A stretch of DNA of 35,858 bases. Origin: Nitrospirota bacterium (GTDB lineage Bacteria > Nitrospirota > Thermodesulfovibrionia > SZUA-242). The position numbers were made by a program, and so were the translations under genes. The stretch covers positions 1-35,858 of the forward strand of contig QJVM01000118.1 in assembly GCA_003235715.1 (NCBI GenBank), in the 5' to 3' direction. The notes under the pieces are model-generated. The model was not told where the DNA came from and did no database searches. It saw nothing but the letters and a program-made list of their open reading frames with translations. How positions within the stretch are numbered: position 1 is the first letter of the stretch; each line of letters starts with the position of its first letter. Of this stretch, positions 1 through 35,858 are shown one piece after another.

Positions 1-188
1 ACCGCCATGATGTAACGATTAATCTCGGATTTCAGGCGCACATAGGCCTCGCGTTCCTGGTGCGACTGGTTCAGTTCGTTCAGGTCATAGCGCATGGTGC
101 TCACCGTGGAGTAGACCACGAGCCCGATCATGCCGGCGCATGCCAGGTACACCGCCGCAAAAAGAGTGAGCCTGCGCTTCAGCTTCAC
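1..188 (-). CDS. N-terminal fragment of a single-pass membrane protein, possibly a sensor (runs off window)
   Basis: Translated from a GTG at 188-186, this gives 62 residues before the window edge. A basic start (VKLKRRL) is followed by one hydrophobic segment at about residues 8-28 and then a charged, probably extracytoplasmic helix (YDLNELNQSHQEREAYVRLK). That architecture is common at the start of sensor histidine kinases and chemoreceptors, but no diagnostic domain is visible, so the function is open. The start is supported by a strong Shine-Dalgarno (AAGGAGG) inside the last codons of glgA, about 10 bases upstream. The glgA stop codon lies only four bases before the GTG, so the gene is probably translationally coupled to glgA and co-transcribed with it. 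Confidence 0.6.
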   Translation of the reverse strand, partial: MKLKRRLTLFAAVYLACAGMIGLVVYSTVSTMRYDLNELNQSHQEREAYVRLKSEINRYIMA

Positions 189-192
189 GCGG

Positions 193-1653
193 TCAGGCCT
201 CCTTCCGGTCCATCAGCAGTTCGGCATAGAGACGAACGTACTCATCCACGCGAGGCGCCCATGAATAATCGCCCATCATCCCGTTGGTCATTCGGCAGGT
301 CCACTCCTCTTCCCGTGAAAAATCCGCCAGGGCCCTTTGAACCGCACCCATAAACGAGGCGGGCGCTTTACCTGAGAAGACATAACCATTCCGATCCGGT
401 CCTTTCTCCCGGACCGTATCCGCGAGGCCGCCGGTCTTTCGAACGACGGGGACGGCTCCGTAACGCATGGCGATCATCTGACCCAGTCCGCACGGTTCAT
501 AACGGGAGGGCATCAGAAACAGGTCAGACCCCGCGTACACCCGATGAGCCAACCCCTCGTCGAACCCGGTGTGCGCGTAAAGATAACCAGGGTGCGACTC
601 CATGAGGCCCATGGCCTTTCTTTCGGCCACCGGGTCACCTTCCCCCAGAATTACCATCTGGGCTGCTTTCGATCCCACGAAACGCTCCGCCGCCTTAAAG
701 ACCAGGTCGATGCCCTTCTGTTCCGAGAGACGGGCCACCACGGAAACTAGGGGGAGGTCCCGGCGCATTTTGAGCCCCCCCTCCCGTCTGAGCTGGGTTC
801 GACAGAACGCCTTGCCAGGCAACCGCTCAGGCCCGAACGTCCTTGGGATATGCCGGTCCGTGGAGGGGTTCCACTCTTCCGTATCCAGTCCGTTCAGTAT
901 ACCCGTGACCTTTCCTGAGCGTGCCCTGAGGACGCCGTCCAATCCGAAGCCGGCTTCCGGTGTCTGGATCTCCCGGGCATAGGTTGGGCTGACCGCCGTG
1001 ACTCGATCCCCAAAGACGATTCCCGCCTTCATAAAGTTGATCTTCCCGTAGAATTCGAGGGCATTCATGTGGAAATATTCCCAGCCCACGCCCAGGAGCG
1101 GCATATCGTAGTGCCAGAACAGGCCCTGATAACCCAGATTATGAATGGTGTATACGGTCCGAACCTCCGGGAAAGCGGGCCGGTAAAGGCTTTTCAGATA
1201 GAGGGGGATCAGGGCCGTCTGCCAGTCATGGCAGTGAACGATGTCCGGCTCAAGGCCGAGAACCCGGGCGGCCTCCAGGACGGCTTTCGAAAAGAAGACG
1301 AACCGGGCGGCGTTGTCAGGGTAGTCCTTGCCCCCTTCACCGTAAAGCCCCTTGCGGGCAAAGAACCCGTCATGCCGGACGAAGAAGACGGGCAGCCCTT
1401 CCCGTCCTTCCGTCGCCAGAAGGCTTCCCCGCGTCTTGTCGGTTCCAAGGGGAATCTCGACCTGCTTGCCCAGGGCGCGCGGCCTCGCAGACGTGTGGAG
1501 CGGTCGGTAATAGGGAAGAATCAGCGACGCATCCACGCCCTTGCGTCGTAGCTCAACGCCGAGCGTCCCCGCCACATCCGCAAGACCCCCGGTCTTGGCA
1601 AAGGGGACAGCCTCGGAAGCGACCAGAAGAACCCGAATGGACCTCATCGTCAC
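193..1653 (-). CDS. glgA: Glycogen (starch) synthase, ADP/UDP-glucose type (GT5)
   Basis: Transfers glucose from a nucleotide sugar to the non-reducing end of alpha-1,4-glucan in the cytoplasm. The 486-residue product has the usual family length. The N-terminal GT5 domain carries the sugar-nucleotide loop FAKTGGLADV at residues 18-27, and the C-terminal Rossmann domain has EPCGLGQMIAMRYG followed by a second KTGGLADTV. The start is GTG at 1653; an ATG two codons later would also serve. The gene lies 141 bases downstream of galT on the same strand, and no terminator is visible between them, so galT-glgA probably form one carbohydrate-storage operon. The next gene begins four bases after its stop. 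The donor sugar cannot be decided from sequence alone. Confidence 0.93.
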   Translation of the reverse strand: MTMRSIRVLLVASEAVPFAKTGGLADVAGTLGVELRRKGVDASLILPYYRPLHTSARPRALGKQVEIPLGTDKTRGSLLATEGREGLPVFFVRHDGFFARKGLYGEGGKDYPDNAARFVFFSKAVLEAARVLGLEPDIVHCHDWQTALIPLYLKSLYRPAFPEVRTVYTIHNLGYQGLFWHYDMPLLGVGWEYFHMNALEFYGKINFMKAGIVFGDRVTAVSPTYAREIQTPEAGFGLDGVLRARSGKVTGILNGLDTEEWNPSTDRHIPRTFGPERLPGKAFCRTQLRREGGLKMRRDLPLVSVVARLSEQKGIDLVFKAAERFVGSKAAQMVILGEGDPVAERKAMGLMESHPGYLYAHTGFDEGLAHRVYAGSDLFLMPSRYEPCGLGQMIAMRYGAVPVVRKTGGLADTVREKGPDRNGYVFSGKAPASFMGAVQRALADFSREEEWTCRMTNGMMGDYSWAPRVDEYVRLYAELLMDRKEA

Positions 1654-1794
1654 ACCCGACCGTCGAGAACGGCCCCGCGGCCAGTCATGGAGCGAAAGAG
1701 AATCCGGCGGAAGGAGTATCCTTGGGTTCCGGGAGCAACAGAAGCAAGCATGTGGTTCACAGGGCCCTTCCCTCGATGCCCTGCCTGGCCCGAT

Positions 1795-2796
1795 TTAGAT
1801 CCTGGCGTCTCGAAGATACCGGGCGGCTTCTTCGGGCGGTGTAGGGTTGATATGGAAGCCCGACCCCCATTCGAATCCTGCAAGCTTGGTCAACTTGGGC
1901 ATGATTTCTATGTGCCAGTGGTAGAAGTCGTTCTTCTCGATGTCAAAGGGAGAGGTGTGAACCACAAAGTTATACGGAGGCGTGTCCAACGTCTTGTCAA
2001 TCCGCTTCAACACTTGCTGCAGGGTCTCCGCCATTTCCCGATATTTTCCTTCTGAAGGGACATCGTAATGGGACTCGTGACCCTTCGGGAGAATCCAGAC
2101 CTCGAAAGGCACCCGGGGCGCAAAGGGCGAAAGGGCAATGAAGCTTCGATTTTCCCAGACGACCCGCTTTCCGGTTTCCAGCTCCTGCCGGATCATGTCG
2201 CAGAAGATGCACCGCTCCCGGTACCCATGGTAGGTTCGGGCGCCGTCCATCTCCTCCTTGACCAGCGAGGGGACAATGGGCATGGCAATAAGCTGGGAAT
2301 GAGTATGTTCAAGGGAGGCTCCGGCAACTTCTCCCTCGTTCTTGAAGATAAGCACGTAACGGAACCGGGTATCCCGCTTCAGATCCGACATCCGATAATG
2401 ATAGGCCCAAAGCACGCTCTCCACCGATTCCAGAGGCATGGTGGCCAGCGTATGCTCGTGTACAGGGGTTTCGATAATGACCTCATGGGCACCCACCCCG
2501 TTCATAAGGTCGTAGATTCCCTCTCCCTCCCGCCCCAGTCCCCCCTCGATCTGGAGGGCCGGGAACTTGTTCGGCACGACGCGGAGAGACCAGTTGCTGG
2601 CATTGGCCGGGCTTCCCTGAGGGCGAAAAGCCAGAATCTCCTGCGGCGTGGTGTATTCGTTGCCATGACAGAAAGGGCAAAATCCCCCCTTCTTCCGGGG
2701 AGGCGTGCGCACCACGAAATCAGAGGGACGCTTCCCGCGTTCAACCGAGATGATAACCCAGCGGCCTGTGACCGGATCCTTTCGAAGCTCAGGCAT
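1795..2796 (-). CDS. galT: Galactose-1-phosphate uridylyltransferase family protein
   Basis: GalT exchanges UMP between UDP-glucose and galactose-1-phosphate in the Leloir pathway. The 333-residue product has the expected two HIT-like halves. Metal-site cysteine pairs occur at FCPFC (residues 39-43) and CIFC in the second half. The active-site histidine motif appears as LEHTHSQ, and the second half has FYHWHIEIMP. Some bacterial members of this branch act as ADP-glucose or other hexose-1-phosphate nucleotidyltransferases, which would suit the glgA neighbour, so substrate specificity is uncertain. The ATG at 2796 gives the conserved start MPELRKDPVTGRWV. An AAGGAG lies upstream, but about 14 bases away. 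A likely promoter lies at 2930-2938. Confidence 0.9.
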   Translation of the reverse strand: MPELRKDPVTGRWVIISVERGKRPSDFVVRTPPRKKGGFCPFCHGNEYTTPQEILAFRPQGSPANASNWSLRVVPNKFPALQIEGGLGREGEGIYDLMNGVGAHEVIIETPVHEHTLATMPLESVESVLWAYHYRMSDLKRDTRFRYVLIFKNEGEVAGASLEHTHSQLIAMPIVPSLVKEEMDGARTYHGYRERCIFCDMIRQELETGKRVVWENRSFIALSPFAPRVPFEVWILPKGHESHYDVPSEGKYREMAETLQQVLKRIDKTLDTPPYNFVVHTSPFDIEKNDFYHWHIEIMPKLTKLAGFEWGSGFHINPTPPEEAARYLRDARI

Positions 2797-2929
2797 AGAC
2801 GGGCAAATTTCTCCTTTGACTCAAAACGTCGGGCATGGCCCCACGGGTCTGCACCGAAAGCACATCTGACCGCCCGCTTTCCGGCGAGCCGAAACTTCGG
2901 GGCACGTGAAGAAAGGGTAAAATTGGTCG

Positions 2930-2938
2930 ATTATATCA
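2930..2938 (-). promoter_or_regulatory. Extended -10 promoter for galT-glgA
   Basis: Read on the minus strand this is TGATATAAT, a perfect extended -10 element (TGnTATAAT). No convincing -35 hexamer is seen 17 bases upstream, as is common for extended -10 promoters. It lies between the htpG stop and the galT start and would give a leader of about 125 bases. A GC inverted repeat (2943-2960) just upstream could be a weak htpG terminator but has no T-run. Confidence 0.45.
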
Positions 2939-2969
2939 CAGGGCCCCGGTGAATCGGGGCGTTCCTCTC

Positions 2970-4862
2970 CTACCCGACTCCGGCCGCTTTCTCCATAATC
3001 TTCTGAATTCGAGCCACCATCTGGGACGGGTCAGGGACCAGCCCCTCCACAAGCATGGCGTTCTCGAAAAGTTGTTCGCAGCATTGGGTCACGAGGAGGG
3101 ACCCGGCATCCTCCTTGTTCAATTCCACCAAACTCCGGATGAGAGGATTGTCCTTGTTCACCTCAAGAACCCTTTTGCCGATCTCGAAATTCTTGTCAAC
3201 CATACTGAGCACTTTCTGGACCTGGATACTGGGCCCCTCCCCCGGCGTGACCAGAAGGCACGGACTCGTCGTCAGCCGGTGAGACTCCCGGACTTCCTTG
3301 ACCCGGTCCCCCAGAATCTCCTGGAAACGCTTCAGAAGGGCATCAAAGGCCGACTGAAAGGCCATGGTTTCCGGCTTTTCCTCCTCTTGCAACTCCTCGG
3401 AACCCAGCTTATCGAGTTCGTCCGGGGCCACCTGGTCAGCAGACTTCAGGGGCTTGCCCCCAAACTCGCTCACATGGGAAAGAACGAAGTCGTCAACAGG
3501 ATCGTAGAGATACAGCACCTCGACCCCTTTCTTCCGGAACATCTCGAGGTGCGGGCTGGCCTCCAGGGTCCTCCGGTCCGGTCCCGTTAGATAGTAAATG
3601 CTCACCTGGTCCTCGGGCATCCGGTTGGTGTATTCCTTGAGGGGAAGGAGTTTGTCCTCGGTCTCGAGGGAAGAGGCGTTGAAGAGGAGCAACCCCGCAA
3701 TCTTCTCCCGGTTCTCGTAGTCCAGGGTCACCCCCTCCTTCAGAACCCGGCCGAATTCGCGGTAGAACGCGGTGTAATCGTCTCGGCTGTCCTCCATCAT
3801 CCTAGCCATATGCTCGAGCACCTTCTTCACCAGGTGCCGGCTGATTCGACGAAGAACGGCGTTGTCCTGAATGGTTTCCCGGGAAACGTTCAGCGTGATG
3901 TCCTCCGAGTCCACCACCCCGCGGATAAACCTGAGATAATCCGGCACGAGATCCTTGCAGTTATGCTGGATCAAGACTTTTTGCGCATACAGATCGGGCC
4001 CGTGTTCGAGTTTCCCCATGCCGAGTTTCTCAAGGTTCTTCCTGGGAAGAAACAGAATGCTCTTGAACGAGAGGGGGGCATCGCTCGTCAGGTGAAGGGT
4101 GGAGGCCGGTCCTTCAAAAGCATTAGTGAGAAATTTGTAGAATTCCTCGTACTCCTCCGGGTTGATATCACCCTTGGGCCGTGTCCAGAGCGCCGTGACC
4201 TGGTTGACCTGCTCTCCGTCCAGGTAGATCGGATAGGAGACAAAATTGGAATACCTCTTGATGATTTCCCGGACCCGGTCCTCTTCAACAAACTCACCCG
4301 CGTCGTCTTTGAGTTGAAGTTCCACCCGCGTTCCGCGGCGGCCCATCGGGGCATCGCGAATCGTATAACTGCCCGCGCCGCTGGAGGCCCACATCTGGGA
4401 CGGCTCATCCTCGCGGTGGGATTTTGTGAGAACCCTCACTTCAGAGGCCGCCATGAAACTCGAATAGAATCCCACTCCGAACTGGCCAATCAGATTCATG
4501 TCCCCCTGGGTGGCCCTTTCCATCTGCTTCAGAAATTCCTTGGAGCCGGAACGGGCAATGGTGCCCAGGTGCTGGGAGAGTTCGGCCCGGGTCATCCCGA
4601 TTCCGGTATCGGTCACCGAAAGGACCTTGTGGTTCTTGTCCAGTTCGATCCGTATTTCAAGGGGGATGTCCTTGCCCTTCAGCCCCTCTTCTGTAAGATT
4701 CAGATACCGCATTTTGTCGAGGGCGTCCGAAGCGTTGGAGATCAGCTCCCGGATGAAGATTTCCCGCTTGGTGTACAGGGAATACACGAGCAGGTGCAGG
4801 AGTTCCTTGATCTCGGCCTGAAACTCGAACTTTTCCTCGTGAGATGTGTTTGCGTCGGCCAT
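2970..4862 (-). CDS. htpG: Molecular chaperone HtpG (Hsp90 family)
   Basis: A cytoplasmic ATP-dependent dimeric chaperone. At 630 residues it matches the family length. The N-terminal GHKL ATPase motifs are clear: ELISNASDALDKMRY near residue 40, DTGIGM, and GQFGVGFYSSF. The middle and C-terminal dimerisation domains follow in the usual order. The ATG at 4862 is preceded by a strong purine-rich ribosome site (AGGAGGGAGGT). No sigma-32-like heat-shock promoter is recognisable in the region shared with the divergent nitroreductase gene. galT starts 173 bases downstream behind its own likely promoter, so htpG may be transcribed alone. Confidence 0.97.
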   Translation of the reverse strand: MADANTSHEEKFEFQAEIKELLHLLVYSLYTKREIFIRELISNASDALDKMRYLNLTEEGLKGKDIPLEIRIELDKNHKVLSVTDTGIGMTRAELSQHLGTIARSGSKEFLKQMERATQGDMNLIGQFGVGFYSSFMAASEVRVLTKSHREDEPSQMWASSGAGSYTIRDAPMGRRGTRVELQLKDDAGEFVEEDRVREIIKRYSNFVSYPIYLDGEQVNQVTALWTRPKGDINPEEYEEFYKFLTNAFEGPASTLHLTSDAPLSFKSILFLPRKNLEKLGMGKLEHGPDLYAQKVLIQHNCKDLVPDYLRFIRGVVDSEDITLNVSRETIQDNAVLRRISRHLVKKVLEHMARMMEDSRDDYTAFYREFGRVLKEGVTLDYENREKIAGLLLFNASSLETEDKLLPLKEYTNRMPEDQVSIYYLTGPDRRTLEASPHLEMFRKKGVEVLYLYDPVDDFVLSHVSEFGGKPLKSADQVAPDELDKLGSEELQEEEKPETMAFQSAFDALLKRFQEILGDRVKEVRESHRLTTSPCLLVTPGEGPSIQVQKVLSMVDKNFEIGKRVLEVNKDNPLIRSLVELNKEDAGSLLVTQCCEQLFENAMLVEGLVPDPSQMVARIQKIMEKAAGVG

Positions 4863-4897
4863 GGGTGTCTACCTCCCTCCTGAAAATGAGCACGCCT

Positions 4898-4934
4898 CCG
4901 GATGACAGATCCGGCCAGCGGAACGGTATATAAT
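4898..4934 (+). promoter_or_regulatory. Inverted repeat plus TATAAT box in the htpG/nitroreductase divergent region
   Basis: CCGGAT-GACAG-ATCCGG (4898-4914) is a perfect 6-bp inverted repeat that could be an operator. It is followed by TATAAT at 4929-4934, a consensus -10 on the plus strand about 90 bases before the nitroreductase start. No good -35 hexamer is present; the repeat occupies part of that position, which would suit a regulator site. Function is inferred. Confidence 0.35.
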
Positions 4935-5023
4935 ACAATCCCTTTTCTGGAAGAGTGCACAGCGGGCGCCCGGTGCGTGTCTGGGCCCCACTTTTCAGGG
5001 AAGGGCTCAGGAACGAGGTTTGA

Positions 5024-5530
5024 ATGGACTTGCTGCAAGGCATACTCTCCCGCCGAAGTATTCGGAAATTCACAGGCGAGGAGGTCAGCCGTGACCTGTT
5101 GCTGGAGATCATCCGCGCCGGAACCTGGGCCCCTTCGGGCCTGAACAACCAGCCCTGGCGGTTTGCGGTTGTGCGCAGCGGAGAAGTTCGGGAAGCCATG
5201 GCCGCGCTGACCCGCTACGGCCACATCATACGGGGAGCGCCTGCGCTCATTGCGGTTTTTTGCCACCGGGAGTCCATGTATCACGAAACCAAGGATCACC
5301 AGGCTATGGGAGCGTGCCTCCAGAACATGTTGCTGGCGGCCCATGGCCTCGGGCTCGGAGCAGTATGGCTCGGGGAAATCCTGAAGAGTGCGGAGGCGGT
5401 CCGCATGCTGCTTGAAATTCCTGAGGGGCACGACCTGATGGCCGTGCTCGCGGTGGGATATCCGGACCCCGGGTCCCGCCCCTCTTCCAACCGGAAACCG
5501 CTGGAGGCGCTCCTTCTGAAGGAAATCTGA
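5024..5530 (+). CDS. Nitroreductase-family FMN oxidoreductase
   Basis: A 168-residue single-domain nitroreductase-fold protein. Flavoproteins of this family reduce nitro, quinone, enone or iodotyrosine substrates with NAD(P)H. The FMN-phosphate motif SRRSIRKF is at residues 9-16. APSGLNNQPWRF follows near residue 40, and GLGAVWLGE near residue 115 is the usual C-terminal flavin contact. The length is typical of the short anaerobe-type subfamily. The ATG is preceded by GAGGT at about 5 bases. The cysteine synthase gene begins 23 bases after its stop, so the two are probably co-transcribed. The natural substrate cannot be read from the sequence. Confidence 0.88.
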   Translation: MDLLQGILSRRSIRKFTGEEVSRDLLLEIIRAGTWAPSGLNNQPWRFAVVRSGEVREAMAALTRYGHIIRGAPALIAVFCHRESMYHETKDHQAMGACLQNMLLAAHGLGLGAVWLGEILKSAEAVRMLLEIPEGHDLMAVLAVGYPDPGSRPSSNRKPLEALLLKEI

Positions 5531-5553
5531 CCTCGTATGAAATGGAACCCGTT

Positions 5554-6462
5554 ATGAGCGTACTGGAGTGCATCGGAAATACCCCTGTCGTCCCCATCCG
5601 GAAACTGAATCCCAACCCGGCGGTAACGCTTCTGGCGAAGCTGGAGGGCAATAATCCCGGAGGCTCGGTGAAGGACCGCATCGCCCTCTTCATGGTGGAG
5701 GACGCGGAACGCTTGGGCGCGTTGACCCGCAAGAAGATCATTCTCGAAGCCACCTCGGGCAACACCGGCATCGGCCTGGCCATGGTGGCGGCGGCGAAGG
5801 ATTATCGCGTGAAACTCGTGATGCCGGCCTGCGTCAGCCTGGAGCGGCGGAAGATCCTCGAGGCCTTGGGCGCCGAACTGGTCCTGAGCCCCGCCGAGGA
5901 GGGGACGGACGGAGCCATCCGCATGGCGCATAAGGTCCTGGCTGAAGCTCCGGACCAATACTTCATGCCGAATCAGTTCCGGAACGAGGCCAATATCCGT
6001 GCGCATTATGAAACCACGGGCGTGGAGGTTATCCGTCAGACCGGGGGAAAGCTCGACGTCTTCGTGGCGGGCATGGGCACCACGGGGACCCTCATGGGAG
6101 CAGGAAGAAGGCTGAAGGAGTTCAATCCCGCCATTCGCGTCGTGGGGGCGGAACCGGTGCTGGGACACCGGGTTCAGGGTCTCAAGAACATGACGGAATC
6201 CATCGTGCCCGAGATCTTCAACCCGGACCTCCTGGACGAACGGGTGATCGTGACGGACGACGAGGCCTTTGAAACCACCCGCCGCCTGGCGCTCGAGGAG
6301 GGTCTTTTCGTGGGGATGAGCAGTGGCGCCGCCATGGCCGTGGCCCTGAAGAAAGCTTCGGAACTCGAACAGGGAACGGTCCTCGTGATCCTGCCGGATC
6401 GGGGAGACCGCTACCTGAGCACCGCTCTTTTCACCTCGGTTTGCGGAAAGTGTCCTCCCTGA
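5554..6462 (+). CDS. cysM: Cysteine synthase, CysM/O-acetylserine (or O-phosphoserine) sulfhydrylase type
   Basis: A PLP-dependent fold-type II enzyme that makes cysteine from activated serine and sulfide. From the ATG at 5554 the protein is 302 residues, close to CysM. NNPGGSVKDR near residues 33-42 holds the PLP lysine (K40). EATSGNTGIG binds the substrate carboxylate, GTTGTLMG binds the PLP phosphate, and PDRGDRYLST is the C-terminal family motif. An ATG at 5542 would add four residues, but MSVLECIGNTPVV matches the family start better. The C-terminus ends in CGKCPP, a cysteine pair not needed for catalysis that might bind metal or respond to redox. The acceptor (acetylserine, phosphoserine or a carrier-bound thiocarboxylate) is unresolved. 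Confidence 0.9.
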   Translation: MSVLECIGNTPVVPIRKLNPNPAVTLLAKLEGNNPGGSVKDRIALFMVEDAERLGALTRKKIILEATSGNTGIGLAMVAAAKDYRVKLVMPACVSLERRKILEALGAELVLSPAEEGTDGAIRMAHKVLAEAPDQYFMPNQFRNEANIRAHYETTGVEVIRQTGGKLDVFVAGMGTTGTLMGAGRRLKEFNPAIRVVGAEPVLGHRVQGLKNMTESIVPEIFNPDLLDERVIVTDDEAFETTRRLALEEGLFVGMSSGAAMAVALKKASELEQGTVLVILPDRGDRYLSTALFTSVCGKCPP

Positions 6463-6473
6463 AGCGGAATGTC

Positions 6474-7001
6474 CTAGGGGGCTGCTTCCCGGGGCGGATG
6501 CCGTAATTTCTCCAACTCGCGTCGAATGTCCTCGGAGAATTCTGCAACGCGCCCCAGTTCCATACGGTCAAAACCGGTGGGTTCCCGCCCAATCTGCCTG
6601 TAGAAGGCCCGGATTCTCGGGGCATCGACCGCATCGAGTTCTTCCATCCGCATCCGGCCTCCGAAAACCGCCGAGGCAAAGGGTTCTCTGGGGAGCAGGC
6701 GGGTCAGCTTACGCAGGTTCTTCCAGCCTCCCTCACCCTTCCGCGGATTCCATAGCGTATCCCCGCACACGACAAATGCCGCGAGGGGTCTGGAGGCCAG
6801 TCTCTGTTTCTGCTCCTCAATGAACCGCTCCATGGCCGGAAGAACCGAGAAGGCATAGATGGGACTCCCGAGGACGTAGTACGGCTCCTCCCCGGTCAAT
6901 CCAACGGCTTCATCCGCCCGGATCGCGGCCACGCCAAGGTGTCGGGCCAGCGCCTCGGCATACTCCGACGTGGATCCATATTTCGTGGCATAGACAATCA
7001 T
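6474..7001 (-). CDS. Flavodoxin-domain protein (HemG-like)
   Basis: A 175-residue protein with the flavodoxin fold of menaquinone-dependent protoporphyrinogen oxidase HemG and related proteins. The FMN-phosphate loop YATKYGSTSEYAE is at residues 4-16, GSPIYAFSVLP is the second flavin loop, and VCGDT is the third. HemG is anchored to quinone pools through an inserted helix, and whether this protein acts on protoporphyrinogen is not clear from sequence. It is convergent with the cysteine synthase gene (11 bases apart) and divergent from the peptide-binding lipoprotein gene. A general flavodoxin or sulfite/thiol redox role is equally possible. Confidence 0.75.
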   Translation of the reverse strand: MIVYATKYGSTSEYAEALARHLGVAAIRADEAVGLTGEEPYYVLGSPIYAFSVLPAMERFIEEQKQRLASRPLAAFVVCGDTLWNPRKGEGGWKNLRKLTRLLPREPFASAVFGGRMRMEELDAVDAPRIRAFYRQIGREPTGFDRMELGRVAEFSEDIRRELEKLRHPPREAAP

Positions 7002-7104
7002 GGGTTCTCAGGACCCTTCGGGACTTGTGCCTTCGTCATGGAGTCGTTTTTCTGCTTTTCCCAATCGGGGTCGGCAAACGCTGAATCGCCGGCCGCATTC
7101 CGGT

Positions 7105-7110
7105 TATTCT
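7105..7110 (+). promoter_or_regulatory. Possible -10 element immediately upstream of the lipoprotein start
   Basis: TATTCT lies five bases before the ATG at 7116, and no Shine-Dalgarno sequence is visible. If it is a real -10, transcription would start at or next to the start codon, giving a leaderless mRNA. No good -35 is present. Confidence 0.25.
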
Positions 7111-7115
7111 ATCTC

Positions 7116-8789
7116 ATGGCCATCCTGCCGCGGTCTCTGTTCATTCCCTTTCTTGTCGTTCTTGCGGGATTCGCCTTCCTGGCCGGTTGCGGCGAACATC
7201 CTTCAGAAACCACTTCCACCTCTGTCTATCAGGATGAGGGGCCCTTCGAACCGGCTTACGGAGATGCCCTCGTTTACGGGGTGAGCGGGCGCCCCTCGGT
7301 TCTGATTCCCATGCTGGCCGGGGACAGCCTGTCCCACGAAGTGGCAGGCCAGATGTTCAACGGTCTGGTCAAATACGACACCGATCTCACGCTCATCGGA
7401 GACCTTGCCGAGTCCTGGGAGATCTCCCCGGACGGACTCGAAATCATCTTTCACCTCAAGCAGGGGGTGCGATGGACGGACGGCGAGCCCTTTACGGCGG
7501 AGGACGTCTACTTCGGCTATCAAACCATCATTGATGAGACAACCCCCACCGCCTACAAGGAGGATTATCTTCAGGTCAAGACGGCCGAGGTGATGGACCC
7601 CTTCACGTTTCGCGTGACCTACGAAAAACCTTTTGCCCCGGCCCTGTCGAGCTGGGGCAATCTCGTCGTCCTGCCGAAGCACCTGCTGGAAGGAAAGGAC
7701 ATCACCAAGGTGGATTTCGGCCGGAGCCCCGTGGGTCTGGGCCCGTACAAGCTGGTGAAATGGGACGAGGGGGCCCAGCTTGACCTCGTGTCCAATCCCG
7801 ATTATTTTGATGGCCGGCCCTACATCGACCGCGTCACTTACCGCATCATACCGGACCCGGCCACCCAGTTTCTGGAACTGAAGGCGGGCGGGATCGATTT
7901 CACCAGCCTGTCCCCGCTTCAGTATACCCGCCAGACCGACACCCCTTTCTTCCGCAATAACTTCCGGAAATTCCGCTATCCCGTTTTTTCCTATACGTAC
8001 CTGGGATTCAACGGAAAGTTTCCGTGGTTCCAGGACGTCCGCGTACGTCGCGCCTTTGCGCATGCCATTGACAAGGGAGAGATCATCGATGCCGTCCTCT
8101 TCGGGCTGGGCCGTCCCTCCACCGGCCCGTATGTGCCGGACACGTGGCCCTACAACCCGGATGTCGCCGTCTACGAGTTTGCCCCGGACAAGGCCCGGCA
8201 ACTGCTCGCAGAGGCCGGCTGGACCGATTCGGACGGGGATGGGATCCTGGACCGTAAGGGAGGCACGGAACGTTTCGAGTTCACCATCCTGTCCAATATG
8301 GGAAACGACCTCCGGGAAAAGACGGCGGTCATCATCCAGCAACGGCTCAAGAATGTCGGCATCAAGGCCAACCTGAAATTCCTGGAGTGGTCCACGTTCA
8401 TCAACGAGTTCATCGATAAACGCCGTTTTCAGGCCGTGATCCTGGGCTGGTCCATCGGGCTCGACCCCGACCAGTACGATATCTGGCACTCTTCCAAGGT
8501 CAGGTCAAAGGAATTCAACTTCGTAAGTTATAACAACGGCGAGGTGGATCGACTCCTTGACGAAGGCCGGAGGACGTTCCAGATCGAGGAAAGAAAGAAG
8601 GCCTACTTCCGGATCCAGGAGATTCTGGCGGAAGAACTCCCCTACATCTTTCTTTACGTTCCTGACGCGCTTCCCATCGTGCATGCACGCTTCAAGGGAA
8701 TCAAGGCGACGCCCATTGGAATCACCTACAACCGGGAGAAATGGTTTGTACCGCAGACACTCCAGCGCTACAGTTCCACCAACCGCTGA
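7116..8789 (+). CDS. Peptide/nickel-type ABC transporter substrate-binding lipoprotein (SBP family 5)
   Basis: A periplasmic, membrane-anchored solute-binding protein of the OppA/DppA/NikA class. The 557-residue product begins with a lipoprotein signal (MAILPRSLFIPFLVVLAG) and a lipobox LAGC with the lipidated Cys at residue 25. The family features GDLAESWEISPDG, VRWTDGEPFTAEDVYFGY and VRRAFAHAIDKGEI follow in order. The frame is open further upstream, but starting at 7116 places the signal peptide at the N-terminus. No permease or ATPase genes are adjacent, so it is an orphan binding protein. The next gene overlaps or follows within 34 bases. The ligand is not predictable. Confidence 0.92.
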   Translation: MAILPRSLFIPFLVVLAGFAFLAGCGEHPSETTSTSVYQDEGPFEPAYGDALVYGVSGRPSVLIPMLAGDSLSHEVAGQMFNGLVKYDTDLTLIGDLAESWEISPDGLEIIFHLKQGVRWTDGEPFTAEDVYFGYQTIIDETTPTAYKEDYLQVKTAEVMDPFTFRVTYEKPFAPALSSWGNLVVLPKHLLEGKDITKVDFGRSPVGLGPYKLVKWDEGAQLDLVSNPDYFDGRPYIDRVTYRIIPDPATQFLELKAGGIDFTSLSPLQYTRQTDTPFFRNNFRKFRYPVFSYTYLGFNGKFPWFQDVRVRRAFAHAIDKGEIIDAVLFGLGRPSTGPYVPDTWPYNPDVAVYEFAPDKARQLLAEAGWTDSDGDGILDRKGGTERFEFTILSNMGNDLREKTAVIIQQRLKNVGIKANLKFLEWSTFINEFIDKRRFQAVILGWSIGLDPDQYDIWHSSKVRSKEFNFVSYNNGEVDRLLDEGRRTFQIEERKKAYFRIQEILAEELPYIFLYVPDALPIVHARFKGIKATPIGITYNREKWFVPQTLQRYSSTNR

Positions 8790-8823
8790 ACCGGACGGGA
8801 GGCGTCGCGTTCTTTTCCTTCGC

Positions 8824-10050
8824 GTGGTGGGTCTTCTCCTTGTCTTGTTCGCACCGGCGCCGGTTTCGGCCGCCCCGTCCCCGGCGGCGGCCATTGTTAC
8901 GAACAATGCGTTCCTTCTCAGCCTGACTCCGGATATATCCCGGGAAGGCGTCCGGGTCCACAGCCTGGTCGGATATCTCCCGGCCGGGACGGTCATTTCG
9001 GTAGGGGAGGAACGCGTCATCAACAACCTGACCCGGGGCGAGGAGGAGACCTACAGTGCCGTCGTGTCCGAAACGGGATTTTCGGGTCTGCTTCGGAGTG
9101 ACCTTTTCGTACGGGTGAACCGCAGGCCCCTCGTGGTGTCCACGGCGAGTTACGATATCCCTATCCACCAGCCCAATGCCACCCTTTCTTCTCCTCGCAT
9201 ACGCTTTCACCTCGGACGTTTTGACGGCAATTACCTGGAGATTACGGGAGAGTCGGAAGAAGGATTTTATGACGTCCTCCTTGACCGGACAAGCCCCTCC
9301 CCCACATTGCCCGCTACGGAAGCCGGCCGTCTGAAGAAGTCCTACGAAAGACAGGGGCAGGTGTCCATCGTCCGGCCGGGCTCGGGGGAGGAACTGGTGG
9401 AGTCGTTCGCTTTATGGCAGGAGGGCTCCCCGATCGTGGACCGTTCTCTGGCTCCAGTTCTGGATACCCTCAGCGAAAGGGCGGACAAGGAGGTCCAGAC
9501 CATCAAGGCGTTCCTGGGCGACATAAACAACCTCCAGTGCGTCCTCGCCTCCAGCGCCAACGGAGAGGTGGGATTCAAGGTGTTTTCCAACGGATTTTCC
9601 GTGAACCTCGACGTGGCGCTGAAGGAGGCAAACATGAAGTACGGCATCGCGACCCGTAAACTCCTGGAAGGTTCAAAGGAAACCCTGTATACCGACTTGA
9701 GCGTGATCCGATGCAACGGCCTGCAGCCGGAACGGCTGCTCCGCTTCACGCTTCAGGAAGGCCTGTTTTCCCTGGAACGTCGGATGTCCGTCAGACTCGA
9801 AGATCTCGAGGCCTCCCGTTCACCGTGGGTCACGACCTTACAGGGAAGCGAGGTCCCCAACAAGATGGTTCGCATCAGCGGATGGCCGGAATACAACCAG
9901 ATGCTCAGGGAGTTGGATCGCCTCGCCATGGGCGGCGCGGGATATCTGAGCACCCTCCCGGGCCGGAAGAGAATGCTCCTTCTGAATTACATCCTCTCGA
10001 GGATCGCCTATTTCGAATATCGGGACCTGGTGACCAACGACGGCTTGTAA
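8824..10050 (+). CDS. Secreted protein of unknown function
   Basis: I do not recognise a family. The frame encodes a hydrophobic signal-like segment (VVGLLLVLFAPAPVSA) with a plausible cleavage site VSA-A, then about 390 soluble residues. A stretch around YLPAGTVISVGEE to GFSGLLRSDLFV resembles an SH3-like beta barrel, a weak impression only. The start is unclear. GTG at 8824 leaves the basic n-region RRRVLFLR outside the protein. A TTG at 8746, overlapping the lipoprotein gene and preceded by GGGAGA, would include it and give 434 residues. Either way it is closely linked to the lipoprotein gene, suggesting co-transcription and an envelope role. It converges on the MinD-like gene. Confidence 0.7.
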   Translation: MVGLLLVLFAPAPVSAAPSPAAAIVTNNAFLLSLTPDISREGVRVHSLVGYLPAGTVISVGEERVINNLTRGEEETYSAVVSETGFSGLLRSDLFVRVNRRPLVVSTASYDIPIHQPNATLSSPRIRFHLGRFDGNYLEITGESEEGFYDVLLDRTSPSPTLPATEAGRLKKSYERQGQVSIVRPGSGEELVESFALWQEGSPIVDRSLAPVLDTLSERADKEVQTIKAFLGDINNLQCVLASSANGEVGFKVFSNGFSVNLDVALKEANMKYGIATRKLLEGSKETLYTDLSVIRCNGLQPERLLRFTLQEGLFSLERRMSVRLEDLEASRSPWVTTLQGSEVPNKMVRISGWPEYNQMLRELDRLAMGGAGYLSTLPGRKRMLLLNYILSRIAYFEYRDLVTNDGL

Positions 10051-10107
10051 CCACGGGCAGGGAGGGGATGGCCGACCGAGGGCCGGTACGGGGCCCGTCG
10101 CAAGAAC

Positions 10108-11688
10108 TCAGGGAACCTTACGTCCGTGAAGAGCGATACTGAGACGACGTTCGAGTTTGAGGCGCTCCTTCTTAATCTTCAGGACCCGCTCCATGAGTTC
10201 GTCCACCGCCGCTTCCTGGTCCTTAAGATGGTCGATGCTTTCAATCATCTCGTCCACGGTAAAGAGAAGCGGTTCGCTCATGTCCTTTCCGAAGCGGTCC
10301 CGGTACGCCTCCCGGACGATATGCACGAACTTCTTGAACTCGGTTTCATCCAGCAGGTCGGACTTGAGGTCGTTGGACAGGAGCTTCCGTAGATTGTAGA
10401 CGGACCTTTGGTATCTCTTGCGAAACGCGCTGTTCAGGGTTTCGAAGAGCCACTCGAGCCGGGTCTCGGAAGACCCCCTGTCCTCAAGAAGCTTCAGGAA
10501 CATATCCTCCACATCCCGGATGGGCTTGTGAAAACGTTTCTCGAAAGCGGAGTCGATGACAAAACTGAGCTCCATCAGGCCTGCCTCAGAAACCTCCTCC
10601 TGATTGAGAACATCGTAAAGGAGCGTCTTCGGGTCGACCGCGCTCCTCTTGAAACGGTTGGTGAAGGCCTCCTCCAGGGCGCGCACGGCCTTGCGCGAAT
10701 CCTGTTCATCCGCCTCTTCACGGGTGACCCGTTTGACCACGGCGGCCACCAGATTCTCAAGGCTCTCCCCTTCAATGCCCGTCCTTCCCGGCCGGGTTCC
10801 CGTACGCATTCCGTCACGGACCGAGGGCGCTCCTTCCCGGTTCGCGCTGACGACCTGTTTCCAGTATCGACTGAACCGGCCGGTCCCGAGCAGTCCGTAG
10901 GTCGATTCAAGGGCCTCTGCCAGGGCATTGAAACACAGGCTTGCGCGGGCCTGGGGCTTGGTCAGGGTCACAGGGTTTTGTTCGATCACGGAGGCCACGA
11001 TGGAGCGGTCCAGCACGACCCGGCCGAGCAGGTCGGCGTTCAGTTCGAGATAGCGGCTCAAAGCCTTGTTGAACTGATTGAAGATGGCCAGGCTGTCCTC
11101 CCGGTTCTGGACCAGGTTCGTGACCGCATAGATCTTCCCCTCATAACCCCGTTCCTTGAGGACCTTCATCAGATTGTAGGAATCGGTAAGACTGGTCGGT
11201 TCCGGAGTGATGACCAGCAGCGTTTCCGGGGCCGAAAGGACAAACGCGGTTACACTTTCCGAGATCCCGGATGAGGTATCGATCAGGATATAGTCATACC
11301 GCTGTTCAAGTTCCTCGATGGCCGTCAGCAGGGCCTCGGTCTTCTCTGCGTTCAGGTGTCCCAGCTCCGCCACTCCGGCCGCACCGGGCACAATGGTGAT
11401 CCCGCCCGGTCCCGTAATAAGGATATCCTCCAGAGCCTTTTCTCCTGAAAGGAAGTGCTCCAGCGTGAACAGGGGCCTGCGCCCCGTAATGATATTGATA
11501 TTGGCCAGGCCTATGTCGGCATCAAAGACGCAGACCCGCCGGCCGAAACGGGTCAAGGCAATGGCGAGGTTGGCGCAGATGTTCGTCTTTCCCACCCCGC
11601 CCTTACCGCTGGTCACGGCAAGAACCCGGGCCGTGCCCTCGTTCCATCGGGGACTGTCCGAGCTGACGTTTGAGGTTAGCGGGTCCAT
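10108..11688 (-). CDS. MinD/FlhG-like ParA-family ATPase with a C-terminal array of 40-residue repeats
   Basis: Residues 20-270 form a deviant-Walker-A ATPase: TSGKGGVGKT (26-35, signature Lys29), DADIGLANINIITG, and DYILIDTSSGIS. The second motif resembles FlhG/YlxH more than plasmid ParA, but the FlhG N-terminal FlhF-activating helix is not evident. After a linker (about 285-310), residues 341-480 hold four repeats starting exactly at 341, 381, 421 and 461. Each opens A(F/Y)xxR(F/Y), as in AFTNRF, AFEKRF, AFRKRY and AYRDRF, and most carry a hydrophobic pair some 15 residues later. The tail is a coiled coil ending KERLKLERRLSIAL. Such ATPases position flagella, pili or other cargo. The repeats may bind that cargo. 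No flagellar genes are nearby. Confidence 0.85.
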   Translation of the reverse strand: MDPLTSNVSSDSPRWNEGTARVLAVTSGKGGVGKTNICANLAIALTRFGRRVCVFDADIGLANINIITGRRPLFTLEHFLSGEKALEDILITGPGGITIVPGAAGVAELGHLNAEKTEALLTAIEELEQRYDYILIDTSSGISESVTAFVLSAPETLLVITPEPTSLTDSYNLMKVLKERGYEGKIYAVTNLVQNREDSLAIFNQFNKALSRYLELNADLLGRVVLDRSIVASVIEQNPVTLTKPQARASLCFNALAEALESTYGLLGTGRFSRYWKQVVSANREGAPSVRDGMRTGTRPGRTGIEGESLENLVAAVVKRVTREEADEQDSRKAVRALEEAFTNRFKRSAVDPKTLLYDVLNQEEVSEAGLMELSFVIDSAFEKRFHKPIRDVEDMFLKLLEDRGSSETRLEWLFETLNSAFRKRYQRSVYNLRKLLSNDLKSDLLDETEFKKFVHIVREAYRDRFGKDMSEPLLFTVDEMIESIDHLKDQEAAVDELMERVLKIKKERLKLERRLSIALHGRKVP

Positions 11689-11781
11689 GGAGAGTTTGTT
11701 TCCGGATCAGGCCCTGCCTGCCAGTTCTATTTTAGATGAAAACATGGGATCAGACTTCGCTTAAAGGACATTGCTGCCTGC

Positions 11782-11845
11782 ACCTTAAGGTAAAGAATCG
11801 GCACTATAAGGCTAAGCCTTTAATATCAATACTTTTTCAATTGAA
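11782..11845. promoter_or_regulatory. Cluster of three perfect palindromes in the divergent ATPase/J-domain intergenic region
   Basis: ACCTTAAGGT (11782-11791), AAGGCTAAGCCTT (11808-11820) and TTCAATTGAA (11836-11845) are each perfect palindromes within 64 bases. The surrounding stretch is clearly more AT-rich than the genes on either side. The region sits between the start of the MinD-like gene and the promoter of the J-domain gene, so the palindromes are candidate operators for one or both. The regulator is unknown. Confidence 0.4.
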
Positions 11846-11884
11846 TACTGGGGCCTTTGGATAGGGTTATGATGGTCTGAACCC

Positions 11885-11913
11885 TTGGTGACCCGCGCCC
11901 GGTTGTATATAAT
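11885..11913 (+). promoter_or_regulatory. Promoter of the J-domain gene
   Basis: TTGGTG (11885-11890), a 17-base spacer and TATAAT (11908-11913) form a good sigma-70-type promoter. Transcription would begin near 11920, about 55 bases before the preferred TTG start. This rules out the in-frame GTG at 11888 as the translation start. Confidence 0.6.
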
Positions 11914-11974
11914 TTGCAAACAAGCGTGTCCGGTTGTCGGCGATCGTCATGGGGTACCGCCGGTTCGGAGAGAA

Positions 11975-12766
11975 TTGCGTCTGCAACTTATGGTCAAGGA
12001 AGACGAACTGCTTAAGGCCTGCGAGGTCCTCTTCGGAGAGGGCCTTTTCGTATCCCGCCAATGTCTCAAAGACCTGCGGGTCTCGGGGGTGAAAACCGCC
12101 TACCGGAAGCGGGCCCGGGAAACCCATCCGGACGTCAACCTCCCGGAAGCCGGCATTCGGGGTTCCGCAGGCGCCTTCGTCCGGGTCCGGGAGGCCTACG
12201 AAAGACTGGTGGCGTATGTGGCCGAGCACGCAGACGTTCCGGAACCGCGAACCCTGCGCGATCGTCCGCCCCGCGGACCCCGCTCACAGGCGACCGATTA
12301 CGGAGAGTCCCTTCTCCGGCCCCGCCGTGCACACCATTCACCGGTCGGGACAGAAACCTTCCGCGGTCCCATTCCCCGTCGCCGCCTGCCCCTGGGGCAC
12401 TATCTTTACTTTAGTGGTCGCGTGGACTGGGCCACGGTCGTTCAGGCCGTGGGCTGGCAAATGATCCAGCGGCCCCGCGTCGGGGAGTTGGCCAGCCGGG
12501 TGGGATGGCTGACCAATCGCGACGTTCAGCGTATTATCAGAAAAGGGCGGGTCGTGGAACGTTTTGGTGAAGGCGCGGTACGGCTCGGGCTTCTCAGTGA
12601 AAACCAGGTCAAGGCCCTCCTCATCATGCAGGAAGGCCGGCAGCGGAGACTCGGCGAGTATTTCGTGGAACTGGGGCTGTTCACATCGGGAGAAATGGAA
12701 TGGTTCGTGCGGGAATGTTCGGCCCACAACGAAAGCCTGGGCCGGCCCTCTGCGCCGACCTCATGA
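11975..12766 (+). CDS. J-domain protein with three C-terminal helical repeats
   Basis: The start is probably TTG at 11975, preceded by GGAG, with ATG at 11990 (258 residues) as the alternative. Numbering from the ATG, residues 33-72 contain a J-domain core, YRKRARETHPDVN, with the HPD tripeptide at 46-48 that stimulates DnaK ATPase. A basic, proline-rich linker (about 85-130) follows. The C-terminal part has three related segments at 165, 193 and 222, GELASRVGWLTNRDV, GEGAVRLGLLSENQV and GEYFVELGLFTSGEM, about 28-29 residues apart. They resemble the short helical units at the N-terminus of type II secretion/pilus ATPases. The zinc-finger and substrate domains of DnaJ are absent, so this is a specialised co-chaperone. 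It is divergent from the MinD-like gene. Confidence 0.78.
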   Translation: MRLQLMVKEDELLKACEVLFGEGLFVSRQCLKDLRVSGVKTAYRKRARETHPDVNLPEAGIRGSAGAFVRVREAYERLVAYVAEHADVPEPRTLRDRPPRGPRSQATDYGESLLRPRRAHHSPVGTETFRGPIPRRRLPLGHYLYFSGRVDWATVVQAVGWQMIQRPRVGELASRVGWLTNRDVQRIIRKGRVVERFGEGAVRLGLLSENQVKALLIMQEGRQRRLGEYFVELGLFTSGEMEWFVRECSAHNESLGRPSAPTS

Positions 12767-12847
12767 CCCCGGATCCTCCTGGGATTGGGTAATCGGATAC
12801 GTTGCCGGACGCGTCCCTGGCTTGTTGCGCGGAGGAATCCGACCGGG

Positions 12848-12865
12848 CTCATGGCCCGCCATGAG
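12848..12865. promoter_or_regulatory. Perfect 18-base inverted repeat upstream of the ornithine cyclodeaminase gene
   Basis: CTCATGGC-CC-GCCATGAG is an 8-bp perfect inverted repeat with a two-base centre, 69 bases before the ATG at 12935. It lies in the otherwise featureless 168-base gap after the J-domain gene. It could be an operator or, as RNA, a leader hairpin. It does not resemble an ArgR box. Confidence 0.35.
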
Positions 12866-12934
12866 AGGCCTGCGCCGGTCATGTCGCGGGCCGGGCCATA
12901 TCGTACGTCCATCCCCTGGATTGGAGGTCCGTAC

Positions 12935-14155
12935 ATGTTCGTCGAAACCGTACTTCTTGAAGGCCACCTTCTGGACTCCCATACCCTTTCCAAGATTCTC
13001 GACCAAATTCTGCGGCAGGGCGGGCAGTACGAGCTCATGGAGCTGAGCGTGGGCCGCCGCCGTCAAGACCCGACACGGGCCAAGCTTTTCCTGAGGACCG
13101 ACACGCGCGAACGAATGAAAGATCTCGTGACCTATGTCCGGCAACAGGGGGGAGAAGTCGCGGAGCCCCGCGACGTAACGTTGAGCCCTGCGCCCGCAGA
13201 GGGCGTTTTTCCGGACGACTTCTATTCCACAACCAATCTCGAAACATGGGTCCAGGTCTCGGGTGAGGAGATACAGGTGGCCGGTGAAGCCATGGACCTG
13301 GGCATTCGCGTCAACCTGTCGAACCGGACCGCAGAATCCGTGCCCATGGACCAGGTCCGGAAGGGGGACCTGTACGTCTGTGGTTCGGACGGAATTCGCA
13401 TCGTCCCCCTTCTCAAATCCGCTGAGGCCCGGGCCCGGGAGGCTTTCGGTTTCATGCAGAGCGAGGTATCCGCAGAAAAGCCCCGCCTGCTGGCCATCCG
13501 GCAGGTCGCAGACGCTCTGAAGGAATGCCACGGAGGAGGAGGAAGAAACCTCCTCGTGCTCGGACCGGCCGTGGTCCACTCAGGCGCCGTGGCCTCGGTC
13601 AGCCGCATGCTGGAGACCGGAATCTTCCATCTCCTTTTTGGCGGCAATGCCGTCGCCGTCCACGATATCGAATGGGCCCTGTTCGGAACATCCCTGGGCG
13701 TCAATATTGAAACGGGCGAGCCCGTACCTGCCGGCCACCGTCATCATCTCCGCGCCATCAACACGGTGCGCGCCGCGGGCGGCATTCGGCAGGCGGTGGA
13801 AAAGGGAATCGTAACCCGGGGCATCATGTATACGGCCGTCCGGAAAAACGTGGATGTTCTGCTGGCCGGGTCGGTCCGGGATGACGGCCCCCTTCCCGAG
13901 GTGGTCACGGATATCCTGCAGGCCAAGAAGATGATGCGTTCCAGGCTGGCGGGCGTTGGCGTCGCCGTCATGGCGGCCACCGCTCTCCATGCCATCGCCA
14001 CGGGAAACATGCTCCCCGCCCGCGTCCGGACCTTCTGCGTGGACATCAACCCCGGCACCGTGGTCAAACTCATGGACCGGGGCTCCTCCCAGACGGTTCC
14101 CATTGTCATGGACTGCGAATCCTTCTTTCACGAACTGGTGGGTCATCTGACGTGA
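12935..14155 (+). CDS. Ornithine cyclodeaminase, TIGR00300 (LOR/SDH) family; AgrE C-terminal-half homolog
   Basis: A 406-residue member of the family once labelled LOR/SDH. An archaeal member and the C-terminal half of cyanobacterial AgrE are known to convert ornithine to proline plus ammonia using NAD. The N-terminal 100 residues (ETVLLEGHLLDSHTLSKIL) match the small leading domain. The C-terminal Rossmann-like part has LLFGGNAVAVHDIEWALFG, GHRHHLRAINTVRAAGG and LAGSVRDDGPLPEV. The ATG is fixed by GGAGGT seven bases upstream. Its stop overlaps the start of the arginine dihydrolase gene (GTGA), so the two are translationally coupled. PutA, which consumes proline, is encoded nearby on the other strand. 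The functional call rests on family and context. Confidence 0.85.
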   Translation: MFVETVLLEGHLLDSHTLSKILDQILRQGGQYELMELSVGRRRQDPTRAKLFLRTDTRERMKDLVTYVRQQGGEVAEPRDVTLSPAPAEGVFPDDFYSTTNLETWVQVSGEEIQVAGEAMDLGIRVNLSNRTAESVPMDQVRKGDLYVCGSDGIRIVPLLKSAEARAREAFGFMQSEVSAEKPRLLAIRQVADALKECHGGGGRNLLVLGPAVVHSGAVASVSRMLETGIFHLLFGGNAVAVHDIEWALFGTSLGVNIETGEPVPAGHRHHLRAINTVRAAGGIRQAVEKGIVTRGIMYTAVRKNVDVLLAGSVRDDGPLPEVVTDILQAKKMMRSRLAGVGVAVMAATALHAIATGNMLPARVRTFCVDINPGTVVKLMDRGSSQTVPIVMDCESFFHELVGHLT

Positions 14156-14958
14156 CCACGCCCCGGTTTCTCATGTGCCGGCCCGATTACTACGCGGTCC
14201 GGTATGAAATCAATCCCTGGATGAACCGGCAGGTGCAGCCGAACCACGGTCGAGCCGTGATCCAGTGGGAATCCCTGGTCCGTCTGCTCTCGGTACACCT
14301 GGGGGCCACCGTCAGCCTCCTGCCCCCGCTCGAGCAACAGCCGGATCTCGTGTTTACGGCCAATGCCGGCTTCGTGAGCGGCAAAGTCTTCATCCCCTCC
14401 AGATTCCGCTACCCCCAGCGCCGCGGTGAGGAAGCATGGTTCCGGAAATGGTTTGAGGAAAACGGTTACCAGACCCGTGAGCTACCCGGCGAGGCCTTCT
14501 TTGAAGGGTTCGGAGATGCCCTGCCCTTTAACGGGATGGTCTTCGCCGGTTACCGCTTCCGGTCCGACATCCAGGCCCATCGGGAACTTGGAAGGCTGCT
14601 GGACGTTCAGGTCGTTTCCCTGGAGCTGACGGACGACAGGTTCTACCATCTGGATACCTGTTTCTGTCCCCTCGAGACAGGGGATGTTCTCTATTACCCG
14701 CGAGCCTTTGATCGTTACGCAATCGAGGCCATCCGTGGAACCGTGGAGAGGGAGCACCTGATCCCGGTCGATGAGGCGGAGGCGAATTCCTTCTGTTGCA
14801 ACGCCATTAGCGTCAGAACTTCGGTCCTGATGAATACCGGATCCCCCCGGCTGACCGCCCGACTGAACGGCAGGGGATATGAGGTCTTTACGACCGACCT
14901 GTCCGAATTCGTCAAAAGCGGAGGGAGCGCCAAGTGCCTGACCTTGCGCCTCGAGTGA
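14152..14958 (+). CDS. Arginine dihydrolase (AgrE/ArgZ N-terminal-half homolog, amidinotransferase fold)
   Basis: A 268-residue guanidino-group-modifying enzyme. It resembles the N-terminal domain of cyanobacterial ArgZ/AgrE, which hydrolyses arginine to ornithine, CO2 and two ammonia, more closely than plain dimethylargininases. Landmarks are FLMCRPDYY and INPWM (Asn21), VFTANAG (Asn71), FEGFGDAL (Glu118, Asp122), FYHLDTCFCPL (His166, Asp168) and the nucleophile Cys262 in SAKCLTLRLE. Asn71 corresponds to the asparagine I recall as separating dihydrolases from deiminases. The GTG start overlaps the ornithine cyclodeaminase stop by four bases. In AgrE the two activities are fused with this domain first; here they are separate and in the opposite order. 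Dimethylarginine hydrolysis is the main alternative. Confidence 0.82.
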   Translation: MTTPRFLMCRPDYYAVRYEINPWMNRQVQPNHGRAVIQWESLVRLLSVHLGATVSLLPPLEQQPDLVFTANAGFVSGKVFIPSRFRYPQRRGEEAWFRKWFEENGYQTRELPGEAFFEGFGDALPFNGMVFAGYRFRSDIQAHRELGRLLDVQVVSLELTDDRFYHLDTCFCPLETGDVLYYPRAFDRYAIEAIRGTVEREHLIPVDEAEANSFCCNAISVRTSVLMNTGSPRLTARLNGRGYEVFTTDLSEFVKSGGSAKCLTLRLE

Positions 14959-15053
14959 ATGTTTCAAAGCGCCCCCGGCTTTTGGAATTCCGGGCCGCAC
15001 GCTCTCGCTCAGGCCACGAAAGCATTTCCCTGATTTCCCTCGCGAAGAAAGAT

Positions 15054-15087
15054 ACGGCCTGAAAGAACCCGGGCTCTTTCAGGCCGT
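15054..15087 (-). terminator. Intrinsic terminator downstream of the RRM gene
   Basis: ACGGCCTGAAAGA (15054-15066) and TCTTTCAGGCCGT (15075-15087) form a perfect 13-bp stem with an 8-base GC loop. On the minus strand it is followed by ATCTTTCTT, a usable T-tract. On the plus strand no T-run follows, though the hairpin could still slow transcription arriving from the arginine dihydrolase gene. Confidence 0.75.
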
Positions 15088-15142
15088 GCACAGAAGTAAC
15101 AGGCCAGGCCGGAGGTCCTTCCGGCCGGTCAGCCATCCAGTC

Positions 15143-15559
15143 TCAGTAACGCCCGCCTTCGCGGTCCCCGCCACCACGGCGACCGCCTCCAAAGCCTCCA
15201 CGACCGCCGCCACCCCCGCGACCGCCTCCAAAGCCTCCACGACCCCCGCCACCGCCGCGACCGCCTCCGAAGCCTCCACCCCCTCCGCGGCCACCGCCAC
15301 CACCGGGTCGGCTGTCCGTCCGGGGACGGGCTTCGTTCACGTTCATGGTACGGCCCTTGAGTTCCTTGCCATTCAACCCGTCAATGGCCGCCTGCGCTTC
15401 CGCCTTGGCGGGCATTTCCACAAAGCCGAATCCTTTGGAATCCCCCGAATACTTGTCCTTGATCAGCGTGGCCGACTCGATTTGGCCAAAAGGCTCAAAC
15501 GCCTGCCGAAGATCCTCTTCACTCACTTCGTACGACAGATTTCCCACGTAGATTTTCAT
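15143..15559 (-). CDS. Glycine-rich RNA-recognition-motif protein
   Basis: A 138-residue RNA-binding protein of the bacterial Rbp type, which bind single-stranded RNA and are often cold-responsive. A single RRM occupies residues 1-80, with RNP2 IYVGNL at 3-8 and RNP1 KGFGFVEM in the middle. The last 55 residues are almost only Gly and Arg with scattered Phe, built from 13-residue units (GGFGGGRGGGGGR). RGG/FGG-type tails add RNA affinity and can favour condensate formation. The ATG at 15559 is chosen because AAGGAG lies a few bases upstream and the conserved MKIYVGNL start follows; the longer frame to 15601 lacks support. A strong terminator follows the gene. Confidence 0.93.
   Translation of the reverse strand: MKIYVGNLSYEVSEEDLRQAFEPFGQIESATLIKDKYSGDSKGFGFVEMPAKAEAQAAIDGLNGKELKGRTMNVNEARPRTDSRPGGGGGRGGGGGFGGGRGGGGGRGGFGGGRGGGGGRGGFGGGRRGGGDREGGRY
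15181..15297 (-). repeat. Three 39-base tandem repeats encoding the Gly/Arg tail
   Basis: Copies begin at 15181, 15220 and 15259, each opening GACCGCCTCC on the plus strand, with an exact 39-base (13-codon) period. The first two are nearly identical and the third is diverged. They lie inside the RRM gene and keep frame, so copy number can change without breaking the gene. Confidence 0.85.
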
Positions 15560-15787
15560 CTGCTCTCCTTTTTGAAAGATGATATTCCGCACGACCCACA
15601 AAAACCCGACCGCCGTCCGTCATTTATAGTGAGTGTCAACGTCTCTTCGGCTTTCCCGGAATTCCTGCCATGCACGAATCCACGGTCTTACTGGAGCGCG
15701 CTGTCACGATAGAGCCTTCCATACGACCCGGTCCTCCCGCCTGTATGGCTGAAGTATGACCTGTTTTCGGGAATAAAACCCGTTTAT

Positions 15788-15810
15788 CTTATTCGGCCTG
15801 CACGAATAAG
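15788..15810. other. Perfect hairpin next to a terminator, in the 15560-15883 gap
   Basis: CTTATTCG-GCCTGCA-CGAATAAG is an 8-bp perfect stem with a 7-base loop, directly adjoining the larger hairpin at 15810-15850. Together they make a compact structured block upstream of the RRM gene. They could be a double terminator for the small gene at 15884-15970 or part of a small RNA. The rest of the gap (15560-15787) shows no gene; a TTGACA box at 15634-15639 (minus) lacks a -10 at proper spacing. Confidence 0.4.
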
Positions 15811-15850
15811 GAAACAGAGCAGCCCTGGTGAACCCCGGACTGCTCTTTCC
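15810..15850 (-). terminator. Hairpin terminator after the 28-residue small protein gene
   Basis: GGAAA-CA-GAGCAG (15810-15822) pairs with CTGCTC-TTTCC (15840-15850), giving 11 bp with one two-base bulge and a short inner GG-TGAA-CC helix. It begins 34 bases after the small gene's stop. On the minus strand the stem itself ends in TTTCC and is followed by TTATTCG, a weak T-tract, so termination is plausible but not certain. Confidence 0.5.
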
Positions 15851-15883
15851 GTCAGGTGTCTGGCAAAGGAACTCCCTCTGCGG

Positions 15884-15970
15884 CTATTTCTTGGTTTTTG
15901 AGGTCTTCGTGCTCTTTTCCACTTTCGCCGTCTTACAGCCACCACTCTTTGACGTACCACACTTTGCCAT
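15884..15970 (-). CDS. 28-residue Cys- and Lys-rich small protein
   Basis: ATG at 15970 to TAG at 15884 encodes 28 residues. The product starts MAKCGTSKSGGCKTAK and continues with a Lys/Thr/Ser-rich tail ending TKTSKTKK. Coding is supported by a strong Shine-Dalgarno, GGGAGG, eight bases upstream, by the very biased composition (nine Lys, two Cys spaced eight residues apart), and by a hairpin terminator just downstream. I do not recognise a family. The two cysteines could form a disulfide, bind metal or be modified, and the basic tail could bind nucleic acid. It follows the 101-residue orphan gene by 67 bases on the same strand, so the two may be one transcript. Confidence 0.55.
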   Translation of the reverse strand: MAKCGTSKSGGCKTAKVEKSTKTSKTKK

Positions 15971-16037
15971 ATACCGTTCCTCCCATGGGAAGTAATTCAG
16001 CCCGCAAGGCGGACTCAAAAAAACAGGATTCCCCTCT

Positions 16038-16343
16038 TCAGACTAGGCCCACGTCGAGAAGCTCTTCGGGATCGACGCGGAATCGATTCATGAGAACAGG
16101 GTCAAAACGGTCACGCTCTCCTTCCTGGAAATAAGCCGTAATGGTCTGGGCAAGCTCGGACAAGCCGGTCCTGGCCTTGCCTTTGAAATGCGGCGCCAGG
16201 GCGGCCGCCACGTCCTTCTCGTTCTCGCTTACCTCGAAGGACTCGAAGAAATCGCCGGAAAGGTCGTAGATATCCACAAAGATCGGACTCCCCCAGGCAA
16301 CCGATACATAATGGTCTACGACCCGATAGAAAACCTCACCCAT
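16038..16343 (-). CDS. Conserved-looking hypothetical protein, 101 residues
   Basis: I do not recognise this protein. The start is set at ATG 16343 because GGAGG lies five bases upstream; an ATG at 16364 and a longer open frame exist but lack a ribosome site. The product is soluble and acidic, beginning MGEVFYRVVDHYVSVAWG, with many aromatic and Asp/Glu residues and no signal or membrane segment. The middle (FKGKARTGLSELAQTITAYF) looks helical, and the end NRFRVDPEELLDVGLV could be a short helix-turn. It lies between putA (upstream, 142-base gap) and the small Cys/Lys protein. Genuine coding is likely from the codon pattern and the ribosome site; the role is unknown. Confidence 0.6.
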   Translation of the reverse strand: MGEVFYRVVDHYVSVAWGSPIFVDIYDLSGDFFESFEVSENEKDVAAALAPHFKGKARTGLSELAQTITAYFQEGERDRFDPVLMNRFRVDPEELLDVGLV

Positions 16344-16485
16344 CTCCCCCTCCGTTCCCGTCATGACTGGATAACCCGGGTCCGCCCAGGGCCTGCACAG
16401 GTCAGGCGCTGCCCCGGGCTCGGAGACCCACCCGGCCTTGTGCACCTGAGCTTTGACCCGCCCGGGTCCGGTTCCCCCGCACCGA

Positions 16486-19443
16486 TCAGGCAATGATGTC
16501 CGGCGCAAAGCCCCTTCTCATCGTATTTTCCGTAACCACCCTGGGCTCCATAAACTGGACGAGGTAATCGAAGCCGCCCGCTTTGGACCCCACGCCCGAC
16601 ATCTTGAACCCACCAAAGGGCTGTCTCCCGACAATGGCTCCCGTGATGCCGCGGTTGATATAGAGGTTCCCCACCTCAAATTCCTCCCTGACCCTTCTGA
16701 CGTGGGAAGGATTCCGGGAGTAAAGTCCCCCGGTCAAGCCGTATTCGGAACTGTTGGCCAGGGCCAGACCTTCTTCCATGTTCCGTGCCTTGATAACCGA
16801 CAGCACCGGGCCGAAAATCTCGTCGCGCAGCACGCGCGAGGTCGGGGCCAGGTCCGTCACCACAACCGGCGGAACGTAGTAACCTTCCCGAGGCACCGTC
16901 CCTTCCACCACGATCCGTCCCTCGATGCGGGCCATGTCCCGGTAACTGGCTATCGTCCGCTGGGCCCTCTCATCGATGACCGGGCCTATCAGGAACGACG
17001 GGTCTTCAGGCGGACCCGCAGGCATTTCGGCCACGGTTTCCCTCAGCCGTTTCAGAAACCGGTCGTAACAGGACTCCACCACAATGACCCGGGAACAGGC
17101 TGAACATTTCTGGCCCTGATACCCGAAGGCCGACTGCTTCACCCCGATGACCGTCAGGTCAAGGTCCGCATCCCCGTCTACGAGGATAGCATTCTTTCCG
17201 CCCATCTCGGCCACAGCCCTCTTGACGCCCCTTTGGCCCCCCCGAACCCGTCCGCATTTTTCGACAATCCTCAACCCCACGTCCCGTGACCCGGTAAAGA
17301 GAACGAGGTCGGTCTCCGGATGTTCCACAAGAAAGTCGCCCACTTCAGGGCCCGAACCCGGGATGAAATTAAGGACCCCGTCCGGAACCCCGGCCTCTCG
17401 GAGAATCGAAAAGACGTGCCATCCGTTCACGGGGGACAGACTTGAAGGCTTGTACAGAACCGCATTTCCGGTCACGAGTGCCGCGGACACCATCCCCATG
17501 GAAATGGCCAGAGGGAAATTCCATGGCGCCAGGACCAGCGCCACCCCCCGGGGCCGGTAAGAGTAAACATTCTCCTCCCCGGAGCACTGCTCCATGGAAA
17601 AAGATCCGCCCAGGCGTTCCGCTTCGGCCGCATAGTAACAAAGGTAATCAATGGCCTCGGTCACGTCCCCGTCGGCCTCGGACCAGTTCTTCCCGACCTC
17701 CAGCACTTGCCAGGCCATGAGTTCGAACCGCCGGTGTCGGACCAGTTCAGCCGCCCGTCTGAGAATCCCGCTCCGTTCCCTGGGCGCCACCCGCCCCCAT
17801 TCCTTCTGGGCCTTGCGGGCTGCGGTCAGGGCCACTTCGGCCATGGCACGGTCGACACTGCTTACGGCCCCCACCGTCTCCGTCGGACGGGCCGGATTGA
17901 CGGACACGATCATCCCGCCACTCAGACTTTCCCGCCCATTGATCACCGAAGGGAAGTTCCGACCCAGCCCCCGCCTCGCTTCTTCAAGCGCCTCATGCCA
18001 CGCCGCGCGGTTTTCCTTACGGGACAGGTCCACGGGAGGTTCGTTTACGAAAACTCCCGGGGGCTCCACGACCGGAAGGTCCGTCTGAAGGGCCGGAGCC
18101 TCCGGCGGGGCCAGGAGCGAGATCGCGTCCAAACCCTCCACAAAGCGTCTCCGGATAAAGCCTTCGTTGGACGTGTTCTCCAGGAGTCGCCTGACGAGAT
18201 AGGCCATTCCGGGCAGAAGCTGGCCCACCGGGGCATATTCCCGCACGGCATAGCCCATACGTCCGAGTGCATTCTTGACCGGTTCCGCCATCCCGAAGAG
18301 CATCTGGAATTCACAGGCACGGCGATCGATCTCCCGCTCTTCCGCCATGACCATGAGGCTCGCTATGGAACGCACGTTATGGGTACCGGCCGCAAGGGTC
18401 ACCGAGTCTGCCGCGTCCAGCAGCTCTTCGGCGCACCGCTCGAAATTCCAGTCCGAATGGGTCTTGCTCGCAAAGACCGGAAGCGGCCATCCCTTCTGGC
18501 TGGCGACCACATTTTCATACTCCCAGTAGGCCCCTTTCACCAGGCGGACCGTGACGCGCGTTCCCCTCGTTCGGGCCCATTCCCTCAACCTCCCGATGTC
18601 GTCGAGCGTGTCCAGCAGATAGGCCTGCAGGGCGATCCCGGCCCCGTCCCAGGCCCTGAATTCCTCTTCGTCCAGGAGTTCCGTGAACACGTCCAGCGTG
18701 ATCTCTTTCAGGCTGTACATTTCCATGTCCAGGTTCACGAAGGCCCCGACGTCCCGCGCCTGCCTGAAGAGGGGCCGCAGTTTCTCCTTGAGCCTGTGGA
18801 CGCTGTCGGAGTAATTGAGCGGGCCGACCCGTGAATACAGAGAACTCAGCTTCACCGAAATGTTCACGCGGGGGAAATAACGCTCGTGCTCCGGGTCAAA
18901 CCCCTCCCATGGGCCAACTTCTTCCGTCAACCGGGACAACAGGGAAAGGTACTGGTCGCGGTAATCATCGGCCTCCACCTCGGACACCGCCGTCTCGCCC
19001 AGGAGGTCCACCGTGAAGGTTCTCCGGCTTTCCCAGATTCTTTTCAGCGTTTTCAAGGCACGGTCCGGCGTGTCCCCGGCAATGAGCATGCGGCCGAAGA
19101 TAAGAATGTCGCGGTGAAGAATGGCCGCCGTGAGCGGGGCCGCCAGAGGCGTGATGGCCGCGGCGACAAAGGAGCGGAACAGGCGGGGCAACGGGAGGCC
19201 TGATTTCAGAAAGTATTCCTCGATATGGCGGATCACCAGCTCGGTCGTCGTGAGGGAGGGGAACACGTCCAGGAACCGGAAGAGCTGAATCTTGAGGTCC
19301 CGGTTTCGCATCGCCATGTCCAGGACCCGCGCCGCCCACCAGGACCGGTTGAAAAGGGAGGGCGTTTCCTCTTCCATGAGACGGAAGATCTCCTGGCCCT
19401 TTTCAAACACCCGTGTTTCTCTGCGAAGGTCCCCGACGCCCAT
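16486..19443 (-). CDS. putA: Bifunctional proline dehydrogenase / delta-1-pyrroline-5-carboxylate dehydrogenase
   Basis: Oxidises proline to glutamate in two channelled steps, passing electrons to quinone through FAD and then to NAD. From ATG 19443 it has 985 residues, matching the short PutA type that lacks the N-terminal ribbon-helix-helix repressor domain. The proline dehydrogenase barrel has RLVKGAYWEYE near 300 and YAPVGQLLPGMAYLVRRLLEN near 402-423. The aldehyde dehydrogenase half has APWNFPLAI, FTGSRDVG, the general base Glu746 in EMGGKNA and the nucleophile Cys780 in GQKCSACSR. The frame extends to a TTG at 19521, but without a ribosome site. A terminator separates it from ychF. With 12935-14958 it completes arginine-to-glutamate catabolism. 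Confidence 0.96.
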   Translation of the reverse strand: MGVGDLRRETRVFEKGQEIFRLMEEETPSLFNRSWWAARVLDMAMRNRDLKIQLFRFLDVFPSLTTTELVIRHIEEYFLKSGLPLPRLFRSFVAAAITPLAAPLTAAILHRDILIFGRMLIAGDTPDRALKTLKRIWESRRTFTVDLLGETAVSEVEADDYRDQYLSLLSRLTEEVGPWEGFDPEHERYFPRVNISVKLSSLYSRVGPLNYSDSVHRLKEKLRPLFRQARDVGAFVNLDMEMYSLKEITLDVFTELLDEEEFRAWDGAGIALQAYLLDTLDDIGRLREWARTRGTRVTVRLVKGAYWEYENVVASQKGWPLPVFASKTHSDWNFERCAEELLDAADSVTLAAGTHNVRSIASLMVMAEEREIDRRACEFQMLFGMAEPVKNALGRMGYAVREYAPVGQLLPGMAYLVRRLLENTSNEGFIRRRFVEGLDAISLLAPPEAPALQTDLPVVEPPGVFVNEPPVDLSRKENRAAWHEALEEARRGLGRNFPSVINGRESLSGGMIVSVNPARPTETVGAVSSVDRAMAEVALTAARKAQKEWGRVAPRERSGILRRAAELVRHRRFELMAWQVLEVGKNWSEADGDVTEAIDYLCYYAAEAERLGGSFSMEQCSGEENVYSYRPRGVALVLAPWNFPLAISMGMVSAALVTGNAVLYKPSSLSPVNGWHVFSILREAGVPDGVLNFIPGSGPEVGDFLVEHPETDLVLFTGSRDVGLRIVEKCGRVRGGQRGVKRAVAEMGGKNAILVDGDADLDLTVIGVKQSAFGYQGQKCSACSRVIVVESCYDRFLKRLRETVAEMPAGPPEDPSFLIGPVIDERAQRTIASYRDMARIEGRIVVEGTVPREGYYVPPVVVTDLAPTSRVLRDEIFGPVLSVIKARNMEEGLALANSSEYGLTGGLYSRNPSHVRRVREEFEVGNLYINRGITGAIVGRQPFGGFKMSGVGSKAGGFDYLVQFMEPRVVTENTMRRGFAPDIIA

Positions 19444-19565
19444 GTTCTGGTTTCCGGATAAATGGATGGTGTCTGCGTTTCTGTACGACGCGTCTGAAGA
19501 CGTCCCGGAATACGGGGACAATCCCGATTAGACCATATCACATTTCAGTCCGGGGTGCAGTTGGG

Positions 19566-19587
19566 AAAAAGGACCCGCACAGGATCC
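19566..19587 (-). terminator. Intrinsic terminator between ychF-like gene and putA
   Basis: On the minus strand GGATCC-TGTGC-GGGTCC forms a 6-bp stem (one G-T pair) directly followed by TTTTT. It sits 26 bases after the ychF-like stop, so putA is probably transcribed from its own promoter. Confidence 0.65.
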
Positions 19588-19612
19588 GGGGAACGGAAAA
19601 AAAGGGTTTGAA

Positions 19613-20701
19613 TCAGACGTTGAAACGGAAGTGGATGATGTCGCCGTCCGTGACCGGATAGGTCTTGCCCTCGAGCCGAAGAAGGCCCTTGTCACGTCCG
19701 GCCGCGAGACTGCCCACCTTCATGAAATCCTCGTAGCTGATGACCTCGGCCCGGATGAAGCCCCGCTGGATGTCCGAATGCACCTTGCCCGCCGCCGCGT
19801 GCGCATCAGACCCTTTCCGAACCGGCCATGAGCGGACTTCGTCTTCGCCCACCGTCAGGAACGAGATGAGGCCTATGTTCTCGTAACAGGCCCGGATCAG
19901 ACGGTTCAGGGCCGGTTCCTGGATGCCCAGATCTTCCAGGAAGGCCCGAGCCTCTTCGGAAGGAAGTTCGGCAATCTCCATCTCAATCTTGCCGCTCAGG
20001 GCCAGGGCCTTCACCCAGACGCTGCCCTTGTACAGGCGTTCTACCTCGCGGCACATCGCGGCCGCCTGGTCTGAATTCAGGTCATGCTCTCCGATGTTGA
20101 GGACGACGACCTGCGGCTTGATGGACATGAACTGGAGATGGCGCATGGCGACCCGCTCCTCGTTGGTGAAGGACACGTCTCTCAGGGAAATCTCATCGTT
20201 GAGAGCCGCCTGGCATTTTTCAAGCAACGCCCTTTCCTCGGGACTGGGCTTGCTTCCCTTCTTGAGAGCCAGGTCCATGTTCTCCAAACGCTTCTCCACA
20301 AGCTCCATGTCCCCGAGAATCAGTTCGGCTTCGACCGTGCGCGCGTCCCGGAGCGGGTCGAGGCTTCCCAGGGGGTGGAGCACCCCCTCGTCTTCAAACG
20401 CCCGTATGACGTGAACCAGGGCATCCGCATCCTTCACGAATTCGCAAACGCTCCGGTTCTGTTTGGCATCTCCCCGCGTGAGCCCGATATAATCCACGAA
20501 CTGCACGGTCGCATACGTGACCTTCTTGGGTTTGAAAATCTCGGCCAGGCGGTCAATCCGTTCGTCCGGCACCTTGGCCATACCCAGGTGGGGCTCCCCG
20601 GAAGTGGCCGCATAGGGCGGCGTGGAGACCCCAAGCCGCGTAAGCGAGTTGAAGATGGTGCTTTTTCCCGAGTTGGCGAGACCGGTAATCCCGATTTTCA
20701 T
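19613..20701 (-). CDS. ychF: Divergent YchF/Obg-family P-loop NTPase with C-terminal TGS domain
   Basis: YchF proteins bind ATP as well as GTP and interact with ribosomes. The 362-residue product has the P-loop GLANSGKST at 7-15 (canonical YchF has NVGKST), the NxxE base-specificity motif NIGE instead of NKxD, and a C-terminal TGS domain ending LRLEGKTYPVTDGDIIHFRF, which is typical. The switch II region differs: FVDYIGLTRGDAKQNRS replaces the usual D-AGLV-GA-KGEGLGN segment. It therefore belongs to a divergent branch, probably with altered hydrolysis. A -10 box lies eight bases before the ATG with no Shine-Dalgarno, so the mRNA may be leaderless. It is divergent from the SprT-like gene. Confidence 0.88.
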   Translation of the reverse strand: MKIGITGLANSGKSTIFNSLTRLGVSTPPYAATSGEPHLGMAKVPDERIDRLAEIFKPKKVTYATVQFVDYIGLTRGDAKQNRSVCEFVKDADALVHVIRAFEDEGVLHPLGSLDPLRDARTVEAELILGDMELVEKRLENMDLALKKGSKPSPEERALLEKCQAALNDEISLRDVSFTNEERVAMRHLQFMSIKPQVVVLNIGEHDLNSDQAAAMCREVERLYKGSVWVKALALSGKIEMEIAELPSEEARAFLEDLGIQEPALNRLIRACYENIGLISFLTVGEDEVRSWPVRKGSDAHAAAGKVHSDIQRGFIRAEVISYEDFMKVGSLAAGRDKGLLRLEGKTYPVTDGDIIHFRFNV

Positions 20702-20709
20702 GGCCCGCT

Positions 20710-20738
20710 ATTATACCCGCGGCCTCCTTTGAATAGAA
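20710..20738 (-). promoter_or_regulatory. Promoter of the ychF-like gene, probably leaderless
   Basis: Minus-strand TTCTAT (20738-20733), 17 bases, TATAAT (20715-20710), then eight bases to the ATG at 20701. The -10 is a consensus match and the -35 is weak. Transcription should start within one or two bases of the start codon. No Shine-Dalgarno is present. Confidence 0.5.
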
Positions 20739-20757
20739 TATGCCCCGAGGGGGAAAC

Positions 20758-21894
20758 ATGACGGCAGCGGAACATCTTCGCCAGGACATTGAATTCGAAC
20801 GACGCAGCCTTCACGGGCTGGTCCTGGAATGGGAACTGGCCCGGGAACTCCTGCGGGATGCCCATGGAAAGGATCTGCGGCGCCCTCTCTTTCGTCTTTC
20901 AGACATGGAGCATCAATGGGGGCTCTGGTGCGGCCGCAAGAGGGAGATAACACTCAGTCGCCGCCTCGTGTTTCATTATTCGTGGTATGCCGTACGGGAA
21001 GTGCTCCTTCACGAAATGGCTCACCAGCTGGCTTTTGAGGCGTTGGGCGGCCTCGACGAAAAGCCCCATGGCCCGGTCTTTCTGGAAGCCTGTCGCCTGC
21101 TTCGCGCAAACCCGTCGGCCTCCGGAAATTTCGAGCCCCTGGCCCCGCAGCCCCGCCGAAGTCCGGACCCCCTTCACCCCAGGGATCGGATGCTCCTGCG
21201 TGCCCGCAAACTTCTGGCGCTGGCCGGAAGCGGAAACCGTCACGAAGCCGAGGCCGCCATGGAGAAGGCGCAGCAGCTCATGAAGAAATACAATCTCGAA
21301 CTCATCGCCTCTCACCCGGAACGTTTCTTCGAGAGCGGTTTCCTGGGAGAGCCCGCCCTCCGGCATCCTGTGGAACGAAACCAGTTGGCCAATCTGCTCC
21401 AGGATTTCTACTTCGTGTCCGCCGTATGGGTCCCGGTGTACGTGGTCCCACGGGGCCGGATGGGTCGGGCCCTGGAAGCGAGCGGAACACCGGAGAATCT
21501 CAGGATGGCCGAACACGTATTTGATTTCGTAAACCGTTACATCGAGGAACAGTGGGCGGAGTACCAGCGCGTTCACGGCAACGGGAGGGGTCGCAAGAGC
21601 GAGTTTGCCTCGGGAGTGATTGAAGGCTTCCGGTGGCGTCTCGAAAAGGGGTCAGAGCGACGAAAGTCTTCCGGACCCGGGAAAGGTCGTGCCCTTCTTC
21701 GAACAACCGATCCCCTGCTGAAGAAATACGTCTCGGACCGGTATCCCTTCCTCAGAACCTCCGGCCGGAAAATCCTCCTTCGCGACGAACAGGCCCGGTG
21801 GCACGGTCTGGAAAAAGGAAGGGGTCTGGTCATTCACAGGCCCCTTGAATCGGACCAGAGCCAGGGGAGCGGCGGCCTTCTGCCGGACCGCTGA
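20758..21894 (+). CDS. SprT-like zinc metallopeptidase fused to a DUF2786 domain
   Basis: From ATG 20758, preceded by GAGGGGG, the product has 378 residues. The first 130 are SprT-like: REVLLHEMAHQLAFEALG gives the HExxH zinc site, and KPHGPVF supplies the following HGxxF motif. SprT/Spartan proteins degrade DNA-linked or aggregated proteins. Residues from about 140 begin DRMLLRARKLLALAGSGNRHEAEAAM, the characteristic DUF2786 helical start, continuing through QQLMKKYNLEL into a less conserved region. The C-terminal part is basic, suggesting nucleic-acid contact. SprT's usual C-terminal zinc ribbon is absent and DUF2786 takes its place. It converges on the histidine kinase gene (14 bases apart). 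Confidence 0.85.
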   Translation: MTAAEHLRQDIEFERRSLHGLVLEWELARELLRDAHGKDLRRPLFRLSDMEHQWGLWCGRKREITLSRRLVFHYSWYAVREVLLHEMAHQLAFEALGGLDEKPHGPVFLEACRLLRANPSASGNFEPLAPQPRRSPDPLHPRDRMLLRARKLLALAGSGNRHEAEAAMEKAQQLMKKYNLELIASHPERFFESGFLGEPALRHPVERNQLANLLQDFYFVSAVWVPVYVVPRGRMGRALEASGTPENLRMAEHVFDFVNRYIEEQWAEYQRVHGNGRGRKSEFASGVIEGFRWRLEKGSERRKSSGPGKGRALLRTTDPLLKKYVSDRYPFLRTSGRKILLRDEQARWHGLEKGRGLVIHRPLESDQSQGSGGLLPDR

Positions 21895-21908
21895 AAACCT
21901 GCCCTGTT

Positions 21909-24410
21909 CTAGCTTGCTTGGTCCAGAACCTCCCGCACCTTCCTCAGAAGACGGGAAGGCGTCAGGGGCTTTTGGAGATATTCCACCCCGGCATCCAGCA
22001 GGCCCTGATGGGCAATAACGTCGCCCGAGTAGCCGGACATGTACAGAATCGGGATGGAAGGGAACTTCCGGGCAACCCGCTGGGCCAGTTCCTTCCCGTT
22101 CATGCCCGGCATGATCACGTCCGTAAGAAGAAGATGAACCGGCCCGTTCCATGCGGCCATGAGCTTTAGGGCCTCTTCGCCACTCGACGCGCCGATCAGG
22201 GTGTACCCGAAGGACTCCAGCGTATCCACGACCAGATTCCGGATGGACCGGTCGTCGTCCACCACAAGGATGGTTTCGCTGCCTCCGTAGGTCTTTGCCG
22301 GGTCGTCCTTCTTCTGGGTCGCCGGCATTTCTCCGCGCATCAGCGGCAGGTAAATCCGGAAGGTCGTCCCGGATCCAAGTTCACTATAGACCTGGATGTT
22401 CCCCCCGTGCTGCTTCACGATCCCGTAGACCGTGGCCAGCCCGAGGCCCGTTCCCTTGCCCTTCTCCTTTGTCGTAAAGAAGGGTTCAAAAATCTTGTCG
22501 CGCACCTCAGGGCTCATGCCGGTACCCGTATCGCTGACCGATATGACCGCGTAATCTCCAACGGATATCTCGGGATTCTGGGCCGCGTATTCCTCCTCAA
22601 CTGAAACCCGCGACGTTTCCACGGAAAAGCAGCCCCCTTCCGGCATGGCATCCCGCGAATTTACCGCCAGGTTCATAAGCATTTGTTCCACCTGTCCGGT
22701 ATCCGCCTGCACAACGCAGGGGGCCCCCTGTCCTCTGAGTTCCAGACGGACGTGTTCCCCCAGGGTCATGGAAAGGATTTTCGTCATGCCCCGGACGGTC
22801 TGATCCAGGTCCACCGGACGGGGTTCGAGAACCTGCTTGCGGCTGAAGGCCAGGAGCTGGCGCGTGAGTTCCTCGGCCTTCTCCCCGGCGGCCCGGACCG
22901 TCTCGATGTCGGTCACGGAATCCGCATCCTTCGGGAGTTTCATCAGGGCCAGTTCGCTGTATCCGATGATGGAGGAGAGGAGGTTGTTGAAATCGTGAGC
23001 CACGCCCCCGGCAAGTCTCCCGATGGACTCCATCTTTTGCGCCTGCCGCAGCTGGGCCTCCAGTTGTCTCTGGTTTTCGCCGGATTTCTTCTGTTCCGTG
23101 ATGTCCTCAACCATGGCCTCGACAATGTCGCCGCCATGCACCGGGTCCTGGGACTTCCAGAGGTTCAGATTCAACCATTTTCCCTCTGAGTCTCCGTCAC
23201 GAAGAGAAACCATACGGTCGCGAACCGGCCCGTCGTCCAGACCCGCCACCAGGCGGCGGCGGTCTTCATCGTCCGGAAACAGGGCTTCCAGCACGTTGGG
23301 GGAACGGGTCATCATGTCCTCGGCGGATGGGTAGCCGAAGATCCGGGCCGTGGCCGGGTTCGCGCTGATCAGCTTTCCTTCCATGGCGCTCTGAAGAATT
23401 CCGTAAACGGCATTCTCGAAGATTCCACGGTATCTGGCTTCCGCCTGGATCAGGGCCTTTTCAGCCTTCTGTCGGTCTTCGCTCTCTCTCTTCAACTGCT
23501 CATAGGCTCGCGTCTTTTCCTCCACCTGCTCGCTGAGCGAGAAGTAATATTCCCGGAGTCTCTCGGCCAGCGCGTTGAAGCTTCGGGCCATCACCCCGAT
23601 CTCGTCCTTCGCCTTTTCCTGGACCGGCTCCACCACGGAAGAGTCCGTCTGGCGCGCCGCTTCCGCAAAGTGCCGGGTGATCCGTGTCAGCCGGTCCGTG
23701 AACATGACCTTGGTCGCCACGAACAGGAGGCCCGTCAGAACAAGAATGCCCGCGATCAGGACGCCACTGTTCCGCCCGATTTCCTCCCATAATTGGCGGC
23801 TCATCCGGCTGATCGGGATCGCCACCGTGTCGAGGGCCACCACCTGGCCCACCGGGCGGTGAAACCCGGCTGTGGAGCCGTACCGGGCCTTGAGGGATTG
23901 AGGCGCCACCGCAGGGTCGCCATGGCACCGCAGGCAGGACTCCCTCATCCTTCGGGCCATGAAGGCCGCAAAGTAGGGTTCGTCGCCGAACCGCATTTCT
24001 CCCCGCCAGTGGTCCTGGTCCGGGTTTTCGTTGAAATAGCGGATCAGCTTGAGTTCCTCGGGACCCGCCTGGTTGGCGGGATTCCTCGGATTGTCGGAAG
24101 AGAACTTCAGGATGAAATCCGGGAAGGCTTTCTGTACATCCTCGAAAATGGCCCGGGCCACAAAGGAGGTGGACATGGTTTCGGGAATGAATTCGTCCTC
24201 GTCCACGTACTCGTACATGACCGGCCGGATCTTCTCATCCACGTATTTCCGGATGGACCGTTCAAACGCGAGAGCCAGTTCCGCCTGCTGCCCCGCGATC
24301 TCGCGAACGTTCCTCGTCGAGATGACGTAAGTACGGTGAAGCAGGAACAGGGAGAACAGTCCTGTGAACAAACCCACCGTGATGAAGAATTTTGTGCTCA
24401 GACGGTTCAT
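21909..24410 (-). CDS. Hybrid histidine kinase with a periplasmic c-type-heme sensor domain
   Basis: 833 residues. Order: transmembrane helix 1 (about 8-26); a periplasmic DUF3365/Tll0287-like sensor with a covalent heme motif CLRCH at 159-163; helix 2 (about 214-234); a HAMP-like segment with coiled coil (235-320); PAS (about 322-440); HisKA with phospho-acceptor His472 in GGVAHDFNN; HATPase with NSRDAMP, DTGTGM and GTGLGL; and a C-terminal receiver with DDD (718-720), Asp764 and Lys814. Heme sensors of this type respond to redox state, NO or O2. The receiver may feed an unlinked phosphotransfer protein; no DNA-binding regulator is adjacent. The ATG has GGAGGG seven bases upstream. Its leader contains an attenuator-like terminator. 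Confidence 0.93.
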
Positions 24411-24540
24411 AACGTACCCTCCGTGGCGACCCTTCAGGTCCTGTCGCGTGGCAGGTCAAACAGCCGCCCGGGCTGCTGGGGGCAAAGGCATGCTGCGGAT
24501 TCCGGTGCTGGAGAATCAGGACGGGCCGGCAGGTCTAAGG

Positions 24541-24570
24541 AAAAACACATGGAGTCATCTCTCTCATGTG
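24541..24570 (-). terminator. Intrinsic terminator in the leader of the heme-kinase gene (possible attenuator)
   Basis: On the minus strand CACATG-A-GAG-AGATGA-CTC-CATGTG is a 9-bp stem with a single-base bulge, followed at once by TTTTT (24545-24541). It lies 131 bases before the kinase ATG and just downstream of a TATAAT box. It could end a very short RNA or act as an attenuator. Otherwise 24411-24761 contains no recognisable gene. Confidence 0.65.
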
Positions 24571-24582
24571 GGTCTTTCCGAC

Positions 24583-24588
24583 ATTATA
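24583..24588 (-). promoter_or_regulatory. -10 box upstream of the leader terminator
   Basis: A perfect TATAAT on the minus strand, about 13 bases before the terminator hairpin. The best -35 at 17-18 bases is poor. If active, it would start a transcript of about 35-40 bases ending at 24541 unless the terminator is bypassed into the kinase gene. Confidence 0.35.
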
Positions 24589-24761
24589 GCGTGCCTCACC
24601 CGGATGCCATCCCGTTGAAACCTCAGGCGCCTCCTTATCGGGACTTGAGGACGAAACCTTGGGCCGGACACGGACCTTGCGGTATCGCGGGTGGCGCGGG
24701 GCCGGGTCTGGAGGCCTGCGCGCGATGACGGGTATCCGCAAACAGAAACCGTGGTTGATCT

Positions 24762-24795
24762 AAAAAGGCCCCCGCGAAAGAGACTCCGGGAGGCC
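24762..24795 (-). terminator. Terminator of the selenocysteine tRNA transcript
   Basis: Minus strand GGCCTCC (24795-24789) and GGGGGCC (24773-24767) form a 7-bp stem (one G-T pair) followed by TTTTT (24766-24762). It lies about 45 bases after the tRNA 3' end. Confidence 0.7.
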
Positions 24796-24839
24796 GGGGT
24801 CCCAGCCGCGGCGGCCGAGCCGAGGCGACTGGAAATTCG

Positions 24840-24937
24840 TGGCGGGAACGTGTGGGAATCGAACCCACCCTGGACCCTTTTGGGGCCCAACATCGGATTT
24901 GAAGTCCGAGAGGGACACCAGAACCCTGTACGCTCCC
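24840..24937 (-). tRNA. selC: tRNA-Sec (anticodon UCA), CCA encoded
   Basis: The 8-bp acceptor stem typical of tRNA-Sec is formed by GGGAGCGT (24937-24930) and ACGTTCCC (24851-24844), followed by discriminator G and an encoded CCA. The anticodon loop CTTCAAA puts UCA at 24902-24900. The long variable arm TTGGGCCCCAAAAGGGTCCAG and the T-loop GGTTCGATTCC are clear. It is one base longer in the acceptor than ordinary tRNAs, as expected. It reads UGA as selenocysteine together with SelA, SelB and SelD, none of which is in this window. It is flanked by its own promoter and terminator, so it is a single-gene transcription unit. Its presence means UGA codons in this genome need checking as possible Sec sites. 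Confidence 0.97.
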
Positions 24938-24950
24938 GATTGGTTCGATT

Positions 24951-24979
24951 AATCTACACGACCCTCCCGGTCACTTCAA
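24951..24979 (-). promoter_or_regulatory. Promoter of tRNA-Sec
   Basis: On the minus strand TTGAAG (24979-24974), an exact 17-base spacer and TAGATT (24956-24951), each matching four of six consensus bases. Transcription would begin near 24944, seven bases before the mature 5' end. Confidence 0.6.
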
Positions 24980-25035
24980 CTCCGGAGCTTGTCCGGACCG
25001 CATTTCGGTTCTTCTAAAGGCCACGGAGGCTGGAC

Positions 25036-25041
25036 TATAAT
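25036..25041 (+). promoter_or_regulatory. -10 box directly before the amidase start (leaderless candidate)
   Basis: A perfect TATAAT, then six bases, then GTG at 25048. With normal -10 to +1 spacing the first base of the mRNA would be the first base of the start codon. No Shine-Dalgarno lies at usable distance (GGAGG at 25026-25030 is too far). The possible -35 (TTCTAA, 25012-25017) is weak. Confidence 0.5.
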
Positions 25042-25047
25042 ACGCCG

Positions 25048-25785
25048 GTGAAAAAAGGCTTATGGCTTTCCGTCTTTCTGGCCGGTGCGCTCGCGGTTCC
25101 CCAGGGAGCCTTGTCCCGGGATCCGGAACCTCCTTATCCGCCTATTTCCATGCCTCCCGGAACAGAGCTTCCGTACCCGGTCGCACCAATCCCGCCCCCC
25201 GCTCCCGGCTGGGACGTGCGCCCCGAAGCTCTCTCTCCTGAACAGTTGTTCCGGGAAGCCGTTGCGGCCATCGGCAAAATTGTGATTGATCCCGGGCATG
25301 GCGGCTACGACCCGGGTCTCGAAGGGGAGAAGGAAATGACCCTCTCGCTCGCGCAGAAACTCGAGAGCCTTTATACGGACGAATCCGTCAAGGTCGTGTT
25401 GACCCGAACATCCAATCGGCATGTTTCCCTCGCGGACCGGGCGGACGTCGTACGGACCGAAAGCCCCGCCTTCTTCCTGAGTCTGCATATGGGCAAGAAC
25501 CGTTTCATGGTTCATGCGGTATCCGCCGGCCGCGCCCGGGAAACGAGCGCGCGCATCCGGGACCGGATCGTGGCGGGCTTGTCCAGGGCCTTCGGCTCGG
25601 CTAAGGTATACGACCGCCAGCTTCCCCTGTACCTCACGCAGGAGGTAACCGTTCCCGGGGTTGTTCTCGAGATCCCCTCAGACATGAACTTCTCGGACGA
25701 TGAGGGGCGGACAGCGCTTTTCAAGATCATCACCTTATCATTGACAGAAGATGACGGAACCGGCAGACGTTCGAAGCCATATTAA
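25048..25785 (+). CDS. N-acetylmuramoyl-L-alanine amidase (Amidase_3), exported
   Basis: Cleaves the amide bond between MurNAc and the stem peptide in the periplasm. The GTG start gives 245 residues with a signal peptide (MKKGLWLSVFLAGALA) and a proline-rich linker to about residue 55. The catalytic domain starts IVIDPGHGGYDPG with zinc ligand His84. A Glu in GEKEMTLSLA (about 94-96), His147 in LSLHMG and Glu in VVLEIP complete the expected set. The SIHAN motif is modified to SLHMG, and the usual C-terminal part is short, so activity may be reduced or specialised. There is no AMIN or SPOR domain. The gene overlaps the GerMN gene by 35 bases. Confidence 0.87.
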   Translation: MKKGLWLSVFLAGALAVPQGALSRDPEPPYPPISMPPGTELPYPVAPIPPPAPGWDVRPEALSPEQLFREAVAAIGKIVIDPGHGGYDPGLEGEKEMTLSLAQKLESLYTDESVKVVLTRTSNRHVSLADRADVVRTESPAFFLSLHMGKNRFMVHAVSAGRARETSARIRDRIVAGLSRAFGSAKVYDRQLPLYLTQEVTVPGVVLEIPSDMNFSDDEGRTALFKIITLSLTEDDGTGRRSKPY

Positions 25786-26335
25786 GAAATCCCTGGGTCA
25801 GCCGACCGTGTTGCTGGCCCTCATCGCCGCACTCATCGTGGCCACCGTGGTTGCAGGCTGGTACTGGGGACGCTATGTCCGGAGCAGCCATCGGGCAGCC
25901 CCTCCGGTCGTCCAGGAAGTCAAGATGGCGCAAGTCGTCCTGTACTTCCCCGCGGGCGACCACCTGGAAACCGAAACCCGGGAGGTTCCCGAAACCGTGG
26001 AAACGGTTTCCCTGGGGGGGAACATTGTTCAGGCTCTGCTGGCCGGGCCCGGCGAGGAGGGCCTTGACCGGGTCATGTCCGAGGGCACAGAACTCCGGGC
26101 CTTCTTCATCGACGCCGATGGCGTGGCCTACATTGATGTGGACCGGAAAGCCCTGGCCATCCCCTGCGACGCCCTGTCCGCCTATCTGTCCATGCAGTCT
26201 TTCTTCCAGAGCCTGAAGCGCAACGTCCCGGAGGTCAAGGCCGTCAAGTTTCTGATAGATGCCCGCGAGGTGGATTCGCTTTGGGGGCATTTCGATGCGA
26301 CCGCTCCGTGGAGTCTCACGTATGAGGAACGCTGA
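25751..26335 (+). CDS. Membrane-anchored GerMN-domain protein
   Basis: A 194-residue protein with a cytoplasmic N-terminus, one transmembrane helix (TVLLALIAALIVATVVAGWY, about 19-38) and a periplasmic GerMN domain from about 60. Landmarks are VLYFPAG near the start, QALLAGPGEEGL in the middle and AYIDVDRKAL towards the end. GerMN domains occur in spore germination protein GerM but are widespread in non-sporulating bacteria beside amidases and murI, and are thought to act in envelope or peptidoglycan processes. It overlaps the amidase by 35 bases and murI by 14, so the three are translationally coupled. No sporulation genes are present here. Confidence 0.85.
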   Translation: MTEPADVRSHIKKSLGQPTVLLALIAALIVATVVAGWYWGRYVRSSHRAAPPVVQEVKMAQVVLYFPAGDHLETETREVPETVETVSLGGNIVQALLAGPGEEGLDRVMSEGTELRAFFIDADGVAYIDVDRKALAIPCDALSAYLSMQSFFQSLKRNVPEVKAVKFLIDAREVDSLWGHFDATAPWSLTYEER

Positions 26336-27113
26336 CCTTCCTCTCGGGGTGTTTGATTCAGGCCTGGGCGGGCTGACCGTGCTGCGGGCCATTCAGGAGG
26401 CCCTGCCTTCGGAAAACACGATCTACCTCGGAGACACCGCTCGGGTCCCCTACGGAATCCGCTCGCCCGAGGTCGTGCGGCGGTACTGTTTCGAAAGCCT
26501 TGAGTTTTTCCAGAAGCAGGGGATCAAGCTGCTGGTCCTGGCCTGCAACACGGCCACCTCGGTGGCCCTCGAGGAGGTGCGAAAACGCGCCGGTTTTCCG
26601 GTCATCGGCGTGATCGAGCCCGGCGCCCGGGCCGCGGTTCATACCGGCAAACGCATCGGAGTGATCGGAACCGATGCCACGGTATCCAGCGGCGCCTACC
26701 AGAGAGCCATCCTCTCGCTCTCTCCGGAGAGCGAGGTGCTCACCCGGGCCTGCCCCCTTTTCGTTCCCCTGGCCGAGGAGGGTTGGGTGGACGACGACAT
26801 CGCCGAACAGGCGGCGCGCCGGTACCTGGGCGGGATGGAGGGACTCCAGGCCCTCGTACTGGGATGCACCCATTACCCCCTCTTGAAAGGCGCCATTGGG
26901 CGGGTCATGAAAGGGGTTCCGCTCATCGATTCGGCCGTGGAAACGGCCCTTGAGGTGGGCGAAACGCTGGAGCGGGAGGGCCTGGCCCGGTTGGCTGAAG
27001 AGCCTCCGGTCCACCGTTACTTTGTCACGGATAAGCCTCAACGGTTCGGCGAATTGGTCCGGCGGTTTCTCGGGCGTTCCGTGGAACAGATCATCAAGGT
27101 TGAATTGATATAA
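26322..27113 (+). CDS. murI: Glutamate racemase
   Basis: Interconverts L- and D-glutamate for peptidoglycan precursor synthesis. The 263-residue product has the family signatures [12 protein letters not shown] with the catalytic Asp at the start, LACNTATS with the first catalytic Cys near residue 75, and LGCTHYPLL with the second Cys near 185. The ATG at 26322 is chosen because it gives the conserved N-terminus and has GGAG nine bases upstream; the frame opens earlier inside the GerMN gene. rph follows 17 bases after its stop. Confidence 0.95.
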
Positions 27114-27130
27114 ATAAGGAGAGGGATTCT

Positions 27131-27871
27131 ATGGAACGCAAGGGGAGAAAGAACAACCAGGTCAGGCCGGTCCGCATCCGGAAGCATTTTGTCAGCGTGG
27201 CGGACGGGTCCGTCCTCATAGAAATGGGCCGGACACGAGTCATCTGCAATGCCACCCTGGAAGAGAAGGTTCCCCCCTTTCTCAGGGGGAAGAACCAGGG
27301 ATGGGTTACGGCGGAGTACGGCATGCTGCCCCGGGCCACCGTCGAGCGGACCCCCCGGGAATCCTCAAAAGGGAAAGTCGGCGGCCGGACCCATGAGATC
27401 CAGAGACTCATTGGCCGCTCCCTCCGGGCCGTGGTGGACCTGACCCAGCTCGGCGAGCGAACCGTATGGATCGACTGCGACGTTATCGAGGCCGACGGCG
27501 GAACCCGGACGGCTTCCATCACAGGGGCCTACGTCGCCCTGGTCCTGGCCCTGAAGAAGGCGGTCCGCCTGAAGCTTCTCCCCAGCCTCCCGGTGACGGA
27601 CACCCTCGCCGCCATCAGCGTGGGAATCGTGGGAGGCAAACCCATGATCGACCTCGCCTACGAGGAAGACTCCACGGCGGAGGTCGACATGAATGTGGTC
27701 ATGACCGGGAGCGGCCGCTTTGTGGAGCTTCAGGGGACGGCGGAAGGCAAGACCTTCAACCGGGAGGAACTGTCCGCGCTTCTCGACCTCGCGGAGAAGG
27801 GGATCCGGGACCTGATGGCGTATCAGAAGAAGGCTCTCGGCATGAAGCGAATCCCGACCCGGACGGCATGA
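27131..27871 (+). CDS. rph: Ribonuclease PH
   Basis: A phosphorolytic 3'-5' exoribonuclease that trims tRNA 3' extensions, acting as a hexameric ring. The 246 residues match the family length. [14 protein letters not shown] and [20 protein letters not shown] are the diagnostic motifs, and [18 protein letters not shown] supplies catalytic-site residues. The ATG has AAGGAG about 9 bases upstream. Its stop overlaps the rdgB start (ATGA), a very common arrangement for this pair. Confidence 0.96.
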
Positions 27872-28452
27872 TGAGGAAGGTTCTCATCGCCACCAGGAAT
27901 CCGAACAAGGTCAGGGAACTCCAGCAGCTTCTGTCTTCCGTCATCGAATGTGTCGCCCTTCCCGAGGAGGCCCCGGAGGTGGATGAAGACGGTTCCAGCT
28001 TCTATGAAAACGCCTCCAAGAAAGCGCGGGAATATTCCCGCCTGACCCATCTGCCGACCATTGCCGAGGATTCGGGTCTTGAGGTCGATGCGCTGAACGG
28101 TGCGCCCGGGGTCTTTTCGGCGAGGTTCGCGGGCCCGCTGGCCGACGCGGGGGCTAACAACCGTCACCTCCTTGAAAGGTTGCGGGGGATCTCTTCAGAG
28201 GATCGGACCGCCCGTTTCGTCTGCTGCATGATTTATCGGGAGGGCGACAGCGAACACGAATTCAGGGGCGAAGTCCGGGGCCGGATCGCCCCGCAGCTTT
28301 CCGGAACGTCCGGGTTCGGTTACGACCCGCTCTTCATTCCGGAAGGATACACACAGACCTTTGCCGAAATGACCGCGGAACTCAAGAATTCCATGAGTCA
28401 CCGCTATCAGGCCATCAGGCAGCTGACGGCCTTTCTGAAGCATCGCGGCTGA
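27868..28452 (+). CDS. rdgB: Non-canonical purine NTP pyrophosphatase (ITPase)
   Basis: Hydrolyses ITP, XTP and dITP to the monophosphate, keeping deaminated purines out of RNA and DNA. The 194-residue product has [15 protein letters not shown] at the start, [14 protein letters not shown] near 45, [20 protein letters not shown] near 70 with the metal-binding acidic residues, [11 protein letters not shown] near 147 and the C-terminal SHRYQAI. ATG at 27868 overlaps the rph stop; a second ATG follows directly. It is co-transcribed with rph. Confidence 0.95.
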
Positions 28453-28504
28453 AGCGCCCGCCGGATAGGACGTCCCGCTCCGGCGAGCCGGATTCGTCTC
28501 GTCC

Positions 28505-29887
28505 ATGGATCCCGAATTTCTCGAGAAGAAGGTTCTGACGACCCTCCGTGAGTTCAGGCTTGCGGCTCCCGGAAATCATGTTCTCGTGGCCCTTTCCGGC
28601 GGGCCGGACTCGACCTGCCTGCTGGTTCTCCTGAGCCGCATCGCCCCGGCGTTCGGCCTGAAGGTGTCGGCCCTTTATGTGGATCACGGGCTTCGGGACC
28701 CCGGGGAAACGGGCGATGAAAAGGCTTTTTGTGCAGACCTCTGCCGCAGGCATGGGGCGGCCTTTGACGTGGCCCTCCTCCAGCTGGCGGGCCGGAAGGG
28801 CAACCTTCAGCAGAGGGCCCGGACAAAACGTTATGCCGTCCTGAGGACGCACGCGAAAGCCATTGGCGCGGACCGGATTGCCACGGGCCATACGCTCGAC
28901 GATCAGGCGGAGACCGTCCTCATGCGGCTCATCCGGGGCGCGGCACGCCGCGGCCTTTCCGGAATCCCGGCCCAAAGAGAGGAGATCATTCGTCCCCTCC
29001 TTTTCACCTCGCGCCGGGATATCGAGGACTATCTGAAGGCATCCGGCATCCAGGCCCTGACCGACAGCTCCAATCTGAAGGAGGCCTATCTCAGAAACCG
29101 CCTCCGGGTCCGTCTTCTGCCGCTCCTGGAATCCATCAACCCGAACATCCGCGAAACGCTTCTACGCACCGCGCGGACCCTGGACGAGGAGGACACGTTT
29201 CTCGATGCCCTCGCCGCGCAGGCCCTGGAACGGATGCATCCCGTCCGGGCCGCGTCAGGCATGACCTGGGGGAAACATCCATTCGATGAGCAGCCGCTCG
29301 TCCTCAGGCGGAGGATCCTCCGTCTGGCCGTCCGGGAAGTGCGCGGGCATACCCGGGGACTGTCGAACGAGCATATCGAGAAGGCGCTTCGCGCCACGCA
29401 GGGCGCCCATCCGCGTTCGCCCCAACTTCCGGGTGGCCTGGTCTTCACACGGGAACATGACCGGTACGGTCTCCGGCCTCGGAAAGAGGGTTCAACCGTG
29501 ATCAGGGGCGTTCTTCCGATCCCCGGAACCCTGCACCTGCCGGACGGAAGGCGGATCGAGGCACGGCGATGCCGTGCCGGCGAACCCGTACCGGAGTCGG
29601 CCACGGAGGTCCGCGTCCCGAGCCGCCTGCTCGGTCACGAGCTGCAGGTTCGCTCCAGGCAGCCGGGCGACACCTTTCATCCCCTGGGCATGGAGGGAAC
29701 CAAGAAGCTCCAGGATTTCTTTGTGGATGCCAAGGTACCGGTGTCCATGCGCGATACGGTTCCCCTCGTTCTTTCAGGAAATCGGATTGTGTGGATCGCG
29801 GGCTATCGACTCGATCACCATTTTCGCTGCAGCCCCGGGACGCATGAAGAAACCGTCCGTTTGACGCTTGCGTCTTCAGCCTTCTGA
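28505..29887 (+). CDS. tilS: tRNA(Ile)-lysidine synthase
   Basis: Modifies C34 of the CAU-anticodon tRNA-Ile to lysidine so that it reads AUA; essential in most bacteria. The 460-residue product has the N-type ATP pyrophosphatase P-loop VALSGGPDST near 28-37, YVDHGLR, and GHTLDDQAETVLMRLIRG near 135. A central TilS domain follows. The C-terminal domain includes RSRQPGDTFHPLGMEGTKKLQDFF, the tRNA-acceptor contact motif. It starts 52 bases after rdgB with no visible terminator between, so it probably belongs to the same operon. Confidence 0.95.
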   Translation: MDPEFLEKKVLTTLREFRLAAPGNHVLVALSGGPDSTCLLVLLSRIAPAFGLKVSALYVDHGLRDPGETGDEKAFCADLCRRHGAAFDVALLQLAGRKGNLQQRARTKRYAVLRTHAKAIGADRIATGHTLDDQAETVLMRLIRGAARRGLSGIPAQREEIIRPLLFTSRRDIEDYLKASGIQALTDSSNLKEAYLRNRLRVRLLPLLESINPNIRETLLRTARTLDEEDTFLDALAAQALERMHPVRAASGMTWGKHPFDEQPLVLRRRILRLAVREVRGHTRGLSNEHIEKALRATQGAHPRSPQLPGGLVFTREHDRYGLRPRKEGSTVIRGVLPIPGTLHLPDGRRIEARRCRAGEPVPESATEVRVPSRLLGHELQVRSRQPGDTFHPLGMEGTKKLQDFFVDAKVPVSMRDTVPLVLSGNRIVWIAGYRLDHHFRCSPGTHEETVRLTLASSAF

Positions 29888-29968
29888 GTCCCCCTCGTCC
29901 GCCCCCGGACGCGGTTTCATAAACGCCCGCTTTTCCAGGCCCTGCCGCCCGACCCCTCTTCCATTGTG

Positions 29969-29977
29969 TGCTAGGAT
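29969..29977 (+). promoter_or_regulatory. Possible extended -10 promoter of the universal stress gene
   Basis: TGCTAGGAT fits TGnTANNNT, 38 bases before the ATG at 30016. No good -35 is visible. It is the only promoter-like element in the 128-base gap after tilS. Confidence 0.35.
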
Positions 29978-30015
29978 GGTTTCAGAGGGTGATTCCAGTT
30001 TCCTGGAGGGTGGCC

Positions 30016-30912
30016 ATGAAATATCTCCTCGCGGTGGACGGTTCCGAATATTCCGATGAAGCCCTGTCGTTCCTGGCCCGGTTCCCCCTCCAGTCGCGCG
30101 ACGAGGTCCACCTGCTTCATGTGATCACGGAACCCGGAGGATTCGGGGAATCCTACGACCTTTATGACGAGCTCATGAGGGTTCGACATAAGCTGGGCGA
30201 GAAAATTCTCGCGGAAGCGGCACGCCCTTTCAAGGGCAGGCGAATCAGCGTGGCGAGTCATCTGAAACAGGGTTACCCTTACCAGGACATCATCAGCACG
30301 GCCGGAGAAGTGGGGGGAGACCTCATTGTCATGGGAAGCCGCGGCCATTCGGCCGTCGAATCCTTCCTTCTGGGAAGCATGACGCGGCAGGTGGTCATTC
30401 ACGCAACGACACCCGTCCTGGCCGTCCGGCCGCCCCAGAAGGACGCCGGCGAGCGCCCCCTTCGCATCCTCTTTGCTGCGGACGCATCGGATTGTTCGCG
30501 GAAGGCCGCGGCCATGCTCATGAGCGCCCCCTTTCCCCAGTCCAGCGAACTCACGATCCTCCATGCCGTGGACTCCCCGATGACCGACATCCCCGAGAGG
30601 TTCTATATCGAAGTCGGCGACCAGATCAAGGATACCGTCGCCCGGGTGCGACAGGAGGAGTTCTCCAGGGCAGAGGCTCTCGTGGAGGAGGAGAAAAAAC
30701 CCTTCCTCGGCCGTTTCAAGAGCATCACCACGATCGTCAAGCCCGGAGAAGCCTCGGCCGTAATCACGGAACAGGTGGCCGCCCTCGGACCGGACCTTCT
30801 CGTGGTCGGATGTCGTGGGCGGCGTGGCGTCGCCGGCATGCTGGGGAGCGTCGCCCGCCGGGTGCTGAGCCATGCCAGGTGCAGCGTCCTCGTGGGGAAG
30901 CTGCCGGCCTGA
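30016..30912 (+). CDS. Tandem universal stress protein (two UspA domains)
   Basis: A 298-residue cytoplasmic protein made of two Usp domains. The first (1-140) has YLLAVDGSEYSDEAL and the ATP-binding loop GSRGHSAVESFLLGSMTRQV. The second (about 148-298) has ILFAADASDCSRKAA and GCRGRRGVAGMLGSVARRV. Both keep the G-x2-G-x9-G(S/T) pattern associated with ATP-binding Usps, so both sites may bind nucleotide. Tandem Usps are common in anaerobes under stress or growth arrest. The ATG has GGAGGG five bases upstream. A large hairpin follows. Confidence 0.9.
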   Translation: MKYLLAVDGSEYSDEALSFLARFPLQSRDEVHLLHVITEPGGFGESYDLYDELMRVRHKLGEKILAEAARPFKGRRISVASHLKQGYPYQDIISTAGEVGGDLIVMGSRGHSAVESFLLGSMTRQVVIHATTPVLAVRPPQKDAGERPLRILFAADASDCSRKAAAMLMSAPFPQSSELTILHAVDSPMTDIPERFYIEVGDQIKDTVARVRQEEFSRAEALVEEEKKPFLGRFKSITTIVKPGEASAVITEQVAALGPDLLVVGCRGRRGVAGMLGSVARRVLSHARCSVLVGKLPA

Positions 30913-30920
30913 ATCAGGGC

Positions 30921-30961
30921 CTTCGGTCGGAACGCCTTTCTTCGAAAGGACCGTTCCGAAG
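30921..30961 (+). terminator. Large hairpin after the universal stress gene
   Basis: GGAACGCCTTTC (30929-30940), loop TTC, and GAAAGG-AC-CGTTCC (30944-30957) form a 12-bp stem with a two-base bulge. CTTC/GAAG (30921-30924 and 30958-30961) can extend it. No T-run follows, so it may terminate inefficiently or protect the mRNA 3' end. Confidence 0.5.
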
Positions 30962-31055
30962 TCCCCCCTTCCCCGGCCGAAGAAAATGTTGGAGAGGCGA
31001 GGGAACGAAAACAGAATTTGGGGAGATCTTCGATCAGGCCTGTAAATAAAGGCTC

Positions 31056-31084
31056 TTGACATGCCTTGGTCGGAATGCTAACGT
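31056..31084 (+). promoter_or_regulatory. Promoter of the HU gene
   Basis: A perfect TTGACA (31056-31061), 17-base spacer, and TAACGT (31079-31084) preceded by TGC, an extended -10. This is the best -35 in the window and fits a highly expressed nucleoid protein. It implies a 5' leader of about 90 bases. Confidence 0.65.
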
Positions 31085-31137
31085 TTTATCCAATAAAGAG
31101 AGGGGTTATTCAGCGTCTGTTTTTCCCTGCCTCCGCA

Positions 31138-31157
31138 TCGATATCTTTCAGTATCGA
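31138..31157 (+). promoter_or_regulatory. Hairpin in the HU mRNA leader
   Basis: TCGATA-TCTTTCAG-TATCGA gives a 6-bp perfect stem about ten bases before the AAGGAG ribosome site. It could affect translation or stability of the HU message; a regulatory role is inferred. Confidence 0.35.
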
Positions 31158-31180
31158 CTCAAGCGAAAGGAGATTCTTTC

Positions 31181-31453
31181 ATGACCAAAGCTGAACTGAT
31201 CGAAAAGATGGCCGCTGATGCGAACATCACCAAGGCTGCTGCCGGCAAGGCTCTCGATTCCATGGTCGAGAACATCAAGAAGACGCTCAAGAAGGGAAAC
31301 AAGGTGACCCTTGTGGGTTTTGGAACGTTCTCCGTGTCCAAGAGGGGCGCACGCAAGGGCCGCAACCCTCAGACCGGAGAGGAGATCAAGATCAAGGCCG
31401 CAAAGGTTCCCAAGTTCACCTCGGGAAAGGGTTTCAAGGACGCGGTTCGCTGA
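31181..31453 (+). CDS. hup: HU-family nucleoid DNA-binding protein
   Basis: A 90-residue HU/IHF protein that bends and compacts DNA as a dimer. The start [11 protein letters not shown], the core [22 protein letters not shown] with the conserved arm (GRNPQTGE) and the end [14 protein letters not shown] are typical of HU rather than sequence-specific IHF. A strong promoter, an AAGGAG ribosome site and an efficient terminator mark it as a single-gene, highly expressed unit. Confidence 0.96.
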
Positions 31454-31486
31454 GCAGGATCGAACTTTCGCAACCTGTTTCCATGG

Positions 31487-31522
31487 GGGAGGATGTCATC
31501 CGGGCATCTTCCCTTTTCTTTT
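31487..31522 (+). terminator. Strong intrinsic terminator after HU
   Basis: GGGAGGATGT (31487-31496) pairs with GCATCTTCCC (31504-31513), ten base pairs with two G-T wobbles and a 7-base loop, followed by TTTTCTTTT. Confidence 0.85.
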
Positions 31523-31601
31523 GGGCGCCTTGGTTCAGGCCGTTTCGGCATGACCGGACCTGGGTTAGAATCATTGGAACCGGCAATCAGGAAGATGGGG
31601 A

Positions 31602-32696
31602 ATGAATAAGGACGAGACCTACATGAACCTCGCCCTCGAACTGGCACGGAAGGCTTCGGGGCGGACGAGTCCGAACCCCCTGGTCGGCGCTGTCCTGGTC
31701 CGTCAGGGCCGCGTCCTTGCCGAGGGCTTTCATCGGAAGGCCGGTACGGCTCACGCCGAGGCCGTGGCCCTTCGCCGGGCGGGTCCTCAGGCTCGCGGGG
31801 CCACCCTTTACGTCACGCTGGAACCGTGCTGCCATACCGAGAAGCGCACGCCGCCCTGCGCGCAGGCGGTCATCCGGGCCGGCGTGAAGCGCGTGGTGGT
31901 GGCGATGAAGGATCCCAATCCCAAGGTATCGGGCCGCGGTCTCCGCATGCTGAAAGAGGCCGGGGTCGAGGTCCGGAGCGGCGTGCTGGCCGAAGAAGCC
32001 CGCCTCATGAACCGGTGGTTCATTCATTACATGAAGACCGGCCGACCCTATGTCACCCTGAAGGTGGCCCAGACCGTTGACGGCCGAATCGCTACGGCGT
32101 CGGGTGAATCCAAGTGGATCACCGGGCCATCCGCGCGGAGGGCCGGACATCGTCTCCGTGCCGAATCGGACGCGATCATGGTGGGCATCGGCACGGTCCG
32201 GGCGGACGACCCCTCGCTGACCTGCCGTATCTCCGGGGGAAGGAATCCTGTCCGTATCATCGTGGATGGCCGTCTGGAGATCCGGCCTGAGGCACGGGTT
32301 CTGGATACCCGGGAGGCCGCCACGTGGATCGCCACCTGCGTCCCCGAGGATCATCCGGCCCGGGCGGCCCTCGAGGCCCGCGGAGCCGAGGTGATTCACG
32401 TTCCCGGCAGGAACGGAAAGCTGGATCTTCAGTCGCTCATGAATACGCTTGGACAAAGACAGATCACGTCGCTTCTTCTGGAAGGTGGCTCGTCCCTCAA
32501 TGCCGCGTGCCTCGCCGCCGGCGTGGTTCAGAGGGCCGTCTTCTTCATCGCGCCGAAGATCCTCGGAGGCCGAAATGGGCTCCCGTCCGTCGGCGGACCT
32601 GACCCGTTGAAACTGGAGGAAGCCATCCCGCTCAAGTCCACCCGGCTTTCCCGGGTCGGCCGGGACCTTGTCATCGAGGCGGATCTCGATCCGTAA
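31602..32696 (+). CDS. ribD: Bifunctional riboflavin biosynthesis deaminase/reductase
   Basis: Carries out the deamination and NADPH-dependent reduction steps that follow GTP cyclohydrolase II. The 364-residue product has an N-terminal deaminase with HAEAVAL and EPCCHTEKRTPPC (zinc ligands, about 53-90), and a C-terminal DHFR-like reductase with LKVAQTVDGRIA, SKWITG and LLLEGGSSLNA. The ATG at 31602 is preceded by AGGAAG; an ATG seven codons in is possible. The preceding terminator and a TAGAAT box at 31566-31571 suggest a separate promoter. No FMN riboswitch is visible in the 79-base leader, and the other rib genes are not adjacent. It is convergent with the hisA-type gene. Confidence 0.95.
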   Translation: MNKDETYMNLALELARKASGRTSPNPLVGAVLVRQGRVLAEGFHRKAGTAHAEAVALRRAGPQARGATLYVTLEPCCHTEKRTPPCAQAVIRAGVKRVVVAMKDPNPKVSGRGLRMLKEAGVEVRSGVLAEEARLMNRWFIHYMKTGRPYVTLKVAQTVDGRIATASGESKWITGPSARRAGHRLRAESDAIMVGIGTVRADDPSLTCRISGGRNPVRIIVDGRLEIRPEARVLDTREAATWIATCVPEDHPARAALEARGAEVIHVPGRNGKLDLQSLMNTLGQRQITSLLLEGGSSLNAACLAAGVVQRAVFFIAPKILGGRNGLPSVGGPDPLKLEEAIPLKSTRLSRVGRDLVIEADLDP

Positions 32697-32815
32697 TTCC
32701 CTGGCTCCCCTGGGACAGGAAGACGCGGTCTCCTCTCCCGGCCCGTACACTCCAGCAGCACCCCCGCAGCAGCAAACAGCCTGTCACGGGACGGGCGTGG
32801 GACCGAAGCATCCCT

Positions 32816-33586
32816 TCAGGGCGGGTCCTCGCCGAAGAGCCGGACCATGTCCTCGTACTTCACCCCCTGCCCTCCGAACAGGTCCAGGGCACTCCCCACC
32901 GTAAAGTCGAGCCGGTTCTCCGAGAGGCGTCCGATCCGTTCGATATCTTCCATGGAGGCAATGCCGCCGGCATACGTGGTCGGCCGGGGCGAATGCCGGC
33001 CCAGCAGCATGACCAGCTCGCTTTCGATCCCTGCGCATTTTCCTTCGACGTCCACCCCGTGAACCAGGAATTCCGAACAGCTGCGGCCCAGCCGTTCCAG
33101 GGTCTCCGCGGAAACCGCCACGTCCGTAAACTTCTGCCACCGGTCCGTCACGATGTAATAGGTCCCTTCCTTCTTCCGGCAGCTGAGATCCAGAACAAGG
33201 CGACCCTTTCCGACCGCACGGACCAGCCCGGCCAGGCGGGTTTCATCGACCCGTCCGTCCCGGAACACAAACGAGGTCACGATGACCTTCTCGGCTCCTG
33301 CATCGAGCCACGTTCCGGCGTTGCGGTCATCCAGACCCCCGCCGATCTGAAGCCCTCCCGGGTAGGCCGCAAGGGCCTCTCTGGCCGCCGCGTCATTGCC
33401 CGGGCCAAGCTTGATCACGTGGCCTCCCCTCAGGCCATCCTTTCGGTAGAGGGACGCGTAATAGGAAGAGGGGCGGGTAGAGGCGAAGTTGGTCTTCAGG
33501 TCTTCCGGCTCTCCGTCATTGAGCGAGCCTCCCACAATCTGTTTCACCGTACCGCTGTGGATGTCGATGCAGGGTCTGAATCTCAT
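32816..33586 (-). CDS. hisA: Eukaryotic-type HisA (ProFAR isomerase, TIGR02129-like)
   Basis: Isomerises ProFAR to PRFAR in histidine synthesis. The 256-residue product resembles yeast His6 rather than ordinary bacterial HisA. It begins FRPCIDIHSGTVKQIVGG with the first catalytic Asp. It then has PSSYYASLY, GHVIKLGPGNDAAAREAL, LQIGGGL, VIVTSFVF, LVLDLSCRKKEGTYYIVTD (second catalytic Asp), VHGVDVEGKCAGI, TYAGGI and FTVGSALDLFGG. Each aligns with His6 motifs I know. The ATG at 33586 is chosen because the conserved N-terminus begins there; the open frame extends further with no homology. It lies 32 bases after the aspartase/fumarase gene, so is probably co-transcribed. No other his gene is in the window. 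Confidence 0.9.
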   Translation of the reverse strand: MRFRPCIDIHSGTVKQIVGGSLNDGEPEDLKTNFASTRPSSYYASLYRKDGLRGGHVIKLGPGNDAAAREALAAYPGGLQIGGGLDDRNAGTWLDAGAEKVIVTSFVFRDGRVDETRLAGLVRAVGKGRLVLDLSCRKKEGTYYIVTDRWQKFTDVAVSAETLERLGRSCSEFLVHGVDVEGKCAGIESELVMLLGRHSPRPTTYAGGIASMEDIERIGRLSENRLDFTVGSALDLFGGQGVKYEDMVRLFGEDPP

Positions 33587-33618
33587 GGTTGAACCCGAAG
33601 CTCTTGGGCCCAGGGGTA

Positions 33619-34998
33619 TTAGACCATCCTCCCGGGATCCAGAAGCTGTCCCGCTTCGGCTTCGGAGAGCACGCCCTCCGAAATCGCCACCTCCCGGATG
33701 GTCCGGCCCGAGGCGTAGGCCTTCTTGGCAATCTCGGCGGCCCGCTGGTAGCCGATGATCGGGTTCAGGGCCGTGGCTGTGGCCAGGCTCTGGTCCACCC
33801 ATCGCCGGCAGGCGCTGCGGTCGGCCTTAATCCCCCGCAGACATTTCTCTTCAAAGACGCGGACCCCGTTTCCGAGGATCCCGATGGACGCGAGCAGGTT
33901 GTGGGCGATGACCGGCATCATGACATTCAATTCCAGCTGGCCGGCGGCCACGGCATGGCAGACCGCCGTGTCATTGCCTATCACCTGGAAGCAGACCATG
34001 TTCATCATCTCCGCCATCACCGGATTGACCTTCCCCGGCATGATGGACGACCCCGGCTGGACCGCCGGGAGCTGAATTTCGGCCAGCCCCGTCCTCGGGC
34101 CCGAGGCCAGCAGGCGGAGGTCGTTGGCCACGCGGGACACGGTAACGGCAAGCCCCCTCAGACCGGCCGAAAGCTCCAGCGCCCCCGTAACGTTCTGAAT
34201 CCCTTCAAACGTGTTGGACGTGGGCCGAAACCGTATCCCGGAAATCCTCGCCACCTCTCGCACCACTTCCGTCTTGTAGCGCGGAGGCGTGTTGATCCCT
34301 GTGCCGACGGCATTGCCGCCCAGCGGAAGTTCGAGCAGGCTCTTCATGGCCTGTTCGATGCGTTCCTGTTCGCGCTTGAAGGCTGAGGCGTATCCCGAGA
34401 ACTCCTGGCCCAGGCGCATGGGAACCGCATCCTGCAGATGGGTACGGCCTGATTTCACGCAGGGCATGAAGGCCTTCGCCTTGCGCTCAAGGGTTTTCCG
34501 GGCCGCTGACAGCGGGGGAAGGAGATCATGTTTGACCGTCTCCCAGGCCGCGATGTGAATGGCGCTGGGAATGGTGTCATTGGTGGACTGACCCAGGTTC
34601 ACGTGATCGTTCGGATGGCAGAAGGCGTAACGGCCCCTCCGGCCGCCGAGGATTTCATTGGCACGGTTCGCGATCACTTCGTTGGCGTTCATGTTCTGGG
34701 ACGTACCCGCCCCCGCCTGAAAGACATCGACGACGAACTGCTCGTCGTGAACCCCGGCCATCACTTCCTCGGAGGCTTTCTCGATGGCCCTGCCCCTCCG
34801 ACGATCCAGCAAGCCAAGCCTCTGGTTCACCCGGGCCGCGGCCAGCTTGATCAGGCCCTGCGCACGGATGAATCGACGCGGAAGACGGTGCCCGCTTACC
34901 CGAAAGTTCTCCACGGCCCTCTGGGTCTGGGCACCGTAAAGTGCCTTTACCGGAACGTTTACCGAACCCAGTGTATCCTTCTCGACCCTGTATTTCAT
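33619..34998 (-). CDS. Class II fumarase / aspartate ammonia-lyase family enzyme
   Basis: A 459-residue homotetrameric lyase that reversibly eliminates water from malate or ammonia from aspartate, giving fumarate. Signatures are GTSQNMNANEVIANRA near 98, HPNDHVNLGQSTND near 128-141, SGRTHLQDAVP with the catalytic His187, and the superfamily loop GSSIMPGKVNP at 316-326. The segment NMVCFQVIGNDTAV...AGQLELNVMMPVI and QSTND favour aspartase, whereas MPGKVNP and the C-terminal ALNPIIGY region are as in FumC. Aspartase is slightly preferred. Assignment needs assay or phylogeny. It heads a two-gene unit with hisA and is divergent from the sigma-54 activator gene. Confidence 0.82.
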   Translation of the reverse strand: MKYRVEKDTLGSVNVPVKALYGAQTQRAVENFRVSGHRLPRRFIRAQGLIKLAAARVNQRLGLLDRRRGRAIEKASEEVMAGVHDEQFVVDVFQAGAGTSQNMNANEVIANRANEILGGRRGRYAFCHPNDHVNLGQSTNDTIPSAIHIAAWETVKHDLLPPLSAARKTLERKAKAFMPCVKSGRTHLQDAVPMRLGQEFSGYASAFKREQERIEQAMKSLLELPLGGNAVGTGINTPPRYKTEVVREVARISGIRFRPTSNTFEGIQNVTGALELSAGLRGLAVTVSRVANDLRLLASGPRTGLAEIQLPAVQPGSSIMPGKVNPVMAEMMNMVCFQVIGNDTAVCHAVAAGQLELNVMMPVIAHNLLASIGILGNGVRVFEEKCLRGIKADRSACRRWVDQSLATATALNPIIGYQRAAEIAKKAYASGRTIREVAISEGVLSEAEAGQLLDPGRMV

Positions 34999-35045
34999 CG
35001 CCGTCCCATCTACCCTGGTGTTTCGCTTATCCCTCGATTTCTGTT

Positions 35046-35054
35046 TGGTATACT
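35046..35054 (+). promoter_or_regulatory. Extended -10 promoter for the sigma-54 activator gene
   Basis: TGGTATACT matches TGnTATAnT in five of six -10 positions, 109 bases before the ATG at 35164. The surrounding AT-rich stretch is shared with the divergent lyase gene, whose own promoter is not clear. Confidence 0.45.
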
Positions 35055-35163
35055 ATTAAATTCGATGCTGAAAAACCATACCGAAAAACCCTGTGCATTA
35101 CATCCCGCGGTTTCGGGAACGTCCGCTCCTGCGAAACCTCTCCCGCCTGCCCGGTGACGCCCG

Positions 35164-35858
35164 ATGAGACCTGAGGCTTTATCCAGACAGCCTTCGCGGA
35201 TGGAATCCGCAGAAGTCGTTGTCGGGATTTCCACGGACGGGGTCCCTGTGGTCGTATCGGCCTCCGAACGCCTGGCGGACTGGATCGGCCGGGGCGTGGA
35301 CGAGCTTCGGGGGGTGCGTCTCTCGGACCTGACCGGCGATGCCTTGCCGGGTCTTCTGCCTGCCGTCGAGGAGGCCTTGCGGGGAGGCAGTCCTTCCCCT
35401 CTGCAGCTGCGTTTCACCTCGTCCGAAGGCCGGGACTATCAGGCCCGCATTACGGTGGTTCGTCCGGAAAGATTGAATACCGCCGGGGTGAAGGACGTGG
35501 TGATCGTGCGGTTCGAGCGCGAAGCGCGAAGCCCGGAGGGAGACATCCTGCCCTTCGCCGCCTTTCACGGCATCATCGGACGGAGTGCCGGCATGCTTGC
35601 CCTGTTCCGGAAGATCCAGGCTCTCGGTCCGGCGGATGCATCCGTGATCATCACGGGCGAAACCGGCACGGGCAAGGAGCTGGTGGCCCGGGCCCTGCAC
35701 GCCGAGAGCCCTCGCCACCCGGGCCCCTTCGAGGCGGTGAACTGCACGGCCATCTCCGAGGAACTGATGGAATCCGAATTGTTCGGTCACTAACGCGGTT
35801 CGTTCACGGGCGCCTTCCGCACGCACAAAGGCCGGTTCGAACGGGCCCACAAGGGGAG
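35164..35858 (+). pseudogene. PAS-domain sigma-54-dependent activator, interrupted by an in-frame TAA (runs off window)
   Basis: The reading frame encodes a PAS-like sensor (about residues 15-120), then an AAA+ sigma-54 activator domain: IIGRSAGMLALFRKIQ, Walker A GETGTGKELVARALH and FEAVNCTAISEELMESELFGH. At 35791-35793 the next codon is TAA where the family almost always has Glu (LFGHE). The frame then continues perfectly as RGSFTGAFRTHKGRFERAHKG, including the GAFTGA-like sigma-54 contact loop (here GSFTGA), to the window edge. A single G-to-T change in GAA would explain it. It is either a recent nonsense mutation or a sequence error. Start ATG 35164 follows an in-frame stop; ATG 35200 is possible. 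Truncated at 209 residues, the product could not activate transcription. Confidence 0.85.

Follow-up and report, generated by a model that had tools for sequence, protein, structure and literature searches.

Contig QJVM01000118.1 of a Nitrospirota bacterium (the window, by which we mean the whole stretch of 35,858 nucleotides that was analyzed) contains a gene for a HisA protein that resembles the yeast enzyme His6. The locus thus raises the question of how a seemingly eukaryotic enzyme of histidine synthesis came to reside in a bacterium, and whether it serves there as HisA. The features discussed below are the following.

32816..33586, minus strand: hisA of the TIGR02129 type, predicted ProFAR isomerase of 256 amino acids; ATG at 33586, TGA at 32816-32818; family model over cut-off
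33619..34998, minus strand: gene of the aspartate ammonia-lyase/fumarase family, 32 bp upstream of hisA
31602..32696, plus strand: ribD, convergent with hisA; context only, outside the system
L089:2964-4559 (contig 3 of the same genome, G000): HIS7-type HisH-HisF fusion, 531 amino acids from the likelier internal start

The reading frame of hisA runs over 256 codons without a stop, and its translated product begins MRFRPCIDIHSGTVKQIVGG. The protein scores 355.8 bits against the NCBIfam model TIGR02129 (hisA_euk; cut-off 229.3) and covers positions 2-252 of the 255 in the profile; this agrees with the family assignment that had been made in a sequence-only reading of the window. The same reading had listed yeast His6-like motifs, among them PSSYYASLY, LDLSCRKKEG, DVEGKCAGI and GSALDLFGG, and all five of its motifs are present. 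With the model for standard HisA (TIGR00007, NCBIfam) the score is 56.2 bits, which misses the cut-off of 228.95, and with the TIM-barrel superfamily model PF00977 it is 82 bits. The motifs of the TIGR02129 family sit around strands 1, 5 and 6 and in the C-terminal GSALD(I/L)FGG. Depending on the motif, 69-102 of 102 bacterial members contain the pattern, as do both eukaryotic members (plant and yeast), against none of six standard HisA proteins. The gene is real and correctly described, and it joins a known family that is under-appreciated in bacteria.

The fold agrees with this assignment. An AlphaFold model, built with 25 homologues, reached a pLDDT of 90.6, and its best matches in the PDB are HISN3 of Medicago truncatula (9fcf and 9fcg, TMq 0.92-0.94) and His6 of Saccharomyces cerevisiae (2agk, TMq 0.83); no standard HisA or HisF comes close to either fit. 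HISN3 shares the motifs and 60% identity over the full length with the window protein, which in contrast is bacterial. His6 belongs to the same family (48% identity), but it groups with proteins from Verrucomicrobiota (56% identity) and not with the window or plant protein. Standard HisA is of the same TIM-barrel superfamily, keeps the aspartate of strand 1 and is expected to catalyze the same reaction; however, it is only 17-26% identical and never occurs alongside TIGR02129 among 46 carriers.

The aspartate of strand 1 is conserved in the window protein as Asp8, which in the alignment matches Asp57 of HISN3, the residue that was changed to Asn in the crystals with bound ProFAR and PrFAR. An Asn at the base of strand 1 in the plant protein was considered as an active-site difference and dropped, because the PDB entry is the D57N mutant; the difference between the solved plant protein and the window protein at this site is therefore man-made. 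In an alignment with HisA from Campylobacter (4gj1) the standard Asp of strand 5 falls on Ser135 of the window protein, two residues after an invariant Asp133, and the standard Asp of strand 6 falls on the invariant Glu181; a separate multiple alignment moves strand 5 by one position, so that the place of the second catalytic acid is tentative.

As the sequence-only reading had described, hisA adjoins a lyase gene on the same strand and not a his operon; no further his gene was found in its immediate neighbourhood. Against PRK12273, a subfamily model for aspartate ammonia-lyase with a cut-off of 510, the lyase scores 614 bits; it falls under the equivalog cut-offs of both fumC and aspA. The two genes probably share a transcript; a promoter scan around the pair found nothing above chance. 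Two relatives of the window genome at the family level, G001 (hisA locus L011) and G002 (L009), were compared. The pair recurs in G002, with a lyase that is 72.8% identical and a gap of about 45 bp. The lyase is absent from beside hisA in G001, which has the order hisA-ribD-HU in common with the window. The ancestral order lyase, hisA, ribD, HU probably predates the three genera, and the neighbour order that members of the family have in common suggests that hisA was acquired before the family diverged. Some 50 loci from Desulfobulbia have a conserved order of their own, in which an EF-G-like gene and an ATPase come before hisA, with HDOD and MBL-like genes after it; all these names were read from the sequences without family models. 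Neither hisH nor hisF was found near hisA_euk in the loci examined (L009-L088).

The possibility that the window is a eukaryotic contaminant contig was ruled out; it carries the ordinary bacterial genes htpG, glgA, RNase PH, tilS, HU and ribD, and its neighbours recur in the relatives. Two other genes of the window were recorded. The product of one (12785-14155, plus strand) scores 462 bits against TIGR00300 (cut-off 411), the model of an ornithine cyclodeaminase of the nickel-pincer-nucleotide type. The other (16486-19521, minus strand) encodes a PutA-like protein of 1011 amino acids with proline dehydrogenase and glutamate-semialdehyde dehydrogenase regions, which are under both curated cut-offs.

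The window is contig 48 of an assembly of 3.24 Mb. Protein and family searches of this assembly for a second hisA returned only HisHF, IMPDH-like proteins and other barrels with low scores. The search for a second, standard hisA, which had been proposed as a check, thus found none; the assembly is 95.8% complete, so that this absence leans partly on the pattern across the 46 carriers. Among 80 genomes chosen across groups, a standard hisA is present in none of the 46 with TIGR02129, as opposed to 31 of the 34 without it (30 over the cut-off and one at 219.9 bits). The Fisher test gives p 4e-19, a value that overstates the evidence because the genomes are related. The mutual exclusion of the two types is seen in three phyla, which is the pattern predicted by orthologous displacement. 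Relatives of the window genome in the same class keep a standard HisA, often adjoining HisF.

Several genomes show additional frames. Two hisA_euk genomes also have a divergent HisA-like frame of 243 amino acids (G330:C114:43966-44664 and G291:C154:79137-79835); these frames score 89-96 bits over the full profile of TIGR00007 and are distinct from the HisF matches of the same genomes. A tandem pair of hisA_euk with identical scores occurs in the Verrucomicrobiota sample (G671:C42:48040-50726) and may be a duplication or an assembly artefact. Two copies of hisA_euk are also found in G272.

How common is this type of HisA in bacteria? When 84,980 species genomes were scanned with a sequence pattern, at least 463 stretches that encode TIGR02129 proteins were identified. 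In even samples, 104 of 241 Verrucomicrobiota and 23 of 247 Desulfobacterota have a member above the cut-off. The view of the sequence-only reading that a eukaryotic-type HisA is unusual for a bacterium is not borne out by these numbers. TIGR02129 is a normal, widespread bacterial family, and the label "eukaryotic-type" is a misnomer. This label misleads annotation, since what carries it is a second HisA that excludes the standard one and serves a large share of Verrucomicrobiota as well as Desulfobulbia. Within the phylum of the window only 3 of 197 genomes are above the cut-off, and these are exactly the window's own family. Such a distribution indicates that the gene was acquired in this corner of Nitrospirota; the earlier suggestion of a transferred gene is to this extent probably correct. 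Short contigs with hisA_euk also occur in MAGs labeled as Rokubacteria (L034) and Gammaproteobacteria (L066), which could be mis-binned.

The phylogenetic relationship of the HisA proteins was analyzed over 250 columns with six or three standard HisA proteins as outgroup. The window protein and its two family relatives form a clade (support of 95 in the quick tree and 100/95 in the careful tree). It is separated from standard HisA by a split with a support of 100/100, and hence falls outside ordinary bacterial HisA, the position that had been named as the critical check. The nearest other rows are from Desulfobacterota, near Desulfobulbia; the backbone supports are mostly low and do not fix the donor branch. 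The nearest rows are bacterial in all trees, and there is no nesting in the two available eukaryotic sequences. Plant and yeast HisA were also used to scan viral contigs, which gave no matches, so that the eukaryotic side consists of these two proteins. The identity of the window protein is 65-70% to bacterial homologues, 59.5% to the plant and 48.2% to the yeast protein.

The two eukaryotic proteins do not behave as a unit in these trees. Yeast His6 is placed in a Verrucomicrobiota group (96/87, and 97/83 in a tree without outgroup), while plant HISN3 is found elsewhere. A constraint that joins plant and yeast lowers the log-likelihood by 46 units with the outgroup (AU p 1.1e-4) and by 56 units without it (AU p 0.037), and their clade is present in 0% of 200 bootstrap trees. 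A single clade of all bacteria is marginally rejected (p 0.043). Plant and yeast are 46% identical to each other, whereas yeast reaches at most 56% with Verrucomicrobiota and the plant at most 61% with bacteria. Plant HISN3 and yeast His6 seem to have branched off independently from a bacterial TIGR02129 family, as judged from trees in which each kingdom has one sequence, the yeast branch is long, the bootstrap is unsettled and the Verrucomicrobiota rows are biased to high-scoring members. The idea that the window gene is what remains of a bacterial source from which the eukaryotic enzyme arose loosely fits at the level of the family, in that the eukaryotes nest in a bacterial radiation. The window lineage itself lacks support as the donor: a clade with the plant alone is compatible with the data without being favoured (p = 0.17), and one with plant and yeast is rejected (p = 4e-5).

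The genes of the pathway are scattered in the window genome, with hisA on contig 48, a HisH-HisF fusion on contig 3 and hisD on contig 98. The fusion gene probably starts at an internal Met, residue 36 of the listed reading frame, which gives 531 amino acids; depending on the start, the frame measures 531-566 amino acids. Its HisH and HisF parts score 196 and 322 bits, both over the cut-off. It matches yeast HIS7 (1jvn) end to end with 598 bits, whereas no single HisF exceeds 190, and unites full-length HisH and HisF in one polypeptide with the characteristic insertions of HIS7; it is therefore of the HIS7 type. Its gene lies away from hisA. In the same phylum the fusion is also present in G001 and G462. 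About 45 of the 247 Desulfobacterota genomes have it, not counting three genomes in which the two genes are separate neighbours and two that have the HisF part only. No fusion of the eukaryotic type was detected in the 241 Verrucomicrobiota, which gave eight weak matches, mostly adjacent separate genes. Fani et al. (2007, PMC1963479) had described HisHF fusions in two delta-proteobacteria and proposed a transfer from plants. In our HisHF tree, which contains a single long yeast branch, the bacteria as one clade have p 0.22, and no direction of transfer is favoured.

We consider it highly probable that the window gene encodes a working HisA of a mainly bacterial family, which was acquired horizontally by an ancestor of this small Nitrospirota family, and that the standard hisA was lost. 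TIGR02129 would then be a HisA family of bacteria that also reached plants and fungi. The donor was probably Desulfobulbia-like, and the recipient, subsequently without standard hisA, would be a case of orthologous displacement. As far as sequence can tell, the most likely role of the protein is that of an ordinary ProFAR isomerase. It would open the ribose ring of ProFAR to form PRFAR in step four of histidine synthesis, and PRFAR would be passed to IGP synthase, in this genome presumably the HIS7-type fusion encoded elsewhere. A different job for the protein, e.g. one tied to the aspartase-like lyase, with histidine made by other means, could be suspected from its location next to the lyase gene instead of his genes and from the second active-site acid, which is at another alignment position than in standard HisA. 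This is most improbable given that the protein is the sole HisA candidate in a genome with hisHF and hisD and that standard hisA is excluded in 46 of 46 carriers. Furthermore, the family members from yeast and plants are genuine ProFAR isomerases, and Medicago HISN3 has been crystallized with ProFAR and PrFAR.

An entry of hisA from an alga, plant or fungus, which the sequence-only reading had entertained, would agree with the plant and yeast origin of the closest solved structures, with the move from plants to delta-proteobacteria argued for hisHF and with the p of 0.17 for a clade of window family and plant. However, bacterial homologues are closer in identity than either eukaryotic protein, the three Nitrospirota proteins cluster with bacteria as their nearest rows, and the family occurs widely in Verrucomicrobiota and in Desulfobulbia, in the latter with a conserved neighbourhood. 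This bacterial grouping makes a transfer from a eukaryote very unlikely. It is also unlikely that TIGR02129 HisA and the HisHF fusion are adapted to each other and can be passed on only as a pair. Both are found in the window genome, in G001 and in fungi and plants, and 16 of the 23 hisA_euk carriers among Desulfobacterota have the fusion, compared with about 29 of the 224 others (odds ratio 15, p 1e-8), an association that is confounded by shared ancestry. On the other hand, the two genes are unlinked in the genomes seen, and the 104 carriers among Verrucomicrobiota lack a eukaryotic-type fusion. In addition, G002 combines hisA_euk with a separate standard HisF, while G462 combines the fusion with a standard HisA, as do 14 of the 15 Desulfobacterota genomes that were tested. 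The two traits coincide in part, but neither requires the other.

With the preferred reading of a bacterial family that was passed on horizontally, the surprise of the first reading is largely gone; the enzyme called "eukaryotic" seems to have originated in bacteria, and plants and fungi may have received it in separate events. We tentatively suggest, as a scenario with somewhat less than even chances, that plants and fungi drew their HisA from different sources, His6 from a Verrucomicrobiota-like one and HISN3 from another branch, and that the pair of HisA and HisHF was already present in bacteria, among them Desulfobulbia and this Nitrospirota family, and not an invention of eukaryotes that bacteria later received, as had been proposed for hisHF in 2007. 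If the HisA of plants and that of fungi indeed stem from different bacteria, eukaryotes have assembled their histidine pathway from separate bacterial imports. Such a mosaic origin would be in line with plant HISN2, which is reported to be closest to Deltaproteobacteria (PMC8102479). Separate imports, if true, would also reopen the case of hisHF, for which a move from plants to delta-proteobacteria has been published (PMC1963479).

Some further his-like genes were observed. In the stretch L250 of the window genome (contig 98, 20000-29457), hisD is located downstream of hemC and a HemA-like frame, outside a his operon. A fusion of 454 amino acids in a genome of the Verrucomicrobiota sample (G686, L244:1504-2865) has only 45%/34% identity to the eukaryotic type and apparently arose independently from ordinary hisH and hisF. 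Two HisF proteins (G127:C6:149730-150620 and G164:C28:13001-13906), in frames of about 310-330 amino acids that apparently lack HisH, are 56% identical to the HisF part of the eukaryotic-type fusion and may represent an intermediate or a split. Finally, G001 has on its contig 3 a second HisF/HisH-like pair (L251:4780-6173), which is of the AglZ/HisF2 type by model and sits in an apparent gene cluster for surface polysaccharide, not histidine synthesis.
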